Source: an uncultured Phycisphaerales bacterium
GTDB lineage: Bacteria > Planctomycetota > Phycisphaerae > Sedimentisphaerales > Anaerobacaceae
Direction of reading: 5' to 3'
Length of the DNA: 64,000 nucleotides
NCBI GenBank assembly: GCA_937927975.1
Contig: CALEZT010000082.1
Coordinates: 1-64,000, forward strand
The notes beneath the pieces are model-generated. The model worked only from the letters and a program-made list of their open reading frames with translations. It was not told the DNA's origin and made no database searches. How positions within the stretch are numbered: the stretch's first letter is position 1; each line of letters starts with the position of its first letter. Positions 1 through 64,000 of the stretch are shown here, one piece after another. The translations under genes and the position numbers were made by a program.

Positions 1-1
1 G

Positions 2-262
2 CTCCTACGGATGGTTATCGGCCAAAGACACTGTTTTGAGATAGTTTCTAAGGGGTGCAAATTGTCGCGCAGAGATCCGGACTGTCCCGGTATAGAGAAG
101 GATTTGTATGGAGAACCCTTCACAAAAAATGATCTTGTTCTGCCTGAGATAGTAATGGAGGACTTTGAGTGCGATGTGGCGAAGCAAATGGAACCGGCCT
201 TCGAGATCGTCTGGAACGCTGCGGGCCTGCCACGAGCGAAGACCACCCAGGCTGGCTCCTAA
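2..262 (+). CDS. 3' end of a gene cut by the window edge, possibly an AlbA/Schlafen-type ATP-binding protein
   Basis: The frame is open from the first bases of the window and ends in a stop at 260-262, so only the last ~86 residues are present. The visible part has an LVLPEIVMEDFECDVA stretch followed by AFEIVWNAAGLPRA. From memory this resembles the C-terminal tail of helix-turn-helix/AlbA_2 ATP-binding proteins common in environmental bacteria, where a similar tail ends in a WNAAG block. That is a weak match and the function is not established. Base composition is somewhat lower in GC than the genes that follow, and a toxin-antitoxin pair lies just downstream, so this may be the edge of an accessory segment. 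Confidence 0.4.
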   Translation, partial: LLRMVIGQRHCFEIVSKGCKLSRRDPDCPGIEKDLYGEPFTKNDLVLPEIVMEDFECDVAKQMEPAFEIVWNAAGLPRAKTTQAGS

Positions 263-311
263 TCACTGAGAACGAATCCTATCTGCCTCTGATGGCTTGT
301 TCGGCAAGACG

Positions 312-340
312 TTGCATTACCTTGGCGGGGGTGGTAGAAT
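312..340 (+). promoter_or_regulatory. Sigma-70-type promoter of the MazEF-like pair
   Basis: TTGCAT (312-317) and TAGAAT (335-340) are separated by exactly 17 bp, 52 bp upstream of the antitoxin start at 393. The same TAGAAT -10 is seen at 40621. Confidence 0.55.
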
Positions 341-392
341 AGCCGTGACTGGAAAGCGTATTGTTGGTCACAGGTCAGAAGGTGAAGGCAAC

Positions 393-629
393 ATGAAGAC
401 GGAGATTTTGGTACCCAATCCAATTCTTGAGGCCGCCGAGCGGTTGGCGCAGGAACTTGGCATGTCTTTGAGCGAGTTCTATGTCGCCGCCCTGACCGCC
501 TACATGGCAACCTATCAGAATGGAGACATCACCAAGAAGCTCGATGAGGTCTACGCGAGAGAGAAATCCACACTGGAACCGGGGGTGATCGCGATTCAGA
601 TTGCTTCGATAGGTGAAGAAGAGTGGTGA
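393..629 (+). CDS. MazE/RHH-type antitoxin
   Basis: A 78-residue protein starting at the ATG at 393, which is preceded by an AGAAGG-like ribosome site. It opens with a short beta-strand-like MKTEILVPNP, followed by two helices (EAAERLAQELGMSLSEFYVAAL). This is the layout of ribbon-helix-helix antitoxins that bind their own promoter through the N-terminal half. The acidic C-terminal tail (SIGEEEW) fits the part that wraps around and neutralises the toxin. The stop overlaps the start of the downstream MazF-like gene, so the two are translationally coupled, and a good promoter lies at 312-340. An upstream ATG at 297 exists but would add a non-homologous leader. Confidence 0.75.
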   Translation: MKTEILVPNPILEAAERLAQELGMSLSEFYVAALTAYMATYQNGDITKKLDEVYAREKSTLEPGVIAIQIASIGEEEW

Positions 630-967
630 TCCAGCGGGGAGAGATCTGGTGGGCGAGTCTTCCTGAACCGGCAGGATCGGAGCCGGGTTACCGCAGGCCT
701 GTGCTTGTGGTTCAATCCGATGACTTCAATCAAAGCCGAATTGCGACCGCGATCGCGCTGGTCATCACCTCCAATCTCAGGTTGGCCCAGGCTCCAGGCA
801 ATGTGTTTCTTCCCCAGAAGTTGACCGGGCTCTCGAAGGATTCTGTCGCCAACGTGTCGCAGATCGTAACCGTGGACAAGAGCTTCCTGACGGATAAGAT
901 CGGCATCCTTCCCCTGAGCGTGATCGAGCAAATCGACAAGGGACTGCATCTGGTCCTACACCTGTGA
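623..967 (+). CDS. MazF/PemK-family endoribonuclease toxin
   Basis: A 114-residue protein with a GTG start at 623 (a second GTG follows at 626), overlapping the antitoxin stop codon. The N-terminal IQRGEIWWASLPEPAGSEPG and the RRPVLVVQSDDFNQS block are the hallmark of the MazF/PemK fold, an SH3-like mRNA interferase that cleaves single-stranded RNA. The conserved arginine of the GYRRPVLVVQ segment and the LSKDSVANVSQIVTVDKSFL segment, which in the family carries the catalytic Thr/Ser region and dimer interface, are present. Length is typical (110-120 residues). Together with the gene at 393 it forms a complete type II toxin-antitoxin pair. Its presence outside any obvious phage cluster fits a genome-stabilisation or stress role. 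Confidence 0.88.
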   Translation: MVIQRGEIWWASLPEPAGSEPGYRRPVLVVQSDDFNQSRIATAIALVITSNLRLAQAPGNVFLPQKLTGLSKDSVANVSQIVTVDKSFLTDKIGILPLSVIEQIDKGLHLVLHL

Positions 968-1162
968 TAGCTACGTGGCAACGAGTGACCGGCCGCTGGT
1001 CTTCTGACCACTCCCACAGCACAGGAATCCACAACCAAAGCATGCGACAAGGGAGGCGGTGCCTGGAGTAACCTTACCCCCCGTTCGAGCGTACAATACG
1101 TGGTGATCCCAAGTGAGGATTGTCAGTTCAACGGGCGTGGTTTGTGCGTGGGAGGTCGTGGG

Positions 1163-2137
1163 ATGGCCGGAAAGACCTTTGTGACGGCGGGAATCGTGTG
1201 CGTGGTGGGGTTGGCTTCTCTTCTGGGGGCGACGGAGCCGCCGCCGATTCCGCCGGGGTATGAGAGCGAGCTGGCGGTCATGGCCGCGCTGGCGACGCGT
1301 CAGGTCAAGCTGATCGACGGGAAGAACCTCGTCGTGCCCGCCGGGGTCGAAGAGACGCTCGGCGTCGAATACGGCCAAGGCGGCGGCCGGCCCCTCCAGT
1401 TGGACCTCTATGTTCCCACGGGACGCGCCAAAGCGGGGCCCGCCATCCTCTTCATCCACGGCGGCGCCTGGAAGAGCGGCAAGCGCGGCGACCTGAAATA
1501 CTACTGCGTGAAATTCGCGGAGAAAGGGTATGTCACCGCCACCGCGAGCTACCGCCTGACGCAGGAAGCGCCGTTCCCCGCTGCGGTCGAGGACGTCAAG
1601 TGCGCGGTTCGATGGCTTCGCGCCAACGCCGCGACGTATCAGATCGATCCGAATCGCATTGCGGTCTCAGGCAATTCCGCGGGCGGACACCTGGCCTTAA
1701 TGGTCGGGTACTCGGACGATCCGTCGCTGGAAGGCGCCGGCGGCAATCCCGGCGTCAGCAGCCGGGTTTGCGCGGTGGTCGATTTCTACGGCCCGGCCGA
1801 CCTGACCACGGAGTACGCCAGGAAGCAGAAACTCATCACCGACTTCCTGGGCGGCAAGACGTTCGAAGAGGCGCCCGAAGTCTTCAAGCAGGCGTCGCCC
1901 CTGGCGCACCTGACCAAAGATGATCCGCCTACGCTCATCTTCCAGGGGACCCTCGACAACCTGGTTCCCGTCGCCCAGTCCGACGCGCTGGCGGTGAAGC
2001 TCAAGGAGCTGGGAATCGACCGCGTCTACGAGCGATACGAAGGCTGGCCGCACGCGATGGACGTCGCGGAAGCGGTGAATCGCAGATGCCTGTACCAGAT
2101 GGAGCAGTTCTTCAGGAAACACGTCAGCAACGAGTAG
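1163..2137 (+). CDS. Secreted alpha/beta-hydrolase (esterase/lipase, BD-FAE-like)
   Basis: A 324-residue protein. The ATG at 1163 has a GGAGG site 7 bp upstream and begins a hydrophobic signal peptide (residues 5-23), so it was chosen over the longer frame from 1100. The mature enzyme has the oxyanion motif HGGAW (99-103), the nucleophile elbow GNSAGG with Ser172, Asp265 in GTLDNLVPV and His297 in GWPHAMD. These make a complete catalytic triad of the hormone-sensitive-lipase/carboxylesterase type. Such enzymes in planctomycetes usually deacetylate or de-esterify plant and algal polysaccharides; the substrate is inferred, not seen. It is paralogous to the gene at 51732. It converges on the anti-sigma gene ending at 2203, with a hairpin between them. 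Confidence 0.85.
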   Translation: MAGKTFVTAGIVCVVGLASLLGATEPPPIPPGYESELAVMAALATRQVKLIDGKNLVVPAGVEETLGVEYGQGGGRPLQLDLYVPTGRAKAGPAILFIHGGAWKSGKRGDLKYYCVKFAEKGYVTATASYRLTQEAPFPAAVEDVKCAVRWLRANAATYQIDPNRIAVSGNSAGGHLALMVGYSDDPSLEGAGGNPGVSSRVCAVVDFYGPADLTTEYARKQKLITDFLGGKTFEEAPEVFKQASPLAHLTKDDPPTLIFQGTLDNLVPVAQSDALAVKLKELGIDRVYERYEGWPHAMDVAEAVNRRCLYQMEQFFRKHVSNE

Positions 2138-2149
2138 TCTGAAGAATAG

Positions 2150-2180
2150 CCAAGGCCAGGCTCCGCCAGCCTGGCCTTGG
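2150..2180. terminator. Perfect 13-bp stem-loop between convergent genes
   Basis: CCAAGGCCAGGCT (2150-2162) and AGCCTGGCCTTGG (2168-2180) form a perfect stem around a 5-nt loop. It lies between the convergent ends at 2137 and 2203. There is no U-run on either side, so it may be a bidirectional terminator or a 3'-end stabilising hairpin. Confidence 0.5.
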
Positions 2181-2202
2181 GGATCGACGTGTTGATACCT
2201 CT

Positions 2203-3921
2203 CTACTGGCGGGGGCGGATCAGCAGGCCGCAGGAACCGAATGTGGTGATTGGTCCCTTGGGGGCGCCACCCGTGAACGGCGTGACCCACAGGCCCTCGG
2301 GCTTCTGAATCAGTTCGAACCCGCTCTGCGGATCGACGCCGACCTTCAATGCGTAGGAGGTCACCGGGATCAGGCTCTTCAGGACGGTCTTGATTGTGTC
2401 CCCCTCGCGGGGCAGATCGCTCAACGAGACGTGCCACTGGAAGAGGAGTTTCGCAGGTCCCGCGGCCAGCTTGTCCAACGGCAGTTCGACGTTGTACGTT
2501 CCTTCGCCGGTCTGCTGAAAGGTCAACGGCTCGCGGTCGAGCAGCACTGCCTCCAGCGGGGCGTTCGGGTAGGGCAGCGCGACCGGCATCGACGATACGC
2601 CCGTCGGGCCCTTGAGCAGCGTCACGTACGCCTTGACCCGGGCCTTCTCTTCCGGCAGGATCATCCAGTAATCCTCCTGCGTCCCGACGAACTCGGGCTT
2701 GGACCACTGCTGATAGGCGATCGGTTTCTCCTCAACATCATCGGCATCCAGCGGTTCGGGCAGCTTGTCCGAAGGGACGTCCTCGACACGCAGATCACCG
2801 TAGATGACGCGGTAGGTCGCTGAGTCCTTCGGCCGGTACCAGAAGATCGGGGTCGCGGCGTCGCCGAGCTGCACGCCTTTGCCGCGGTAGTACCACTTGC
2901 CCTCGCCCTTGAAGAAGCGGAGGAACAGGAGGTGTTTCGAGAGTTTCGTGCCGATCTCGGTCTTCTGCTCGTCGGACAGGGTGGACTCGTCCATCTTCTT
3001 CTTGAGGTCGCCGGCGCCCTTGAGGTACTCATCCAGCGAGACCCCGTCGGGGAACAGGCCGTCGTTGAAGGTCTCGGCCAGGACGTGAAGGCCCTCGATG
3101 AAGTCCGCCTCGGTCGAGCCGAGCAGGTCCAGCTCCATCTTCTGCTCGGTGTACCCCGCCGGCACCTCCATGTTGAACAGCGACTCGTCCAGGGAGACGC
3201 CGAATTGTAAGTTCTTGCAGATGACGGTCAGTTGGCCTTCCTTCTGTTCGATCCGGACGGGCAATCCCGTCTCGGCGTCGGCCCAGAGCACGATCTCGGT
3301 TTTCGGATGCCTCATGCGAAAGCCGACCGCGTCCCGACCATCGATCTGCCGGATGCCGAGGTCCTCCGTCACGAAGTTGGGGCTTTCCTGAAGCTTGACC
3401 AGGACGGTCTTGAGGTGTTCGAGGTAGTTCGGGATCGAAGGTATTCCTTTCAGATTGATGTGAGCCGCTTCTCTCTTCGATTCATCGAGAGTGAGGATGC
3501 GCCCGGCCTCGATGTCGATGATGCTGACGTTCCCCGGCGCGTTGGAGATCGTTCGCCGGATGCGAGAGCCTATGATCATGTCCCGGACGACAGGGGCGTC
3601 CTCCTTCTCTTCACCGACGACGATGTCGAGGATCGCGGTGTTGGCGTTGAGGATGGGCTGGATGGCCTGGGCGAACGTGACGCCGGAAGTGCCGGCGAAT
3701 TGCAGTCCGAGCAGGACCGCGACGACGATCACCGCCGCGGCGGCGAGTTTAATGGCTTTGCTGTTCATGACGATTCTCCACGCGCCGGGACGGGCGTCGC
3801 CCATAGCCCGGCGGTTCTCCAAGTCCGCCAGGGCGTCGGCCAGAATCCGTCGATCGACCTGTTCGGACGATGTGATCTGCGATTGATGAATGAGTTTCTT
3901 TATGTCGTCTGCTGGTTGCAT
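2203..3921 (-). CDS. Membrane anti-sigma-like protein with LolA-type periplasmic domain (unit 1)
   Basis: A 572-residue protein encoded immediately after, and overlapping by 22 bp, the ECF sigma gene at 3900-4526. Residues 1-45 are a soluble cytoplasmic region without a HxxxCxxC zinc motif. A single membrane segment follows at about 57-75 (AIKLAAAAVIVVAVLLGLQF), then a long exported part. The exported part contains a pattern also seen in the other anti-sigma proteins here: a DGRDAVGFR strand, then a W-x-D-A-E-T-G-LPVR-x-E block typical of LolA/outer-membrane-lipoprotein-sorting-like sensor domains, then a tail with GDLRVEDVP. The layout suggests that it sequesters its sigma factor and senses an envelope signal; the signal itself cannot be read from sequence. 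Confidence 0.72.
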   Translation of the reverse strand: MQPADDIKKLIHQSQITSSEQVDRRILADALADLENRRAMGDARPGAWRIVMNSKAIKLAAAAVIVVAVLLGLQFAGTSGVTFAQAIQPILNANTAILDIVVGEEKEDAPVVRDMIIGSRIRRTISNAPGNVSIIDIEAGRILTLDESKREAAHINLKGIPSIPNYLEHLKTVLVKLQESPNFVTEDLGIRQIDGRDAVGFRMRHPKTEIVLWADAETGLPVRIEQKEGQLTVICKNLQFGVSLDESLFNMEVPAGYTEQKMELDLLGSTEADFIEGLHVLAETFNDGLFPDGVSLDEYLKGAGDLKKKMDESTLSDEQKTEIGTKLSKHLLFLRFFKGEGKWYYRGKGVQLGDAATPIFWYRPKDSATYRVIYGDLRVEDVPSDKLPEPLDADDVEEKPIAYQQWSKPEFVGTQEDYWMILPEEKARVKAYVTLLKGPTGVSSMPVALPYPNAPLEAVLLDREPLTFQQTGEGTYNVELPLDKLAAGPAKLLFQWHVSLSDLPREGDTIKTVLKSLIPVTSYALKVGVDPQSGFELIQKPEGLWVTPFTGGAPKGPITTFGSCGLLIRPRQ

Positions 3922-4526
3922 TCAGTGACCTCGTTGTCGCAGCGCCGCTGCGCGTCGGGGTTGAGGGTAACCCGCAGTTTGTCAATTCCGTACCGGTATC
4001 GGCTCTTGGCCGTATTCGTGGATATCTGCATGGCCTTGGCGATCGCGTGGAACGTCATCCGCCCATGCAGGTGCAGCATGACGATCTCGCGCTGCTCGAA
4101 GGGCAGCTCGGCCAAAGCCCGGCCCAGCATCTCAAGCTCCTCGTTGCAGACCACGCTCTCCAGCGTGTCGCGGGCATCCTGCCCGCGTTCCGAGGGCGGC
4201 CCCAGACCCAAGGGCCGCTGCGCGTCCGGCTCGACACAGCCCCCGGCGCCGACTCGCAACCGCACGCGCTGGGCCTTGTTCCAGTTGCGAGCGTGGTTGG
4301 CCGTGCAGGTCAGGAGAAATCCCTTGAGGCTGCCGGTCAATCGGAACTGGTCCAGGTAGCGGACGAAGGACAGGAACACGTCGTGCACGACGTCCTCCGC
4401 CGCGGTCTTGTCGTTGAGCAGACCCATGGCCAGCAGCAGCAAATCCGCCTTGTACTTCTCATAGATCCGCGTGAGAGCCTCGCGGCTCCCACGCCTGGAT
4501 TGGAACACGAGCAACGTGTCTTCCAT
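3900..4526 (-). CDS. ECF-family RNA polymerase sigma factor (unit 1)
   Basis: A 208-residue protein, taking MEDTLLVFQSRRGS as the start (4526) because the region upstream does not look like a sigma factor. Region 2 is clear (ALTRIYEKYKADLLLLAMGLLNDKTAAEDVVHDVFLSFVRY in successive stretches), as is region 4 with the helix-turn-helix RMTFHAIAKAMQISTNTAKS. The linker carries an unusually long Gly/Pro-rich insert around residues 105-135. In DNA this insert contains a GCGGGCATCCTGCCCGC palindrome of dispersed-repeat type. The 3' end overlaps the anti-sigma gene, so the pair is translationally coupled. Target genes are unknown. Confidence 0.85.
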   Translation of the reverse strand: MEDTLLVFQSRRGSREALTRIYEKYKADLLLLAMGLLNDKTAAEDVVHDVFLSFVRYLDQFRLTGSLKGFLLTCTANHARNWNKAQRVRLRVGAGGCVEPDAQRPLGLGPPSERGQDARDTLESVVCNEELEMLGRALAELPFEQREIVMLHLHGRMTFHAIAKAMQISTNTAKSRYRYGIDKLRVTLNPDAQRRCDNEVTECNQQTT

Positions 4527-4737
4527 AAGCCGGCCTATCGGGTACCCAGTAACGTCCGTTCGCCAATATAACAACTGCCGCGGCGGTTTGGGTCTACCGA
4601 GCCGACAAATCTTCGCGTGGGGAGAAGGAGGGCAGATGGATGCGTGGGATCACCCCCGAGGGCGGGGGTGCCACACGGTTCGATTGCCGATCTTGCTCGT
4701 CAAAACTCATCAGGATGGGGCTCGCCCTGTCGAAAGC

Positions 4738-4778
4738 CCCGCCCGCGCTACCTGTCGTTGCCGGGTAGTGCGGGCGGG
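4738..4778. repeat. Stem-loop repeat upstream of sigma unit 1
   Basis: CCCGCCCGCGCTACC (4738-4752) pairs with GGTAGTGCGGGCGGG (4764-4778), 14 of 15 positions, around an 11-nt loop. It sits in the 285-bp gap between anti-sigma unit 2 (ending at 4812) and sigma unit 1. It resembles REP-type dispersed hairpins and may also act as a terminator for unit 2. Confidence 0.45.
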
Positions 4779-4811
4779 TGTCAGCGATTCGGATTACCGT
4801 GATGCGCCAGG

Positions 4812-6437
4812 CTACCTCTTCAGGTACTCTCTGGCCGGGACGAGACTGTCCACGAGACGATGCAACTCCTCATCGGTCACAGGGCCGTTGATCGCCAGCG
4901 CGGGGAAGGTGCCCGCGGGCGATTCCAGCACGTAGCCGGTGCGGTTTTCGGAGGGCGGGTCCTTGATGATATACTTGGCGCTTTGCAGCAGGATGCCGGA
5001 ATACCACTTCTGCGGCCCGCCGCCCCAGACCTTGAAGCCGTTCGGCGAGGTGTACGCGATCTGGCCCTGTTTCACGATCCGGCCGAGCATCGCGTTGTAC
5101 GTGGGCGACTGCACCAGGACCAGGTGCCGGCCGTCCTCGGCGCGGGCCGCCATGGCGAACATCCGCCCGCCGGGACTGGCCGGATCGATGGCGTCGGTGA
5201 TGTCGATGGCGCCGGTCCACGCGGATTTGGCCGAGAAGACGTAGGTCTCGAAGGTCGCCTTCTCGACCATGTGCTGCACGGAGACGTGCGGCACGACCAT
5301 GTCCGGCGTAACGGTGACCTGCGGCGCCGGGCGGGCGGCGCCGCCTTCGATTCCGCCGAGGTTCCAGGCGACCACCGGTGCATCGACCGGCTCGGTCAGG
5401 ACGCGACGGATGAGCAGTTGCGGGTGGCCCTGCAGGATGAACTCTTTCTCCGCGATTGTGGAGTCGTCATGCAGCACCCTGAAGAGCCACCAACTGCTCA
5501 ACTGCCCGTCCGGATCGGGCGTGCCCACCTTGAAGATGGTCACAGGCCGGCCGTCCGAGAGAGTGCCAACCTCGACGCCCTGGACCTGCGTACTGTCGGC
5601 GCCCAGCGAGGTCTTGAGCCCGGCGGCCAGGCCCAGGTACTCCGCGGGGTTCTGCGGCGGCTTGAAACCCTCCGCTACCGGCTGGCCGACCACCTGGATC
5701 GCCCCTTCCGAGGCGATGATCGCGCCGTAGATCGTCCGGCCGTCGCAGGCGTTCGCGAAGACCACCGCATCGCCCGCCTTCAGGACCCGGCTGAAGCAGC
5801 CGCTCAGCGGATCGTACCAGGAGTGGTCGGTCACCACGTAGGATTCGGGCTCGACCGCCAGCTTCAACTGGTTGATTTGCAGTTGCCCGTCGGGCTTGAG
5901 CGAGCACATGGGAATCCAGGTGTAGTTGGGTTCCCCCGCCTGCTCCTCGGCGCTGCGGGCGTGCACGACGATCTCGTTCTGGATGTGGATGATCCGCGTC
6001 CCGGCAAAGAGCGCCTCCTCGGCCGCGCAGGCCGTCGCCAGAAGACTCACGCCGTGGGATGACGGGAATTGGGTGATCCCGAAAAGCGCGACGGCGATCA
6101 GAACGGCCGCCGCCACAGCGAACTTCATACCTGACCTTGTCATGATTCTTCTCCATGCAAAGACCCGCCGGGTGCCCGGCCGGGCCGTTGTCTCCATTTC
6201 CTGTTCTCCGCGCATCGCGGCAAAGAGATGATCGCGGGCCGATGCATGCAACGAGTCATCGGCCGACAGGCTCCTGCGTCGCCCGGCACAACCAAGCAAC
6301 TGCTCGATTTGCGCCAGTTCCGCCCGGCACGAGTCGCACCGTTCCACGTGGGCCCGGACCTCGGCCTGCTGCGGCTCGGGCAGTTCCCCGAGGGCAAGGC
6401 TCGCCAGTTGGCGTCTCATCGACTCATGATTGTCCAT
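4812..6437 (-). CDS. Zinc-finger anti-sigma factor with large exported sensor domain (unit 2)
   Basis: A 541-residue protein. Residues 1-45 form a zinc-binding anti-sigma domain: HVERCDSCRAEL supplies the H-x3-C-x2-C motif that holds ECF sigma factors. A membrane segment follows at about 104-122 (MKFAVAAAVLIAVALFGI), then about 410 exported residues. The exported part is rich in beta-strand patterns and has no catalytic motif I recognise. The C-terminal end (ALAINGPVTDEELHRLVDSLVPAREYLKR) resembles the closing helix of DUF4367-like sensor domains. It begins 17 bp after the sigma gene at 6454 and is clearly co-transcribed. Only this zinc-finger type and the non-zinc types at 2203 and 21476 differ within the window. 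Confidence 0.78.
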   Translation of the reverse strand: MDNHESMRRQLASLALGELPEPQQAEVRAHVERCDSCRAELAQIEQLLGCAGRRRSLSADDSLHASARDHLFAAMRGEQEMETTARPGTRRVFAWRRIMTRSGMKFAVAAAVLIAVALFGITQFPSSHGVSLLATACAAEEALFAGTRIIHIQNEIVVHARSAEEQAGEPNYTWIPMCSLKPDGQLQINQLKLAVEPESYVVTDHSWYDPLSGCFSRVLKAGDAVVFANACDGRTIYGAIIASEGAIQVVGQPVAEGFKPPQNPAEYLGLAAGLKTSLGADSTQVQGVEVGTLSDGRPVTIFKVGTPDPDGQLSSWWLFRVLHDDSTIAEKEFILQGHPQLLIRRVLTEPVDAPVVAWNLGGIEGGAARPAPQVTVTPDMVVPHVSVQHMVEKATFETYVFSAKSAWTGAIDITDAIDPASPGGRMFAMAARAEDGRHLVLVQSPTYNAMLGRIVKQGQIAYTSPNGFKVWGGGPQKWYSGILLQSAKYIIKDPPSENRTGYVLESPAGTFPALAINGPVTDEELHRLVDSLVPAREYLKR

Positions 6438-6453
6438 AGATCACCTGTCGTCA

Positions 6454-6951
6454 TCAGCTCAGGTACTCGCTCATCTCGCGGGCCAGTTCCTTGACGGCCC
6501 GATGCAACGACACGCGGACGCTATTCCGCGAACAACCCAAAATCTCGGCGATCGCCCCATGATCCAGACCCTCGATCCGCGACAGGATGAACACCTCCGC
6601 CTGCTGCTTCGGCAGCTTCGCCAGGGCCCGCGTGAGCCCGCGCTGCATCTCGTCCAGGCGCAGGCCGGCGTCCGCACCGACGCCGGGGGCCGGAGGATCG
6701 CAATCCTCCAGGGACGCCGGCACGAGCCGCCGGGCCCGGGCCAGTTCCAGCGCCTTGCGCACGGTCACCCGGTAGAGGTACGAGCCCCAGTGGACGGAGG
6801 CGTCGTAGGAGTCCCATCGCCGCCAGATGGCCAGAAAGACCTCCTGGTAGACGTCTTTCGCCGTCTCCGGGTCGCCGAGGACCCGCAGGGCGACGCTCAG
6901 CACGTCCCGGCCGTGGGTGTTCACCAGTTCTTCGAATCGCTTGTCGGACAA
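6454..6951 (-). CDS. ECF-family RNA polymerase sigma factor (unit 2)
   Basis: A 165-residue protein if it starts at the TTG at 6951. I prefer that start because the protein then opens with LSDKRFEELVNTHGRDVL, which aligns without gaps with its paralogue at 12264-12785 (MSDKSFENLVNEHGRQVL). An in-frame ATG at 7023 would add 24 residues that have no counterpart. Region 2 (AKDVYQEVFLAIWRRW) and region 4 (GAIAEILGCSRNSVRVSLHRA) are complete. It is followed directly by its anti-sigma gene. A palindromic motif shared with the paralogue lies 56-76 bp upstream of the chosen start. Confidence 0.82.
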   Translation of the reverse strand: MSDKRFEELVNTHGRDVLSVALRVLGDPETAKDVYQEVFLAIWRRWDSYDASVHWGSYLYRVTVRKALELARARRLVPASLEDCDPPAPGVGADAGLRLDEMQRGLTRALAKLPKQQAEVFILSRIEGLDHGAIAEILGCSRNSVRVSLHRAVKELAREMSEYLS

Positions 6952-7006
6952 CGTTTGACCGCCTGACTCAACGGTTCCTGAATTCAAGTCCCGGCTGCGC
7001 AGCCGC

Positions 7007-7027
7007 GAGATCTCTATCCACATAGAG
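7007..7027 (-). promoter_or_regulatory. Conserved palindromic element upstream of sigma unit 2
   Basis: A 21-bp block, GAGATCT then CTATCCACATAG, ending AGAG. It matches 18 of 21 bases of the block at 12842-12862 and lies at the same distance (56-57 bp) from its sigma start. It contains a CTCTAT/ATAGAG inverted repeat. It probably belongs to an autoregulated ECF promoter or a regulator operator. Confidence 0.55.
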
Positions 7028-7102
7028 GCCCCGCCGAGCCGAGCATTACCGGAAAAATCGACCGTCTCGCATTCTATCAGCGGGCAGACCGCCCGCGCAA
7101 CG

Positions 7103-7130
7103 AAAAGGCCGGGCTTCGTGGGCCCGGCCT
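7103..7130 (-). terminator. Rho-independent terminator of sigma/anti-sigma unit 3
   Basis: Read on the minus strand, GGCCGGGC and GCCCGGCC form a stem followed by TTTTCGTT, about 30 bp after the stop of the gene ending at 7161. A near-identical stem ends the unit at 10923. Confidence 0.8.
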
Positions 7131-7160
7131 CGGGTGATTCGGGACCTCGAGTTCGTCGGT

Positions 7161-8612
7161 CTACTTGGGCAAGGCCGCCTCCAGCGTGGCCAGCGCCTCG
7201 CTCGAAACCGTCTCGGCGTGCAGGTCGCCGAAGACGACCCGGTACTCGCTGTCCGAGAGTTTCCATCGCATGAGCGGCAGTTTGATATCGCTCGGCGTAA
7301 CCACATCGCCGCGATAGACCGGGTCTTTCTGCTGGGCGCCCAGCATCTTGTGGAACATGGCCAGCGGCATGAGCTTCATCATCAGCGGCTGGATGGCCAT
7401 CGCGGCAGCCTCTTTGGATCCCGCATTCTTGATCTGCTCGCGCCATTGCTGAGCCGCGGGCTTGTCGCTCGTCATCATGGCGCCGGCCACGTCCATCGAG
7501 ACCTTCCGCAGCCCCTCGGTATCGATCGCCTCCGGGTAGCGTCCCGTGAACTCCACGACCATCTGCAGCGCCTCGATGAAGCCCTTCTCGCTGAAGGACG
7601 GCATCTGGGTCCCGTCCATCGGATCGGCGGCGAAGTCCGCTGGGATCTCGGGCCTGAACTCGGCGGTGCTCACCGGCAGGTCCCACTGATAATCGTAGTC
7701 CACGGCGTCGATCCGGAGGCCTTCCCGAGTCTCCATCTTCGTCTCGGACCGGACCGGGAGCCCGGACTCGGCATCGACCCACAGCGTCACATGAACCCGT
7801 TCGCGCGTGCCGCCCAGATACCCCGGGTCCGTCGTCTCAAATCCCTGCACCTTCCTCCCGTCGATCACAGAGGTTCCGAGTTCCTTGTACCGGCACCCCA
7901 GGAGCGACTTGAGGGTCTCGCGCGGGTCGCGGTTCTGCGTTCGCGCGTTCTCCAGCACGGCATCGTCGAGCGCCATTCGGGCATATCGCTTCTCACCCAG
8001 GTTGACCAGGACCACCGCCTTCTCCTGCGGCAGCATGTACGTCACGAGCCGCGTATGCGTCTCCTGTCCGTCTTTCACGTGGGTGCCGGTCTGGTCGATC
8101 CGCATCCCGTACTCGTTCGACACGAGCACGGTGCTCTCCGTCGCAGTCGTGCCGATCATCGGATCTTCCATGGTCGTCTTCGTCTTGTACATGTACGCCT
8201 GGATCTGTTCCACCTTCGCCAGGACTTCCGCCAGCGCGATGGACTGGGTGCCTGTCCAGAGCATCGCGCCAACGGCACAGGCCACCACCACCGCGGCGGC
8301 GGCCGCTATTCTTGTCTTTGGATTGTTCATAATCAGTCTCCTGATGCGAAGGCCCGTCCCGGCCTGTGCGGCCGACCTGAACCTCGCGTTCTGTTCTTGA
8401 ATGATCCGGTTCATCACGTCGTCTTCGACGCTGGCCTGAGCCAGCGCCTTGCCGTTGCCGACCAGGCGTTGCCGCAGGGTCTGCAGCCCCTGGAGCTCCG
8501 CCCGACACGTCTCACACGTCTTGAGGTGTTCCCTGACGGCCTGCTCCTGCGAATCGTTCAGCAGTCCCTCAAGCCTTTCCACCAACAGTTCCTTGCATCC
8601 TGCGCAGTTCAT
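7161..8612 (-). CDS. Zinc-finger anti-sigma factor with LolA-type exported domain (unit 3)
   Basis: A 483-residue protein. The start at 8612 (MNCAGCKELLVERLEG) overlaps the sigma stop in an ATGA arrangement, so a longer frame is rejected. Residues 1-45 form the zinc-binding anti-sigma domain (HLKTCETCRAEL supplies H-x3-C-x2-C, with an additional early C-x2-C). A membrane helix follows at about 96-117 (TRIAAAAAVVVACAVGAML). The exported part carries the VTLWVDAESGLPVRSE block shared with the other anti-sigma proteins here, and ends with a GDLHAETVSSEAL tail like the one at 10923 and 2203. This repeated domain looks like a LolA-fold sensor, with a lipid or hydrophobic ligand possible. Regulation is presumably through the paired sigma factor. 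Confidence 0.78.
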   Translation of the reverse strand: MNCAGCKELLVERLEGLLNDSQEQAVREHLKTCETCRAELQGLQTLRQRLVGNGKALAQASVEDDVMNRIIQEQNARFRSAAQAGTGLRIRRLIMNNPKTRIAAAAAVVVACAVGAMLWTGTQSIALAEVLAKVEQIQAYMYKTKTTMEDPMIGTTATESTVLVSNEYGMRIDQTGTHVKDGQETHTRLVTYMLPQEKAVVLVNLGEKRYARMALDDAVLENARTQNRDPRETLKSLLGCRYKELGTSVIDGRKVQGFETTDPGYLGGTRERVHVTLWVDAESGLPVRSETKMETREGLRIDAVDYDYQWDLPVSTAEFRPEIPADFAADPMDGTQMPSFSEKGFIEALQMVVEFTGRYPEAIDTEGLRKVSMDVAGAMMTSDKPAAQQWREQIKNAGSKEAAAMAIQPLMMKLMPLAMFHKMLGAQQKDPVYRGDVVTPSDIKLPLMRWKLSDSEYRVVFGDLHAETVSSEALATLEAALPK

Positions 8613-9148
8613 GCTTGCACCTCTCTTACTGTCTGCCGCTGCAGGGCGTCCCGCAGCAGGGCGTAGGCCCGCGAAAGCGTCTTGGTCACCGTGCCCAGGG
8701 GCGTATCGAGCTGGCTGGCGATCCCGCTGCACGATAGTCCGCCGTAGTATCGCAGCAGAATCACCTCTCGATACGCCTCGGGCAAGGCTGCAATCGCCGC
8801 CTCGAGAACGTAATCCTGGGAGAGTTCCGGTTCGGGCGTCTCTTCGCAGAACGCGCGGACGGACTCGCGCCGGCGGCGAATCTGCTCGGCCCGCTGCTGC
8901 TCTTTCGCCACGTTGTCGGCGATCCCGAGCAGCCACGGGAAGAACGATTCGGGCTTCTTGAGTTTGTCCATCCTGAAGTAAGCCCGCACGAACGTCTCCT
9001 GGGCGGCCTCCTCAGCCCTGTCCCGTCGGCCCAACTTGCCGGCAAGATGGGCCAGCAGGACCGGCTGGTACCGCCGCACCAGGTGGCGGAAGTCGTCCGG
9101 ATGGCCATCCAGACATCGCTCCACGTAGTATTGGTCTGTTTCCGTCAT
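8609..9148 (-). CDS. ECF-family RNA polymerase sigma factor (unit 3)
   Basis: A 179-residue protein starting at MTETDQYYVERCLDG (9148), with a GAGGTG ribosome site. Region 2 (EEAAQETFVRAYFRMDKL) and region 4 (LSCSGIASQLDTPLGTVTKTLSRAY) are intact. The sequence is closer to RpoE-like ECF groups than to the two SDK-type paralogues. The stop codon overlaps the ATG of the anti-sigma gene by 4 bp. Upstream, at 9181-9200, the minus strand has a GCACTATATAG stretch comparable to GCACTCTATAG upstream of the 12785 sigma start, which may mark a related promoter. Confidence 0.87.
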   Translation of the reverse strand: MTETDQYYVERCLDGHPDDFRHLVRRYQPVLLAHLAGKLGRRDRAEEAAQETFVRAYFRMDKLKKPESFFPWLLGIADNVAKEQQRAEQIRRRRESVRAFCEETPEPELSQDYVLEAAIAALPEAYREVILLRYYGGLSCSGIASQLDTPLGTVTKTLSRAYALLRDALQRQTVREVQA

Positions 9149-9350
9149 ACGACACCTCAACGAACTCTCGGAGATTGCGTTCTCGCTATATAGTGCGGTC
9201 TCGGACGGTTTTGCGACAGAAAATCGGCGGGGGGGAGAAAAAGAGCGTTTCCGGCCACTAGCATGCGGTTTCTGGCGGTTCGCGCCCCTCATGAGGGCGA
9301 AGGACCAAAGGAATCCGGCCCGCACCGGGAGTGACATCTCCTCCGGTGCC

Positions 9351-9470
9351 CAGATCCTTCGCTTCGCTCAGGATGACAAGATTTCTGCCATGTGTCGGCT
9401 GTTCAACATGGGTTGGAGATCGTCTGTGTGTAGGTCAAGACCTGTCATCCTGAGCGAAGCGAAGGATCTG
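9351..9470. repeat. Inverted pair of 27-bp REP-like repeats (family R), left of the GIY-YIG gene
   Basis: The 27 bp at 9351-9377 (CAGATCCTTCGCTTCGCTCA...) are the exact reverse complement of 9444-9470, enclosing 66 bp. Further family-R copies lie at 9888-9914, 9952-9976, 61661-61687 and 61741-61768. Paired inverted REP copies of this kind are called REPINs in other bacteria. Confidence 0.85.
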
Positions 9471-9497
9471 GCTTGCGGATGGAATGAGTGTTACAAT

Positions 9498-9845
9498 ATG
9501 CCCATGCGAGGGACCAGAACCTACTACGTCTACATCCTGACCAACAAGTCCGGGACTCTCTACACAGGTGTTACAGGCACGCTCAGAGGCCGCGTCTGGC
9601 AGCACAAGACCAAGCAGGTCGAAGGGTTCACGAAGCGGTACAACATCGACAGGCTGGTCTATTACGAGACGTTCTGCGATGTCTGGTCGGCAATCTCCAG
9701 GGAGAAACAGATCAAAGGCTGGTTACGCCGTAAGAAGCTGGACCTGATCGCCGGTTTGAATCCCGAATGGCAGGACCTCAGCGAAGGCTGGTACACGCCG
9801 GAGCAGTCGCGGGAACAAGAGGACGACCAGAGCCACACCTCGTGA
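9498..9845 (+). CDS. Small GIY-YIG nuclease-domain protein, flanked by family-R repeats
   Basis: A 115-residue stand-alone GIY-YIG protein (UvrC-N/YhbQ-like, COG2827 type). The YVY at 10-12 and YTG at 22-24 are the two signature tripeptides, followed by the catalytic Arg32 (GRVWQHK) and the metal-binding Glu69 (SREKQIKGW), so the active site looks intact. The start used is the ATG at 9498; an in-frame ATG two codons later is equally possible, and the longer frame from 9291 reads through a repeat. The gene sits between family-R repeats on both sides (R at 9444, R and reversed R at 9888 and 9952). It has no co-oriented neighbours. Its cellular role is unknown; the context suggests a connection with the repeats. 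Confidence 0.82.
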   Translation: MPMRGTRTYYVYILTNKSGTLYTGVTGTLRGRVWQHKTKQVEGFTKRYNIDRLVYYETFCDVWSAISREKQIKGWLRRKKLDLIAGLNPEWQDLSEGWYTPEQSREQEDDQSHTS

Positions 9846-9887
9846 GGGACCCGGATTCGGGGTACTTCGTATACGCGAAGGGGGCTT

Positions 9888-9976
9888 GTCATCCTGAGCG
9901 CAGCGAAGGATCTGGGTGACGAGCGCGAAGGTCGCTCCCGGTCGCAGGCCGGATGCTTCACTTCGTTCAGCATGAC
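9888..9976. repeat. Inverted pair of family-R repeats, right of the GIY-YIG gene
   Basis: GTCATCCTGAGCGCAGCGAAG... at 9888-9914 (26 of 27 bases identical to 9444-9470) and an oppositely oriented diverged copy at 9952-9976 (GATGCTTCACTTCGTTCAGC...). Confidence 0.8.
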
Positions 9977-10000
9977 ACAATCGTGCTTGTGCTTATGGTC

Positions 10001-10477
10001 CTATCCGGCGTATCCCTCGTCCACCGGCAGGTCTCTGCTCGACGCGGCTTTCTTGGAGAGGACGTCGCAGATCTCGTTATACTGGTGGCCGGCGTGGCCC
10101 TTGATCCAGACGAATTTCACCGTGTGACGCTCGCAGGCCGTCAGCAGCCGTTCCCAGAGGTCAGGGTTGACCGCCTTGTCCGTCTTGTTGCGACGCCAGC
10201 CGTTGGCCTTCCACCGCCGGGCCCAGCCCAGGCTCATGGCGTCGACGACGTACTTCGAGTCGCTGTAGAGCGTGACCGCGCAGGGACCCTTGAGGGTTTC
10301 CAGGCCCACGATCGCGCCCATGATCTCCATGCGGTTGTTGGTCGTCAGTCGAAAGCCGCCGGAGAGTCGCTTCTCGTGCTCGCCGTAGCGCAGCACGACG
10401 CCGTAGCCGCCGGGCCCGGGATTGCCCAGGCACCCGCCGTCGGTGTAGATGTTGACGTTCTTCTTCTGGTCTTCCAT
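10001..10477 (-). CDS. rnhA: Ribonuclease HI
   Basis: A 158-residue protein starting at [20 protein letters not shown] (10477); the longer frame upstream runs through a repeat and is not used. The four catalytic acidic residues are visible: Asp in IYTDGG, Glu in NNRMEIMGA, Asp in LYSDSKYV and Asp in NEICDVLS. The basic-protrusion-like segment [25 protein letters not shown] and the catalytic-loop histidine region ([12 protein letters not shown]) are also present. It degrades RNA in RNA-DNA hybrids and removes primers and R-loops in the cytoplasm. The usual NExAD motif reads NEICD, a conservative change. It is a stand-alone gene. Confidence 0.93.
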
Positions 10478-10595
10478 CGTGGCGGCATTCTCGCAGTCTC
10501 CGTCGCGATCGTCAACTGCATCTCGATTGTACGGTGGTTCCTCCCCACAAGACGCGGGGGACGCAGAGTCGTTGGGAACTGCCTTCTTGTTCTCC

Positions 10596-10667
10596 CGCAG
10601 AGACGCGGAGGCGCAGAGAAAGGCAAGATGGAACGTCTTTCTGCCTCTGCGCCTCCGCGTCTCTGCG
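10596..10667. repeat. 23-bp perfect inverted repeat (CGCAGAGACGCGG family)
   Basis: CGCAGAGACGCGGAGGCGCA... (10596-10618) is the exact reverse complement of 10645-10667, with a 26-bp spacer. It lies in the 445-bp gap between rnhA and the anti-sigma gene ending at 10923. I see nothing else in that gap apart from the terminator at its end. Confidence 0.8.
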
Positions 10668-10867
10668 CGCAAACAACTCTTCTCCCACACGCTTCGATGA
10701 TCCCCCCGAACCAGCGAGTTCCTCACGCAGATCAAGCTTCTATTGACAAGTCGCTTCCTGGATCAGGAAGTCGAGCTTCCTCGATTCCAAGAACTCCGGC
10801 CTCGTTCAGCGTACGCCCATCTCATAGCACCGCTCGCGGCGCAAAACAAGGAACGGGCGATGCGCAA

Positions 10868-10894
10868 GAAAAAAGCCGGGCATCAGGGCCCGGC
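10868..10894 (-). terminator. Rho-independent terminator of sigma/anti-sigma unit 4
   Basis: On the minus strand GCCGGGC, a 6-nt loop and GCCCGGC are followed by TTTTTTCTT, 28 bp after the stop at 10923. Confidence 0.85.
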
Positions 10895-10922
10895 GCGGTT
10901 GTTGTTCGATAGTTGATTCGGT

Positions 10923-12254
10923 TTATTTCGGCAGGTTCGCAGCATCGACGTCCGCCACGTGCAGGTCGGCGTAGATGACCCGCCAGGTGGGCGAGCCCGC
11001 CGGCTGGTACCAGAAGATCGGCACAGCGGGGTCGCCGAACGAGACGTTCTGGCCGGCGTATCGCCACGTCCCTGTGGGCAACTGGCCCACGAACACGAAC
11101 CCGCGGTACATGATCTGCGGCTGTTTCTCCTGGCCGTAGGCGGGGGCGTACGGCCCGACGAACTTCCCCTCGCGGGCCATCTGCACCGCGATTTTGGCGA
11201 TTTCCGGGCTTCCCACGATCGGCGGGAAGCTCGCGTCGACCGTCCAGTTCGACCACAGGCGGAGGAGTTCGATGAAGTCCCGCTCGCCCACCTGCGAGGC
11301 ATCCGCGCTGACCTGCACGGACGTATACCCCTGGGGTGGTTCGAGGCTGAACAGCGAATCGTCCAGGGGCGCGTCGAGCTGGAAGTCGCTCAGAATCACG
11401 TTCATCCCCGGTGCGCTGCCAAAACCAAGCTCCGCGCGGACAAGCTGGCCGGTCTTGGCATCGACCCAGACCCTCGTCGTGGCGCCGTCCTGGCGGACCT
11501 CAAATCCGTCGAGGGTCCGCCCGTCGATTTCCCTGCGTCCCAGCGATTCGTCGGCCTGCGTCGGCAGGGCCTTGAGCCGCTCGAGACTCACCCAGGGGTC
11601 CTTGGCGGGATCGTCCGGCACATTGGTCATCTCGAACACCACGTAGCTCTTCGTGGCCGGCACCAGACTGATGCCTTTGGCGCCGGTGGCCGTGGTTTCC
11701 AGGACGGTGACGTATCCGTCGGCCGTCGCGAGCCGGACGTGGCCGGTGTCCCGGTACGCCAGGTCCAGCCGGACCGTCGGCATGCTCTCGACGCCTGTCT
11801 TCGTAATCAGGCTGAAAGTCAGCGTGTGGGCGCCGTGCAACTGGTCCACCATGCGGGCGTAGGCCTTGCCGCTCCCGCCGCTGGAAAACAGGTTCCACCC
11901 CCCAATCACGGCCAAGGCGACCACGGCCGCCACGGCCCATTTCGTCATTCGATGGTTCATGATCGTTCTCCCGAGAATCGCCGTCCGCGATGTCTGGCGG
12001 CGACGTGATTGATTCTGATCGTTTGCCTCGGCAGCCAGCAGAACCGCACGGTTCGCCGACTCCACATTCTCCGTATTCTCCGCCGGCGCGCCCATGCGGT
12101 CGGCGCAGTCGAGCAGCGATTGCAGCCGCCCGGCCGTCCGCCTGCACGGCTCGCATCGGTCCAGGTGTGTCCGGATCTCACGAGCTTGTTCCGCAGGCAA
12201 CTCGCCAAGCACGAACTCAACGAGCTGCTCATTGGTCACGTTGTGAGGACTCAT
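10923..12254 (-). CDS. Zinc-finger anti-sigma factor with LolA-type exported domain (unit 4)
   Basis: A 443-residue protein. Residues 1-45 carry the zinc anti-sigma motif (HLDRCEPCRRTAG). A membrane segment follows at about 104-122 (MTKWAVAAVVALAVIGGW). The exported domain includes REIDGRTLDGFEVRQ and TRVWVDAKTGQLVRAE, the signature that all the anti-sigma proteins of this window share. It ends in a FWYQPAGSPTWRVIYADLHV block that is strikingly like FWYRPKDSATYRVIYGDLRV in unit 1, so these two are the closest relatives. It begins 9 bp after its sigma gene. It probably releases the sigma factor in response to an envelope signal. Confidence 0.8.
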   Translation of the reverse strand: MSPHNVTNEQLVEFVLGELPAEQAREIRTHLDRCEPCRRTAGRLQSLLDCADRMGAPAENTENVESANRAVLLAAEANDQNQSRRRQTSRTAILGRTIMNHRMTKWAVAAVVALAVIGGWNLFSSGGSGKAYARMVDQLHGAHTLTFSLITKTGVESMPTVRLDLAYRDTGHVRLATADGYVTVLETTATGAKGISLVPATKSYVVFEMTNVPDDPAKDPWVSLERLKALPTQADESLGRREIDGRTLDGFEVRQDGATTRVWVDAKTGQLVRAELGFGSAPGMNVILSDFQLDAPLDDSLFSLEPPQGYTSVQVSADASQVGERDFIELLRLWSNWTVDASFPPIVGSPEIAKIAVQMAREGKFVGPYAPAYGQEKQPQIMYRGFVFVGQLPTGTWRYAGQNVSFGDPAVPIFWYQPAGSPTWRVIYADLHVADVDAANLPK

Positions 12255-12263
12255 GGTTCACCT

Positions 12264-12785
12264 TCATCGATCCAGGTACTCGTGCAACTCTTCAGCCAGC
12301 TTCAGCACGGCCCGGTGCAGATGGACCCGCACCGTGGGCTCGGAACAACCCAGGAGCTTCGCAATCTCCGCGGTTTCCCGCTTCTCGATGCGAGACAGGA
12401 TGAACGCGTCCGCCTGTCGTCGGGGCAGCCGGGCCAGGGCCGCCGCCAGCTTGTGCTGCAGCTCATCGGCCCGCATGGAAGCGTCGGGGGTGGCGGGAGC
12501 GTGAAATGCACCGTCATCTTCACCTGAAACCTGACGCTTCAAACTGGAACCTGTCTTCTGGTCCCGCCCTCGGGCGAGCTCCAAGGCCTTCCGCACGGTC
12601 GCCCGGTACAGGTACGCCGGCCAACTCACGTTGCCGTTGTACCGATGCCAGCGCCGCCAGACGGCCAGGAACACCTCCTGATGCACGTCCTGCGCCAGGT
12701 TGGCGTCGCGCAGAACCCGCGTCGCCGTGCCCAACACCTGCCGGCCGTGCTCGTTCACCAGGTTTTCAAAACTCTTGTCCGACAC
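12264..12785 (-). CDS. ECF-family RNA polymerase sigma factor (unit 4)
   Basis: A 173-residue protein with a GTG start (12785) and close similarity to the sigma factor of unit 2 over its whole length. Region 2 (AQDVHQEVFLAVWRRWHRY) and region 4 (TAEIAKLLGCSEPTVRVHLHRA) are complete. Between them lies an extra stretch (GRDQKTGSSLKRQVSGEDDG) encoded by a CTTCAAACT-type dispersed repeat, located in the flexible linker where it can be tolerated. A palindromic element shared with unit 2 lies 57-77 bp upstream. Confidence 0.87.
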   Translation of the reverse strand: MSDKSFENLVNEHGRQVLGTATRVLRDANLAQDVHQEVFLAVWRRWHRYNGNVSWPAYLYRATVRKALELARGRDQKTGSSLKRQVSGEDDGAFHAPATPDASMRADELQHKLAAALARLPRRQADAFILSRIEKRETAEIAKLLGCSEPTVRVHLHRAVLKLAEELHEYLDR

Positions 12786-12841
12786 TGTCGTACGACTCTC
12801 AAACAGAACCGCTTCGGGCCAAGCCCGGCTGCATGTAACCT

Positions 12842-12862
12842 GAGATCTCTACCCCTATAGAG
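12842..12862 (-). promoter_or_regulatory. Conserved palindromic element upstream of sigma unit 4
   Basis: Matches the block at 7007-7027 at 18 of 21 positions, including the CTCTA/TATAGAG arms, at the same distance from the sigma start. The rest of the 302-bp gap up to 13088 shows no gene. Confidence 0.55.
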
Positions 12863-13087
12863 TGCGCCGCATTCCCATGCGTTTACAGAGAATTCGCCCC
12901 GCTGGCATCACCCTCGTGCAGATCGGGGATTCCACAGGGGAGATTTTTTGCGTGAGAGCAAAGAAAAGCACGGCCGCGCGAACCTGGGCCGTTTTTCACA
13001 GTACTTTTCTATGAATTATCCAGAAGTGCATTCCGCATGCTCTTTCGCATTGAGGCGCCATCGAAACTCATCGACCTGGAGGACATC

Positions 13088-15259
13088 ATGAATTCGAGAC
13101 AGATTTCAAAGCTCGCGTATTTTGTACTGGGTATGTTGGCGTTGGCCTTCGGGCCGGCCCATGCACAATCCTACGACGTCGCCTGGACTTTCGGAGACGT
13201 AGGCATGATGGCCTACCGCCTGGACGGGTTCGAGCCGACGAGCCTCCAGTTCCCGCCGCTGGGCACGGAGAACCCGACCCTGCCCCTGGAACTGGGCAAA
13301 CGCTATCAGATCCGGGTGACCAACCCCGGCGCCCACCCGCTGGAAATCATGGCCAAGGCCGCTTCGCCCGCGCAGGACGTGGTCCTTCTGTCCATGTCGG
13401 TTCAGGGTTCGTTCGAATCCAATGCAGGCGTCGCCTGGACCGACAACGGCCAGGGCACCGTGCGATTCACGCTCACCGGGGCTCTCTATGAAGCGATGAC
13501 CCAGGGGGGCCGTAAGCCGGGCTATCGCTGCAGACCGCATTCTGCGACCATGCGCGGCGACTTCACCGTCGCAGGCCTGCCCATCGCCGATCGCATCGCG
13601 CCGTCGCCCGTCCGCGTCGATCTGCAAACGGTCGCGTCGGGTCTGGCGGCCCCGGTCCTGCTCGTGCCGGACCCCGCCCGGGTCGGCCGACTCCACATCG
13701 TGGATCAGGTCGGCCTCGTCCGCGTGGTCGAGCACGGCCAACTCCGCGATGCGCCGTTCCTGGATCTGACGAGCCTCGTCGTGCCCGTCCGCGTCAATTA
13801 TGACGAACGCGGATTCCTCGGCCTGGCCTTCCATCCGGGTTATGCCGACCCCAGCAGCATCGGGTACGGTCGTTTCTACACCTACACGAGCGAGCCCGTC
13901 CAGGGATCGGCCGACTTCACGGTGCAGGTGCCCGCCGGAACCGCGATGAACCACCAGAGCGTCGTCCGCGAATGGCACTGGGACGGCGTCAGCGAGCAGG
14001 TCGATCCGGCTTCGTCCCGCGAGGTCCTGCGCGTCGACCAGCCTCAATCCAACCACAACGCCGGACACATGGAGTTCGGACCCGACGGCTATCTCTACAT
14101 CGCCTTCGGCGACGGGGGAGGCGCCAACGACACCGCGGTCGGTCACGGCCCGACCGGCAACGGTCAGAACATCAACACCATCCTGGGCACGATCGCACGG
14201 ATCGATCCGCTGCATCCGACTTTGACGCCGAACAGCGGGGACCCGGCGAGCGCCAACGGTCGCTATCGTGTGCCCGCGGACAATCCCTTCGTCGGCGCCG
14301 ACGGCATCGACGAGATCTTCGCCTATGGCTTGCGAAATCCCTACCGCTTCAGCTTCGACGCGTTCAGCGGGGCGCTGATCGTTCCCGACGTGGGCCAGAA
14401 CCGCGTCGAGGAGGTCAATATCGTACGCAAAGGCCGCAACTACGGCTGGAACGTCAAGGAGGGCACGTTCGCCTTCGTGCCCGCCACAGGTGCGATCGGT
14501 GGGGTCTTGAACGATCCGAGATTCTCCGATCCGGTCGTTCAGTACGACCACGACGACGGCCTGTCGATCATCGGAGGCTACACCTACTACGGGACCGCGA
14601 TCCCGCAACTGTGGGGCCAGTACGTCTGCGGGGATTTCTCCCGCCAGTTCTCCGTCCCCGAGGGCCGGCTCTTCGTCGCGGACCTCTTCACCGGCCAGAT
14701 TCAGGAGCTCCTGATCGGTCCCACGGGCGATCCGCTCGGACTGTTCGTCAAGGGCTTCGGCCAGGACCTCGAAGGCGAGGTCTACCTGCTGGCCAGCACC
14801 GCGCTGGGCCCGGTGGGCGATACAGGCCTGGTCCTGAAGCTCGTGGCCGCAAGGACCGGATTGACCGCGGTGCTCAAAGGAGCCGACGCAGGGACGAATT
14901 CCGCCGCGACCGGCCTGGCGACCCTGCAACTGAACGCCGCCAGGGACACGGTGGCGTACCAGCTCAAGGTCCAGGGCATTGCGAACGTCACGATGGCGCA
15001 CATCCACGTCTCGATCGAACCCGGCGCCAACGGCCCTCCGGCCGTCTGGTTGTTCCCGTCGGCCCCGCCGGCAATGCTGATCCCCGGCGAATTCACCGGA
15101 CCCCTGGGCGCAGGCAACGTCACGGCCGCCAACTTCGTCGGCCCCCTGGCGGGCAAGACGATGGCGGACCTGCTGGCCGCGATCCGCGAAGGTCGCGCGT
15201 ATGTCAACGTCCATACCGAGCAGTTCCCTGCCGGCGAGATCCGCGGGCAGTTGAAATAG
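13088..15259 (+). CDS. Secreted PQQ-dependent sugar dehydrogenase-like (GSDH) protein with C-terminal CHRD domain
   Basis: A 723-residue exported protein. The ATG at 13088 has GGAGG 5 bp upstream and starts a signal peptide that ends at about residue 27 (GPAHAQ). Residues ~28-165 look like a cupredoxin/DOMON-like beta domain. Residues ~180-590 form a six-bladed beta-propeller of the soluble glucose/aldose dehydrogenase family; RGFLGLAFHPGY, NHNAGHMEFGPDGYLYIAFGDGGG and EIFAYGLRNPYRFSFD are the family landmarks, and the His in NHNAG is the usual catalytic-base region. Residues ~600-723 are a CHRD domain (MAHIHVSIEPGANGP, VNVHTEQFPAGEIRGQL). CHRD proteins of environmental bacteria are extracellular. 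The oxidised substrate is unknown. Confidence 0.85.
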   Translation: MNSRQISKLAYFVLGMLALAFGPAHAQSYDVAWTFGDVGMMAYRLDGFEPTSLQFPPLGTENPTLPLELGKRYQIRVTNPGAHPLEIMAKAASPAQDVVLLSMSVQGSFESNAGVAWTDNGQGTVRFTLTGALYEAMTQGGRKPGYRCRPHSATMRGDFTVAGLPIADRIAPSPVRVDLQTVASGLAAPVLLVPDPARVGRLHIVDQVGLVRVVEHGQLRDAPFLDLTSLVVPVRVNYDERGFLGLAFHPGYADPSSIGYGRFYTYTSEPVQGSADFTVQVPAGTAMNHQSVVREWHWDGVSEQVDPASSREVLRVDQPQSNHNAGHMEFGPDGYLYIAFGDGGGANDTAVGHGPTGNGQNINTILGTIARIDPLHPTLTPNSGDPASANGRYRVPADNPFVGADGIDEIFAYGLRNPYRFSFDAFSGALIVPDVGQNRVEEVNIVRKGRNYGWNVKEGTFAFVPATGAIGGVLNDPRFSDPVVQYDHDDGLSIIGGYTYYGTAIPQLWGQYVCGDFSRQFSVPEGRLFVADLFTGQIQELLIGPTGDPLGLFVKGFGQDLEGEVYLLASTALGPVGDTGLVLKLVAARTGLTAVLKGADAGTNSAATGLATLQLNAARDTVAYQLKVQGIANVTMAHIHVSIEPGANGPPAVWLFPSAPPAMLIPGEFTGPLGAGNVTAANFVGPLAGKTMADLLAAIREGRAYVNVHTEQFPAGEIRGQLK

Positions 15260-15317
15260 CCTTCGAATCCTTTAGCTTCGGACCCGCACTGCGGTTCCTC
15301 CGATGACGGCCTCCACG

Positions 15318-15358
15318 CCCCGGCCTGCGACACCCTCTCGCAGACCGGGGTTTCTTTC
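15318..15358 (+). terminator. Rho-independent terminator after the GSDH-CHRD gene
   Basis: CCCCGGCCTGCGA (15318-15330) pairs with TCGCAGACCGGGG (15338-15350), 12 of 13 positions, followed by TTTCTTTCT. Confidence 0.8.
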
Positions 15359-15439
15359 TGCGCTCCTGTCGCCCCACGCGCCTGCCGGCAGAAAGAGAAA
15401 TGGGGAACCATCTGAAATACCGGCCCGACCCGCCCGACT

Positions 15440-15460
15440 AATAGTACGAATCGTACTATT
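15440..15460. promoter_or_regulatory. PadR operator: perfect 10-bp inverted repeat
   Basis: AATAGTACGA (15440-15449) and TCGTACTATT (15451-15460) are exact reverse complements around one base, 12 bp upstream of the PadR start. Position and symmetry indicate an autoregulatory operator overlapping the promoter or leader. Confidence 0.8.
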
Positions 15461-15472
15461 GGAGATCGAAAG

Positions 15473-16024
15473 ATGAACAAGAAAACGGAGTTATCGAGGC
15501 TGTCGCTGGCGATTCTGGGTCTCATCCGCCAGCAGCCCCAGACGGGTTACGACCTCCGCAAGCTGTTCGCGACCACCCCGCTGGGGCACTTCAGCGACAG
15601 TCCAGGGGCGATCTACCCCGCCCTCAAACGGATCGGGGATCTCGGCTGGATTCGCGGCCGGACCCGCCAGGGCAAGACCCGCCGGGAGCGAGTGGTCTAC
15701 GAAATCACCCCAAAGGGACTGGGCGTCCTGACGGAGCATCTGGTGCGACCGGTCACCCAGGACGACGTCCTCTGGCGGATGGACGATCTGATGCTGCGGT
15801 TCGCGTTCATGGACCCGGTGGTCGGGCGCGAGGCGACGCTGAGGTTTCTGCGGGACTTCGCGGCACGGATCGATGCCCACGTCGCAGGCCTGCGCCGCTA
15901 CCTCGACGACACGCGGGACATCCTGCCGATCTGCGGCCGATTGGCCATGGAAAGCGGCATCGAAAACTACGAAACGAACGCACGATGGGCCAGGCGGGCC
16001 ATCGAGAAATTGGGATGCGATTGA
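15473..16024 (+). CDS. PadR-family transcriptional regulator
   Basis: A 183-residue protein. Residues ~8-90 form the winged-helix domain (LSLAILGLIRQQPQTGYDLR, then SPGAIYPALKRIGDLGWI and VYEITPKGLGVL), and the rest forms the helical dimerisation arm of the larger PadR-s2/VirR-like class. The adjacent perfect palindrome at 15440-15460 is the likely binding site. The downstream genes at 16070 and 17031 run in the same direction with short gaps (45 and 31 bp), so PadR probably represses a three-gene operon including a polytopic membrane protein. The ligand is unknown. Confidence 0.88.
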   Translation: MNKKTELSRLSLAILGLIRQQPQTGYDLRKLFATTPLGHFSDSPGAIYPALKRIGDLGWIRGRTRQGKTRRERVVYEITPKGLGVLTEHLVRPVTQDDVLWRMDDLMLRFAFMDPVVGREATLRFLRDFAARIDAHVAGLRRYLDDTRDILPICGRLAMESGIENYETNARWARRAIEKLGCD

Positions 16025-16069
16025 GCGAGGATAGTGTGCATGGCACACCCTGCAGGAAAGGAAAAGGCT

Positions 16070-16999
16070 ATGACTGCGATGCAGATGTTCAGAATGGCGA
16101 TCGGGAATTCGTGGCGGTTGGGGTTGTGCGCGTTGGCCAACATCCTGGGAACCGTGATCGGCGGAGCTCTGATCTCCGCGCTTGGAATGACGGTGCCCGA
16201 GTCGCCTGGACAGGCGGGCCAACAAGTGGCGGGCCTGCTCCTGTTCTTCGCCAGCTTCGTCCTGGCGGCCGGACTGATCCCCCTGGCTCGACGGCTCCAC
16301 GGTCCGTACTGGAAGCGATGGCTGTCGGTCGCGGCCCTTTGTTACGTGTGCCTGGGCCTTGCCTCCCCCCTGGAAGGGGCGATCTTCACCACGCTGGGCG
16401 GCATGGCGTCCATCCCTGTGCTGTTCATCCCGCCGTGCCTGCTGTTCGCGGCCGCCGTGACGGCTCTGTTCAAACCGACCCCAACGGGTCTCCCGCCACA
16501 CGCGACCGTCCGGCGTTTCTTCCGCGACAGGACCCCGCGCCGGTGGGCGCTGCGTCTCCTCGCGGCGACCCTCGCCTTTCCTGTCGTCTACTGGACCTTC
16601 GGCCTGATGGTCGCGCCCCTCGTCATGCCGTATTACCAGCAAGGCCAGTTCGATCTGTCGATCCCGAGTCCCGGCGTGATCGTCCTGACCCAGTTCGCCA
16701 GAGGGCTGCTCTTCCTGGCAGGCAGCGTGCCCATCCTGATCCTGTGGTCCGGCTCGCGACGACAAGTGGTCCTGGCCCTGGGCCTGGCGTTCTATATGCT
16801 CGTGGGCCTGTTCGGCATGGTCCAGAGCTACTGGCTGGCGCCCACGCTCCAGATCCTGCACAACACCGAGATCCTTGCCGATTCGATGGTCTACGCTTTG
16901 GCGATCGCTCTGCTGCTCGCACGCAAGGACCAAGCGAAACGCACTGAACCCTGTGTCGGCCTCGCGGTTTGCCGGAAACAAGTCGCTGTCGTGAACTGA
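16070..16999 (+). CDS. Polytopic membrane protein in the PadR operon
   Basis: A 309-residue protein starting at the ATG at 16070 after an AGGAAAGG ribosome site. About seven to eight hydrophobic helices are visible, for example LGLCALANILGTVIGGALI, VAGLLLFFASFVLAAGLI, VLFIPPCLLFAAAVTAL and VVLALGLAFYMLVGLF. There is no transporter signature I recognise and no long soluble domain. Membrane proteins directly downstream of PadR regulators are often drug or lipid exporters under its control, but here the fold is not assigned. The last 20 residues are basic and probably cytoplasmic. Confidence 0.7.
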   Translation: MTAMQMFRMAIGNSWRLGLCALANILGTVIGGALISALGMTVPESPGQAGQQVAGLLLFFASFVLAAGLIPLARRLHGPYWKRWLSVAALCYVCLGLASPLEGAIFTTLGGMASIPVLFIPPCLLFAAAVTALFKPTPTGLPPHATVRRFFRDRTPRRWALRLLAATLAFPVVYWTFGLMVAPLVMPYYQQGQFDLSIPSPGVIVLTQFARGLLFLAGSVPILILWSGSRRQVVLALGLAFYMLVGLFGMVQSYWLAPTLQILHNTEILADSMVYALAIALLLARKDQAKRTEPCVGLAVCRKQVAVVN

Positions 17000-17030
17000 C
17001 GAACAACACCCATTCAGGAGACCATGAACC

Positions 17031-17993
17031 ATGAAGACCATCCGCATTTCGACCATCGTGACCTTGGCGACGCTCTGCAGTTCCCTCTGTTCCGGGGCCG
17101 ATGACGCCAAGCGTCCAAACGATTCGATTCTACGCAGAACATTCGACCTGGCCGCTCCGCGATCGAACGAGGCGCAGGTATTTGAAATGGAGACCCGCGT
17201 CCTCACCTACGCCCTCGACGGCCGACGCGTGAACACCGACGTCCTGAAGCTGTCGCTCACGTGTACACCAGGCAAAGAGGCCGGCGACGCCGACCGGTAC
17301 ACCTGCACCCGGTTCGCGGTGCAGTTCGGGACCGGGCCCGAAATCGAGATCCCCGCCATGGCAGGCTGGAGCTATCCGTTCAAGCATGGCGGCACAGGCA
17401 TCGACGAGAAAGGCCAGGTCTTCGGCATCGACCACGCGAAGTTCGAGAAGCTCGCCGACGCCAACGGCAAGCCTCTGCCCGTGGACAAGGCGTACTTCGT
17501 CTACAACACGTTCATCGACTTCCACGCGTTCTGCAACGTCTTCGCAGAACCCGTGACAGAGGGCAAGGGCATCCAGGATTTGAAACGCCTCGGCGACAAG
17601 ATCGTGCACGCCGCCGCCAACACCGAAGCGCCGGTGAACCTCGGCGCAGGCATCCAGAAAGACTCGACCTTCAAGAACGGCCAAGTCACCCTCGAATTCA
17701 AGGGCCTCAGTCTCGTGGACAACGCTCCCTGCGTCGTGGTGGCCTACGACTCCGGCGAAAGCTCCTTCCAAATGATCGTGACGCCCATGCCCAGCATGGA
17801 GGTCCGCTCGGTCGGCAGCTCCCACTACAAGGGCGACCTCCACATCGACCTGGCGACCCGCTGGGTCCGCAAGGCGACCATGGACGAACTGGTCGTCACC
17901 GAGACCACCGTGCCGGGCATGGCCAACAAGATCAACGCGGTGATCGAGCGAGCCACCACGATCCGCAACGTCGCCGACAAGTCCCAAGGTTGA
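17031..17993 (+). CDS. Secreted protein of unknown function, PadR operon
   Basis: A 320-residue protein with a signal peptide (MKTIRISTIVTLATLCSSLCSGAD) and a mature part made mainly of beta-strand patterns. It has paired Cys residues (LTCTPG and YTCTRF, and a Cys in FHAFCNVF) compatible with a disulfide. No known domain was recognised. It lies 31 bp downstream of the membrane protein and probably shares its transcript. A GAG/AGG ribosome site precedes the ATG. Confidence 0.7.
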   Translation: MKTIRISTIVTLATLCSSLCSGADDAKRPNDSILRRTFDLAAPRSNEAQVFEMETRVLTYALDGRRVNTDVLKLSLTCTPGKEAGDADRYTCTRFAVQFGTGPEIEIPAMAGWSYPFKHGGTGIDEKGQVFGIDHAKFEKLADANGKPLPVDKAYFVYNTFIDFHAFCNVFAEPVTEGKGIQDLKRLGDKIVHAAANTEAPVNLGAGIQKDSTFKNGQVTLEFKGLSLVDNAPCVVVAYDSGESSFQMIVTPMPSMEVRSVGSSHYKGDLHIDLATRWVRKATMDELVVTETTVPGMANKINAVIERATTIRNVADKSQG

Positions 17994-18024
17994 GTCCCCG
18001 CGACGGGCGGCAGCGACAAGCGCC

Positions 18025-18119
18025 GGGTGGCAGCGACAAGCGGAGTCTTCGGAGCTTGTCGATGGTTGATCGTTCGTCCGTGAGACACCATCGACAAGCT
18101 GCGCTTGCCGCTGCCACCC
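18025..18119. repeat. 95-bp nested palindromic element (GGTGGCAGCGACAAGC family), copy 1
   Basis: Outer arms GGGTGGCAGCGACAAGC (18025-18041) and 18103-18119 differ at one position, and inner arms AGCTTGTCGATGG (18053-18065) and 18088-18100 are perfect. The first arm is partly duplicated just upstream (18006-18020). A second copy in reverse orientation is at 24955-25047. It fills the gap between convergent genes. Confidence 0.85.
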
Positions 18120-18157
18120 GGGATCGAGTCCTTCCTTGTGCATCCCTCCGTGCGCCG

Positions 18158-20515
18158 TCACCGGCGCGCGGGCTTTCCATAGACCTCGACCTCGATGTAG
18201 TGGTTCAGATCGTCGGCGGTGTTGCCGTTGCTGTAGAGTCGGACGTACCGGCCGCGAAGGCCCCTGGCGTCGAAGATCTCGCCGAAGTGGGTATCGACAT
18301 AGTGCATGTCGGCGCCGACGCCCAGGCCCGCGGAGTTGTCCATGTCGTTGTTGAAGACCGTCTTGACGCCCTCGATGAAGTCCGGATCGTTCGAGATCTG
18401 AATGATTATATCGAAGTACACCCGCGGCTCCTTATGGAAGTGCCAGACCCGCACGCCGTAGACCTCGTGCTCGCCCTCCAGATCGATCGTAACGTGCTGA
18501 AGCAATGGCCCCAGCTCCACGTAGCTGCCGTCGGCCGCTTCTTTGTCGCCATCTGTGATCATCTCCAACTCTCCGGTGATCGGCTCGGGGTCGCTGGAAG
18601 AAACGGGCTTGCCCAGCGCGACATTCGTGGTTCCAGCCGGCGCCAGGAAGGGCGGGCCGGCCTCCATCTGTACTGCCTTGGTCCGCGGAGCCCGGAAATC
18701 CTTGGGCGTCCCCTCGAACACCCTCCCAGGCAGAATCGTGTCCACCGGCGCCAGTCGCGCCGCCGGACTCGTGACGGCCGCTTCATCCTGGATCGCCCGC
18801 ACGAGGCGGAATCCGTTGTTGTAGTGACTGGCGGAAGGCTGCGTGCCCATGCGGCAGCCCGAGGCGAGCCACCCGGGCGGGTTGCCGATGGAACCGCCGC
18901 GGGAGACCACGTCCGTCGGGCCGTCCACGTTCCAGCGGGGCCGACCGTCGGTCGGCGCGCCCTCGTAGCTGGTCGTGAAGAAATCCAGGCACCATTCCCA
19001 GACGTTGCCGTGCATGTCGTAGAGACCCCAGGCGTTGGGCTGCTTCTGCGCGACCGGGTGCACGCGGCCCCCCGAGTTGTGCTGCGACCAGCCCATCGCG
19101 CCGAGCTCGCCTGCAAAGAGGCCCGCGGTCCCCGCCCGGCAGGCGTACTCCCACTCGGCCTCGCTGGGCAGGCGGATCTGCTGCCCGCTCTCGACGGACA
19201 GCCACCGGCAGAACGCCATCGCGTCGTACCAACTGACCAGCGTCGCGGGGCAATCGTCGGACTCGTCGGCAGTCACGCGGCGCCAGTCCAGGTTGTCCTC
19301 GCACTGCCAGTCCTGCGTTCCCTGTCGCAGCCAGCCGTAGCCTTCTTTCTGGCCGTCGCTGACGTAACCCGTCGCTTCGAGGAAGGCGCGGAACTGCGCG
19401 ATTGTGACTTCGGTCACGCCCATCTCGAATTCGCACCCGATCTGCACCTTGTGCCAGGGCTTCTCGATCTCTCCGGTGCCGCCCATCGTGAACTCGCCCG
19501 CGGGAATCCGGACGAACTCGAACCGCACGCCGCGAGCGGTCAGGAGGGTTCGCCCTTTCTGCTCGTCGCGGATGCACTTCGCGTCGCCTCGCTTCTCCGC
19601 GCGGACAACCGCGGCCGGCTTCGCAGCGCCGGGATCGCCTGAAGACACCACGATTCGAAATCCCGTGTCGGGCCTGGCGAAGTTCCGGATGCGCCGCGAC
19701 CGGTAGGAGGGGGAAAGCTGCCGAGCCGGGCCGGACCAGGACCCGCCTCGCAGGACGTAGCGCCACGCAGGCTGCGGCAGCGCCGGATCGTCCGTCCGCG
19801 CGCCGCTGTCCTCGCAGACGCCGTCGTAGCCCGGCTGATAGACGTCCAGACACCACTCGAAGGCGTTGCCCTGCATGTCGCACAAGCCCCAGGCGTTGGC
19901 TCTCCTGCCGCCGACGGGCCGTGCACGGGAGGCGTTCTCTTCGTACCACGCCGCATCGCTCACATCTTCCACGCCATCTTCCGCGCCGCCGGCGCGGGCG
20001 GCGTACTCCCACTCGGCCTCCGTCGGCAGGCGGACAGCCCGACCCGTCCGCTCGCTCAGCCACCCACAGAAAGCCATCGCATCGTTGCGGCTGATCACAA
20101 GCGCCGGATGCTCGTCGGTCGTCTCGAAGCCGGGCCGGCGCCAGTCGAGGCCTCGTTCATGCGAGTGCAGCCCGGGCAGCGGGCACGTGTACGCCCAGCC
20201 CGCCTTCTCGGCGTCGGTCTTGTACCCGGTCGCCTCCACAAATGCCCGAAACTGGCGGACCGTCACTTCGGTTCGCCCCATGTGGAAATCGTAATCGATG
20301 CAAACCTCATGAACCGGTCGCTCATCGCGGTCGCCATCCTCGGAGCCCATGAGGAACCGCCCCGGCGGGATACGCACGAGCTCGAATTCGACGTTCCCGG
20401 CCTTGAGAGTCGTGAGTTCGCTCGGGCATGCTCGATCCGCGGATAGCAGTCCCACGATCAGCAGAGCCGCGAACCTTCTTGCCGCCGTGCTTTGCGTAGC
20501 CTGTTCTCGCTTCAT
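18158..20515 (-). CDS. Exported protein with two SUMF1-fold domains and a C-terminal discoidin-like domain
   Basis: A 785-residue protein with an N-terminal signal segment (~13-32). Two tandem SUMF1/formylglycine-generating-enzyme-like domains occupy ~37-290 and ~325-600. Each shows the family run FxMG, EVTV/IxQF, LPTEAEWEYA or LPSEAEWEYA, MxGNxxEWCLD, RGGS, and a terminal GFRxV. The Cys pair used by genuine aerobic FGE near the C-terminal RxRxxCA region is not visible (RSRRIRNFARPDTGFR), so sulfatase activation is unlikely. The last ~150 residues (NVALGKPVSSSDPEPITG through IEVEVYGKP) are a discoidin/F5-8-C-like domain nearly the same as that of the anti-sigma protein at 21476. It is the last gene of the sigma-controlled operon and is probably a surface or polysaccharide-associated protein. 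Confidence 0.8.
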   Translation of the reverse strand: MKREQATQSTAARRFAALLIVGLLSADRACPSELTTLKAGNVEFELVRIPPGRFLMGSEDGDRDERPVHEVCIDYDFHMGRTEVTVRQFRAFVEATGYKTDAEKAGWAYTCPLPGLHSHERGLDWRRPGFETTDEHPALVISRNDAMAFCGWLSERTGRAVRLPTEAEWEYAARAGGAEDGVEDVSDAAWYEENASRARPVGGRRANAWGLCDMQGNAFEWCLDVYQPGYDGVCEDSGARTDDPALPQPAWRYVLRGGSWSGPARQLSPSYRSRRIRNFARPDTGFRIVVSSGDPGAAKPAAVVRAEKRGDAKCIRDEQKGRTLLTARGVRFEFVRIPAGEFTMGGTGEIEKPWHKVQIGCEFEMGVTEVTIAQFRAFLEATGYVSDGQKEGYGWLRQGTQDWQCEDNLDWRRVTADESDDCPATLVSWYDAMAFCRWLSVESGQQIRLPSEAEWEYACRAGTAGLFAGELGAMGWSQHNSGGRVHPVAQKQPNAWGLYDMHGNVWEWCLDFFTTSYEGAPTDGRPRWNVDGPTDVVSRGGSIGNPPGWLASGCRMGTQPSASHYNNGFRLVRAIQDEAAVTSPAARLAPVDTILPGRVFEGTPKDFRAPRTKAVQMEAGPPFLAPAGTTNVALGKPVSSSDPEPITGELEMITDGDKEAADGSYVELGPLLQHVTIDLEGEHEVYGVRVWHFHKEPRVYFDIIIQISNDPDFIEGVKTVFNNDMDNSAGLGVGADMHYVDTHFGEIFDARGLRGRYVRLYSNGNTADDLNHYIEVEVYGKPARR

Positions 20516-20539
20516 GATCTAATCCTCCACAGTTCGCTT

Positions 20540-21451
20540 TCAGGGTTTTGGCACATCGCACACGAGGCGAAAGCCGTTGTTGGAGTGGACCATGTGGCCC
20601 AGCGGCGTCTGCATCCGGATGTAGGACCGACACAGCCATGCGGGATTGAAGAAGGAGCCGCCGCGGGTGATGCCGCGAGGATCGACGTCGGTCGTGTCCA
20701 GCCAGGCCGAGCCGTCGGTCGGGGCGCCCGTGCAATCCCGATGGTAGAGATCCTCGACCCATTCCCAGGCGTTGCCGTGCATGTCGTACAGGCCCCAGGC
20801 GTTCGGCTGCTTCTGCGCCACCGGGTGCGTCCGCGATGCGCTGTTCCATGCGTACCAGCCCATCGCATCGAGACTGCCTGCGTATTCGCCCGTCGTGCCC
20901 GCCCGACAGGCGTACTCCCACTCGGCCTCGCTGGGCAGGCGGAGGGTGCGACCGGTCTTTTCGCTCAGCCACCGACAGAACGCATGCGCGTCGCTCCTGC
21001 CCAGACATACGACGGGCTCGCGGCCGGTCTGCGCGTAGCCGGGCCATTGCCAGTCGACCAGGTACTCGAAATGCCAGCCCGTGTCCGCAGGCGAGAAAAC
21101 ACAACCTCGTTTCTGTGCCTCGGTGACATAGCCCGTCTGCTCGACGAACAGGCGGAACTGCTCCACCGTGACCTCCGTCACGCCCATGTAGTACGCACGA
21201 CGGATGGTCACCTCGTGGGCCGGCATCTCGTACGTCCAGTTGTATTCATCCACGTAACGATGCGGACTTCCCATCGTGAAACGGCCGGGATCGATCCGAA
21301 CGAAGTCGAACGTCACGTCGTCGACCTGGAGCGCGAGTCTGGCCGGAACGACAGGCCGACTCGCTTGGGCAGGGGCTCTCTCCGTCGCATGGCTCAAAAG
21401 GATCGCCGTAACGAGCAGGCAGAATCCGCGCGCAGCGTGTCTGTGTTTCAT
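20540..21451 (-). CDS. Exported single-domain SUMF1-fold protein
   Basis: A 303-residue protein starting at MKHRHAARGFCLLVTAILL (21451), with a signal peptide. The SUMF1-like domain covers ~40-300: FTMGSPHRYV, EVTVEQFRLFVEQTGY, LPSEAEWEYACRAG, MHGNAWEWVEDLY, TRGGSFFNPAWLCRSY and GFRLVCDV. A single Cys lies at each of the last two motifs, rather than the CxxxxC arrangement of copper-dependent FGE. It lies 24 bp upstream of the two-domain paralogue and 24 bp downstream of the anti-sigma/discoidin gene, in one operon. The substrate is unknown. Confidence 0.82.
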   Translation of the reverse strand: MKHRHAARGFCLLVTAILLSHATERAPAQASRPVVPARLALQVDDVTFDFVRIDPGRFTMGSPHRYVDEYNWTYEMPAHEVTIRRAYYMGVTEVTVEQFRLFVEQTGYVTEAQKRGCVFSPADTGWHFEYLVDWQWPGYAQTGREPVVCLGRSDAHAFCRWLSEKTGRTLRLPSEAEWEYACRAGTTGEYAGSLDAMGWYAWNSASRTHPVAQKQPNAWGLYDMHGNAWEWVEDLYHRDCTGAPTDGSAWLDTTDVDPRGITRGGSFFNPAWLCRSYIRMQTPLGHMVHSNNGFRLVCDVPKP

Positions 21452-21475
21452 GATGGGTTCTCCGCACATTCGTCG

Positions 21476-23032
21476 TCAGTTGCTCTGGATCGACTTCAGC
21501 GGTCTTCCGTAGACCTCGACCTCGGTATAGTGGTTCAGCTCGTCGTGGCTGTTGCCGTTGCTGTAGCAGCGGACGTACCGGCCCCGCACGCTCTTGGCGT
21601 CGATCAGCTTGCCCTCGTACGTCTCGGTGTACGTCAAATCCCGTCCCGCGCCCAGGCCCAGCGTATTGTCCGCGTCGTTGTTGAAGATCGTCCGCACCCC
21701 CCGCTTGAACGACCGGTCGTCCGAAACCTGCACCACCACGTCGTGATAGGAGCGAGGCCAGCGGTGATGGTGCCACAGCACGACCGCGTAGATCTCGCAC
21801 GATTCCAGCAGGTCGATCGTGATGAACTGCGGCCTGGGACCCAGCTCGACGACCCCGCCTTCGACCGCCTCCTTGTCCCCGTCGGTGATCAAGTCCAGAC
21901 TGCCTGCGATCGGCTCGCGATCGCTCGACGCAACCGGCTTGCCCCTGGCGAGGTTGACCGTCCCGGCCGGCGCCAGGAACGGCGGGCGCGGACCGCCGCG
22001 AGGCCTCTCCAGATTGGCCGTGCGACCGTCCTGGGGCGTGCCGCTGAACTTGGCCTTGGGCAATTCGATCTGGAGCGGTTCGAGCCGGAATCCGCCCGAC
22101 GCCGGCGGCGGCGTCAGCGACGCGCTCCAATCCCCCGGCGTGCCGCGATAGTTCTGGCGTGTGTCGAACACGCGGGCCGCGCGGGGCACGCCCAGATCGT
22201 AGACGCTGGCCGGACCCGACGCGGGATAGCTCATCGCCCACTCCTCACGCGCCAGCACGTTGCCCCGCGTCCCCTGGTGCTCGACGTTGGCCGCGACGAT
22301 CCGGCGGGTCCTCGGGTCCGCCAGCACGGTCATCCGCAGGCGCGCCACCGGCTTGCCGTCGATGCTGTAGGCCGGCGCGTTGGCGTCGATCGCGTAGGCC
22401 CACACGGTCCGGCCTTCATGCTCGACGCTCGATTCCTCCAGCACTGCGTCCGCCCTGGCGGCGAAGACCGCGAAGGACGCGACGAAGTTGTAGGCGGATT
22501 CCGCGCCGAAAGGCCCGGTCCTGGGCAACTCCGAGACCACCAGCGTCTTGATTCTCGGGCTGTAAGCGAGTTTCACCTGGCGCTGCCCGTAGTCGTAGGC
22601 GACGACCGTCTCGTCGTCGGTGAGCACGTAGGTCTGCTTGTCCGCCAGGTTGCACCACTGCCGCTCGGTGGACGACTGGCCGCTGGTGTACCGCGTGGCG
22701 ACCGCCAGCATCCAGGGCGCGCCCTCGGTGGCCAGGCGCACGCGTTCCAGACCGCTCGGCGAGCGGGACGAGCCCAACCACATCCAGGCGCCGACGCCTG
22801 CGACGACGAGAATCGCCGCCGCAACGGCCAGCCATGCGGCACGAATGGATCGGACAGGGGCGGGCGTCAAACCCGCCCCCGCGACGTCGGCCTGCGCGTC
22901 GCCGACGGCGCAGGCCTGTTCGAAGGCGGTCATCATCTGCCGACGGAGCCGTTCCCGATGAAGCGGGTTGGGCTCGTCGTCGGTCCTCAGGCCCGCAACG
23001 ATCTTTCGGAAGTTGTTTTCGCGTTCGGACAT
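21476..23032 (-). CDS. Anti-sigma-like membrane protein fused to a discoidin-like domain (unit 5)
   Basis: A 518-residue protein that abuts the sigma gene without spacing (its ATG follows the TAG). Residues 1-60 are cytoplasmic without a zinc motif, and a membrane segment lies at ~66-86 (WLAVAAAILVVAGVGAWMWL). Residues ~95-350 are an exported LolA-like domain with NLADKQTYVLTDDETVVAYDY. Residues ~365-515 are a discoidin/F5-8-C-like domain (NLARGKPVASSDREPIAGSL, GRYVRCYSNGNSHDELNHY) almost identical in layout to the end of the two-domain SUMF1 protein of the same operon. The fusion suggests that the anti-sigma protein itself senses a carbohydrate or surface ligand of the kind the operon products bind. 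Confidence 0.75.
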   Translation of the reverse strand: MSERENNFRKIVAGLRTDDEPNPLHRERLRRQMMTAFEQACAVGDAQADVAGAGLTPAPVRSIRAAWLAVAAAILVVAGVGAWMWLGSSRSPSGLERVRLATEGAPWMLAVATRYTSGQSSTERQWCNLADKQTYVLTDDETVVAYDYGQRQVKLAYSPRIKTLVVSELPRTGPFGAESAYNFVASFAVFAARADAVLEESSVEHEGRTVWAYAIDANAPAYSIDGKPVARLRMTVLADPRTRRIVAANVEHQGTRGNVLAREEWAMSYPASGPASVYDLGVPRAARVFDTRQNYRGTPGDWSASLTPPPASGGFRLEPLQIELPKAKFSGTPQDGRTANLERPRGGPRPPFLAPAGTVNLARGKPVASSDREPIAGSLDLITDGDKEAVEGGVVELGPRPQFITIDLLESCEIYAVVLWHHHRWPRSYHDVVVQVSDDRSFKRGVRTIFNNDADNTLGLGAGRDLTYTETYEGKLIDAKSVRGRYVRCYSNGNSHDELNHYTEVEVYGRPLKSIQSN

Positions 23033-23611
23033 CTACTCATCTCCACCCAGATCCCCCCGCAATACATCCTCCAACCGGCGGAGTATCCGGTGCAGCGTTA
23101 CGCGGATCGTCGCGGGTCGTGCCTTGACGATCCGAGCGATCTCGTCGTAATCCATGTTCTCGAAGAACCGCAGCGTCAGCAGGGTCTGGTGCTCGGGCTT
23201 GAGCTGACCGACCGCCGCGTACAGCGTCGGCCAGTCCAGGTTCGACCACGCGCCCTGTTCCGGCGAATCTTCCATCCTCGCGGCCACCACGTTCTTCATC
23301 AGCCGCTGACGACGCAGGGTCTTGCGAATGTGGGCGTTCGCCTGGTTGGCCGCGATGGTGTAGAGCCAACTGCGAAAGTCCTGCTCCGTCCGCCCTTTGA
23401 ACTCCCGCATCGTGCGAGCGACCGTCAGGAAGACCGACGAGGTCACGTCCTCTGCGGCCGAGCGGTTGAACAGCCGGTGGACGCAGAAGCGAAAGATCCG
23501 GTCGTAATACAGCTCGTACAGCCTGCCCAGGGCCGAGGCCTGGCTTTTCGCCAGGATCACCAGATCGTCGTAAACCGTTTGTTCAACGGGTTTTGCCATA
23601 ATCGCGACCAT
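23033..23611 (-). CDS. ECF-family RNA polymerase sigma factor (unit 5)
   Basis: A 192-residue protein (an alternative start at the ATG 12 bp further in). Region 2 (AAEDVTSSVFLTVARTMREF, SWLYTIAANQANAHIRK) and region 4 (MDYDEIARIVKARPATIRVTLHRILRRL) are complete. It is the first gene of a four-gene minus-strand operon: sigma, anti-sigma with discoidin, SUMF1 protein, double SUMF1 protein. It probably activates this operon, but no promoter motif shared with the other units was found upstream. Confidence 0.87.
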   Translation of the reverse strand: MVAIMAKPVEQTVYDDLVILAKSQASALGRLYELYYDRIFRFCVHRLFNRSAAEDVTSSVFLTVARTMREFKGRTEQDFRSWLYTIAANQANAHIRKTLRRQRLMKNVVAARMEDSPEQGAWSNLDWPTLYAAVGQLKPEHQTLLTLRFFENMDYDEIARIVKARPATIRVTLHRILRRLEDVLRGDLGGDE

Positions 23612-23679
23612 TGCATGGTTTCAATTGCGCATCCGCCCGTCATGTTACACGCCCGCCGGCCCAAAATCTCCCAAAAACA

Positions 23680-24079
23680 GGCTCATCCGGCTTTTGCGTA
23701 CTGGGAGATAGGGCAACGACCGGCCGCCGGGGACGCCGTCCCCGGACCCCTGGGATTTCCCGCTTTGGGCCAGAAACATCAGGTGCAGAGCGGAGCCGAT
23801 CCGTGTTCCAGGAAAACCGACACCACTTGCTTTCTGTCCTCCCGCCTGGCGTTGGCTCGGGCGGATCTCTTGTCGCAGGTCCCGCTCTGCTGGGCAGCAA
23901 CCCGCCCCCCGGCGAGAGCCCGCGTTGCGGGAGGGCCACGGTCCAGGGACCTGGGCGACGTTGCCTGTGTGGTTCGTCGCCTTCCCCTATGCCATGTTTC
24001 TGGCGCAAAGCGACAAATCCCAGGGGGCTGGGGACAGCGTCCCCAAAGGCCATGGAAGTACGCGAAAACCGGATGAGCC
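23680..24079. repeat. 400-bp element with 23-bp terminal inverted repeats (GGCTCATCCGG family), copy 1
   Basis: The left end GGCTCATCCGGCTTTTGCGT... (23680-23702) and the inverted right end (24057-24079) agree at 21 of 23 positions. Inside are two inverted copies of a GGGGAC-GTCCCC / CCTGGGATTT / GCCAGAAACA hairpin motif (23729-23785 and 23985-24045). There is no credible gene. A 242-bp copy with the same ends is at 42749-42990. It occupies most of the 960-bp gene-free stretch between sigma unit 5 and the CHC2 gene. Confidence 0.75.
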
Positions 24080-24123
24080 ACAAATGCTCATGATGCCCCC
24101 ACGAAATCGAATGGCACACACGT

Positions 24124-24168
24124 ACGCGCCACACGCGCCATGTAAAAATGTTGGCGCGTGTGGCGCGT
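24124..24168. repeat. Perfect 17-bp stem hairpin
   Basis: ACGCGCCACACGCGCCA (24124-24140) and its exact reverse complement (24152-24168) surround an 11-nt A/T-rich loop. GGCGCG continues as a short tandem to the right. No T-run follows, so a simple terminator is unlikely. Confidence 0.8.
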
Positions 24169-24358
24169 TTGGCGCGGAGGACGGCCCGCAGAGTCTGCGC
24201 GATTTTACAGGCCCTTGGGCCGCGTCCGACGCGGTTTTCCGGGTCGCCGGGGCGTCCGACCCCCTGCCGGGGCCCTGACAACGCGGTTGCCTGAAGTGGC
24301 GGCATAACCGCAACTGTGGGCAGGCTGTGAGGCTTCCCAATCCCCCGTTCCTCCGTGG

Positions 24359-24545
24359 GAATCGCAAAATTCGTGCAACATCTGAAACCCCAAAACACCC
24401 CGGACGCACAATTTTTTTTATTCCTTTCATCAGCTCAGGTTATGTGTATTTCAACCATCGCGAAAACACGAATTTTTCGACAAATTCGTGCAACATCGGG
24501 CAAGGGTAGAGGGACGCCTCATTGCGAGCGGCCCCGAAACCGGAC
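24359..24545 (+). promoter_or_regulatory. Conserved ~190-bp leader upstream of the CHC2 gene, copy A
   Basis: It matches 58034-58218 (copy B, upstream of the portal gene) over its whole length, with the middle third diverged. Each copy has two direct repeats AAATTCGTGCAACATC 115 bp apart (24367-24382 and 24482-24497), an invariant ACAATTTTTTTTATTCC block, and a perfect IR CACGAATTT-6-AAATTCGTG (24467-24490), then CAAGGGTAGAGGGACGC. It is AT-rich against the surroundings. The function is not known; it is probably a shared promoter/operator or replication site of phage origin. Confidence 0.7.
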
Positions 24546-24841
24546 GAAAAAAAGGACGCAAGGAGAGGATCATGAGCACTGCTGCAGTGAGTGGAAACCA
24601 GGGTTCGATGAATCCGTTCGAGTTGGTGCTGTCGAAGCTGCCGGACGCCAGGCCGGTGGCGGGCAGTTCGCACAAGGCGTGGAAGGCCCGATGTCCCGCC
24701 CATGCGGACAGCGACCCCAGTCTGTCGGTCACGCTCGGGGACCAGGGCGGCGCGTTGATCCACTGCTACGCAGGCTGCTCGCCCGAGGCGGTCGTCGGAG
24801 CGCTGGGCCTGACGATGGCCGACCTCATGCCGCCGCGGGAA

Positions 24842-24936
24842 ACACAAAGGGGACATTCTACTTTTCCCGCTTGCCCCAACCATCCGCCGGAGAAGGCCAA
24901 CGCGCCGGTTGAAAAAGCAGAATGTCCCCTTTGTGT
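24842..24936. repeat. 95-bp palindromic element with perfect 18-bp arms (AAAGGGGACATTCT family)
   Basis: ACACAAAGGGGACATTCT (24842-24859) and AGAATGTCCCCTTTGTGT (24919-24936) are exact reverse complements. It is inserted in the CHC2 reading frame. Sequences of this kind accompany REP-associated tyrosine transposases in other genomes; no such transposase is in this window. Confidence 0.85.
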
Positions 24937-24954
24937 CTCGGCAGGTTCCTGTCC

Positions 24955-25047
24955 GGGTGGCAGCGACAAGCACCAGCTTGTCGATGGTCTTGTGAACACG
25001 CGAGGGCCATCGACAAGCTCCGAAGACTCCGCTTGTCGCTGCCACGC
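24955..25047. repeat. 93-bp nested palindromic element (GGTGGCAGCGACAAGC family), copy 2
   Basis: The reverse complement of the element at 18025-18119 along the arms; the CGGAGTCTTCGGAGC segment is on the opposite side. It is inserted in the CHC2 reading frame. Confidence 0.85.
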
Positions 25048-25133
25048 GGGATTGGATTCGGACTCCTTGCATTCCTCAAGCCCCCCACGAAATCCAGCCG
25101 CGAGCTTCCCATGACGCGAGCGGTTTTTTGGCG

Positions 25134-25162
25134 TTTCGACGGCGCGCGGGAGGGGCTATAAT
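25134..25162 (+). promoter_or_regulatory. Promoter of the secreted esterase gene
   Basis: A consensus TATAAT (25157-25162) 52 bp before the start at 25214. A weak -35 TTTCGA lies 17 bp upstream of it. Confidence 0.5.
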
Positions 25163-25213
25163 GTCTGCGTGCGACGGACCCTGGAGACTCGATGATTGAA
25201 AGGAGGCCGGATC

Positions 25214-27229
25214 ATGCGGCTGTTTCGACTGGCGATTCTGGCGGTGGCGGCGGTTTGTGCGGGGGGTTCGATCGGATGGGGTCAGGAGTATGGCCGGGCG
25301 GACCGCGATCAGCCGGGCGATGCGATGATCCAGGAGTACCTGGCCCGCGAGGCGCAGCGGATTCATGAGACCTTCGCAGAGGACCTCGCATCGAAGGACC
25401 AGTGGGAGACGCTGCGGACGCGGTATCGGCGCGAGTACCTCTACATGCTGGGCCTGTGGCCGATGCCCGAGAAGACCCCGCTGAAGGCCATCGTCACCGG
25501 CACGCTGGAAGGCGACGGGTACGTCGTGGACATGCTCCACTACCAGAGCACGCCGGGATTGTACGTCACGGGGAACCTCTGGCGGCCCGCGAAGGTCGAG
25601 CCGGGAGAGCGGCTGCCTGCGGTGCTGTACGTCTGCGGGCACACCCCCTGCGGCCGCAACGGCACCAAGGCCGCCTATCAATCGCACGGCCTGTGGTTCG
25701 CGCGGCATGGCTACGTGTGCCTGGTCCTGGACACGCTCCAGCTCGGCGAGATCGCGGCGATCCATCACGGGACATACCGCGAGAATCGATGGTGGTGGCA
25801 CTCGCGAGGGTATACGTCCGCCGGAGTCGAGTGCCTCAACGGAATTCGCGGGATCGACTACCTCGTCGGTCGAGCGGACGTGGACCCGCAGCGCATCGCG
25901 GTGACGGGAATCAGCGGCGGAGGCGCCGCCACCTTCTGGATCGCGGCCGCCGACTATCGCGTGAAGGTCGCGGTCCCTGTCAGCGGCATGGCGGACCTGC
26001 CGTCCTACGCCTCCAATCGCGTCGTCAACGGCCACTGCGACTGCATGTTCCTGTACAATACGTACGAATGGCCCTGGACCCGCATCGCGGCGTTGATCGC
26101 GCCGCGTGCGATGCTCTTTGCCAACAGCGACGCGGACGCCATCTTCCCGATGGACGCCAACCAGCGCGTCATCAACCGTCTGGAGCGGATCTACAGCCTC
26201 TACGGCGCATCGGACTTCGTCGACAGCTTCGTCAGCATCGGCGACCACGCCTACCGCCAGGACCTCCGCCAGGCTGCGTACCGCTTCATCAACACGCACC
26301 TCAAGAACGACCCGCGCGTCGTCGAGGACAGCGAGGTGGACATCCCGACCGGCCCTCGCGACAAGCGAGAGTATTCCATCGACCCGGTGAAACTCCGCGT
26401 CTTTCCCACGGACGCCGACCTTCCGAAGGACGAACTGAACACGACGATCGACAGGCATTTCGTGCCCATGGCCGAAGTCGAGCCGCCGACGAAGGGCACA
26501 TTCGACGGCTGGAAGATCACGCTCCTGAGCGCTCTGCGCAACGTGACATTCCGCCATTTCAGCGAACCGATCCCGGCGGCGGAAGCGCTCGAACAGGACG
26601 GGTCGCAACAGTCGTGGCTGTCCTCCGAGCCGGGTATCCGCGTGCGGTTGCGATTGCTGGCGAATCCCGCCGGGGCCACGCGGATCCTGCTGGTCGTGCA
26701 GGATGCGGACGCCAGCGAGACTCTCGACTGGCTCGACCGCGTGCGCCAGCCCGATGACGTTGTCTACGTGCTCGCGCCACGCGGCGTGGGCGAGACCCGC
26801 TGGACGCGGAAGAATCCGCCGAACTACGTCGAACGCTCGCACGTGCTGCTCGGTCGGACCGTCGATGAAGGACGAATCCGCGACGTGATCGCAGTGGCGA
26901 AGTACCTCCGCGATAAGCACGAGGGCGCGGTCCCGGTCCACCTCTGCGGCCGGCGCGGCGCAGCGATCCTGGCTGCCTACGCGGCTCTGCACGACGCCAG
27001 ACGAATCGCAGGCGTCACAGCCGTCGACCCGCCGGCGTCGCACATGGACCCCGACGCCCCGCAACTGCTGAACGTCCTGCGGGTGTGCGATATCCCGGAT
27101 GCGCTCGGGATGCTCGCGCCGCGACCGCTGACGATCCATGGCCAGGCGGCCGACTGGGAGAAAGTGTCACGGATCTATTCAGCGGCGGACGCTCGCGACA
27201 AGCTGCAATTCAAAGCCGCCGCACCCTGA
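25214..27229 (+). CDS. Secreted acetyl-xylan-esterase-like alpha/beta hydrolase
   Basis: A 671-residue protein. The start at 25214 (AGGAGG 8 bp upstream) opens a signal peptide cut near residue 23. An alpha/beta-hydrolase domain spans ~95-360, with the nucleophile motif GISGGG (Ser234), an acid in FANSDADAIFP (Asp306 or Asp308) and His345 (SIGDHAYRQ). An LYVCGHTPCGRNG loop forms the oxyanion region. The arrangement matches the large planctomycete acetyl-xylan esterase/prolyl-oligopeptidase-like family. The C-terminal ~270 residues form a second, degenerate alpha/beta domain (DVVYVLAPRGVGETRW, VPVHLCGRRGAAILAAYAAL) in which the nucleophile Ser is Arg. It is likely exported to remove acetyl groups from polysaccharides. 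Confidence 0.8.
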   Translation: MRLFRLAILAVAAVCAGGSIGWGQEYGRADRDQPGDAMIQEYLAREAQRIHETFAEDLASKDQWETLRTRYRREYLYMLGLWPMPEKTPLKAIVTGTLEGDGYVVDMLHYQSTPGLYVTGNLWRPAKVEPGERLPAVLYVCGHTPCGRNGTKAAYQSHGLWFARHGYVCLVLDTLQLGEIAAIHHGTYRENRWWWHSRGYTSAGVECLNGIRGIDYLVGRADVDPQRIAVTGISGGGAATFWIAAADYRVKVAVPVSGMADLPSYASNRVVNGHCDCMFLYNTYEWPWTRIAALIAPRAMLFANSDADAIFPMDANQRVINRLERIYSLYGASDFVDSFVSIGDHAYRQDLRQAAYRFINTHLKNDPRVVEDSEVDIPTGPRDKREYSIDPVKLRVFPTDADLPKDELNTTIDRHFVPMAEVEPPTKGTFDGWKITLLSALRNVTFRHFSEPIPAAEALEQDGSQQSWLSSEPGIRVRLRLLANPAGATRILLVVQDADASETLDWLDRVRQPDDVVYVLAPRGVGETRWTRKNPPNYVERSHVLLGRTVDEGRIRDVIAVAKYLRDKHEGAVPVHLCGRRGAAILAAYAALHDARRIAGVTAVDPPASHMDPDAPQLLNVLRVCDIPDALGMLAPRPLTIHGQAADWEKVSRIYSAADARDKLQFKAAAP

Positions 27230-27263
27230 CCGACACGCACCCTCTTCGACGCGGCAAATCCGG

Positions 27264-27291
27264 TTGATGTTCGCACGCCGAATCGTACAAT
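27264..27291 (+). promoter_or_regulatory. Promoter of nadE
   Basis: TTGATG (27264-27269), a 16-bp spacer and TACAAT (27286-27291), 89 bp before the nadE start. Confidence 0.5.
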
Positions 27292-27379
27292 GGAAGCGTG
27301 CGAGGCTTCGGGCCTCGACGCAGAGTGCATCCCCGGCATACCTCTGTGGATTGGTAGGAAATCCGTTGGAGATTCAGTG

Positions 27380-29041
27380 GTGCGTATCGCGTTAGGGCAG
27401 TTCAACGCCACGGTCGGCGACCTGGCCGGCAATGTGGCGAAGATGAAGAAGATTTGGACCCAGGCTGTCCAGGCCGGGGCGGACCTGGTGGCGTTTCCGG
27501 AGATGGCGATCTGCGGGTATCCGCCGGAGGACCTGGTGTACAACCGCCAGTTCGTCCGCGATGGCCGGGCGGCACTGGAGGATTTGGCTTCGTTTTGCAG
27601 GAAGGGGACCGTCGTCGCGGGCTTCGTCGAGAGCGGCGCCCACAGCCTGTACAACGCCGCCGCGGTGATTCAGAAGGGCCGGATCGTCCACACCTACCAC
27701 AAAGCCAACCTGCCCAACTACAGCGTCTTCGACGAACAGCGCTATTTCCGGGCAGGCGAGCGGCCGGTGGTCTTCAACGTCAACGGTCTGCGCGTCGCGG
27801 TGACCATCTGCGAGGACCTGTGGAACCCGCAACGACTGACCGATCTGCTGATGGGCGTCAGCCGGTTCCACGTGCTGCTGAACATCTCCGCTTCGCCGTT
27901 CGACGTGGGCAAGATCTCCCGGCGGGAAGACGTCATCCGCAAATGCACGGATGTCTTCGACTGCGCCGTCGCCTACTGCAATCTGGTAGGCGGCCAGGAC
28001 GAGCTGGTCTTCGACGGTCGGAGCATCCTCATGGACTCTTCGGGCCGGGTGGCGGGCAAGGCGAAGGCTTTCGACGAGGATCTGCTCATCGCCGACGTCC
28101 AGGAGGGCGCCGAAGGGGTCACGTTGGCGCCGACGCAGCCGGCGGCGGTTCAGCCGGCCGACAAGGTCGAGGAAGTCTACGAGGCCCTGGTGCTGGCGAC
28201 CCGCGACTACGTAATCAAGAACGGGTTCAAGCAGACGATCCTGGGCATCAGCGGCGGCATCGACTCGGCGGTCACAGCGGCCATCGCCGCCGCGGCGCTG
28301 GGACCCGAGAACGTCCAGTGCGTGACGATGCCCTCGCGGTTCAACAGTCCTGAGACGATCGCCGACTCCAAGCTCGTCGCGGACAACCTGGGATGTCCCT
28401 TGCTCGCGATCCCGATCGAGCCGATCCTGACGCAGTTCAGTCGGTCTCTCCAGGCGGACCCGCGGTGGACCGAGGGCGGCATCGCCTACGAGAATCTCCA
28501 GGCCCGCATCCGCGGCATGATCCTGATGTCCCTGAGCAACCAGGTGGGCTCGCTCGTTCTGACCACAGGCAACAAGAGCGAAGTCTCCGTCGGCTACAGC
28601 ACGCTGTATGGCGATTCCGCGGGCGGCTTCGGCATCATCAAGGACCTGCTCAAGACGATGGTCTACCAACTGGCCGAGTACATCAACCGGCGCGCCGGGC
28701 GCGAGGTCATCCCGGCGGCCGTGATCCGGCGGATTCCCAGCGCGGAGCTCCGACCCGACCAGAAGGACACGGATTCGCTGCCCGACTACGATCTGCTCGA
28801 CCGGATCATCACCGGTTACGTCGAAGAGGACAAATCCGCACGGGAACTGGTGGAGTCGGGCTTGCCCGCCGAGACGGTGGAGCGGGTGATCCGCATGATC
28901 GATCGGAACGAGTACAAGCGAAGACAGTCGGCCCCCGGCGTGCGGATCACGCCCAAGGCCTTCGGCAAAGACCGCCGACTGCCCATCACCAATCGCTACA
29001 CAACCACAGTGAACCCCCAAGGCCGGCAAGGGCGACCCTAG
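27380..29041 (+). CDS. nadE: Glutamine-dependent NAD+ synthetase
   Basis: A 553-residue two-domain enzyme that amidates nicotinic acid adenine dinucleotide to NAD+ using glutamine and ATP. The N-terminal nitrilase-fold glutaminase has the full triad Glu41 (AFPEMAICGYP), Lys108 (HKANLPNYSVFDE) and Cys144 (TICEDLWNP). The C-terminal synthetase has the PP-loop SGGIDS (291-296) and the TGNKSEVSVGYSTLYGDSAGGFGIIKD block. Two adjacent GTG codons (27377 and 27380) can serve as start; GGAG precedes both. I use the second, which gives the usual RIALGQFN beginning. Length is normal for the short bacterial class (~550). Confidence 0.95.
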   Translation: MRIALGQFNATVGDLAGNVAKMKKIWTQAVQAGADLVAFPEMAICGYPPEDLVYNRQFVRDGRAALEDLASFCRKGTVVAGFVESGAHSLYNAAAVIQKGRIVHTYHKANLPNYSVFDEQRYFRAGERPVVFNVNGLRVAVTICEDLWNPQRLTDLLMGVSRFHVLLNISASPFDVGKISRREDVIRKCTDVFDCAVAYCNLVGGQDELVFDGRSILMDSSGRVAGKAKAFDEDLLIADVQEGAEGVTLAPTQPAAVQPADKVEEVYEALVLATRDYVIKNGFKQTILGISGGIDSAVTAAIAAAALGPENVQCVTMPSRFNSPETIADSKLVADNLGCPLLAIPIEPILTQFSRSLQADPRWTEGGIAYENLQARIRGMILMSLSNQVGSLVLTTGNKSEVSVGYSTLYGDSAGGFGIIKDLLKTMVYQLAEYINRRAGREVIPAAVIRRIPSAELRPDQKDTDSLPDYDLLDRIITGYVEEDKSARELVESGLPAETVERVIRMIDRNEYKRRQSAPGVRITPKAFGKDRRLPITNRYTTTVNPQGRQGRP

Positions 29042-29118
29042 CTGTCCGAGCACCCCCGCCTGTGAATGGCGCCCCCCTGGGGGATCGGTTCGCCGATTCG
29101 CCCGATCCCGGTTTGGAA

Positions 29119-29147
29119 TTGCCGTCGGGGCAGTTGGCGGTTACACT
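29119..29147 (+). promoter_or_regulatory. Promoter of rpiB
   Basis: TTGCCG (29119-29124), 17 bp, TACACT (29142-29147), 36 bp before the rpiB start. Confidence 0.6.
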
Positions 29148-29182
29148 GGGGATTTGGCAACCGACGGATTTTTGAGGTTCAG

Positions 29183-29629
29183 ATGAAGATTGCTTTGGGC
29201 ACGGATCACGCAGGATACGAATACAAGGAACGCATCAAGAAGCACCTGATCGGGAAGGGGCACGAGGTGATGGATTTCGGGGCCCATTCGAGCGAGTCGT
29301 GCGACTACCCCGATTTCATCTATCCCGCGGCCCTGGCGGTCGCGAAAGGCCAGTGCGACCGGGCGATCGTCATGGGCGGCAGCGGCAACGGCGAGACGAT
29401 CGTCGCCAACAAAGTCCGCGGCGTCCGCTGCGCCGTGGTCTGGACCGAGGAGCTGGCGCGCCTGAGCCGGGCCCACAACGACGCCAACGTCATCTCCATC
29501 GGCGCCCGCACGGTGTCGGTCGAGCTGGCCCTCAAGATGGTCGACGTCTGGCTGACGACCCCCTTCGACGGCGGCCGCCACACCGAGCGAGTCCGCAAGA
29601 TCGCGGAACTCGACCGCTGCTCGCTGTAA
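29183..29629 (+). CDS. rpiB: Ribose-5-phosphate isomerase B
   Basis: A 148-residue protein that interconverts ribose-5-phosphate and ribulose-5-phosphate in the pentose phosphate pathway. The start MKIALGTDHAGYEYKE has the family phosphate/ring-opening residues (D in TDHAG). The catalytic loop reads MGGSGNGETIVANKV: it lacks the Cys used by the E. coli enzyme and has the Glu-containing GSGNGE loop known from the actinobacterial (M. tuberculosis-type) class, so catalysis should use Glu. RxxxHNDANVISIGAR is present. An own promoter lies at 29119. Confidence 0.93.
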   Translation: MKIALGTDHAGYEYKERIKKHLIGKGHEVMDFGAHSSESCDYPDFIYPAALAVAKGQCDRAIVMGGSGNGETIVANKVRGVRCAVVWTEELARLSRAHNDANVISIGARTVSVELALKMVDVWLTTPFDGGRHTERVRKIAELDRCSL

Positions 29630-29634
29630 GAGAT

Positions 29635-29767
29635 TTCACCACAGAGACACAGAGTGCACAGAGAAGAATAGGAGAATTGAGATGTGGGATGCGAAGACTA
29701 TTAATCAACAGTCAACCCTCAACAATCACCCCTCTCTTCTCCGTGTCCTCCGTGTCTCTGTGGTGAA
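29635..29767. repeat. 133-bp miniature element with 31-bp terminal inverted repeats (CCACAGAGACAC family)
   Basis: The left end TTCACCACAGAGACACAGAG... (29635-29665) and the inverted right end (29737-29767) belong to the same family as the ends of the GxxExxY unit at 31532-31992. There is no gene inside; the start of the downstream FAD oxidoreductase lies within it. Confidence 0.8.
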
Positions 29768-31529
29768 CGCTCTTCTCTTCTGCTTCGTCGCGTCCGCCGC
29801 CGGCGGGCAGGTCCTGATCGAGGCCGAGAGCTTCGACAACCCCGGCGGGTGGGTCGTCGATCAGCAGTTCATGGGCCAGATGGGCTCGTCCATGCTCCTG
29901 GCGCACGGAATGGGAGTTCCGGTGCCCGACGCTGTGACGAACGTCGCAATCCCGGCGGGCCAGTACCGCGTCTGGGTCCGCACGCGGAACTGGGTCCCGA
30001 CGAGCGAAGGACCCGATGCGCCCGGCCGGTTCCAGGTCCTGATCGACGGCGCGCCGCTGCAGACCACCTTCGGCACGGAAGGGGCCGACTGGCACTGGCA
30101 GAACGGTGGCGAGGTCGAGATCAAGAAGGACAAGATCAAGCTGGCGATCCGCGACCTGACCGGCTTCGACGGCCGATGCGATGCGATCGCGTTCATGAGC
30201 GACCTGTCGGCGCGACCGCCTGAAGGCGAGGCGCTGGCTTCGTTGCGACGTTCGGAGAAACCGCAGGAAGCGGGGCAGTTCGATCTCGTCGTGGTCGGAG
30301 GCGGAATGGCAGGGACCTGCACCGCGATCTCCGCCGCTCGGCTCGGACTGAAGGTGGCCCTCGTCCACGACCGGCCCGTCCTGGGCGGCAACAACAGCTC
30401 GGAGGTCCGCGTCCACCTCAACGGCCAGATCAACCTGCCGCCGTATCCGCGGATCGGCGACGTCGTCGCCGAGCTGGACCCGGCCAACCAGGGCAACGCC
30501 CAGGCCGCGGCCTTCTACAACGACCAGAAGAAGCTCCGCATCGTGAAGAACGAACCCAATCTCCGCCTGTTCCTCAATATGCACGCCTATGCGGTCGAGA
30601 AGCAGGGCGACCGGATCGCCGCGGTCGTCGCCAAGGACATCCGGACCGCGAAGGACCTTCGCTTCGTCGCGCCGTTGTTCGCCGACTGCACAGGCGACGG
30701 GACCATCGGCTTCCTGGCGGGCGCCGATTTCCGCATGGGACGCGAGGGCTGGCAGGAGACGGGCGAAACGCTCGCGCCGCAGGAGCCGGACAAGATGACG
30801 ATGGGCGCCTCGACGCAGTGGTACACGGTCGAGACGCTCAGACCCGCTCCGTTCCCCGAGTGCCCCTGGGCGCTGCCCTTCACCGAGGCAAGCTGCGAGC
30901 ACGCGACTCGCGGCGACTGGAACTGGGAGACCGGCCTGAACAAGGACCAGATCGCGGACTTCGAGTCGATCCGCGACCACGCGCTGCGGGCCGTCTACGG
31001 CAACTGGTCCTTCCTCAAGAACCACAGCAAGGACAAGGCGAAATACACCCACCGCCAGCTCTCCTGGGTCGCGTACATCGCAGGCAAGCGCGAGAGCCGC
31101 CGGCTGCTGGGCGACGTGATCCTCACGCAGCAGGACGTGCAGGAGCAGAAGGTCTATCCCGACGCGATGGTCACGACGACCTGGTCGATCGACCTGCACT
31201 ACCCCGATCCCAAGAACACCGAGCACTTCCCCGGCGAGGAGTTCAAGACGATCTGCAAGACCCCTGCGATCAAGCCCTACGCGATCCCGTACCGCTGCCT
31301 GTACTCGCGCAACGTGGAGAACCTGTTCATGGCCGGACGCGACATCAGCGTCACGCACGTGGCGCTGGGCACCGTCCGCGTCATGCGGACCGGCGGCATG
31401 ATGGGCGAGGTCGTCGGCATGGCCGCGTCGATCTGCAAGAACCGCGACACGACCCCGCGAGGCGTCTTCGTGGAGCACCTTCCCGAGCTGAAGGAACTCG
31501 CCACCCGCGGCGTGGGGAAGAAGAAATAA
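29682..31529 (+). CDS. Secreted FAD-dependent oxidoreductase (FAD_oxidored family)
   Basis: A 615-residue protein. The ATG at 29682 has AGGAGA 7 bp upstream. The signal peptide ([23 protein letters not shown], split here as [10 protein letters not shown] and ALLFCFVASAAGG) is partly encoded by the right end of a dispersed repeat. Residues ~45-170 are a carbohydrate-binding-like beta domain (VLIEAESFDNPGGW). Residues ~205-600 are a flavoprotein with the Rossmann motif VVVGGGMAGTCTAISAARLG, a RPVLGGNNSSEVR block and ADCTGDGTIGFLAGA, all typical of the FAD-dependent oxidoreductases of planctomycete and Bacteroidetes polysaccharide loci. The electron acceptor and substrate are unknown. GTG codons at 29760 and 29763 are possible shorter starts without ribosome sites. 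Confidence 0.82.
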   Translation: MWDAKTINQQSTLNNHPSLLRVLRVSVVNALLFCFVASAAGGQVLIEAESFDNPGGWVVDQQFMGQMGSSMLLAHGMGVPVPDAVTNVAIPAGQYRVWVRTRNWVPTSEGPDAPGRFQVLIDGAPLQTTFGTEGADWHWQNGGEVEIKKDKIKLAIRDLTGFDGRCDAIAFMSDLSARPPEGEALASLRRSEKPQEAGQFDLVVVGGGMAGTCTAISAARLGLKVALVHDRPVLGGNNSSEVRVHLNGQINLPPYPRIGDVVAELDPANQGNAQAAAFYNDQKKLRIVKNEPNLRLFLNMHAYAVEKQGDRIAAVVAKDIRTAKDLRFVAPLFADCTGDGTIGFLAGADFRMGREGWQETGETLAPQEPDKMTMGASTQWYTVETLRPAPFPECPWALPFTEASCEHATRGDWNWETGLNKDQIADFESIRDHALRAVYGNWSFLKNHSKDKAKYTHRQLSWVAYIAGKRESRRLLGDVILTQQDVQEQKVYPDAMVTTTWSIDLHYPDPKNTEHFPGEEFKTICKTPAIKPYAIPYRCLYSRNVENLFMAGRDISVTHVALGTVRVMRTGGMMGEVVGMAASICKNRDTTPRGVFVEHLPELKELATRGVGKKK

Positions 31530-31531
31530 CA

Positions 31532-31992
31532 TTCACCACAGAGACACGGAGGACACGGAGAACAGAAGAAGGGAGGGGAGATGGATAGGAATGAGATTAC
31601 CGAACGGGTGATTGGGGCCGCGATTGAAGTGCACCGCGCGCTGGGGCCTGGATTGCTGGAATCCGCCTATGAGGAGTGTCTCGCGCATGAGCTTGCGCTG
31701 GGGGGCGTGACGTTCGACCGGCAGCGGCCGTTGCCTGTCGAGTACAAGGGAGTCATGCTCGATTGCGAATATCGTTTGGATCTGCTTGTCGAGAATACGG
31801 TCGTCGTGGAGATCAAGGCGGTCTCGGAGATCGAGCCTGTGCACGAGGCGCAACTGTTGACCTACCTCCGCCTGGGCGGCTGGCGGGTCGGCCTCCTGAT
31901 CAACTTCAACGTCCCTGTCCTGAAAAACGGCATTCGTCGGAGGGTTTTATGATTCCCTTTCTTCTCCGTGTCCTCTGTGTCTCCGTGGTGAA
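31532..31992. mobile_element. Putative 461-bp repeat-bounded unit carrying a GxxExxY gene
   Basis: Ends of 31 bp (31532-31562 and inverted 31962-31992) match at 29 of 31 positions and enclose a single gene, the PD-(D/E)XK-like GxxExxY protein. The gene-less 133-bp relative at 29635-29767 has the same ends. Organisation resembles a minimal autonomous element plus a miniature derivative. No target-site duplication was identified, and mobility is inferred. Confidence 0.45.
31581..31952 (+). CDS. GxxExxY protein (PD-(D/E)XK nuclease-like)
   Basis: A 123-residue protein of the GxxExxY family (PDDEXK_3). The name-giving motif [13 protein letters not shown] is at ~23-35. It is followed by the nuclease-like core: [16 protein letters not shown] supplies the D ... 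E-x-K metal-binding motif, and [12 protein letters not shown] the following helix with the usual Gln. All core residues are there, so activity is plausible, but the biological role of the family is not established. GGGAGGGGAG precedes the ATG. The stop overlaps the next start in ATGA fashion. The gene lies inside 31-bp inverted repeats. Confidence 0.88.
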
Positions 31993-33511
31993 CACTCTTC
32001 CCGTCCCTCCGGCCGCGGTCGAGCAGGCAACCGATTCGGCGCGGATCGCCGGCTATGCCATGAGCAAGGTCCAGCGATGGCTGCATGAGACCGCGCTGCC
32101 TGTCATCGACCCGAACACCGGGCTCTATCCCGCCGACGGGCTCTGGAACTACCGCGACACCGCCGCGGACTGCTATCCCTTCCTGTGCTGGGCCGCGTTC
32201 GTTACCGATCTCGATGCGCTCAACGGGCCCGTTCGGAACGTCCTGCGCGTCGAGCAGAAACTCTGCAACCATCTCGACCGCATCCCGGTCCCGTACGATT
32301 GGAGGAAGGGCCGAAAGCTCGCCCCCGAGTACGACGAGCTGATCTTCCAAGCCTCCGAGTACGTCAAGGACGGACTGATCGCCATCGTCGAGGTCACCGG
32401 CCGCGACGAGTGGTTCGATCGGATGCTCGCCATCGAGGAAGACATCTGGAAACACGCGAGGATCGACACGCCCTTCGGCAGGATCCCCTCGCTGAACGTC
32501 GAGGTCAATGGCGAGCAGCTCCAGGCCCTGGCCCGCCTGTACACCATGACCGGACGCGAAGAGTTCGTCGTGTGGGCCGAGCGACTGGCGGACTATTACT
32601 TCGCCCAGCCGGACTTCGTCCCCGAGCGGCTTCGCGATCACGGCTGCGAGATCATCGGCGGCCTGGGCCTGCTCCTGGCGGTCGAGACCCAGAACAACCG
32701 ACCGAAGGCCAGAGAATACCAGGCCAAGCTCAAACACGTCTTCAACACGATCCTGGCCCAGGGCTGCAACGAGGACGGCCTGATGTTCAACCACCTCACA
32801 AAACGCGACGGCGGCAACGGCGCCCTGAGCGACGGGTGGGGCTACAACTACGTCGGCTATCTCTGCTACGACATGGCCGTGGGCCGGCCCCTCTATCGCG
32901 AGCAGGTCCGTCGAACGCTGGCCAACCTCCGCAAGCCCGCCTACGACCGCTACAACTGGGAGGGCAACTACTCGATCGACGGCTTCGCCGACTCGATCGA
33001 AGGAGCGATCTACCTGCTCAACCGCGTCCCGGTCGAGGAGGGCTTCCAATGGGTGGACCGCGAGATGGCCCGCAGTGTCACGCGGTCGAGCGAGCCGCTG
33101 GAGACCGCGAAGCTCTGGGGCACGATGAAGCTGGAGTCCAACGGCGTCCGCACCGTCCTGATGCATGCGCTGATGCACACGCAAGGCGTGATCGCGCGAC
33201 CCTGGCGAAAGGGCCTGGAACTCGGCGCGGCCCGCACGGACGAGGGGCTCGTCCTGGTGATCCGGTCGGACAAGCCCTGGTCGGGCAAGCTCTGCTTCGA
33301 CATCCCCCGCCACAGAGAGTACATGGGCTTTGAGAAGGACTGGCCCCGCATGAACACGCTGCCCGAGTGGTTCACGGTCGAGCCCGCGCGGCAATACACG
33401 ATCCGCGACCTCGACACCGGCTCCCAAACCCCCCGCACCGGCAGACAACTCCACGAAGGCTGGGACCTCGTCCTCGCCCCCGGCGTCGCCCGGCGCCTGG
33501 CGATCCGATGA
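31949..33511 (+). CDS. Secreted alpha-helical (six-hairpin-like) protein, possible glycoside-active enzyme
   Basis: A 520-residue protein from the ATG at 31949 (GGAGGG 5 bp upstream, inside the end of the GxxExxY gene). The N-terminal hydrophobic stretch ([16 protein letters not shown]) is encoded by the right inverted repeat of the upstream unit. The body shows repeated helix pairs ([71 protein letters not shown]) typical of (alpha/alpha)6 barrels of glycosidases, epimerases or heparinase-type proteins. There is a C-terminal beta-sandwich-like tail. No catalytic signature was assigned. It follows the FAD oxidoreductase and may act on the same polysaccharide. Confidence 0.65.
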
Positions 33512-33581
33512 CAGACAAGGAAACGGACTGAAACCGACAGGGTCTCTTGGAGATTCCGTCGGTGTGCGACGCGGGTTTTCC

Positions 33582-33610
33582 TTGACAAGCACGGTCGAAA
33601 AAGGTATACT
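33582..33610 (+). promoter_or_regulatory. Sigma-70 promoter of PEP-CTERM gene 1
   Basis: TTGACA (33582-33587), 17 bp, TATACT (33605-33610), 86 bp before the start. It is preceded by TTTTCC, as is the promoter at 35693. Confidence 0.8.
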
Positions 33611-33695
33611 GATCGAAGTGGTGCAGGGAAGGACGGCGTTTCGGGTTGTCTGGGTGCGTTCGCGTAACAAGTCACTTTATCATTGGAGGTGGGTC

Positions 33696-34268
33696 GTGAA
33701 ACAATGGGCAATTGTTCTGGCGGTTCTTGCGGTTCTTCCGACGGCATCCTGGGCGGGCTTGCACTCCTTCCCGTCCGAGACTTCCACGGTCGTCGGCGCG
33801 GTCGGATTCATTGACGGTGAGCAGATCGGGTACTTCTGGAGCGTCGATAGAGGCGATCGGGTCGTGCAGACGTTCGCCGATCCGCTGGCCTCTGTAAACC
33901 GGGCGATCTTCGATTTCGCGGTGCCTTACAATGTCCTCTCGGGCGGAGCCACGGTGGAGTGGGACATCCTGATCAACTCCACGCCGGTCGGCGACTTCAC
34001 GATCGTTCAGAACTTCACGGGTCCTGTGCATCTGGACCTGTCGTTCGCACCGGTCGCCAACATCGGCGGCGACTATACCGTGGCCTTCGTCGTCACGAAC
34101 GAAGTCCCCGGCGGCTCCGGCTCCCACACGCTGGGCTATGCGGGCAACTGGTTGCACTCGGTGGAATTGCTCAGCACCGGCGCCGCCGTCCCGGTTCCTG
34201 GGGCTGTGGTTCTGGCCGGTCTGGGTTCGGGCCTGGTGGGCTGGCTCCGCAGACGCCGTTCGCTCTAG
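33696..34268 (+). CDS. PEP-CTERM-type sorted secreted protein 1
   Basis: A 190-residue protein with a GTG start at 33696 (GGAGG 7-8 bp upstream). Signal peptide residues 4-22 (WAIVLAVLAVLPTASWAG). The mature part consists of beta-strands. The C-terminal end has the tripartite sorting signal: VPVPGA motif, hydrophobic VVLAGLGSGLVGWL, then RRRRSL. In such proteins exosortase-type processing attaches or releases the protein at the envelope; no exosortase gene lies in the window. The function of the body is unknown. A consensus promoter and a strong terminator bracket it as a single-gene unit. Confidence 0.85.
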   Translation: MKQWAIVLAVLAVLPTASWAGLHSFPSETSTVVGAVGFIDGEQIGYFWSVDRGDRVVQTFADPLASVNRAIFDFAVPYNVLSGGATVEWDILINSTPVGDFTIVQNFTGPVHLDLSFAPVANIGGDYTVAFVVTNEVPGGSGSHTLGYAGNWLHSVELLSTGAAVPVPGAVVLAGLGSGLVGWLRRRRSL

Positions 34269-34935
34269 ACAACCGCTGTCCCTGTCGCAAGACTTCAAGG
34301 CTGCAAGCTCCGGCTCGCAGCCTTTTTTGTTGTTCCCGTTCGTGGGCGGCGAGGATCTGTCGTCCTGAGGCGCAGCCGAAGAGCCTGCCCTGAGCAACGC
34401 GAAGGGATGACAAGACCCGCGCACGAATCATTCCGAATCCGGATGAGCGGTATCTTTGATGCGTATCCGTTGACGCGCCACGCGTGTGGACCACGATCCA
34501 GTTGCCGCCGTAGAGGCGGTTGAAGGCCAGGCGCATCGAGTCGGCGCAGGCGGCGACGTAGTCGGGATCGCCCTGACGCGAGAGAGGTCGGACGTAGACG
34601 GGCTTTCGCACACCCGCCAGGTGGGGTTTGTCCCTGGGCGGCTCGAGGCATTCGAGAAAGACGTTCGTCTCCGGCACGTCGCGGGTCCTGCGGTCGTGCC
34701 CCGCCGACGGTTCCGCCAGGGCGCGGGCCTTGGCCAGGAAGCGGCCCAGCACCGGGCGGTGCGCGTTGACCGTCAGCTCGGCAAAGCACGCCTGCGCCGC
34801 GCGTCGGGCGAGGACATAGTCGAGCGTCGCCAGCTCGGCCATCCAGACCCGCAGCTCGGCGTCGGTGGGCTGCCACTGGGGCCAGAGGCCCTTGAGGTCC
34901 TCGTTGAAGAACCTCGTTCGTTCGGTCGCGTTCAC
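34171..34935 (-). CDS. Phage-type replication protein (helicase-loader-like), 3' end doubtful
   Basis: A GTG start at 34935 (GGAGGGCC upstream) overlaps the stop of the replication gene before it (GTGA). The first ~140 residues (WPQWQPTDAELRVWMAEL, ARRAAQACFAEL, RPVLGRFLAKARAL) look like small helical helicase-loader proteins that follow a replisome organiser in phages (G39P/gp59-like); this is a weak-pattern assignment. After about residue 150 the frame continues through the terminator of PEP-CTERM gene 1 and ~100 bp antisense into that gene. The last ~100 residues are therefore probably run-on, and the original stop has been lost. Confidence 0.5.
   Translation of the reverse strand: MNATERTRFFNEDLKGLWPQWQPTDAELRVWMAELATLDYVLARRAAQACFAELTVNAHRPVLGRFLAKARALAEPSAGHDRRTRDVPETNVFLECLEPPRDKPHLAGVRKPVYVRPLSRQGDPDYVAACADSMRLAFNRLYGGNWIVVHTRGASTDTHQRYRSSGFGMIRARVLSSLRVAQGRLFGCASGRQILAAHEREQQKRLRAGACSLEVLRQGQRLSRANGVCGASPPGPNPDRPEPQPQEPGRRRRC
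34299..34328 (+). terminator. Rho-independent terminator of PEP-CTERM gene 1
   Basis: GGCTGCAAGC, loop TCCG, GCTCGCAGCC, then TTTTTT. Nearly the same terminator follows PEP-CTERM gene 2 at 36546. Confidence 0.9.
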
Positions 34936-35660
34936 AGGCCCTCCTCGCGCTCCAGGCGCGCCAGCTGGTCGGCGATGCTCTCGGATCGGGCGCCTGCCGC
35001 GGCGCGGGCCATCTCCAGCTCCAGGCGGTCGAAGTGCTTCCGCAACGCGGCGGGACTGAGGATGTTCACCGACCAGAACGGGTCCCGCTGCGACCACCGG
35101 ATCACCGCCTCGACCCGCTCGGGACTGCGCCCGTCGAGTTCCAGCATCGCGGCCATCGGCTCCCGCCACGGCTCCCTCGGCGGCTCGCAGAAATCGCTCT
35201 TCCTCCGTCGGATCTCCTGCGAAAGCAACTCACAGAGGAGCTCTCCTTTCTCCTTCTTTTCATTCTTATCTTTCTTCTCATTCTTGTTAGTTGTTGGCTG
35301 TGTGTTGGTCGTTTGTTGCTCGTTTGTTGTCTGTTGGTTGTTTGTTTGTTGGGCAGGGGTGTCGTTGATGTCGTAAATCCTGTGGTCCAGGAGCTGTGCG
35401 ATCGTGCCGCGGCTTGTTGGCTTGAACGCGGCCAGGCCCCAACCGGCGAGATGTTTCTGCGCAGTGCGGTATTGTTGGTGCGTCAGGCCGTACCGTCGGT
35501 AGTCGCCGAGGAGGGCTTGGCCGGTCTTGAGGTTGTGAATGTTGAACTCGTCGGTGCGTCGGGCCCGCATCGCAATGACCGTCAGCAGGGCGAAGGCGTT
35601 CGGGTCGTTGAGCAGCTCCAGCGTCTCGTTGGAGCGGTTGAGCTTGATGAAACCGGTCAT
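34932..35660 (-). CDS. Phage-type replication initiation/replisome organiser protein
   Basis: A 242-residue protein from the ATG at 35660 (AAGGAGATATCC upstream). The N-terminal ~90 residues are a winged-helix-like domain (FIKLNRSNETLELLNDPNAFALLTVIAMRA, then TGQALLGDYRRYGLTHQQYR) as in phage replisome organisers and DnaD-like initiators. A low-complexity Q/T/N linker then a K/E/N linker follows at ~120-160, encoded by TTG/TTTGTTGG microsatellite-like DNA (35255-35365). The C-terminal ~80 residues (MAAMLELDGRSPERVEAVIRWSQRDPFW, SPAALRKHFDRLELEM) match the DnaD-like C-terminal block of such proteins. It overlaps the loader-like gene downstream. No other phage gene adjoins. Confidence 0.7.
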   Translation of the reverse strand: MTGFIKLNRSNETLELLNDPNAFALLTVIAMRARRTDEFNIHNLKTGQALLGDYRRYGLTHQQYRTAQKHLAGWGLAAFKPTSRGTIAQLLDHRIYDINDTPAQQTNNQQTTNEQQTTNTQPTTNKNEKKDKNEKKEKGELLCELLSQEIRRRKSDFCEPPREPWREPMAAMLELDGRSPERVEAVIRWSQRDPFWSVNILSPAALRKHFDRLELEMARAAAGARSESIADQLARLEREEGL

Positions 35661-35692
35661 GGATATCTCCTTAAGCAGATGGGTGTTTTTCC

Positions 35693-35721
35693 TTGACAGC
35701 CCGCTGCACAAAGGGTAGGCT
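35693..35721 (+). promoter_or_regulatory. Sigma-70 promoter of PEP-CTERM gene 2
   Basis: TTGACA (35693-35698), 17 bp, TAGGCT (35716-35721), preceded by TTTTTCC. Confidence 0.7.
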
Positions 35722-35882
35722 GCGAGCCATACTCCAAAGGATGAGGGGTCGGCATATCCGCCACGGCTGGCAGTTGGCTTGCCGTATCTGATGTGTGTGG
35801 TCGGAATCATCGTCTGTGTTTCTCTCCCAAGAGGGACAACACGCGGAATGTTCACGAACAGAAAATGGAGGAGAAGAAAGTC

Positions 35883-36509
35883 ATGAATGGCAGGAACATC
35901 AGTGCGTTGGCCGTCGTGTGTGGTATCGTCCTTAGCGTCTCGGCCGGCCTCGCGACGGCGACCCCCGTGCTCGATCAGGAGTCGCCGTATTGGGGCATTC
36001 GAATTACTGTGAGTCCCTATTTCATCCTCCAGCAGGAGGTGGCCGTCGGAATCGCGGGGCAGCTCTCGCGGATCGAGCTCTACACGCAGAACGCCGGGAC
36101 GACGCCGGTGTTCATCAACAGCGGAAGCCCGTGGCAGAGTGACGCCAGCGAGTTCTCCACGCTGCTCACGTCGGCTGGCGAGGGTTGGGTGACGATTGAC
36201 ACCTCCTCCGCGGGCCTCTTCTTCAACGCCGGCGACAAGTTCGTGATCGGCGTAGGTGGCTCCGGCAGCGACTGGCTAGGGATGGGCGCCAACGTCGCCT
36301 CTCCGAACGGTGGCTATCCAGCCGGGCGACCCTGGGCACAAGACCCGGAGGGCATTGGGCGATACGCCCGTGAATACGACCTGGCTTTCCGCACGTATGT
36401 CGGATCGCCGGACGGTCCGGCGGCGGCGGTGCCTGCCCCAGCGGCATTCGCACTGAGTGCCCTCGGCGCCGGCCTGGTCGGCTGGTTCCGCAGACGGCGC
36501 ACGCTCTAA
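35883..36509 (+). CDS. PEP-CTERM-type sorted secreted protein 2
   Basis: A 208-residue protein from the ATG at 35883, with GGAGGAGAAG upstream (an ATG at 35865 is an alternative). The signal peptide ends at about residue 26 (LATATP). The exported domain (~30-175) has beta patterns with ELYTQNAGTTPVFINSGSPWQ. The C-terminal signal VPAPAA, FALSALGAGLVGWF and RRRRTL is intact. The function is unknown. It is a single-gene unit with its own promoter and terminator. Confidence 0.83.
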   Translation: MNGRNISALAVVCGIVLSVSAGLATATPVLDQESPYWGIRITVSPYFILQQEVAVGIAGQLSRIELYTQNAGTTPVFINSGSPWQSDASEFSTLLTSAGEGWVTIDTSSAGLFFNAGDKFVIGVGGSGSDWLGMGANVASPNGGYPAGRPWAQDPEGIGRYAREYDLAFRTYVGSPDGPAAAVPAPAAFALSALGAGLVGWFRRRRTL

Positions 36510-36545
36510 GCGATCGCGATCGAAATTCGAACCACGTCAACTTCA

Positions 36546-36573
36546 GGCTGCAAGCTCCAGCTCGCAGCCTTTT
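36546..36573 (+). terminator. Rho-independent terminator of PEP-CTERM gene 2
   Basis: GGCTGCAAGC, loop TCCA, GCTCGCAGCC, then TTTT. Confidence 0.88.
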
Positions 36574-36625
36574 CTATTTGACCGTGCTCACTCTCGATTG
36601 GCTCTACCCGTTTGAGGGCGCAGGA

Positions 36626-36686
36626 GGGTGGGACTTGCCCCACCGTCGTCTCTGACGTCCGTTCTGCGGCGGGGCAAGCCCCACCC
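36626..36686. repeat. Palindromic repeat with 20-bp arms (GGGGCAAGCCCCACC family)
   Basis: GGGTGGGACTTGCCCCACCG (36626-36645) and its inverted partner (36667-36686) agree at 18 of 20 positions. Confidence 0.8.
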
Positions 36687-36750
36687 TACCTGTTGGCAAC
36701 CTCGCTCGGGAAGAGATCGTCAGACGGGTTCGAGAACCTCGCGGCTGCGT

Positions 36751-37275
36751 TCACTTGCTCAGCCCGCCACCTTGGATAGAATCGGCCTGCCCCATGGATG
36801 TGTACTTGCGGCGGAACTTTTCCGTGAACCGCCAGTCGAGTTGGCATGCGAGTCCGATGTCTGCGAGGATTTCCTCCAGAGACACTCCTTGCTCGCTTCT
36901 GCCCAAGACTCCGAGGGCTCTGAACACACTTCCGTCGGCGGCGCAGATCCTCCAGTCGTCCGGCTCACCGCACAGAAATGCGAGGGCTTCCTTTTCCCCA
37001 TCGTGCAGAAGAGCTTTGTAGGAGAGGTCAAATTTGTCATGGAAGGCTTTGACGCACGACAATGGGACATCCTCTATCCGAATACGATGATCGCGTTCAT
37101 AGGCGTCGAGATCGATGCGGATGTCTTCTGACTCGCCGCTCGCCCAACGGGCCTCTTCCGCGACGGTTCGACAAATCGTCAGATCGCACTTGGCGATGAA
37201 CGCTTCCCAAAGACCTAACCTGAAGAGTTCGAGGATCGGTCCGGCGTCAAGCAACAGAAACCGATATTTCTTCAT
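36751..37275 (-). CDS. PIN-like nuclease-fold protein, probable toxin partner
   Basis: A 174-residue protein whose start FLLLDAGPILELFRLGLW is PIN-like (first acidic residue after a hydrophobic strand). Further conserved acids follow (CRTVAEEARWA, GEKEALAFL, CAADGSVFRALG), giving the D-E-D-D style distribution of PIN ribonucleases. It overlaps the Xre/peptidase gene by 29 bp and is therefore co-translated. Pairs of a COG2856-like Xre-peptidase and a PIN-like protein have been predicted as toxin-antitoxin systems; here it is the likely toxin. GC content is visibly lower than in the flanking genes, in keeping with acquisition. Confidence 0.7.
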   Translation of the reverse strand: MKKYRFLLLDAGPILELFRLGLWEAFIAKCDLTICRTVAEEARWASGESEDIRIDLDAYERDHRIRIEDVPLSCVKAFHDKFDLSYKALLHDGEKEALAFLCGEPDDWRICAADGSVFRALGVLGRSEQGVSLEEILADIGLACQLDWRFTEKFRRKYTSMGQADSIQGGGLSK

Positions 37276-38353
37276 CCGCCAGATTCTCCCGATCCGTCAG
37301 ATACTGTTGCGCTTCCCTGTAGGAGAGGCCCGTGTATTTTGCGAACTGAATCAGAGACACCTTTCCGTCGCGAAGAGCCCGAACCGCCAGGCTCCAATAC
37401 CGCTCAGGCAGTGGATCAGGCTGATCCGAGCGTCGCGGCGGACGCATCAACTTCAGTCTTTCGCCTTCCTCGATCAACAGTTGGATTTCCTCGACGCTCT
37501 TGTTGTAGAGATACAGGAGCCTCCACAGGAGCGCGTTGAGTGAAACGCCGAATTCTCGCGCGATCTCGTCCAATTGCTCCAAGCCGATCTGACCCTTGTC
37601 GTTCTTGAGATCGTCTATTCTGTTTCTGACAGCGTCCGTTGGAAGAAGCAACCGGCTGGCGAATGCATCCGCAAGTTTCTCTTCCTGCTCCGTGGCGGCG
37701 CACGTGACAGGAGCAGAAACACGAAATACGCTCCATGTGAGAAGGTGAAACAGCTCATGCGCCAGATCGAAATTCCGACGCCACAACTTGCTGCTGGAAT
37801 TCAATAAAACTGCAGGACCGAATTCAGGGGACAACGTCGAGATCGCGCTGCCTGAAAACGACAGGTGGAATACTTTGATGGAGAACCGTTCCTCCAGCAC
37901 TTGTCTGAGCGAGGCGCTGGGTATCTCGCCCGGCAGAAACTGCTTCTGGAAGTTCTCTGCCAGACGAGCGCTGTCCTTGAAAGTGAACCTCTCCGATGAA
38001 CCCTCAGCTTGCGGCAAACCCGGACCTTTCGGTTCGTCAAGCAGCAATTCCAACCGGTGATACTGCTCACAAAGCCGCCGGAATTCCGCTTCAGTGCTCT
38101 TGATCTGTTCGTCCTGCGATGGGGGGTCGCGCCAAAGCATCAACTCGTCGACCACGAGACGGTCGTTCAGAAAGAAGTCCACCGACCTCCGATAGAATTC
38201 CGCCAATCGACTCAACTGAGAGAACCGAGGTTCTCTCTTGCCGTTCTCAAACTCACACAACGAGGATTGACCGATTCCGGTTCCCTCTGCTACTTTTTCG
38301 AGAGTATAGCCAATAGCGTTACGTGCAAGCCGCAGTCTTTCACTGAGTTGCAT
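37247..38353 (-). CDS. Xre-family regulator with ImmA/IrrE (DUF955) zinc-peptidase domain
   Basis: A 368-residue protein from the ATG at 38353 (AAGGAGG upstream). Residues ~5-60 form a Cro/Xre helix-turn-helix (YTLEKVAEGTGIGQSSLCEFENGKREP). Residues ~150-260 form the ImmA/IrrE-type zinc-peptidase with HELFH preceded by RRNFDLA and a downstream LADAFASRLLLP helix carrying the third ligand region. The C-terminal ~90 residues are a further helical domain (YREAQQYLTDRENL). It probably represses its own operon and acts as antitoxin for the PIN-like protein; cleavage upon DNA damage or stress is possible by analogy with ImmR/ImmA. Lower GC than neighbours. Confidence 0.85.
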   Translation of the reverse strand: MQLSERLRLARNAIGYTLEKVAEGTGIGQSSLCEFENGKREPRFSQLSRLAEFYRRSVDFFLNDRLVVDELMLWRDPPSQDEQIKSTEAEFRRLCEQYHRLELLLDEPKGPGLPQAEGSSERFTFKDSARLAENFQKQFLPGEIPSASLRQVLEERFSIKVFHLSFSGSAISTLSPEFGPAVLLNSSSKLWRRNFDLAHELFHLLTWSVFRVSAPVTCAATEQEEKLADAFASRLLLPTDAVRNRIDDLKNDKGQIGLEQLDEIAREFGVSLNALLWRLLYLYNKSVEEIQLLIEEGERLKLMRPPRRSDQPDPLPERYWSLAVRALRDGKVSLIQFAKYTGLSYREAQQYLTDRENLADEEISVSVA

Positions 38354-38475
38354 ACGCCAACCTCCTTCGCATATCTAGAAGATCATACTGTAATTATCGA
38401 CCCAAGACAAGCCGTCTTTTCTGCAATACGAAATTTATGCGGAAGTGTTCGTGATATGGTTAGTTTTCCACATCT

Positions 38476-40005
38476 TTAGTACGCCCGGCTGACGGATTGC
38501 ACGGGTCGCTTGCGGTGGATGAAGAAGTAGCGCAGCGCGTCGATCGGGTGGTCGTGGACGCCGTCCTTGAAGGGCAGCTCGCCGGATACGGCGCGGGCGT
38601 CGTCGGGGTAATGGTAGCATTCCATTGCCTCGATCAGGCGCACGCAGCGGGGCGAGATCGCCAGCGAGGTCGAGCCGTCGCCCGCCCGCACGGATCGACG
38701 GATCAGCTCGATGCCTTCGAGGATCGCGCTGCGTCGGTACTTGACCGCGATGCCCAGGCTTCGCAGTTCGCGGACGCTGCTGGTGCCGGTGACGTCGTTG
38801 GAGCCGGAGCCCGCGGGATCGCAGTAGGTGGCCGCCACCTGCTCCTCGGGGCAGGGCGTGCGGGCCTTCATTTCTTTGGCATGCACGTCGATCGTCGCGC
38901 GGCTGCGGACGTACTCGTCGATCACGCGGACCTTGCCTTCGCCATCGACCTGGACCCACAGGCACACGAACGGGTTCACGAACCCGAAGTCCAGCGTCCG
39001 ATAGAGCGGCAGGTTCGGATCGTAGTCGACGGGTCGCACGTGCACGCTCGCGTCGAACTCGCTGAAGACAACGTTCTCCGACGAGGGACGGATGCACAGC
39101 ATCTCGGACTCCCACGCGGCCCGGCTGCTGCGTCGCATCTGCGCGATGCAGTCGTCGATTCGCAGGTAGCCTGCGGCGTGTTGGGCCCGCCCGCCGCAAT
39201 CGGACCAGAGGGGGCAGCGCGAGCAGTCGCGGCCGACGCACTTTTGGATCGTCTCCCACAGGCACCACTTGAAGACCGGGACGCCCAGCTCCTTGGCCGC
39301 TGCGACCTCGCGCTGCATGATCCCATAGGGCTTGTGCATCGTGCTGATCAGCTCCATCGACCCGACGCAGACGTCGGTGCTGAGCGTGGTGAACTTGGCG
39401 GCCGCGAAGACGTCCTCGTCGAAGAGCTCGACCTCGTCGCAGCGGAGTTTCTGGACGTGTGTGCCGCGGACGCTGGTGGCCGACTGCGTGAGGACCTCGA
39501 CGGATGAGCCGTTGGCGAATCGGCAGCCTCCTTTGCGGACGGGTCCGGCCAGCGACTCCTCGAACCCGCGGCGCAGGAAGCGCACGAGGTAGTCGTACAG
39601 GCGCGAGGACTGCTCGCCCGAGCCGCCCAGGATGCGGACGTGACAGTTGGGCTTGAAGAAGGCGTCGAGCAGCGTCGCGATCGCGGCCAGCTCGGTCTTG
39701 CCGCCCGCGCGGTTGGCCCAAACGATGGAGTCGGAGCATGGAGGATGGATGACCGACGATTGATGATGGATTATGGATGATGGATTATCAATGGAAAAGC
39801 TGTTCCACAGGTAGTCCATCGGGCTGCTGTGGTCGGGGCAGAGCCGCACGTCGGGAACGTCGAGGTCGAGGAAGGTCTTGACGTAGGTCTTGAGCTCCTC
39901 GCGGGTGCGGGGCCGGGCGTGACGCAGGGTCTCGCGATGACGGGCCCCGGCGAGGGACTCTTGATTCATCATGGATTCTTCAGAAAGCAGATTCGTCTCA
40001 GTCAT
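38476..40005 (-). CDS. terL: Phage terminase large subunit (TerL)
   Basis: A 509-residue protein starting at MTETNLLSEESM (40005), with GGAGG just upstream. ATPase: Walker A-like ANRAGGKTE (97-105), Walker B LRCDEVELFD, coupling motif LISTMHK. Nuclease (RNase H fold): Asp in YRTLDFGFVNP, Asp in TYCDPAGSGSND and the DHPIDALRYFF end, so all three metal-binding acids are present. A Cys-rich zinc-like cluster (CVGRDCSRCPLWSDC) separates the domains. Just before Walker A lies an unusual stretch (~71-93, NPSSIIHHQSSVIHPP) encoded by a CCATCATC microsatellite. It packages DNA into procapsids in phages and in gene transfer agents. It is isolated from the head genes at 58 kb and has no small-subunit neighbour. 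Confidence 0.9.
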   Translation of the reverse strand: MTETNLLSEESMMNQESLAGARHRETLRHARPRTREELKTYVKTFLDLDVPDVRLCPDHSSPMDYLWNSFSIDNPSSIIHHQSSVIHPPCSDSIVWANRAGGKTELAAIATLLDAFFKPNCHVRILGGSGEQSSRLYDYLVRFLRRGFEESLAGPVRKGGCRFANGSSVEVLTQSATSVRGTHVQKLRCDEVELFDEDVFAAAKFTTLSTDVCVGSMELISTMHKPYGIMQREVAAAKELGVPVFKWCLWETIQKCVGRDCSRCPLWSDCGGRAQHAAGYLRIDDCIAQMRRSSRAAWESEMLCIRPSSENVVFSEFDASVHVRPVDYDPNLPLYRTLDFGFVNPFVCLWVQVDGEGKVRVIDEYVRSRATIDVHAKEMKARTPCPEEQVAATYCDPAGSGSNDVTGTSSVRELRSLGIAVKYRRSAILEGIELIRRSVRAGDGSTSLAISPRCVRLIEAMECYHYPDDARAVSGELPFKDGVHDHPIDALRYFFIHRKRPVQSVSRAY

Positions 40006-40100
40006 GGGGAGGGCCTCCAAATTGGGGTTCTGTCTTGTCGTGGACGTGGTAGAATGATGGCAGTGATGAGTGTTCCTGCCATTTCACGGGATGAAGTTCT

Positions 40101-40448
40101 ATGACGACAAACTCGGTAGCCGTAATGGGTCTTTCGATCATAGCTGTGCTCTTCGGCGTCGCGGTGCTGGTCTTCACGACCGTGGGGATCCGGTGGGCCG
40201 TGCAGAACGATTTCTACTTGCTGGCGAGAGACTACGATCCGAACATCCCGGCGGCCGAGCGACCGTCGGCGACGTACCGGGAGCTCTATGGCTGGACGGA
40301 CAATCTGATCCGCCAGCGCAATCACGACGTATTGGCGTTCCACTACACGCTGGGGACGTCGTGCATAGTCATCGGATTGCTCCTGATCGCCTGGACGGTG
40401 GACCGCGAGCGACTGCGGCGCAGAGCCAGGAACGGCGACACGTTGTGA
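40101..40448 (+). CDS. Small two-helix membrane protein A
   Basis: A 115-residue protein with two membrane helices (~7-29 and ~84-98) and a basic end RLRRRARNGDTL. It is paralogous to the protein at 40941: the last ~30 residues (LGTSCIVIGLLLIAWTVDRE...) differ at only a few positions. The function is unknown. It is followed by a GGGGAC/GTCCCC hairpin element, as is its paralogue. Confidence 0.6.
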   Translation: MTTNSVAVMGLSIIAVLFGVAVLVFTTVGIRWAVQNDFYLLARDYDPNIPAAERPSATYRELYGWTDNLIRQRNHDVLAFHYTLGTSCIVIGLLLIAWTVDRERLRRRARNGDTL

Positions 40449-40454
40449 GCCGCG

Positions 40455-40515
40455 TGCCTGGGGACTCTGTCCCCAGACCCCTGGGATTTTGCGCTTTGCG
40501 CCAGTAACAGGTTGA
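40455..40515. repeat. Hairpin element GGGGACTCTGTCCCC / CCTGGGATTTTGCGC, copy after protein A
   Basis: The same composite (short GGGGAC-GTCCCC palindrome, then CCCCTGGGATTTTGCG and GCCAGTAACAGGTTGATG) recurs at 41285-41352, and inverted at 41735-41800 and 23985-24045, and at 23729-23785. Confidence 0.75.
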
Positions 40516-40597
40516 TGAGGAAAAGCTGGGATGTTCGAGTTGTCTGGGTCATGGGGTATCCTCCATAGTGTGGTTTCAATTGTCGGGATCGATTGCG

Positions 40598-40626
40598 TTG
40601 AACAGAAGCTACGCCGGGGGTAGAAT
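40598..40626 (+). promoter_or_regulatory. Promoter of the small membrane protein operon
   Basis: TTGAAC (40598-40603), 17 bp, TAGAAT (40621-40626), 46 bp before the start at 40672. Confidence 0.6.
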
Positions 40627-40671
40627 GGCTGTGTCGGCAACGCGTTCTCCGGTTGGGTGAAAGGTTGACGG

Positions 40672-40944
40672 ATGGAAGAGCGAGGTCTCGTGTCGCGGGC
40701 TATCAGGCGGGTGGCGTTTGCGGTCGTCTTCGGACTCGTGGCGGGCGCGCTGATACACGTCCTGATGAGCGCTCGCTGGTATTACCTCCGGGGCGACCTG
40801 TTCCGCGCGACGCGCCAGGACGGATCGCGCATGGGGTTCATCGAGTACACGGTCTATCACGATCCCTGGCTCGGCATCGGGACCCTCGCAATCACGTTCG
40901 GCATCGCACTGTGGAAGGGTCCGGGAGATTGGATGGAGCCATGA
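40672..40944 (+). CDS. Small membrane protein B
   Basis: A 90-residue protein with two membrane helices (FAVVFGLVAGALIHVLM and LGIGTLAITFGIALW) and an exposed loop between them. The stop codon overlaps the start of the next gene in an ATGA arrangement, so the two are translationally coupled. A clear promoter lies at 40598-40626. No family was recognised. Confidence 0.6.
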   Translation: MEERGLVSRAIRRVAFAVVFGLVAGALIHVLMSARWYYLRGDLFRATRQDGSRMGFIEYTVYHDPWLGIGTLAITFGIALWKGPGDWMEP

Positions 40945-41282
40945 CGACGCGATCGGGAATCCTCATCGGATTTTTCATGTTGGCCCTGCTTTGCGGGGTC
41001 GCTCAGCTTGTCCTCACGGCGGTGAGGGCGACGCCTGTTACAGCCGGGAAATACTTCCTCGTTCTGAATGCCATGCGGTATGATCCCAACGCGGATGCCA
41101 GTCAACAACATGAGCGACTCCGTACCTGGACGGAACACGTGCTGTGCCAGCGCATTCACTATGAGCGAGCATTCGACTGCACGCTGGGCGCGTCGTGCGT
41201 AGTCGTCAGCCTGCTGCTGATCGCCTGGACGGTGGACCGCGAGAGGCTGCGGCGCAGAGCCAGGAATGGCGACACGATGTAG
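40941..41282 (+). CDS. Small two-helix membrane protein C, paralogue of A
   Basis: A 113-residue protein with an N-terminal membrane helix (ILIGFFMLALLCGVAQLVLT), an exposed ~45-residue loop containing a YDPNADASQQ segment comparable to YDPNIPAAER of protein A, and a C-terminal helix (ASCVVVSLLLIAWTVDRE). It is coupled to protein B. It shares C-terminal helix, basic tail and downstream hairpin repeat with the gene at 40101, indicating a local duplication that included the repeat. Confidence 0.6.
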   Translation: MTTRSGILIGFFMLALLCGVAQLVLTAVRATPVTAGKYFLVLNAMRYDPNADASQQHERLRTWTEHVLCQRIHYERAFDCTLGASCVVVSLLLIAWTVDRERLRRRARNGDTM

Positions 41283-41284
41283 GG

Positions 41285-41352
41285 CGCGTACCTGGGGACG
41301 CTGTCCCCAGACCCCTGGGATTTTGCGATTGGAGCCAGTAACAGGTTGATGG
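41285..41352. repeat. Hairpin element GGGGACGCTGTCCCC / CCTGGGATTTTGCG, copy after protein C
   Basis: See 40455-40515. The 686-bp gene-free stretch 41283-41968 also contains a GTCATTCCTGCGAAAGCAGG palindromic repeat (41388-41415) and an inverted hairpin copy at 41735-41800. Confidence 0.75.
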
Positions 41353-41387
41353 GAGAGGATGGGTGTCATCTGTCAATTGCCTGGACC

Positions 41388-41415
41388 CCGTCATTCCTGC
41401 GAAAGCAGGAATCCA
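41388..41415. repeat. GTCATTCCTGCGAAAGCAGGAAT-type dispersed repeat
   Basis: The core ATTCCTGC-GAAA-GCAGGAAT is a perfect 8-bp stem with a GAAA loop, a widespread type of bacterial interspersed repeat. Confidence 0.75.
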
Positions 41416-41734
41416 GGGATACTGGAATCGTCGGTATCCGCTGACGCGGATTCCCGCCTCTGATCGGGTCGGGGGCAGGCCTTCCGCGGAATGGCCATCC
41501 GAGGCGAAGCCTGTGATTCGCCGGATCTTCACGTTGGCGTCCTTTCGCCCGCCAGGGAATCTGGGCATACCCGGAACGTCGCTATCGCCAGAACTTCCTT
41601 GCGGAGATAGGTGGCATATGATATCCTGAACTGTGCCGTCACAGAGGATAGGGCTCTGCCGGGAGGCAACCCGAGCGCTGTGGCGGGCCGGTGACAGGGC
41701 GACGCGCCGCGAATGGCGCGTCGCCTGCTTGACA

Positions 41735-41800
41735 TGAGCCTGTTGCCGGCCCAAAGCGGAAAATCCCAGGGGTCAGGGGACAGCGTCCCCAGGTATGGGC
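41735..41800. repeat. Hairpin element of the GGGGAC/CCTGGGATTTT family, inverted copy
   Basis: Reads CCTGTTGCCGGCCCAAAGCG, AAAATCCCAGGGG, then GGGGACAGCGTCCCC on the plus strand, i.e. the reverse orientation of the copies at 40455 and 41285. Confidence 0.7.
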
Positions 41801-41968
41801 AGGGACGTGGGGATTTGTCACGAACCTTCGTCGTCGAAGTTGCTGTCGATTTGGCGGTTGACGCGGGGGGACCGCGCCTCTATCGTGTGCTTCGGTTTCG
41901 AGAGGTCCTCGGGCAGCTCGGCTGGTCCCGGCAGACCGCTTCTTTCGCTTTGCATAGGGAGACCTGTC

Positions 41969-42640
41969 ATGGGACACAGGACGTACGTGGTTCTTGGGGT
42001 GGTCGCGATGACGCTTTCGCTAACCGGTGTAGCGGGTGCGGCGTTCGAGGATTGGGCGATCGGGGCCAAGGCCGGGACGCTGGGCATCGGAGGCGAGCTG
42101 ACGACGAACCTCGCGCCGGACGTGCACCTTCGCGCCGGGGTCCAGGGGCTGGGCTTCGACTTCGAAGCGGAATTCGACGACATCGACTACGACGTGGACG
42201 TCGACCTGCTCAACCCCATGCTCGTCCTGGACTGGTATCCCTTCTCGGGCAGCTTCCGCGTCAGCGCGGGCGTCGTATTCAACAACAGCGACATCAGCCT
42301 GGAGGCGACGTCGAGCCAACCCATTGAGATCGGCGGCTCAACCTACGACCCGGCGGACCTGGGCAGCATCCGCGGCGAGTCGGATTTCGACGCCATCGCG
42401 CCCTACATCGGCATCGGGTTCGGCAACCCGTTCTCCTCGGACGGCCGGTGGGGGTTCAGAACCGACGCGGGAATCGCGTTCATCGGCTCGCCGAACGTCA
42501 CATTGCGTGCGACTGGCCCTTTTGCGAACGACCCTGCCTTGCTGGCGGATCTGGCTCTCGAAGAGGAAGAGATCGAAGACGACCTGGACGTTGTGCGGCT
42601 CTACCCGGTCCTGTCCTTCACGTTGTACTACCGCTTCTGA
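41969..42640 (+). CDS. Outer-membrane beta-barrel-like protein
   Basis: A 223-residue protein from the ATG at 41969 (AGGGAGA upstream) with a signal peptide ending at about residue 23 (GVAGAAF). The mature part has alternating hydrophobic/polar strands with Asp-rich turns (FEAEFDDIDYDVDVDLLN, DAIAPYIGIGFGNPFSSDGRWGFRTDAGIAFIG) and ends in LSFTLYYRF. The terminal aromatic Phe is the usual signature of outer-membrane barrels recognised by BamA. Size fits an eight-stranded barrel (OmpA/OmpW-like). The specific role is unknown. Confidence 0.72.
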   Translation: MGHRTYVVLGVVAMTLSLTGVAGAAFEDWAIGAKAGTLGIGGELTTNLAPDVHLRAGVQGLGFDFEAEFDDIDYDVDVDLLNPMLVLDWYPFSGSFRVSAGVVFNNSDISLEATSSQPIEIGGSTYDPADLGSIRGESDFDAIAPYIGIGFGNPFSSDGRWGFRTDAGIAFIGSPNVTLRATGPFANDPALLADLALEEEEIEDDLDVVRLYPVLSFTLYYRF

Positions 42641-42748
42641 CTGGGCTTCCGCGATAGTCCGGTTTTGCCTTTTGCAGAAGAGCCTTGTACGCCGCTTCTC
42701 CTGTCCTTCGGCACTGTGCTTTGGATGGTCTGGCGAGATAAGAAATAA

Positions 42749-42990
42749 GGCTCATCCGATTCTCGCGCACTCTTGTGGTTTCGGCACGCCCCAAGCGGCT
42801 TGCGGAGGAGATTTTCCGCTTTGAGCCAATAGCATGGAGGGGCGATCCGTGACCGGTGATCCGAGACACCAGCCATGGACCACCAGCTAGGCGTACGCAG
42901 CACGCCGTCCATGCTGCCGGCGAAAAGCGCAAAATCTCCCAGGCCCGCCCGCTTCGGGCGGGATCGAAGTACGCGAAAACCGGATGAGCC
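42749..42990. repeat. 242-bp element with 23-bp terminal inverted repeats (GGCTCATCCGG family), copy 2
   Basis: The left end (42749-42771) and inverted right end (42968-42990) agree at 20 of 23 positions and match the ends of copy 1 (23680-24079). The interior has related GATTTTCCGCTTTGAGCCA and AAAGCGCAAAATCTCC stretches but no gene. Confidence 0.7.
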
Positions 42991-43183
42991 ATAATTCCCA
43001 TGGGACAACCTCGCGAAACGGCCCGCTTGGACGTGCCGGAGGCATGCAAAAATTGCGTTCTCCTGGCAAAAATACCTACTTGTACGGATAGCAGGCCCCT
43101 CGCAGGGCGGATATTCTGACTCTGTTCGGAGTGGCTGGAGTCAAATGAGGTTAGTTTGCAGGATCAATATAGGAGAAAGGCTT

Positions 43184-43237
43184 ATGCGTGCCAGAATCAT
43201 AACAGCGCGAGCTCGCGAAGCCGTTCCTTCGCCATGA
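43184..43237 (+). CDS. Possible 17-residue leader peptide
   Basis: ATG at 43184 with AGGAGAAAGG 5 bp upstream; encodes MRARIITARAREAVPSP. The stop overlaps the ATG of the next small frame (ATGA). It lies in an AT-rich gene-free interval (42991-43518). Evidence is limited to the ribosome site and the coupling. Confidence 0.3.
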   Translation: MRARIITARAREAVPSP

Positions 43238-43350
43238 ATGGCTCTGCAACTATGGCGCAGGGATACAGGGGTCCATCTCTTGTTTTCTTATTCTACTTAA
43301 ATTTCCTGTTTTTTCATCTACATCCGGCAAGCGACAGACGCCTTGATTGA
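43234..43350 (+). CDS. Possible 38-residue hydrophobic peptide
   Basis: Starts in an ATGA overlap with the leader at 43184-43237 and contains one strongly hydrophobic aromatic stretch (SLVFLFYLNFLFFHLH) able to span a membrane. Small toxic membrane peptides and regulatory peptides look like this, but nothing confirms expression. It lies upstream of the response-regulator gene. Confidence 0.3.
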   Translation: MNGSATMAQGYRGPSLVFLFYLNFLFFHLHPASDRRLD

Positions 43351-43518
43351 GTGGCAGTCCGACGGCATATGGTGTCTGTGGCCGCAGTGACTTCGGTGTA
43401 GTCCTAGGCGTCGCCAACAAGGTTTCCGCGTGCAACGAATCAACGCATTCTCGTATGTCTCGAAGGGCGGAGAGATAGTGGAACAGTGCGGTAGACACCT
43501 TTTCAGCAACGTGGCGCC

Positions 43519-44184
43519 ATGAAAAGCGAATCGCGAAGGCGTATCTATTGCTACGGAAAGGAACCTCAGGTCCGCCACATGGTGGAAACGGCGCTGGGAC
43601 GCGCGGACAAGCTGCTCGGCTACTTCTCCCAGTGCCGGGATTGCCTGGAGAAACTGTCCGCCAAACCCTGTGACATTCTCATCGTGGATCTGGAGGGGGC
43701 CGAGGGAGAAGGGTTGGAGTTGCTGTCGCAGGTCCGTCGAATGGCGCCGTGGGTATCCACTGTGGCGATCGTCGAGCGGGCCGCGGTGCCAATGGCCGTA
43801 AAGGCTGTCAAGGCCGGGGCTTGTGAGTGCCTTGAGAAACCCGTCGTGGCCGACCGCTTGTGCGAAGCGATCGAAACCCAACTGGTGCGGATTGCCTCAT
43901 CGTCCCGTACTCAGCGGGCCCTGACCCAGATGGAGATTCAGATCATGAAGTTGATCCTGGCCGGCAAGACCAGCCAGGACATCGCAGTCCACCTGCACCG
44001 CTCCAAGCGAACCGTCGACGTCCACCGCAAGCACATCATGCGAAAGCTCCAGGCGTGCAGCCTGGTGGACCTCATCAGACGGGCCCTGAGCATGGGCCTG
44101 ATCGACGACGGAGAGCCCAACGGACATTCCGAATTCAACGGCACCACCCACTCCGCCGACGATTCGACCCCGTTGTGTTCCTGA
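43519..44184 (+). CDS. FixJ/NarL-type response regulator
   Basis: A 221-residue protein. Receiver domain at ~5-130 with the phospho-acceptor Asp57 (ILIVDLEG) and the KPV motif (CLEKPVVADRL, Lys at ~105). A LuxR-type helix-turn-helix follows at ~140-200 (LTQMEIQIMKLILAGKTSQDIAVHLHRSKRTVDVHRKHIMRKL). The N-terminal acidic pair usual for magnesium binding is replaced (RRIYCYGKEP), so phosphorylation may be atypical. No sensor kinase lies next to it. Start codon by context; the ribosome site is weak. Confidence 0.87.
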   Translation: MKSESRRRIYCYGKEPQVRHMVETALGRADKLLGYFSQCRDCLEKLSAKPCDILIVDLEGAEGEGLELLSQVRRMAPWVSTVAIVERAAVPMAVKAVKAGACECLEKPVVADRLCEAIETQLVRIASSSRTQRALTQMEIQIMKLILAGKTSQDIAVHLHRSKRTVDVHRKHIMRKLQACSLVDLIRRALSMGLIDDGEPNGHSEFNGTTHSADDSTPLCS

Positions 44185-44349
44185 AACAGACGCAGCCTGC
44201 ACATTTGTTCATCGTCTGCCCCCACCGCCAGCGAATCAAGATGAAGACGAGTTCATACTCTGCCTGATCGGTGATACAGCAGGGATCTCGCGTTTGCGAG
44301 AATGTTAAAGACTCTTTATGAAGTTGTCACAGAGCGCGCTCGCAGGCAC

Positions 44350-44997
44350 CTATGACCGTCGGCCAGTCGTCTCGTCGCGTGCCTGCGTGAGGAACTGCCC
44401 TGCGATCTGCGTCAAAGCCGCAGCCCTTCCGGCGGCGCGACTGCGTTCTTGGGCAGACGGGTCCGCAGCGAGGAGGGCCTCTTCGATCTGTTGCTGCTGT
44501 CCGTCGTCCACGAAGAACACCATCGCTTTGGCGAACGCGGAGGCCTTCTGTGCCGTCGCGCGGCCGAGCGGCTGGGAACTTGTGAGCCGTTCGATCTGGC
44601 CGAGCGTGGCAGGCAGCAGCCGGGCCAGCTTGCGGATGGGAATCCGACGGACCAGGCGTCGCAGCAGCGCGAGCTTCTTGTCGAGGCAGTCCCGACCACC
44701 GAGACGGTTCAGAGTGCCCAGCAGGATGTCCGCCTGCTCGTCATCGACGTCCCAGACGACCGCCTCCGCGGCGGGGAGCCCGAGCTTGCGAATCGCTTCG
44801 CAGCGGTGCCGACCGTTGAGTATCTGGTAGAAACCGTCCCGGCGGGGGCAGGGGCGGACCACGAGCGGCTCGTACCGCCCGGTCCGCTCGATGTTGTGCA
44901 GCAGCTTGTCGGCGTTCGCCCGGCTCATGCGGTTGGGGCTGTCCGGATGGGGCACGAGCCGGTCCAGAGGGATGTGCTCGATCGTTGTCCTTCTCAT
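44350..44997 (-). CDS. ParB-like (ParB/Srx-fold) DNA-binding/nuclease protein
   Basis: A 215-residue protein from the ATG at 44997 (ATGA overlap with the GNAT gene upstream in the operon). The N-terminal ~90 residues form the ParB/Sulfiredoxin-like domain: IPLDRLVPHPDSPNRMS, GRYEPLVVRPC and the phosphate-binding YQILNGRHRCEAIRKLG (variant of GERRxRA, giving a nucleotide-binding/CTPase-like site). The rest is helical with an RKLARLLPATLGQIERL segment. Unlike chromosomal ParB there is no ParA neighbour. It is the last gene of an HTH / ABC-ATPase / GNAT / ParB operon of probable phage origin. Confidence 0.8.
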   Translation of the reverse strand: MRRTTIEHIPLDRLVPHPDSPNRMSRANADKLLHNIERTGRYEPLVVRPCPRRDGFYQILNGRHRCEAIRKLGLPAAEAVVWDVDDEQADILLGTLNRLGGRDCLDKKLALLRRLVRRIPIRKLARLLPATLGQIERLTSSQPLGRATAQKASAFAKAMVFFVDDGQQQQIEEALLAADPSAQERSRAAGRAAALTQIAGQFLTQARDETTGRRS

Positions 44998-45734
44998 GGT
45001 TTGGCCTCCGTCATCGATGGGTTGAACCAGATATAGTACGAGGGGCGGTGGGTCAGCTTGCCCAGCAGATAGCGAGTCCGCTCGATGCCGCGGGGCATGG
45101 TTCGGCGTGTGCCGTGGCTCCTGAGAAAATCCGCGATGTGGTGCTCGATGAACGCCTTGCGCGAGCCGGTCAGGCGATCGAGACGCTCTTGCACGGTCGC
45201 CGGCGAGACGAGATCCCGTTCCTCCACACCCGTTGCGCTGAACGCCTCGATCAGCTTGACGTGCTCGACCGCGACCCGCGGCTCGCAGACCTTCATGCCG
45301 GCCCGTTCGAGGAATGGATTCGCCAGGGGCATGATGCCCAGCGCCTCGACGATCGGCACGTTCATCGCGGGCATCGTCTCGCGCACCAGTCGCGTCGCCA
45401 GGCCGATGCCGCGCAGTCGCGGCTCGACGATCACCCTCGCGATGCAGCGGACGCTTCGGTTGAGCATCGCCAGTTCCGTCTGGCGGTCCAGGCCCGCGAA
45501 GAGGCCGCCGGTGGCGAGGGTTCGCAGTTCCACGCGCGGGTTGGGCATCGTGTAGACGATCACGCCCGCGGTCTTTCGCCCGAACGAGCCCAGCGGTTCG
45601 ACGGGACGCAGCGCATACACCGCCTTGACCGCGACCGGGCGCTCCTGGCGGTAGTGATGCACGGCCAGTTGCGTGTAGTCGCTCATGTCCCCAGAGACAA
45701 GTTTCAGCGATCGCATGATGGAACATGTGTGCAT
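44994..45734 (-). CDS. GNAT-like acetyltransferase-fold protein, COG2401-type partner
   Basis: A 246-residue protein from the ATG at 45734 (AAGGAG upstream), overlapping the ATPase gene by 31 bp. The region SVRCIARVIVEPRLRGIGLATRLV contains the acetyl-CoA-binding RxxGxxT/G-like motif (RLRGIGLA) of GNAT enzymes. Surrounding strands (AGVIVYTMPNP, IVEALGIMPLANPFLERAGM) complete the fold. In COG2401 an ABC-type ATPase is fused to such an acetyltransferase domain; here the two are separate neighbouring genes. The substrate is unknown; nucleic acids or translation components are possible. Confidence 0.72.
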   Translation of the reverse strand: MHTCSIMRSLKLVSGDMSDYTQLAVHHYRQERPVAVKAVYALRPVEPLGSFGRKTAGVIVYTMPNPRVELRTLATGGLFAGLDRQTELAMLNRSVRCIARVIVEPRLRGIGLATRLVRETMPAMNVPIVEALGIMPLANPFLERAGMKVCEPRVAVEHVKLIEAFSATGVEERDLVSPATVQERLDRLTGSRKAFIEHHIADFLRSHGTRRTMPRGIERTRYLLGKLTHRPSYYIWFNPSMTEAKP

Positions 45735-46375
45735 GGGTTCTCCTTGTAGATGACCTGGGCGGGTCCCGTGAAGTCCTTGCGGATCAGCACGTCGGGCGCC
45801 AGGTCGATCAGGAAGTCGTCCCGACCGGAGGCCAGGATCAGCGTGAGCCTGGCCCGCCTGGCGAAGCGATGCACGTTGAACGCGACCGTCGCGGCGGTGA
45901 TGCGGTCCAGCTCGCTGCAGAACTCGTCGGCAAAGAGGAAGGGCCGCCCTGAGGCCAGAGCCTTCGCCAGGCGAAAGCGGTGCTTCTGTCCCTCGCTCAG
46001 ATGCGACGGACGGTTCAGGATGGAGAACACGTCCGCCAGACCGACCGCGCTGAGCGTCTGGAGGCTGGCGACGAGGTCGTCACAGAAGCAATCGATCACC
46101 GTGCGGTCGTCGGGCAACTCGATCTCGTCCAGATCGACCGCGTCCCGGGCAGGCACGCAGCTCTGAAGCTCGCGGAGCAAGACGCTCTTGCCCGCGCCGG
46201 AAGGACCGGTGATGTAGACGATGTCCCCCGGTGCGATTCGGACTCTGCACGCGTGCTCGGGGGCTCCCGCGGTGAGTCGATCGACGGTGAGCCCGAACAT
46301 GCGACAGATCCGCACCGCCCGTTCGCTCAAGGGGCCCTGCCAGGTGAATCGTTTCGAAACCGTGTACGTTGTCAT
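45704..46375 (-). CDS. ABC-type ATPase, COG2401-like
   Basis: A 223-residue stand-alone ATPase from the ATG at 46375 (AGGAGG 9 bp upstream). Walker A GPSGAGKS (~57-64), signature HLSEGQKHRFRLAKAL, Walker B PFLFADEFCSEL and a following switch region without the usual His (LILASGRDDF). There is no membrane partner, so it is not a transporter component. With the GNAT gene directly downstream it reconstitutes the two halves of COG2401 proteins, which are found in archaea, phages and some bacteria and are uncharacterised. The operon promoter is at 46962-46989. Confidence 0.8.
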   Translation of the reverse strand: MTTYTVSKRFTWQGPLSERAVRICRMFGLTVDRLTAGAPEHACRVRIAPGDIVYITGPSGAGKSVLLRELQSCVPARDAVDLDEIELPDDRTVIDCFCDDLVASLQTLSAVGLADVFSILNRPSHLSEGQKHRFRLAKALASGRPFLFADEFCSELDRITAATVAFNVHRFARRARLTLILASGRDDFLIDLAPDVLIRKDFTGPAQVIYKENPCTHVPSCDR

Positions 46376-46425
46376 GCGAAATTCCTCCTGCTCGTATCAG
46401 TTCTGCGACCGATCGGAGACGCAGG

Positions 46426-46845
46426 TCAGGACTGCGCCGGTTGCGAGAGGTCTCTCGCTTTGTCGACGATCGCGCGGACGCGGTAATAGCGCAGGCCGGA
46501 GTCCCGCGCGATCCTCGCGAGAGACAGGCCTCGGATCAGGTGGTCCCGAAGAACATCCATCTCCTGATCGCTGAACCTGTCCCGGCTCGCCAGGCACGCC
46601 AGGTACGTGCGGTCGGAGAGCCTGCGGAGGATCTTTCCAATCCGCCGGGAAATGGAGGATCGGTTCATCCCGGTCAATCGGCCGAGCTGCTGGAAGCTGC
46701 ACCCGGCCTGGATGTACAGGGTCAACAGGGTTCGGTCTACGCCGATGAGCCAATCCGCTTGTCGCCGGAGGAGGTCCACGCCGTCCCGTTGCACGGGGGC
46801 GCAATGCAGATCCCGTTCCGCCGGCTGCTTGCTGAGGCGTCGCAT
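46426..46845 (-). CDS. Helix-turn-helix DNA-binding protein, first gene of the ABC/GNAT/ParB operon
   Basis: A 139-residue protein from the ATG at 46845 with AGGAGATGGGAG upstream; a longer frame to 46890 is less likely. It contains two HTH-like segments: SFQQLGRLTGMNRSSISRRIGKI in the middle, like a sigma region 4 or phage repressor, and LSLARIARDSGLRYYRVRAIVDKA at the end. It probably regulates its own operon through the palindromes near 46984-47027. No closer family was recognised. Confidence 0.65.
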   Translation of the reverse strand: MRRLSKQPAERDLHCAPVQRDGVDLLRRQADWLIGVDRTLLTLYIQAGCSFQQLGRLTGMNRSSISRRIGKILRRLSDRTYLACLASRDRFSDQEMDVLRDHLIRGLSLARIARDSGLRYYRVRAIVDKARDLSQPAQS

Positions 46846-46961
46846 ACTCCCATCTCCTAACAATACAGTGGTTGCGCCAGTCTTCAACAAGGATGCCGAA
46901 TCTCGTGAGGGTCTCGCTCAGACCCCCTGGCTCTGTTCTGTGCAGAACCAACTGGAGTACA

Positions 46962-46989
46962 AGTTTAACAGACAACCGGACTCTGTCAA
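46962..46989 (-). promoter_or_regulatory. Promoter of the HTH/ABC/GNAT/ParB operon
   Basis: On the minus strand TTGACA (46984-46989), 16 bp, TAAACT (46962-46967). Overlapping or adjacent small palindromes CAACA-TAAAT-TGTTG (46988-47002) and TGAAC-7-GTTCA (47011-47027) are candidate operators. This AT-rich patch is the only notable content of the gap 46846-47206. Confidence 0.6.
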
Positions 46990-47206
46990 CATAAATTGTT
47001 GTATACTGACTGAACTTTTATGGTTCATTTATCATAACCCCCTATCCCTCAGGGGTTTGGGGCAAGAAAAAAACGTCCCGAAATTCAAAGAAAAGGGCAG
47101 GATCGCTTTCCCAGACGCCTGTGCGGAAGCCCGTCGCGATTGACGGATCAGGGGGTCGTACTTTATCCTTGAGGCGTGACGTGGTTTCGTAAGGTGGAGT
47201 CGCAGC

Positions 47207-47629
47207 ATGAATGAACGAATCGGCGGGCGAATCGGTTGGGTCGTCCTGGGATGCCTGCTGGCGGGTGGATGTCAGGGACCGAGTTCCCAGTCGGCCCAGG
47301 CGATCAGGACGGTGATGCGGCCGGAGATGGCCAGGCCGACGGTGGCCGGACCCCACCGGGAACTGGTCGTTCCGCGACGGCAGGAGAAGATCCTCGCGGG
47401 CGCTCTGCGGGTCTTCAAGGACACAGGAGTCGAGCCGACCGCGGCCTGGGAACCTCAGGAGGGGTTCTGGCTGCTGGGCAAATCCCTGGCAGGACGACAG
47501 GTGCTGATCGATATCGTGCCGATTGTGCCCGGGCGGTTCGTGGTTCGGATCACCGTCGAAGGAGCCGACCGGGTCACCAAAGACCTCCTGGAGGACATCG
47601 CCCGCAAGCTCACGGCCCGGATCGGCTGA
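47207..47629 (+). CDS. Small lipoprotein
   Basis: A 140-residue protein from the ATG at 47207 (GGAG upstream). The N-terminus carries a lipoprotein signal with lipobox LAGGC (Cys at residue 22). The mature domain (~55-140) has the pattern KILAGALRVFKDTGVEP, VLIDIVPIVPGRFVVRITVEG, ending in a helix. It resembles small DUF3568-type periplasmic lipoproteins in size only. The function is unknown. Confidence 0.68.
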   Translation: MNERIGGRIGWVVLGCLLAGGCQGPSSQSAQAIRTVMRPEMARPTVAGPHRELVVPRRQEKILAGALRVFKDTGVEPTAAWEPQEGFWLLGKSLAGRQVLIDIVPIVPGRFVVRITVEGADRVTKDLLEDIARKLTARIG

Positions 47630-47716
47630 CGATCCCCAGGGCGCATGGAAAAGGGGCGGTCGAATCGAGATCGACCCCCCCTTGGGAAGCCCCTGCTATA
47701 TGCAGTCGATCGCTTG

Positions 47717-48223
47717 TCAGATCGACTTTCGTCTGCGAAGCCAGCCGACCAGGCCGGCCCCGAGCGTTCCAAGCAGAATCGCGCCGGGGGCAGGCACCGC
47801 CGCGACGTCCACCCGCAGTCCTCCTCTGCCCATCTGGAACGGGTTGACGGAAGCGAACAATGTGATGGCGTGTTCGCCGGGCTCCAGGCGAAACTCGCCC
47901 GAGCTCCAGAGGGGGCTCGCAAATGCCTGGTCGAAGTTGTCCGTCCACGTGTCGGTGCCGGCCGGTGCCGAAGTCGTCCCGATCAAGACGCCGAGATCGT
48001 AGACTTCGAATCGGTCGAAGTCCGTGCCGATGTCTGTCACCTTCAGAGTGGTCCAGGAGTCTGAAAGGAACGTGAAGGCTCCCTCATCGTTCCAGGCGTC
48101 CTGATCGAAACCCCACCAGAATTCCTGCCAACCGCCATCCACTGTCAAGGGGACCGCCTGCGCCGCGCCTGCAAGAACCGTCAACAACACAACCGCCAGG
48201 CCGATTCTACCGATGGTCTTCAT
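47717..48223 (-). CDS. PEP-CTERM-type sorted secreted protein 3
   Basis: A 168-residue protein from the ATG at 48223 (AAGGAGAG 6-7 bp upstream; an in-frame GTG two codons earlier is less likely). The signal peptide ends at AGAAQAVP. The body is a beta-domain (FWWGFDQDAWNDEGAFTF, FEVYDLGVLIGTT, GEFRLEPGEHAITLFASVN) like many planctomycete PEP-CTERM proteins. The C-terminal signal is VPAPGA, ILLGTLGAGLVGWL, RRRKSI. Single-gene unit with its own promoter. Confidence 0.83.
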   Translation of the reverse strand: MKTIGRIGLAVVLLTVLAGAAQAVPLTVDGGWQEFWWGFDQDAWNDEGAFTFLSDSWTTLKVTDIGTDFDRFEVYDLGVLIGTTSAPAGTDTWTDNFDQAFASPLWSSGEFRLEPGEHAITLFASVNPFQMGRGGLRVDVAAVPAPGAILLGTLGAGLVGWLRRRKSI

Positions 48224-48273
48224 AATCACTCTCCTTGCGAAAGAAAGATCCTTGACTCAACAGTCGCGCGTCA

Positions 48274-48302
48274 TTGTATGGGGCGAGGCTGCCCCTGTCA
48301 AA
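48274..48302 (-). promoter_or_regulatory. Sigma-70 promoter of PEP-CTERM gene 3
   Basis: Minus strand TTGACA (48297-48302), 17 bp, TACAAT (48274-48279), 51 bp before the start. Confidence 0.8.
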
Positions 48303-48446
48303 TCGATCTGGCCCCCGATGCACCCTGCAGGCAGCTTGGCCTAAGGTTTTTCCTTGATTTTTCGGAAGGCTTGGTGCGTCTTGTAGACAAGAGAGATGAC
48401 CATTCGATCGGACCGCAACCGCACGATGAGCGACGAAGGAGTGAAG

Positions 48447-48977
48447 ATGGATAAGATCGATCCAAGGCACGAACAGACGAGAAGCGTTCTTCGCACGGTG
48501 GGGATTGTCCTGCTTCTTGTGGGCGGGACTTTCCTGGTCGTCGGCATCGCCAGTTTCTTCGCGGCGTTCGGGGGGATGGAGCCGCCGCGATACTTCTGGT
48601 GTGCGTTCGTCGGCATGCCGATCCTCTTTGCGGGAGGGGTCCTGACGTCCTATGGCTTCATGGGCACGGTCATGCGGTATTCCGCCCAGGAAATGGCCCC
48701 GGTCGGCAAGGACACTTTCAACTACATGGCGCAAGGCACGAAAGACTCGGTCAAGACCCTGGCTTCCGCGGTCGGCGAAGGCCTGCGATCCGGCGCGCCG
48801 GCGCCCGCAGAACGGGTTCGCTGTCACAAGTGCAACCAACCCAACGACGCGAGCGCGAAGTTCTGCAGCGGGTGCGGAACCTCGCTGGGCAAGACGAAGG
48901 GCTGTCCCGCCTGCAACGAGCTGAACGATCCCGACGCCAAATTCTGCGACCACTGCGGCCGGCCGTTGGGCTCGTGA
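48447..48977 (+). CDS. Membrane protein with C-terminal double zinc ribbon
   Basis: A 176-residue protein from the ATG at 48447 (AAGGAG 5 bp upstream; in-frame ATGs at 48396 and 48426 would lengthen it). Two membrane helices (VGIVLLLVGGTFLVVGIASFF and VGMPILFAGGVLTSYGFMG) are followed by two zinc ribbons: CHKCNQPNDASAKFCSGCG and CPACNELNDPDAKFCDHCG, each with four cysteines. Such DZR/zinc-ribbon ends serve protein or RNA contacts; no specific function is known. Confidence 0.7.
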   Translation: MDKIDPRHEQTRSVLRTVGIVLLLVGGTFLVVGIASFFAAFGGMEPPRYFWCAFVGMPILFAGGVLTSYGFMGTVMRYSAQEMAPVGKDTFNYMAQGTKDSVKTLASAVGEGLRSGAPAPAERVRCHKCNQPNDASAKFCSGCGTSLGKTKGCPACNELNDPDAKFCDHCGRPLGS

Positions 48978-49123
48978 AAGGGGCTGTCTCAATCGTGACG
49001 ATACAGCGTGACGCGGAGGAAACAGTGCACTCGACGGGCGGAATCGAGTATGATGATGTCAAAGCGGGGCGTGCGCCGCATGCCCTTGAAGACGCAGGCA
49101 TTTGACAGTGGAGGATTCTCGCA

Positions 49124-49735
49124 ATGACGTGGCGTATAGATACCAGGAGCGTGGTGTTGGGCGTCGTGCTCGGAGCAGGGCTGTGCGTGCTGGTCGGAGC
49201 GGCCAGGAATGAATTGCTCGGTCCGGTCGGGCGATATCAGGCCTGTTCTTCTCAGAACACCGCCTATCTCGTCGATACGATCACCGGGCAGGTCTGGCTC
49301 AGCAGCGAGCGGGAATTCCGACCGCCCAAGCTGCGGCCTGCGACCGCGGTCGAGACTCCGAGCGCCAAGAGCCCGATCCTTCCCGACCCGACGGCGCCGG
49401 CTCCGACCGCCCAGGACCCCGCGCCGGCAAGACCGCCTGCAGCGAGGACCCCTGTCTTCGAGATCCCCAGGACGACTCCTCGCCCGACGGGCTTCGTCGG
49501 CAAGTGGGTCCTGAAGCATCCGACCGAGGGCGAGTTCGGCATCCAGATCCTGGCGGGCGGACGAGCGGTCCTGACCCTGGGCGATCAGAAGTCCGAAGGC
49601 AAATGGGAGATGGCGGACAATCAGATCAAAGTCACCACCGATCAGGAATCCATGACCGCCCGGCTCGACGACCAGGGCAGGCTCCTGGTCAGCCAGGGCG
49701 ACAGCGAGCCGATCGCATTCGAATGGACTGAATGA
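49124..49735 (+). CDS. Membrane-anchored protein of unknown function
   Basis: A 203-residue protein (GAGGA upstream of the ATG). One N-terminal membrane helix (VVLGVVLGAGLCVLVGAA), a Pro/Ala-rich flexible linker (~80-115), and a C-terminal small beta domain (FVGKWVLKHPTEGEFGIQIL, GKWEMADNQIKVTTDQ) that looks like a lipocalin/DUF5640-like strand set used for ligand or peptide binding. It lies in a run of short co-oriented genes 48447-50610. Confidence 0.6.
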   Translation: MTWRIDTRSVVLGVVLGAGLCVLVGAARNELLGPVGRYQACSSQNTAYLVDTITGQVWLSSEREFRPPKLRPATAVETPSAKSPILPDPTAPAPTAQDPAPARPPAARTPVFEIPRTTPRPTGFVGKWVLKHPTEGEFGIQILAGGRAVLTLGDQKSEGKWEMADNQIKVTTDQESMTARLDDQGRLLVSQGDSEPIAFEWTE

Positions 49736-49769
49736 CGACCGACGAATCCCTGCGAGGGAGGTCGAAGCG

Positions 49770-50105
49770 ATGGCTGATGACAACGTCGAGACGAATGAGT
49801 CCGAAGACGAGGGACCCGCGACGCCGTTGTGCCTGCGGTGCCTCAAACCCGTGGACCCGGTTTCGCACTTCTGCGCCAATTGCGGATATGCGACGGGGCA
49901 ACTGACGCCGTATCTGCCCTTCGAGAGCATCCCGTGGGAAACCGGCATCTGGGGCCAGATGTGGCGCCAGCTCGGTTCACCCAGGGTGTCCGGCGCAGGC
50001 TGGTTCCTGCGGCTGGTCATGATCGTCCTGAACGCGCCGGTGTTGCTGATCGGCCTGCTCTTTCCCCGGCGCGATGCGGGCTCGGGCAAGCCGCAACAGT
50101 CGTGA
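49770..50105 (+). CDS. Small zinc-ribbon membrane protein
   Basis: A 111-residue protein (GGGAGG upstream). Zinc ribbon CLRCLKPVDPVSHFCANCG at ~21-40, an aromatic segment, and one membrane helix near the end (RLVMIVLNAPVLLIGLLFP). It is similar in architecture to planctomycete zinc-ribbon proteins of unknown function. The gene starts 34 bp after the previous stop, suggesting an operon. Confidence 0.6.
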   Translation: MADDNVETNESEDEGPATPLCLRCLKPVDPVSHFCANCGYATGQLTPYLPFESIPWETGIWGQMWRQLGSPRVSGAGWFLRLVMIVLNAPVLLIGLLFPRRDAGSGKPQQS

Positions 50106-50106
50106 C

Positions 50107-50610
50107 ATGCCCACAATGAAACCGCCGCGGAATATCCTGTTGGCCGCCGTCGCAGCGAGCGTTCTCCTTATCGTGCTGCTGCACGCGGTGTTCATGCGGC
50201 CGACCGCTCAGGCCAATCGCTTCTGTCGCGACGCAGGGTTCGGCGGTCTGCCCCCCTCCGCGCGGGATCTGCACATCGAACGCCGGGGTCCGCCTTTCAC
50301 GACGCAGAGTCTATACCTTCGATTCCAGACGACCCCCGCGGAGGCCAAGTCGTTCTTCCATCGCAGCGGCATCGATCCCAACGATCCCAATCAGGAGCCC
50401 GGACCGATGCAGACCATTCGCTTTGGACCCAAGGCCCCGCCCTGGATGCACTGGTCCGATCCGATTAACGGACGCATCTACAATCTCCGAAGGCGAAGCG
50501 CCAGCGTCTGGCTGGCGATCGACGACGATTCCCACACGATCTACATGGCGATGCACGAATCCCGTCCTCCCTGGTTTCGCAATCTTCTGGAACGGCTCGG
50601 ATTGGGTTGA
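50107..50610 (+). CDS. Membrane-anchored protein of unknown function
   Basis: A 167-residue protein whose ATG (50107) directly follows the previous stop. N-terminal membrane anchor (NILLAAVAASVLLIVLLHAVFM), then an exported domain with FTTQSLYLRFQTTPAEAKSFF and RSASVWLAIDDDSHTIYMAMHES. No family was recognised. Probably in one operon with the zinc-ribbon gene. Confidence 0.58.
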   Translation: MPTMKPPRNILLAAVAASVLLIVLLHAVFMRPTAQANRFCRDAGFGGLPPSARDLHIERRGPPFTTQSLYLRFQTTPAEAKSFFHRSGIDPNDPNQEPGPMQTIRFGPKAPPWMHWSDPINGRIYNLRRRSASVWLAIDDDSHTIYMAMHESRPPWFRNLLERLGLG

Positions 50611-50752
50611 CCCTGTCCGGTGACGTGTCCCAGGGAGTGGATTGGCGCTTCTGCGGGAATGACATTCCGGGTTCTCCATGAACCCCTGTTGCACGTGTGC
50701 CAATACGGTCACACACCGGGCCTCGGGCCCGGTTTGCCCCATTGCATTTATA

Positions 50753-50781
50753 TTGACAATCGGGGTGGATAATGGTATCTT
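50753..50781 (+). promoter_or_regulatory. Sigma-70 promoter of PEP-CTERM gene 4
   Basis: TTGACA (50753-50758), 17 bp, TATCTT (50776-50781). It leaves a long (~150 nt) leader before the start at 50930. The 319-bp gap 50611-50929 shows nothing else. Confidence 0.7.
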
Positions 50782-50929
50782 CACAGAATGGAGGAGCAGG
50801 CTGGTTGTCCTCGAATGGTCGCCTTCGGCGGCGAGGGAGGCAGGTTCGCAAGTGTACGCCGAGCCGGGAGACGGTTCCACGGCGTGGATATCCGATCAGT
50901 AGGTGGTCTGACTCGTGGAGGGTTGAGAA

Positions 50930-51622
50930 ATGGCTGTGTCCGTTCGATCGCGTATTCAGCGGGGATTCGTGTTGGCTTGTGTCGCTCTCGGGCTCGTCTC
51001 CACCGCTTGGGGCAGTCCCGTGTGGGTCCAGGTTACCGGGGAGGTAAGGTACTCGGACTTCTTAACCATCGGCGTTGGCAGCCCGGTCACGGGCTTCTAC
51101 ACCTACGACGACCATGCCGAGCCATTGCCGGAGTCCGGCGAAAATCCCATCTGGTACGAAGCGATCGCGATGGGTCTGACCTTCGTTGACGGCTCCTCGA
51201 TCCAGACAAACACAGTCGCGATCATGATCAACAACAACAGTGGCGGCAAAGTGACGGGGGTCGATGAATACGCCGTCGACTTCGACCTCCTATTCGCTGG
51301 AGGCACGTGGACCGGCGCGTTCGAGGGACCAGTCTGGGACATTCTTCACGGATCGATCATCCGACACGATCCAGCGGGAACGGCCTGGGACGATGTCGCC
51401 CTGCCGGACCCTGAGACGGTCCTGGCTCTGCTGCCCGACGACGACAGTTGGGTAAACTTCTACGACTACGTGGGCGAAGGCAGCGTCGGCATCAGGTCCA
51501 TCCGTTTTGAGGTTATGGATCTGTCCGTCGTTTCCGCACCGGTGCCCGTGCCCGGGGCCCTGATGCTTGCGGCCATCGGCGCAGGCTGCTGCCGCTGGGT
51601 GCTCAGGCGCAAGACGGCGTGA
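50930..51622 (+). CDS. PEP-CTERM-type sorted secreted protein 4
   Basis: A 230-residue protein (GGAGGG upstream). The signal peptide ends at LVSTAWGSP. The body (WVQVTGEVRYSDFLTIGVGSPVTGFYTYDD) matches a domain often seen in planctomycete and proteobacterial PEP-CTERM proteins that opens with V-x-G-x-V and a TGxxTYD motif. The C-terminal signal is VPVPGA, LMLAAIGAGCCRWV, LRRKTA, more degenerate than the other three because of the two cysteines. Function unknown. Confidence 0.82.
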   Translation: MAVSVRSRIQRGFVLACVALGLVSTAWGSPVWVQVTGEVRYSDFLTIGVGSPVTGFYTYDDHAEPLPESGENPIWYEAIAMGLTFVDGSSIQTNTVAIMINNNSGGKVTGVDEYAVDFDLLFAGGTWTGAFEGPVWDILHGSIIRHDPAGTAWDDVALPDPETVLALLPDDDSWVNFYDYVGEGSVGIRSIRFEVMDLSVVSAPVPVPGALMLAAIGAGCCRWVLRRKTA

Positions 51623-51731
51623 TGGACATCCGACAATTCCCTGCTCCTTGCTCCGTCCAAGGTCTACCACAGGTGGTCTGCGCGCGGTAGACTGATCGTG
51701 CTGGTTCGACATGACACGATTAGGAGAAACC

Positions 51732-52679
51732 ATGATGGACAGGGCGGCAGATCATCCGATGGGGACGAGCGGTCGAATTCTCGTTGTGGCGGCGATCCTT
51801 GCGAAGATGGCGGTCTCGTCGGTCCAGGCCCAACCTCCATCTCGTCAGACAGACCCGCCCAACGCGACTGTACTTCGAGATATCGCGTATGTGCCGGACG
51901 GCCACGAGCGGCAGAAATTCGATCTGTATCTGCCGAAGGGGCCTCCAAAGGACGGTGGAAGGCCGCTGATCGTCTGGGTCCACGGCGGGGCCTGGCTGGG
52001 CGGCAGCAAGGACAACTGCCCGGCGGTGCGGTTCGTCAGCGACGGCTACGCGGTCGCCAGCATCAACTATCGACTGAGTCAGCACGCGATCTTCCCTGCC
52101 CAGATCCAGGACTGCAAAGCCGCGATCCGCTGGCTGCGGGCCAACGCCGACACGCACGGAATCGACCCCAACCGCATCGGCGCCTGGGGCGCCTCGGCGG
52201 GCGGACACCTGGTCGCTCTGCTCGGGACCGCAGGCGACGTGAAGGACTTCGACGTCGGGCCCCATGCAGGCGTCTCCAGCCGGGTGCAGGCGGTGTGCGA
52301 TTTCTTCGGACCCACCGACTTCACGCAGATGGGCAAGTTCCCCAGCTCGATGGATCACGACGCGGCCGATGCTCCCGAGGCGAAGCTGATCGGCGGACCC
52401 ATCCCGCAGAACAAGGACAAAGCCCAGCGAGCCAACCCGATCACCTACGTGACCAAGGACGATCCGCCCTTCCTGATCGTCCACGGCGACAAGGACCCGC
52501 TGGTCCCGCACAACCAAAGCGAACTGCTCTGCGACGCCCTCAAAGCCGTCGGCGTAAGCGTCGTGTTCTACACCGTCCAGGGCGGCGGTCACGGCGGCTT
52601 CAAAGATCCCCAGGTGGACGTCCTCGTCACCGAGTTCTTCAAGAAACAGTTGAAGCCGACCCCACCCGCGCAGATATAG
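51732..52679 (+). CDS. Secreted alpha/beta-hydrolase (esterase/lipase)
   Basis: A 315-residue protein from the ATG at 51732 (AGGAG 6 bp upstream). Signal-like segment ~15-33 (LVVAAILAKMAVSSVQA). HGGAW at 84-88, nucleophile Ser155 in GASAGG, Asp255 in VHGDKDPLVP and His287 in GGGHGG complete the triad. It is paralogous to the enzyme at 1163, with conserved YRL, AIRWLRAN and IDPNRI segments. Likely exported and acting on acylated or acetylated glycans. Confidence 0.85.
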   Translation: MMDRAADHPMGTSGRILVVAAILAKMAVSSVQAQPPSRQTDPPNATVLRDIAYVPDGHERQKFDLYLPKGPPKDGGRPLIVWVHGGAWLGGSKDNCPAVRFVSDGYAVASINYRLSQHAIFPAQIQDCKAAIRWLRANADTHGIDPNRIGAWGASAGGHLVALLGTAGDVKDFDVGPHAGVSSRVQAVCDFFGPTDFTQMGKFPSSMDHDAADAPEAKLIGGPIPQNKDKAQRANPITYVTKDDPPFLIVHGDKDPLVPHNQSELLCDALKAVGVSVVFYTVQGGGHGGFKDPQVDVLVTEFFKKQLKPTPPAQI

Positions 52680-52739
52680 ACCGCCTTTCGACTGCACCGA
52701 TGGTTCTCATAACAGCTTGCCCGTTCGGTCTGACTTCAC

Positions 52740-53855
52740 TTACGGCAAATCGTCGCCATAATCCTCGATGCCGGTCGCGGCTTCCCCGGCGTCGACCAGA
52801 CCGTCCCCCTGCTGGATGGCCGGCAGTTCTATGTCGTCAGCCGTCGTGAAGATGTTCAGGGACAGGGCCAACGTCCCGGCTACGTGCGGCGCCGCCATGC
52901 TGGTGCCGCTCAAGGTTGCATAGCCGCCTCCCTTGTAGGTGGAGTAGATACTGACGCCGGGAGCTGCAATATCGACTCCGATCCCGAAGTTGCTGAATGA
53001 GGCGAAGGCGTCCGAACTATCCGTGGCCGATACGCCGATCACGTTGGCATAGGCTGCCGGATAGCTGACAGCGCCGCTCTCATTACCTGCGGCCGCCACA
53101 ATTTGCACCTCCGCCGCGGCAGCTGCATCACAGAGATTCTGGAACTCCTGAATGTACGAGCCGCCGCCAAGGCTCATGTTGACTACGTCCATCCCTTCCG
53201 TGATGCACCAGTCCACACCCGCCATGATATCCGATGTCCAGCCCATTCCGCTTCGGTTCAGGACCTTGACTGCGTAGAGGGATGCCGCCGGGGCCACGCC
53301 GATCACACCGATCGCATTGTCCCTGGCCGCAATGATTCCGGCAACATGGGTCCCGTGGCCGTTGTCGTCCGCGTACGATTTGGCGGGGTTGATGATATTG
53401 ATGCCGCCTGCGACGCCCAAATCAGGATGCGTCAAGTCGATGCCGGTGTCCACTACGGCCACCTTCGCCCCCTGACCGAGATAATCTTTGGCGTGTGCCC
53501 ATTCCGCGTCGATCCGGTTTATGCCCCAGGGCAGGGTCTGGGCGGGGGGCGTCGGCGGTTGCTTAGGTGGTTTTGCCATAGTGGAGACAATCGAGTCTGG
53601 CTCAATGTCGACGATGAGGGGATTCCGCTGCAGCCCTGCCAAGGCCTGCGCAGGGACTTGGATGGCGATGGCCGGAATGTTGTCGTAAACGTGGATTACG
53701 CTTCCGCCTGCGCGCATGACCGCCTCCGCCGCCTGTTCTGTGGGGGCCTGAATCGTAACGATATACCGGCCTGACTGCTGGGCGTCGCTCGGGCACACGA
53801 GGATCGCGCACACCAGGATCAAAAAGGACAACAAGAATCTCGTTTGCAGCTTCAT
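52740..53855 (-). CDS. Secreted subtilisin-like serine protease (S8)
   Basis: A 371-residue protein from MKLQTRFLLSFLILV (53855), with AAGGGGA upstream. Signal peptide ~1-26, an I9-like propeptide ~27-95 (GRYIVTIQAPTEQAAEAVM, PLIVDIEPDS), then the catalytic domain: Asp in VAVVDTGIDLTHPD, His in DDNGHGTHVAGI, Asn region AAAGNESG and Ser in LSGTSMAAPHVAG. A short tail follows without a sorting signal. Complete and probably active; an extracellular scavenging protease. Confidence 0.92.
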   Translation of the reverse strand: MKLQTRFLLSFLILVCAILVCPSDAQQSGRYIVTIQAPTEQAAEAVMRAGGSVIHVYDNIPAIAIQVPAQALAGLQRNPLIVDIEPDSIVSTMAKPPKQPPTPPAQTLPWGINRIDAEWAHAKDYLGQGAKVAVVDTGIDLTHPDLGVAGGINIINPAKSYADDNGHGTHVAGIIAARDNAIGVIGVAPAASLYAVKVLNRSGMGWTSDIMAGVDWCITEGMDVVNMSLGGGSYIQEFQNLCDAAAAAEVQIVAAAGNESGAVSYPAAYANVIGVSATDSSDAFASFSNFGIGVDIAAPGVSIYSTYKGGGYATLSGTSMAAPHVAGTLALSLNIFTTADDIELPAIQQGDGLVDAGEAATGIEDYGDDLP

Positions 53856-54246
53856 TTTCGTCCCCTTCAATTTGCGGATGAAACACGATTGCTGGAGCAG
53901 CCTACCAGAACAGACAACCAAGCCCGACGCGGCCCGCACAGGAATTGACCGAACTCCTGAGGGCTGTCTCCCAGACATGGTGCACCTCCAAGGTAAGCAT
54001 AGCTCCAGTTTGGTTGGCGTTGGTGGTCAGGACCAGCGTGATGCCGAAGAACATGAGACGTCGCCAAGTACAATCACTATATCGGCCAATCGGGACGTTG
54101 TCCAGGTAAATTCAGGGGAATTGGAGGAATTCCCCATGCCCTGGGCTGACTGGCGGATAACCAGCGGCTTTTGGTCTTGCATCGGACTCCATTCCTGAGA
54201 TGATGGAACGGTCGCCCGTCGGACGTCCGAATTGGAAAGGAATACT

Positions 54247-54531
54247 ATGGGAAATGTCGGCGATGAGTTTCAGCAGCAGACGAAATACCGGCCGGATATG
54301 ATGGGGACCGAGGTGGTGCGGCGCGGACCCCGGCCGGAGTTGTACAAGACCTATCCCGACAGCAAGAAGGTCTCGCTGCCGATGTTCGAGCCGGAGGTGC
54401 TCATGACGCTCGACAGGATTCTGGGCGATCGAAAGAGCGTCCGCAGCTTTGGGGCCAAGCCTCTGTCGCTGGGGCAGTTGAGCTATCTGCTCTGGGCCTC
54501 GAACATGTCCGTCGTCGGCGTCCCGGCATAG
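54247..54531 (+). pseudogene. N-terminal fragment of a SagB/ThcOx-type nitroreductase
   Basis: 94 residues from the ATG at 54247 (GGAAAGGA upstream). The sequence SKKVSLPMFEPEVLMTLDRI, GDRKSVRSFGAKPLSLGQLSYLLWAS is the well-known beginning of SagB-type nitroreductase-like flavoproteins. Right after LLWAS the frame ends (NMSVVGVPA then stop), whereas the family continues for another ~150 residues including the FMN-binding core. The rest is missing and a DUF4186 gene follows, so this is a deletion remnant with an intact 5' end. Confidence 0.7.
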
Positions 54532-54555
54532 AAGGAAGGATCGACCGCCGAACCT

Positions 54556-54933
54556 ATGGACCACGCCGCACCACCGCAGAGCTCCCTGGATGAGCTGTTC
54601 GAGGCGTTGAAGCGATCAGGGTTCCGCAGCCGGTTCCGGCTTCGGGGCAAAGAGGCGGCGTACCTGCGGGAAAAGGGTCTGGAGACCGTCCTGGAGCACG
54701 CGAGGGATTTCGTCGTGAAGAGGCTCGCGCCCGCGAGGATCGCCAACGACGGCAAGCAGACCCCCATGCGAAACCACCCGGTCTTCGTCGCCCAGCACGC
54801 GACCGCCACCTGCTGTCGCGGCTGCCTGGAGAAATGGCACAACATTCCTAAAGGTCACGCGTTATCCGACCGAGAAGTCCTGTACGTGGTGGCTGTTATC
54901 CGACGGTGGCTTAGTTCACAGCAGCCGCAATAG
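54556..54933 (+). CDS. DUF4186 family protein
   Basis: A 125-residue protein starting at MDHAAPPQSSLDELFEALK. It contains the complete family signature: FRSRFRLRGKEAAYLREKG, then NDGKQTPMRNHPVFVAQHATATC, CRGCLEKWHNIPKG, and the closing VLYVVAVIRRWL helix. The Cys/His set (HPVF, QHATATCCRGC, KWH) suggests a metal site. Function is unknown; the family is widespread in bacteria and archaea. It follows the truncated nitroreductase by 24 bp. Confidence 0.88.
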   Translation: MDHAAPPQSSLDELFEALKRSGFRSRFRLRGKEAAYLREKGLETVLEHARDFVVKRLAPARIANDGKQTPMRNHPVFVAQHATATCCRGCLEKWHNIPKGHALSDREVLYVVAVIRRWLSSQQPQ

Positions 54934-54966
54934 GGCAGTTCCGACCCCTGCGTCCGGAAAAACCCG

Positions 54967-54995
54967 TTGCCGCAATAACGTTGCGGCACTATAGT
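54967..54995 (+). promoter_or_regulatory. Promoter of the PfkB-family kinase gene
   Basis: TTGCCG (54967-54972), 17 bp, TATAGT (54990-54995), 48 bp before the start. Confidence 0.65.
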
Positions 54996-55042
54996 GGAGT
55001 CCGATCATCGAAGGTCAATCAGGTACACGAACAGGTAGCAAC

Positions 55043-56020
55043 ATGACGGAACGGAATCCGAAAATCGTAGTCATCGGAAGCACGTACATCGACCTTGCGG
55101 TCAAGTGCAGCAATATCCCCACCCCCAGCCAGGCCGTCAGCGGTTCTTCCCTGGCGTGCACCCTCGCGGGTCCCGGCCCGATCCAGGCGGTGCAGGCGGC
55201 TTTGTGCCGATGCGAGGTCTCTCTGATCAGCAAGGTCGGAGGCGACGCCTTCGCACAGATGGCCCTCAAGAGCCTGGCGGAATACAAGGTGGACACCGAG
55301 TACGTGTTCTTCGCGGAGTCCAAGACCACCGGCGTCATCGTCACGCTGGTCAACTGCGAAGGCGAAAACGCCACCTGCCACTACACCGGCGCCAACTGCG
55401 CCCTGCAGCCTGCGGACATCCAACTGGCTGAGGAACGCATCGCCCAGGCGGACGTCTGCCTCATCCACGGCTGTCTGCCTCAGGATGCGATCGCGGCGGC
55501 CATCCACTGCGCCAACCTCCACGGGACCCGCGTGATCCTCAACCCCGCCCGACCGATCGAGCAGACGGACCAACACCGCGTGGACCTGCCTTCGGAGTAC
55601 TTCACGGCCGACGTCCTGGTGGCCAACCTGGAGAAGGCCGCGGAGATTGCCGAACAGGCGGCAGCCCATGTCCGCACCGCCAAGATGATCGGCTCGGACC
55701 TCATCGCACGCGGCGCCCACAGCGCGGTCATCACGATGGGTCGTCGCGGCTGCGTGGTCGTGGACCGCAACGGCGCCGACCACGTCCAAGGCTTCGAGGT
55801 CGATTGGGTGGACCGAACCGGCAGCGGAGACGCCTTCGCCGGGGCGCTGGCCGCCTATTGCGGGGTCAAGCACGATCTTCGCGCCGCGGTCAAATTCGCC
55901 TCCGCGGCGGGCGCCCTGGCCTGCACGAAATTCGGCGCGATCGAGTCCCTGCCCTCCAAAGCCGAGATCATCCAACTCCTCCAGAACGAAGACATCGACC
56001 TGCTCCATCACAGCCAGTGA
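55043..56020 (+). CDS. PfkB-family carbohydrate kinase (ribokinase-like)
   Basis: A 325-residue protein. The N-terminal VVIGSTYIDLAVKC strand and the C-terminal DRTGSGDAFAGALAAY (variant of DTxGAGD, with the catalytic Asp) define the ribokinase/PfkB fold. ATP site residues (AVITMGRRGCVVV) are normal. The usual substrate-binding GGKGxNQA motif near residue 45 reads AGPGPIQAVQAA, and Glu/Asn-rich NCEGENATCHYTGANC follows, so the sugar may differ from ribose. An own promoter is present; a palindromic repeat follows the stop. Confidence 0.85.
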   Translation: MTERNPKIVVIGSTYIDLAVKCSNIPTPSQAVSGSSLACTLAGPGPIQAVQAALCRCEVSLISKVGGDAFAQMALKSLAEYKVDTEYVFFAESKTTGVIVTLVNCEGENATCHYTGANCALQPADIQLAEERIAQADVCLIHGCLPQDAIAAAIHCANLHGTRVILNPARPIEQTDQHRVDLPSEYFTADVLVANLEKAAEIAEQAAAHVRTAKMIGSDLIARGAHSAVITMGRRGCVVVDRNGADHVQGFEVDWVDRTGSGDAFAGALAAYCGVKHDLRAAVKFASAAGALACTKFGAIESLPSKAEIIQLLQNEDIDLLHHSQ

Positions 56021-56021
56021 A

Positions 56022-56095
56022 ATGGTGCGTCGTACGCACCCTACAAGACTACAAGACGCATCGCCACAGCCTGTAGGGTGCGTACCACGCACCAT
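56022..56095. repeat. Palindromic repeat with 24-bp arms (GTAGGGTGCGTAC family)
   Basis: ATGGTGCGTCGTACGCACCC... (56022-56045) and its inverted partner (56072-56095) match at 23 of 24 positions. It lies between the convergent kinase and pseudopilin genes and may double as a terminator. Confidence 0.85.
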
Positions 56096-56110
56096 CTTCT
56101 CAGATTTCGC

Positions 56111-56968
56111 TCAATAATCCTTGAATTTCCGCATCCACGCCGGCCACTGCTCCGGCTGCACCTCGCCGGCCTTCGTCCAGGGCCCGTTCGTATCGAATTC
56201 CTTGTGCCACTTGAGCGTCCAGAGTTCTTTCAGACCCACCCTGCGGACCGACCAGTCGAGAAACACCATGTTGATCCCCTGGCCATGACGCTCTGTGAAT
56301 AGATACGACACACGATCGCCATAATAGGAGCTGGGATTCAGCTCGGGGGGCGGCGTGAACGGCTGCTTGGGTGGCGGGTCCAGATGATGAAGTCCCGCGA
56401 ACCAATGGGTGCAATCGAAGAACACCGGTACCCGCGAGGGCCCCTTGACATCCGCGGTACGCCACATGCGTCCTTTCCACGGGTACATCTCGTCGCGGGT
56501 GTAGTCCAACCACGTGTTCCAACCGAGACTGCCATACCCCGTGACACTCCGTTCCTCCGGTGGCGCCGCAGGGTCCACTCGTCCGAAGGCATACGCATGA
56601 AACGCATCACCCCAGGGGACGGGCGGCCCGGGTAAGGGTGTCAGGGCAAGAGGACAGAGCCGCAGTCTGGGCTCCAAAGCCCGGCTCTCGTGCCAGAAAA
56701 CACGCCAGACGCCACCGAGACCCGACTGCTCGCCTCCTGGCGAGCCGATGTGCTCCTGCATGTAGATGGCCGACAGCAGACCCAGCTCGCGCAGCCTTGA
56801 CTGGCAGACGACGCCTTTCGCCTGTTTCCGGACCCGCTGGAGCGTCGGGAGCAGGATCGCCATCAGCAGGGCGACGATGGAGATCATCACGAGCAGTTCG
56901 ATGAGGGTGAACGCCCTGCGAGAGTGGTTCTGAGCGAGGCACGGCCGGAATATCCCTTCACCGCTCAT
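56111..56968 (-). CDS. Prepilin-type (DUF1559-like) secreted protein
   Basis: A 285-residue protein from the ATG at 56968 (GGGAG upstream). After a short basic leader comes the prepilin cleavage and methylation site and helix RRAFTLIELLVMISIVALLMAIL (given here in parts: RRAFTLIELLV and MISIVALLMAIL), with the usual Glu+5. The body ends with the HGQGINMVFLDWSVRRVGLKELW block typical of planctomycete/verrucomicrobial type II pseudopilin-like proteins (H-x-G-x-x-N-xxF-x-DG/WSV). These are numerous in the phylum; their roles are largely unknown. Confidence 0.88.
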   Translation of the reverse strand: MSGEGIFRPCLAQNHSRRAFTLIELLVMISIVALLMAILLPTLQRVRKQAKGVVCQSRLRELGLLSAIYMQEHIGSPGGEQSGLGGVWRVFWHESRALEPRLRLCPLALTPLPGPPVPWGDAFHAYAFGRVDPAAPPEERSVTGYGSLGWNTWLDYTRDEMYPWKGRMWRTADVKGPSRVPVFFDCTHWFAGLHHLDPPPKQPFTPPPELNPSSYYGDRVSYLFTERHGQGINMVFLDWSVRRVGLKELWTLKWHKEFDTNGPWTKAGEVQPEQWPAWMRKFKDY

Positions 56969-57102
56969 GGTTTCTCCCTGCCAACAAACCTTCATCGATT
57001 CTACCCACTCCCTGCGTTGTGATGCAAGCGAAAGACCGCAGATTTCTCGCCGGGGAGACCCTCTTTCGCGGGGCATGATGGCCAGTACGGCCTGTCGCCC
57101 GG

Positions 57103-57807
57103 TCAGGTCTTTATGGCGTAGTACAGCTTCCGCAGGAGCCGGCCGTGCTCGCTGATGTCCTCGCGTCGCTCGGCGATGAACGTATCGATGGCGCGGGTTG
57201 CGCCGCGGTACTCCTGGTTGTCGTAGTCGTCGAAGACGCAGCATCCGCCCGGCGACAACCGGGGCCATACGGTTCTGGCCGCATAGAGCATGCTGTCGTG
57301 CAGGTCGCAGTCGATGAAAGCGAAGCAGAAGGGGCCCTGGAGCGTATCCAGCGTCGTCTGGAACAACCCCTGGACCAGGACGACCCGATCGGCCACGCCG
57401 AGACGCTCCAGCTTGCGGCGGACATAGTGGAGATCGGTTTCTTTGAAGGAATGGCGTCGTGTGGCGTCGCCGGCTTCCTGCTCCCGCCGGATCTCCTCGG
57501 GATCGAAGCCCGCGAACGTGTCGCACGCGTAGATGCGTTTGGGAAGCTGCCGCATCTTCAACAAGCGGGCCATGCTGACGGTCGTGCCGCAGAGGAAACT
57601 CCCGCATTCGATGACGTCGCCCTCAAGATCGAGCGAAGCCTCCAGACGCGCGATCAGAGCTTCCACTTCATCCGGCACCAGGCTTCCCTCGTATTGCACG
57701 CGCCTCGTGGCGTAGAGCGAGGGAAACCGCAGGAGAATCCCTCGTCTGAGGCGCCGTCGCCACGAGGGGGGAAGACACCGACCCAAACGCGCCAGGGCGC
57801 CGAGCAT
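57103..57807 (-). CDS. TylF/MycF-like SAM-dependent methyltransferase
   Basis: A 234-residue protein from the ATG at 57807 (GGGAG 7 bp upstream). It has the SAM-binding start GDVIECGSFLCGTTVSMARLL, the acidic YACDTFAGFDPEE loop, the central FAFIDCDLHDSMLYAARTVWPRL and CCVFDDYDNQEYRGATRAIDTF motifs of TylF/MycF macrocin-type O-methyltransferases, whose metal-binding Asp residues are retained. The targets of the family are usually sugars of natural products or surface glycans; there is no biosynthetic cluster here, so a glycan substrate is a guess. Confidence 0.85.
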   Translation of the reverse strand: MLGALARLGRCLPPSWRRRLRRGILLRFPSLYATRRVQYEGSLVPDEVEALIARLEASLDLEGDVIECGSFLCGTTVSMARLLKMRQLPKRIYACDTFAGFDPEEIRREQEAGDATRRHSFKETDLHYVRRKLERLGVADRVVLVQGLFQTTLDTLQGPFCFAFIDCDLHDSMLYAARTVWPRLSPGGCCVFDDYDNQEYRGATRAIDTFIAERREDISEHGRLLRKLYYAIKT

Positions 57808-58033
57808 TCGCACACTCCCTTCAACCAGGTCTGATTCGACACGTCACGTCACCCGATCATTCTAACGGACCGCTTCCATTTTGCCCAGAGCCGGCCTCCG
57901 GAGTTCGATTCCGTCGGGGAGGTTGCCCGCAAAACGCGGTCTTCGCCACCGAGAAGGGCAATTTGCTTCACTCTGCGGTTCGTCCGCACCTAGGGGCACA
58001 GCAATCTCCCTGAATATCCCTACTGAACGCCTC

Positions 58034-58218
58034 GGAATAGCAAAATTCGTGCAACATCTCAAAACCTAAAACGCCCCTGTCGCACAATTTTTTTTATTCC
58101 TCGCCGGGCCTGGAGTTAAGTGCATTTCCACCTTCCCTAAAACACGAATTTTTCGACAAATTCGTGCAACATCGAGCAAGGGTAGAGGGACGCGTCAGTC
58201 CGAGCGACCCGAAAACGA
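58034..58218 (+). promoter_or_regulatory. Conserved ~190-bp leader upstream of the portal gene, copy B
   Basis: Homologous to 24359-24545. Direct repeats AAATTCGTGCAACATC at 58043-58058 and 58158-58173 (again 115 bp apart), IR CACGAATTT-6-AAATTCGTG at 58143-58166, ACAATTTTTTTTATTCC block and AAGGGTAGAGGGACGC near the gene. The rest of the 412-bp gap upstream (57808-58033) shows no gene. Confidence 0.7.
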
Positions 58219-58219
58219 G

Positions 58220-59887
58220 ATGAAAACGACACAGCGGAAAGGGCGACAGGACATGGCATTCGAGCTTGAAGCTTTCGATGGGCGGACGGGGGACCCCAAA
58301 CGCGGCACATCGCGTCCGGGAACTCTCGACGCGGACTACCTCGACTGGCTGGTGGACGTGCACGCCGCGAGTATCCAGCAGCACTTCTCGCGACTGTGGG
58401 ACTACTACGCCAACCCGATGTCCGACGCCTGCGGCGCCGCCGCGGCCGATCGCAAAGTCAGCGAGTCGGGACGCTGCTACATCCAGGCGCAGGAGGTCGG
58501 TCTGCCCTCGCGGATCACCGGCCTGGCCCGCTCGCCCCACGGCGGCGCATTCGGCGCCCAGCCCGTGCGGGACATCCAGCGCAAGGAAGTCGTGATCGAG
58601 AACGACATCGCCTGGCGCGTGAACGCCGCAGCGGACTTTCTGTTCGGTAAACCGGTCACTCTGATCTCCCGGGCCTCCGACGACCGCAAGCGCAAAGACA
58701 TCGAAGCGATCCTCAAGGCGCTGTTCGCGGCCAATGGCGGTCCCGGCTTCTTCCAGGACATGGCAGTGCTCGGAAGCGTCTACGGGTTCGTCGATTGCCT
58801 CATCCGAGCGCCCCAGACGCAAGATGCGTTTGGGAATCCGCGGTCTCGGCAACCCCTCCCCGAGACCTCTTCCCTCGCTTGCCCTCCACCTCCCTCCCAG
58901 GGTCCCCGGCCCAGCGACACAACCGGGGACCCACTCTCCCCTGTGCTGCAATGGGCACAAGCGATCGATCTGGAACTGATCGAGGCGCCCCGAGCGCTGC
59001 CTGTCCTGGACGAAGACGACTATCGAACCATCCGACTGTACGTGCAGCACTTCCACCAGAAGACCAACACGATCAGCGGCAAGGGCTCGTTCCTCGCGCG
59101 CATCCTCGGCGCCGCAGGCTGTCGAAGCGACACCCGACAGGTCGTCGCGGTGACGGAGATCACGTCGCCCGACTACTGGCAGCGGTACGAGGACAAGGAA
59201 CTCGTCGCGGAAGGCCCGCTGCCCTGGGGTTTCCTGCCGATCGTGCACATCCAGAACGTCGCGCAGCCCTACTACTACGAGGGCGTCAGCGACGTCGAGC
59301 CGCTGATCCCGCTGCAGGACGAGCTCAACACGCGTCTGAGCGATCGGGCCAGCCGAATCACGTTCCAGTCGTTCAAGATGTACCTGGGCAAAGGCATCGA
59401 GGGCTTCGAGAACAAGCCCGTCGCGCCGGGCCGGATGTGGTGCACCGACAATCCCGACGCCTCCATCCAGGAGTTCGGCGGCGACCTCGCGGCCCCCAGC
59501 GAGCACGCGCACATTGCGGAGATCCGTGAAGCGATGGACAAAGCCAGCGGCGTGACGCCTGTCGTCGCAGGCATCCTCCAGGACCGACTGGGCAATCTCA
59601 CCAGCGCCGTGGCGCTGCGTCTGACGTTCATGGGCATGCTCAGCCGGAACGAACGAAAGCGCCACACCTACGGCGAGGGAATCCGCAAGATCTGCCGGAT
59701 GGTCCTGAGCATGCTCGACACCGCGGGCGTCTACTCCACCAGCGAATCGGATCGGGACGTCGAGATCGCGTTTGCCAGCCCTCTGCCGGAGAACCTCATG
59801 GAGAAGCTCCAGGAAGCGCAGATCAAACGCGACCTGGGCGTCCCCCAGGACCAGATCCTCAAGGAGTTGGGCTACGAAACGAAGTGA
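58220..59887 (+). CDS. Phage portal protein
   Basis: A 555-residue protein; the ATG at 58253 (MAFELEAFDG) is an alternative start. It has the features of SPP1 gp6/HK97-like portals: DIAWRVNAAADFLFGKPV near residue 140, a crown/stem region with VAVTEITSPDYWQRYEDKELV, then LPIVHIQNVAQPYYYEGVSDVEPLIPLQDELNTRLSDRASRITF and GIRKICRMVLSML; these are quoted as separate segments. Around residues 190-235 a Pro/Ser-rich stretch (NPRSRQPLPETSSLACPPPP) interrupts the fold and looks like inserted repeat DNA. It is the first gene of the head cluster and is directly preceded by leader copy B. Confidence 0.82.
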   Translation: MKTTQRKGRQDMAFELEAFDGRTGDPKRGTSRPGTLDADYLDWLVDVHAASIQQHFSRLWDYYANPMSDACGAAAADRKVSESGRCYIQAQEVGLPSRITGLARSPHGGAFGAQPVRDIQRKEVVIENDIAWRVNAAADFLFGKPVTLISRASDDRKRKDIEAILKALFAANGGPGFFQDMAVLGSVYGFVDCLIRAPQTQDAFGNPRSRQPLPETSSLACPPPPSQGPRPSDTTGDPLSPVLQWAQAIDLELIEAPRALPVLDEDDYRTIRLYVQHFHQKTNTISGKGSFLARILGAAGCRSDTRQVVAVTEITSPDYWQRYEDKELVAEGPLPWGFLPIVHIQNVAQPYYYEGVSDVEPLIPLQDELNTRLSDRASRITFQSFKMYLGKGIEGFENKPVAPGRMWCTDNPDASIQEFGGDLAAPSEHAHIAEIREAMDKASGVTPVVAGILQDRLGNLTSAVALRLTFMGMLSRNERKRHTYGEGIRKICRMVLSMLDTAGVYSTSESDRDVEIAFASPLPENLMEKLQEAQIKRDLGVPQDQILKELGYETK

Positions 59888-59970
59888 CGATGGCTGACCG
59901 GAGACCCGCGGGGGCCTCTCTTCCATCATCCATCACCAATCATCCATCATCAATGAAATACGGAGTCAGT

Positions 59971-60387
59971 ATGAGCGACAACGACGGGACCAACACGGAG
60001 AACCTGGCCGAGCAACTGGCCCAGGCGAACGAGCGGATCGCACAGATGTCCGAGGAACTCAGCGGCCTTGCGATCGAGCAGAAGCTCACGCACAAGCTGG
60101 CAGGGGTCGGAGCGATCGACCTCGAAGCGGCGCTCCTGCTGGCGCGAGCGAGGATCGAAGGCCGGACCGAAGCGGATATCGACGAGTGCGTGACCCGCCT
60201 AAGAAAGGAGAAGGCATACCTCTTCGGGGGATCGAACCCAGTGGTGATGCCCCGAAAGACCGCAAGCGCCAAGGACCGCGTCACACGCAACCAGGCGGTG
60301 CTCGAACAGGCCGCCAGGCGAGCCGCCAGGACCGGCAGCCGCGTGGACCTCCAGCGGTATCTGATGCTGCGAAGAAGCATGATGTGA
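59971..60387 (+). CDS. Phage scaffold-like or head-assembly protein
   Basis: A 138-residue protein from the ATG at 59971 (GGAG upstream); longer frames run through a CCATCATC microsatellite and are rejected. The N-terminal half is a coiled coil (LAEQLAQANERIAQMSEELSGL). The C-terminal half is basic (SAKDRVTRNQAVLEQAARRAARTG). Acidic coiled-coil head and basic tail, and position between portal and major capsid, are typical of scaffold proteins. Assigned by position and layout. Confidence 0.6.
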   Translation: MSDNDGTNTENLAEQLAQANERIAQMSEELSGLAIEQKLTHKLAGVGAIDLEAALLLARARIEGRTEADIDECVTRLRKEKAYLFGGSNPVVMPRKTASAKDRVTRNQAVLEQAARRAARTGSRVDLQRYLMLRRSMM

Positions 60388-60457
60388 CGGACGTTGGGTC
60401 TATCCGACTTCCGGCTTCACACTTCAAACTTCACACTTTTTTCAAGGAGACACAAGC

Positions 60458-61612
60458 ATGGCATTCACCGGAAAAGCGACGTACAGCGCAGGGATCGCTC
60501 TGCCCGAGCTGGCTGAGGACGTGGCGGACCTCATCGGTCTCATCACGCCCGCCGAGACGCCTCTGCTCGACGCGCTGGGCGACCCGCTGCGCGAGGCGAC
60601 CAGCACGCACCACGAGTGGCTGGAGGACGAGCTGCTGCCTAACAAGGACGCGGTCAATGACTCGACGTGGACCAACCCCGCCTCCGACACAACGTTCGAC
60701 GTGGACCATGGAGGCCGCTTCCGCACAGGCGATCAGATCCAGGTCGAAGGCAGCGAGGAGCTGATGCTCGTCGCATCGGTCGCCGGCAACACGATCACCG
60801 TGCAGCGAGGGTACGCGAACACGACGCCCGAAAACCTCGCCAACAACCAGGTCATCAACATCCTGGGCAACGCGGCCCTCGAGGGCGACACCCGGCCCAA
60901 CGCACGATTCACCAACCGCGTCCGCTGCGGCAACTACACGCAGATCTTCACCTCTGCGGTCGAGGTCAGCGGCAGCGACATGGCCGCCAGCCAGCTCGGC
61001 CTGGCCAACGAAATGGACTATGCAAAGCAGGTCCGCCTGCGCGAGATGGTCCGCGATCTGGAGAATACCGTCCTCAACGGCGGCAAACCCGTCGCCGATC
61101 CGCAGGGCAGCGGCGCCGTCCGACGAACGATGAAGGGCATCCTGCAGCACCTGGCCACCAACGTCTTCCGCGCCGGCGACAGCGGTTTTCCCTCCGGCGC
61201 CGACCTCGACGAAGCCAAGGTCAACTACGTCCTGCGGAAGATCTGGGAGAACAGCAGCGGCAACGTGGACCTGATCGTCGTCGGCGGCTTCCAGAAGCGA
61301 AAGATCAACGCCTTCTGCTCCGACAGTCGCAGCTACGGCGCGGACGACACGACGTTCACCGACATGGTGAGCCTGTACGAAAGCGATTTCGGCGTCTGTC
61401 GGATCGTGACGACCCGGCACATCCCGCAGGACGCGGTCCTGTTCCTGGACTCGTCCCGCGTCAGCGTGCTGCCGCTGACCGGTCGGAGCTTCCACTTCAA
61501 GCCGCTGGCCAGCTCCGGCGACTACGAGTGCGGCGAGCTGATCGGCGAGTACACCCTGGAGTTCAAGAACGAGGCCGCCCACGGCCTGATCCGCGACCTG
61601 ACCGCGAGTTGA
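60458..61612 (+). CDS. Major capsid protein, SU10-like (DUF5309)
   Basis: A 384-residue protein with AAGGAGA upstream. The N-terminal part IALPELAEDVADLIGLITPAETPLLDAL and HHEWLEDEL is the hallmark of the SU10/DUF5309 major capsid family, an HK97-fold coat protein. Further landmarks are IQVEGSEELMLVASV with TVQRGYANTTP, the TSAVEVSGSDMAASQLG segment and DLIVVGGFQKRKINAF. Length and order are complete, so it could still assemble. A terminator-like hairpin follows. Confidence 0.88.
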   Translation: MAFTGKATYSAGIALPELAEDVADLIGLITPAETPLLDALGDPLREATSTHHEWLEDELLPNKDAVNDSTWTNPASDTTFDVDHGGRFRTGDQIQVEGSEELMLVASVAGNTITVQRGYANTTPENLANNQVINILGNAALEGDTRPNARFTNRVRCGNYTQIFTSAVEVSGSDMAASQLGLANEMDYAKQVRLREMVRDLENTVLNGGKPVADPQGSGAVRRTMKGILQHLATNVFRAGDSGFPSGADLDEAKVNYVLRKIWENSSGNVDLIVVGGFQKRKINAFCSDSRSYGADDTTFTDMVSLYESDFGVCRIVTTRHIPQDAVLFLDSSRVSVLPLTGRSFHFKPLASSGDYECGELIGEYTLEFKNEAAHGLIRDLTAS

Positions 61613-61619
61613 CGACGAC

Positions 61620-61656
61620 AACGCCCCGGCGGTCGTCGTCCCCCCGTCGGGGCGTT
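61620..61656 (+). terminator. Hairpin after the major capsid gene
   Basis: AACGCCCCG and CGGGGCGTT are perfect arms followed by TCTTG; probable terminator or attenuator after the most highly expressed head gene. Confidence 0.6.
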
Positions 61657-61660
61657 TCTT

Positions 61661-61768
61661 GTCATGCTGAACGAAGTGAAGCATCTGGCCTGCGGATAGG
61701 AAACTGGCATCGCATTCCCAGCCGCATTCCACTCCCAGGCCAGATCCTTCGCTCTCGCTCAGGATGAC
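61661..61768. repeat. 108-bp miniature of the GIY-YIG-associated repeat (family R)
   Basis: GTCATGCTGAACGAAGTGAA... (61661-61687) and an inverted copy (61741-61768), same orientation as the ends of the GIY-YIG unit at 9444-9976. Inside the left end GGCCTGCGGATAGGAA resembles GGCTTGCGGATGGAAT just inside 9470. There is no gene within. Confidence 0.8.
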
Positions 61769-61801
61769 GGAATCGAACCATTGGCATGAGGATGAACGAA
61801 C

Positions 61802-62458
61802 ATGGCACAGTTCTCGAATGATGTGGATGTTTTGAAATACGAGCCCGCGCTGTTTGGCGAGTTGCATCTGCCGTCGCAGGTGCAGACCAGCGGAAACGGC
61901 GCGGTTCTGAACGGGACCACTCTGGCCGCGCCCCAGGCGGACTTCATCAAGTCAAGCGTCGAAGCCGGCGGCGTCGTGCACTTGAGATCCGCGGACGGAT
62001 CGCTCGACGGCGCCTACGAGATCGTCTCGGTCGATTCCGCGACGCAACTGACGGTCTCCGTCGTGAGGGCCGATCCGACGAGCCCGCCGGTCGCTCCTCC
62101 CGTCGGAGGCGAAGTCTCCTATCGAATCAGCACGCTGGGTCCCCAGGCTGTCGATGCGGCTCTCCAACTGACGCAGCTTTTCGGCATCCGCCCCGGCGAC
62201 CCCTCCAGCTCGATCTGGCCCAACGACCTCATTGAGATCGAAGGCCTTCGCAGGGCCTCGACGCTCCTGGTGATCGCCAACATCTACACAACGTGGGCGG
62301 GACAAGGCCCAGGCAAGTGCTTCACAGACAAGAGCCGGCACTATCAGCAGCTCTTCGAAAAGGCCCGGCAGCGGTGCCGTGTGAGCGTCGATCTTGGCTC
62401 CGATGGCATCGCCGACCGCCATCGCGTCGGCGGCGTGGTCCGGCTCGTACGCGATTGA
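61802..62458 (+). CDS. Phage head-tail connector-like protein
   Basis: A 218-residue protein following the capsid gene. The first ~105 residues are a beta domain (VVHLRSADGSLDGAYEIVSVDSATQLTVSVV, quoted as VVHLRSADGSLDGAYEIV and SATQLTVSVV). The second half is helical (LRRASTLLVIANIYTTWAGQG, KSRHYQQLFEKARQRCRVSVDL), like gp6/gp15-type adaptors with a WxxxxxxYxxLFExAR pattern. Assigned by position between capsid and tail genes. Order and orientation match standard head modules. Confidence 0.6.
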   Translation: MAQFSNDVDVLKYEPALFGELHLPSQVQTSGNGAVLNGTTLAAPQADFIKSSVEAGGVVHLRSADGSLDGAYEIVSVDSATQLTVSVVRADPTSPPVAPPVGGEVSYRISTLGPQAVDAALQLTQLFGIRPGDPSSSIWPNDLIEIEGLRRASTLLVIANIYTTWAGQGPGKCFTDKSRHYQQLFEKARQRCRVSVDLGSDGIADRHRVGGVVRLVRD

Positions 62459-62486
62459 GGCCCCCTCGCAGAAGAAAGGATCAGTC

Positions 62487-62879
62487 ATGAGCGTGACACT
62501 CGACGGACAAGCGATCTTCGATGAGCAAGGACTGACTCTCTCGGTGGATAGCCCGAGCAGATCCTCGATCGAGCGGGCGGTCGCCGGATTGGATGGCCTG
62601 CTGAGCATCGACCTGGGGACCCGCGCCCGACAGATCCGACAGACCGGGACTCTCCGCGCCGCCGGTCGGGCGGCGATGCGAAGTCGCATCCAGGCCATCG
62701 CGCAGTTCATCGACGGACGCGAACACACCCTCGTCGCGGCCGACGGCCAGGCGTTTGGCAGACTCCGCATGGACAGCTTCAAGAAGCTCACGGAATACCC
62801 CGCTGGCCCCGGCGTCGTCGCGGAGTACGAAATCACCTACACACAATTGGGAGGCCACAGCAATGCGGCTTCATCGTGA
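62487..62879 (+). CDS. Phage head/tail completion protein of unknown subtype
   Basis: A 130-residue protein from the ATG at 62487 (GAAAGGA upstream) overlapping the next gene by 17 bp. Beta-strand pattern VTLDGQAIFDEQGLTLSVDS and a helix IQAIAQFIDGREHTLVAADG. Small proteins of this size between connector and tail genes are often tail-completion or tail-tube-related proteins. The C-terminal GVVAEYEITYTQLG supports a strand-rich fold. Function by position only. Confidence 0.55.
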   Translation: MSVTLDGQAIFDEQGLTLSVDSPSRSSIERAVAGLDGLLSIDLGTRARQIRQTGTLRAAGRAAMRSRIQAIAQFIDGREHTLVAADGQAFGRLRMDSFKKLTEYPAGPGVVAEYEITYTQLGGHSNAASS

Positions 62880-63642
62880 CGGAATCAAAGGCGTCTTCGC
62901 GGTTCCTCTGCCTGAGGCGATTGCCGCCGACGGGTGCGGGACCGCTGTGAGCGGCGCGGTGCTGGTGACCTGGCGTTCGTCGCACGAGGGCATGCTCCAC
63001 CAGGTGTACCTCAACGGCCGCTTCGCGGGAGCGACCCTCGACGTCGACCAGCGGCAACTGGTGGTGCAGCCGCCTTCATCGTTTCTCGCGGCGGTGCGCG
63101 TCGAGGTGGCGGCGGTCCGACCGCAGGACGCCCATCTCAATCTCGGCAGCGAACTCGACCCGCCTTCCGCGACCGGTCGCGTCCGACTGGTCCTTCTGCA
63201 AAGCCAGACCCTGCCTCCCAGGGCGCGCTTCAACGTATACTCCGACTACGGCGCAGGAACGATCGACTACGCCGCGCCGCTGAACGCGTCCCCGATTCCC
63301 GTCTGGCCGTGTCCCCAGGACAAGGCAGGCTTCGGAATGGCCGCCTTCGGCGCGAGCGACTTCGGATACGACTCCCCGGCCTGCGTCGGATTCGGCAGGG
63401 GGCGCTTCGCAGAGGGACCGTTCGGCATGGACGCCGGCGCGATCGAGTGGATCAGCCCGCTGTTGCCGCTGGGGCGGTATCGCTTCGGCGTCAAGACGCT
63501 CGACGCATCAGGCAACGAAGGCCCCGCCTGCGAGAGCTCGCCTATCGCGGTCGTTCCTTTGCCCAAACCTGCGGCGGCGCTGCACGTCGCATCGTTCGAC
63601 CCACAGACCCATCAACTCACCCTTCACATTGGCGACTCGTGA
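62863..63642 (+). CDS. Phage tail-associated protein with Fn3-like domains
   Basis: A 259-residue protein from the ATG at 62863 (GGGAGG 8 bp upstream). It is beta-rich with segments like fibronectin-III/Ig repeats (VSGAVLVTWRSSHEGMLHQVYLNG, LLPLGRYRFGVKTLDASGNEGPACES), common in phage tail and baseplate proteins. Overlap with the upstream gene and a tight 13-bp gap to the next indicate one operon. No enzymatic motif. Confidence 0.6.
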   Translation: MRLHRDGIKGVFAVPLPEAIAADGCGTAVSGAVLVTWRSSHEGMLHQVYLNGRFAGATLDVDQRQLVVQPPSSFLAAVRVEVAAVRPQDAHLNLGSELDPPSATGRVRLVLLQSQTLPPRARFNVYSDYGAGTIDYAAPLNASPIPVWPCPQDKAGFGMAAFGASDFGYDSPACVGFGRGRFAEGPFGMDAGAIEWISPLLPLGRYRFGVKTLDASGNEGPACESSPIAVVPLPKPAAALHVASFDPQTHQLTLHIGDS

Positions 63643-63655
63643 CAAGGAGACCATC

Positions 63656-64000
63656 ATGGCCGAGGCTTATCCATCGGACAGCGAACTACTGAACCTTCAA
63701 TCGGACCCCGAGACCGGTGTCGAATACATCCCGACCGGCGCCGCGCCCTATTACCTGCATTTCCGCAAGCTGCTGCACCGGCTCCTGCTGGCCGCGCGCC
63801 GCGCGAACGACCTGCGAGTCTACGACGAGGGAGGACTCGATATCGGCGTCAAGCCCGGCAAGTTCTGGCTGAACGCCGACCTCGTGACCTTCGCCGGCTC
63901 GACCGGCAACGCCCTGGCCGACGACAAGGACGCGATCTACGTCTATCTCGACAGGCAGGGCAACTTCGTCACGAACGAATACGCCGGATTTCCGAGCATG
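63656..64000 (+). CDS. Phage tail protein, 5' part cut by the window edge
   Basis: AAGGAGA precedes the ATG at 63656 and the frame stays open to the last base (115 codons). Visible are HFRKLLHRLLLAARRANDLRVYDEGGLDIGVKPGKFWLNADLVTFAG (in parts: HFRKLLHRLLLAARRAND; GLDIGVKPGKFWLNADLVTF) and AIYVYLDRQGNFVTNEYAGFP. Such a GxxxxVxPGxxW / VYVYLD pattern is found at the front of tail-fibre or receptor-binding-type proteins. The rest lies outside the window. Confidence 0.55.
   Translation, partial: MAEAYPSDSELLNLQSDPETGVEYIPTGAAPYYLHFRKLLHRLLLAARRANDLRVYDEGGLDIGVKPGKFWLNADLVTFAGSTGNALADDKDAIYVYLDRQGNFVTNEYAGFPSM

Follow-up and report, generated by a model that had tools for sequence, protein, structure and literature searches.

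A GxxExxY nuclease-like gene between inverted heptad ends: a candidate compact mobile element in a Phycisphaerales bacterium and other bacteria

The GxxExxY unit and its surroundings

The window, the whole 64,000-nucleotide stretch of contig CALEZT010000082.1 analyzed here, comes from an uncultured Phycisphaerales bacterium. At positions 31532-31992 it carries a unit of 461 bp with 31-bp inverted ends and one complete gene within. The left end (31532..31562, + strand) reads TTCAC and then CACAGAG, CACGGAG, and CACGGAG, while the right end (31962..31992, - strand) pairs with it at 29 of 31 positions (94%), a match claimed by the first-pass annotation and recovered in two inverted-repeat searches. 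Each arm is built of TTCAC plus three 7-mers of the form CACRGAG, spaced 8 and 9 bp. The 12-mer CCACAGAGACAC occurs in the window three times exactly and once with one mismatch, all four at the ends of this unit and of a gene-less unit at 29635-29767; with up to two mismatches allowed, there are 10 matches, a number reached by 5 of 100 shuffles.

The GxxExxY gene (31581..31952, + strand) codes for a 123-aa PD-(D/E)XK nuclease-like protein matching TIGR04256 (E = 1e-45, 154.9 bits against a curated cut-off of 35) and PF13366 (E = 2.8e-44, 150.7 bits against a cut-off of 22). Residues G24, E27, Y30, D67, E77, and K79 are all present and are kept in 207 to 209 of 209 relatives, with the catalytic residues conserved in 208 to 209 of the 209; the D...ExK core is intact, as reported earlier. 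At a Pfam threshold of E = 0.001, PF13366 is the sole match of the unit's complete gene, with no transposase domain. In this search, the unit's gene did not match any transposase of the DDE, HUH, or recombinase type, and no Y1 (HUH) transposase lies between the unit's ends. A PDB sequence search gave no match up to E = 10 and PHROGs none at E = 0.1; Foldseek against the PDB returned nothing at E ≤ 0.001 (best, 3.3e-3), and 3r3p, the I-Bth0305I domain, is a weak fold match (E = 0.11). Eight plasmid records hold relatives, with identity below 60%.

Upstream lies a FAD-oxidoreductase-like gene (29682..31529, + strand; PF12831, E = 9.6e-71 on 29769-31526). Its ORF call begins within the gene-less unit, at a predicted start codon, which would place the coding sequence for its leader in the right arm; by eye, a relative (locus L333) keeps a similar start. 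The downstream gene (31949..33511, + strand; 520 aa) has an ATG at 31949-31951 that overlaps the TGA of the GxxExxY gene, and its N terminus is coded by the right end. As this gene begins inside the unit, the earlier description of the GxxExxY gene as the only gene inside is true of complete genes only.

The gene-less unit (29635..29767), 1.9 kb upstream of the gene unit, had likewise been proposed from a first reading, and its arms were found again by inverted-repeat search. It spans 133 bp, has GxxExxY-type ends with arms 85% complementary over 40 nt, and holds a 7-bp-period stretch, TCAACAGTCAACCCTCAACAATCA, in its interior. Its RNA folding lies far below that of shuffles on the two strands (z = -7.1 and -10.9). 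A very stable RNA hairpin is what would be seen if the GxxExxY gene were immobile and the hairpins were terminators or RNA-stability structures, a reading that is already disfavored by the evidence below and that we regard as very improbable. A third gene-less hairpin, of 90 bp with related ends of the AG type (7-mer ending in AG), was found by inverted-repeat search at 10587..10676.

Other repeat families are present in the window. A different hairpin family (GTAGGGTGCGT..ACGCACC) lies at 56022-56095, and hairpins resembling it are seen in two relatives: in L343 where the FAD and downstream parts meet, and in L334 where the window has its gene-less unit. At 23680-24079 and 41284-41800 lie two inverted-repeat units without a gene, related to each other and ~400 to 500 bp long (..CCCTGGGATTT..GGGGACGCTGTCCCC..), and more inverted-repeat families, with GGGGACATTCTACTTTT, CATCCTGAGCGAAGCGAAGGATCTGG, and CCGGGTGGCAGCGACAAGC, are found at 24839-24939, 9335-9486, 9349-9916, 18023-18121, and 24953-25049. 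Where the window has its gene-less unit, a relative (genome G385, L019:1222-3003) carries several ORFs, one of them a TIGR04255 gene (E = 2.9e-35), with the right arm retained beyond those ORFs and a doubtful left-arm remnant.

Gene and inverted ends co-occur across phyla

Scanning genome contigs gave 334 relatives, the best 80 of which were used. Inward ends matching CCRCRRAGRCRCRRAG with at most two mismatches lie on both sides of the gene in 63 of the 71 close relatives that have 400-bp flanks, compared with 24 of 7290 random 360-bp intervals from the same 80 loci. By eye, the eight exceptions comprise a left-end indel (L014), another spacing (L074), an array (L033), outward-facing ends (L052, L055, and L079), and loci without the right end (L002) or the left end (L048). 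The sample was widened with genes from Planctomycetota, Cyanobacteria, and Desulfobacterota to 217 distinct genes, 205 with enough flank, and a motif-free test was applied that accepts any inverted repeat between 250-bp flanks with a score of at least 14. Such ends surround 164 of 205 GxxExxY genes versus 4 of 391 random intervals. PIN genes, taken as a negative control from 18 of 20 genomes searched, have inverted ends in 0 of 30 cases, the gene start having been set at base 1501 in all 30 loci, which may be off near a contig end. The link between GxxExxY genes and these ends therefore passed the test suggested for it at first reading, and gene and inverted ends co-occur across phyla. Were the gene immobile, neither the lack of such ends at PIN genes of such genomes nor the occurrence of relatives up to 85% identical in different phyla would be readily explained.

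By eye, five GxxExxY units with hosts of several phyla (L006, L010, L014, L015, and L101) precede a like gene whose translation begins (M)E(P/H)WYK. Hitchhiking on a shared gene cluster may account for some spread.

Genes without the strict ends mostly have like-built ends with another 7-mer (for example, CATGAAG, CACGAAG, CGCAAAG, CGCCAAG, CACAGAT, or CGCAGAT). On a protein tree of 209 proteins and 120 columns, with many unresolved forks and 157 labeled genes, the last base of the 7-mer, AG (128 genes) versus AT (29 genes), requires a single change, while 200 shuffles need 20 to 29; ends and nuclease therefore change together. Automatic labels alone (AG, 124; AT, 18) also give one change; 21 more labels were then set by eye with the tree unseen, and 41 of the 205 genes scored below 14 and are unlabeled. 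Positions 1 and 6 are fixed by the search expression, leaving positions 2 to 5 and 7 informative. Within the AG type, 9 changes suffice for position 5 (at least 17 in shuffles) and 20 for position 2 (at least 32), while position 4, with 24 changes, equals the shuffle minimum (at least 24) and so is nearly free. The 7-mers are mostly spaced 8 to 9 bp in the AG type and 9 to 10 bp in the AT type. That non-coding ends keep step with a protein at this depth suggests recognition, with joint inheritance contributing too.

Such tracking bears on an alternative that we think quite unlikely, namely, that another enzyme moves the hairpins in trans and GxxExxY is cargo, e.g., a defense, addiction, or regulatory gene. 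The GxxExxY protein does have a weak Cas4-like match in a defense profile library, as a defense cargo might, but cargo need not track end sequence as GxxExxY does.

Probable insertion and movement of the unit, and gene-less copies

The FAD protein was searched in 89 genomes from the family of the nearest available relative, 66 of which had a match. From these, 30 FAD loci were taken (18 report a frame of at least 961 aa), and the FAD/downstream site was read in 17 of the 30 plus L304; L362 stops short of the site. In L336, L338, and L339, the FAD and downstream domains form one uninterrupted ORF, whereas a GxxExxY unit lies between them in the window, L334, L335, and L304. With distant relatives fused and these four loci split, it is most likely that the unit entered a fused gene and divided it in two. 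The closest relative, L333 (95% aa identity), has neither the unit nor the downstream domain, so a later loss is required under this insertion history, and L343 has a different hairpin at the junction. In the window, one gene would thereby have been made into two, the second gaining a start codon and a predicted signal-peptide-like leader.

An interrupted gene is hard to reconcile with an immobile unit. It also bears on the main rival of a mobile-element reading, in which the hairpins are older and separately maintained and GxxExxY is a homing-type selfish nuclease gene: its product would cut hairpins that carry the cognate 7-mer, and repair of the break would copy the gene into them. On that account, which we consider unlikely, a hairpin would be looked for as the alternative allele, but the comparison allele at the window site is the fused ORF, with a linker too divergent to place the exact junction.

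Some related units at unrelated sites share homology that stops at their ends. L244 and L246, from two genomes, are 73.5% identical over a stretch that starts 42 bp to the left of the gene and finishes 48 bp to its right, that is, end to end, and the pairs L034/L101 and L102/L414, each within one genome, are likewise homologous over the unit only; none of these is a near-identical recent copy. In 16 genomes, no recent near-identical gene-bearing copies at unrelated sites were found, unit-limited matches reaching 86 to 87% at best. Longer matches (L102/L413 and L207/L211) extend far into the flanks, and in L064/L100 and L142/L144 the shared DNA runs past one end. Paralogues with only the unit in common argue against an immobile gene, and their homology in ends and gene together, at unrelated sites, argues against a nuclease homing into older hairpins.

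In eight orthologous pairs, 79 to 95% identical, the unit has stayed where it was, which shows that it does not move often; this retention is also what immobility would give. The gene is in sense with both neighbors in 42 of 65 callable units and against both in 6, a bias that would suit an immobile gene as well as a cargo gene. Target-site duplications are not apparent, a direct word of at least 7 within 14 bp being present in 1 of 89 AG-type units (expected, 0.77), and their absence is in keeping with homing. So is an exchange seen in two close genomes, G343 (C4, ~107577-108145) and G381 (C2, ~244253-244704), where the same intergenic slot with the same right end is occupied in G343 by a GxxExxY unit that has decayed and in G381 by a 4-helix-bundle-like unit. 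By eye, a clean 4-bp duplication (AGTT) is present at a different 7-bp-type element in G343.

Taken from these sequence comparisons, mobility of the GxxExxY unit is well supported. The mobility suggested in the first-pass annotation finds backing in unit-limited homology and the interrupted fused gene but not in target-site duplications, which do not exceed chance in the 89 AG-type units.

The loci scanned for end pairs, most of them selected for a GxxExxY gene, total 1.24 Mb and contain 117 inward AG-end pairs within 2 kb. Sixty hold GxxExxY, 54 are shorter than 300 bp and lack it (median, 71 bp), and 3 are other. Against GxxExxY as cargo, only 3 of the 57 inward pairs without it reach at least 300 bp in these GxxExxY-centered loci.

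Across 246 Planctomycetota genomes, the gene occurs in 42 of 49 with at least four strict AG ends versus 70 of 197 with fewer (Fisher, 1.5e-10), and in 40 of 48 with the AT-type pattern versus 72 of 198 without it. The ends thus tend to go with presence of the gene, with exceptions: at least four strict AG ends are found in 7 of 134 gene-negative genomes. Since the genomes came without completeness figures, "no gene" may reflect incomplete assembly; in these seven, gene loss, incomplete assemblies, or another enzyme is possible, and ends without a resident gene would be expected if hairpins were moved in trans. Type matching between ends and gene is partial. Among genomes with AT-type sampled genes (n = 16), AT ends occur in 13 and AG ends in 9; among those with AG-type sampled genes (n = 36), AG ends occur in 27 and AT ends in 13; and G029 has 56 AG ends, yet its single gene is AT-type. 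The idea that ends strictly require a gene in the same genome is rejected in view of the seven end-rich, gene-negative genomes and this partial match.

The three gene-less families looked at, in G029, G075, and G214, reach past the ends, and in many genomes the ends greatly outnumber the genes, both of which favor hairpins that are older than the nuclease homing into them. G017, a 12.3-Mb Planctomycetota genome, has 478 strict AG ends (239 forward, 239 reverse) and 2 GxxExxY matches. The initial picture of an autonomous element with its MITE therefore stands in part: unit-limited homology and the interrupted gene support mobility, while the absence of target-site duplication, the three gene-less families that exceed the ends, and the end-rich genomes without the gene do not fit this layout.

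A candidate mechanism and known systems

On balance, we favor a compact mobile element that has GxxExxY as its gene and inverted ends of about three tandem 7-mers; its nuclease would recognize the element's own ends, and the element would spread by break repair. The unit, its position inside what is a single fused gene in more remote relatives, and the coupling of its ends to its nuclease are observed, and the nuclease is the likely mobility enzyme, with putative roles in binding, cutting, and copying. It would recognize the repeated 7-mers in its own ends, perhaps within the hairpin or cruciform that these can form, and would cut at those ends; break repair would then copy the whole unit, or the hairpin alone, into another slot, often replacing prior content. 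Foldback copying between the arms would keep the repeats alike, and gene-less hairpins would be internally deleted or trans-mobilized copies.

Insertion sequences with MITEs have terminal inverted repeats, one gene, and gene-less derivatives. The GxxExxY unit shares all three, including the terminal inverted repeats (29/31) that are an insertion-sequence hallmark, but its protein has no Pfam transposase domain and target-site duplication is not seen; such duplication is absent in some IS families too. PD-(D/E)XK homing endonucleases (I-Bth0305I domain, 3r3p) are similar in that a single small nuclease gene forms the selfish element, whereas the GxxExxY unit is bounded by inverted heptad ends, with no intron or intein and with putative recognition. 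REP/RAYT systems, as described in PMC3733652, likewise combine one gene with matching palindromic repeats and many gene-less intergenic copies; the only gene of the GxxExxY unit, in contrast, is PD-(D/E)XK rather than HUH/Y1, and its ends are tandem 7-mers.

The intervening sequences (IVS) of 23S rRNA, according to PMC4990558, are ~430 nt long with one S23p ORF (PF05635) between terminal inverted repeats, and horizontal transfer and mobility have been proposed for them. They too are small elements with a single ORF and terminal inverted repeats, but the GxxExxY unit has another protein family (PF13366) and is flanked by protein genes on both sides instead of lying within 23S rRNA. Intergenic repeats made of short tandem 7-mers, which differ among close relatives, are also described in PMC4679880 and PMC4692102 (TAACTGA in Beggiatoaceae and GGGAATC in Xanthomonas), with regulatory or quadruplex roles proposed; unlike the ends studied here, these repeats have no gene tied to them in the passages on them.

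Across 21 genomes, picked because they have such ends or GxxExxY genes (loci L161-L190), 19 of 29 PF05635 (S23p, 4-helix-bundle) genes lie between inverted tandem repeats (score, at least 14), with a 7-bp period in 15 of the 19. The repeat types include AGGCGGC, GTTCGGT, GTTGAAA, and GATTGCT, and these units look like parallel hairpin elements. Occupation of other heptad hairpins by 4-helix-bundle genes would also fit GxxExxY as cargo.

Returning to a mobile GxxExxY element, we tentatively raise a broader possibility: that GxxExxY elements are their own class of mobile DNA, in which a lone PD-(D/E)XK nuclease reads the 7-mer code of its hairpin ends, evolves jointly with that code (deep clades differing at position 7 and subclades at position 5), and reaches new sites through break repair, leaving no target duplication. 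Hairpins with S23p/4-helix-bundle genes would then be a parallel class, and together the two may make up much of the intergenic short-repeat hairpin DNA in many bacteria.

The TIGR04256 and PF13366 entries go no further than naming a nuclease-like family; its connection with inverted heptad ends and mobility is added here, and a literature search, with most subscription journals outside its coverage, found no publication on it. Genome annotations of many bacterial phyla list GxxExxY proteins but assign them no function, and the matching inverted ends offer one that can be tested. The link would also explain a widespread set of intergenic hairpins. As end sequence tracks protein clade, one base above all, the elements may provide a code, found in nature, for the specificity of a PD-(D/E)XK nuclease of very small size, and if the 4-helix-bundle parallel is true, the long-open spread of the 23S rRNA intervening sequences becomes testable.
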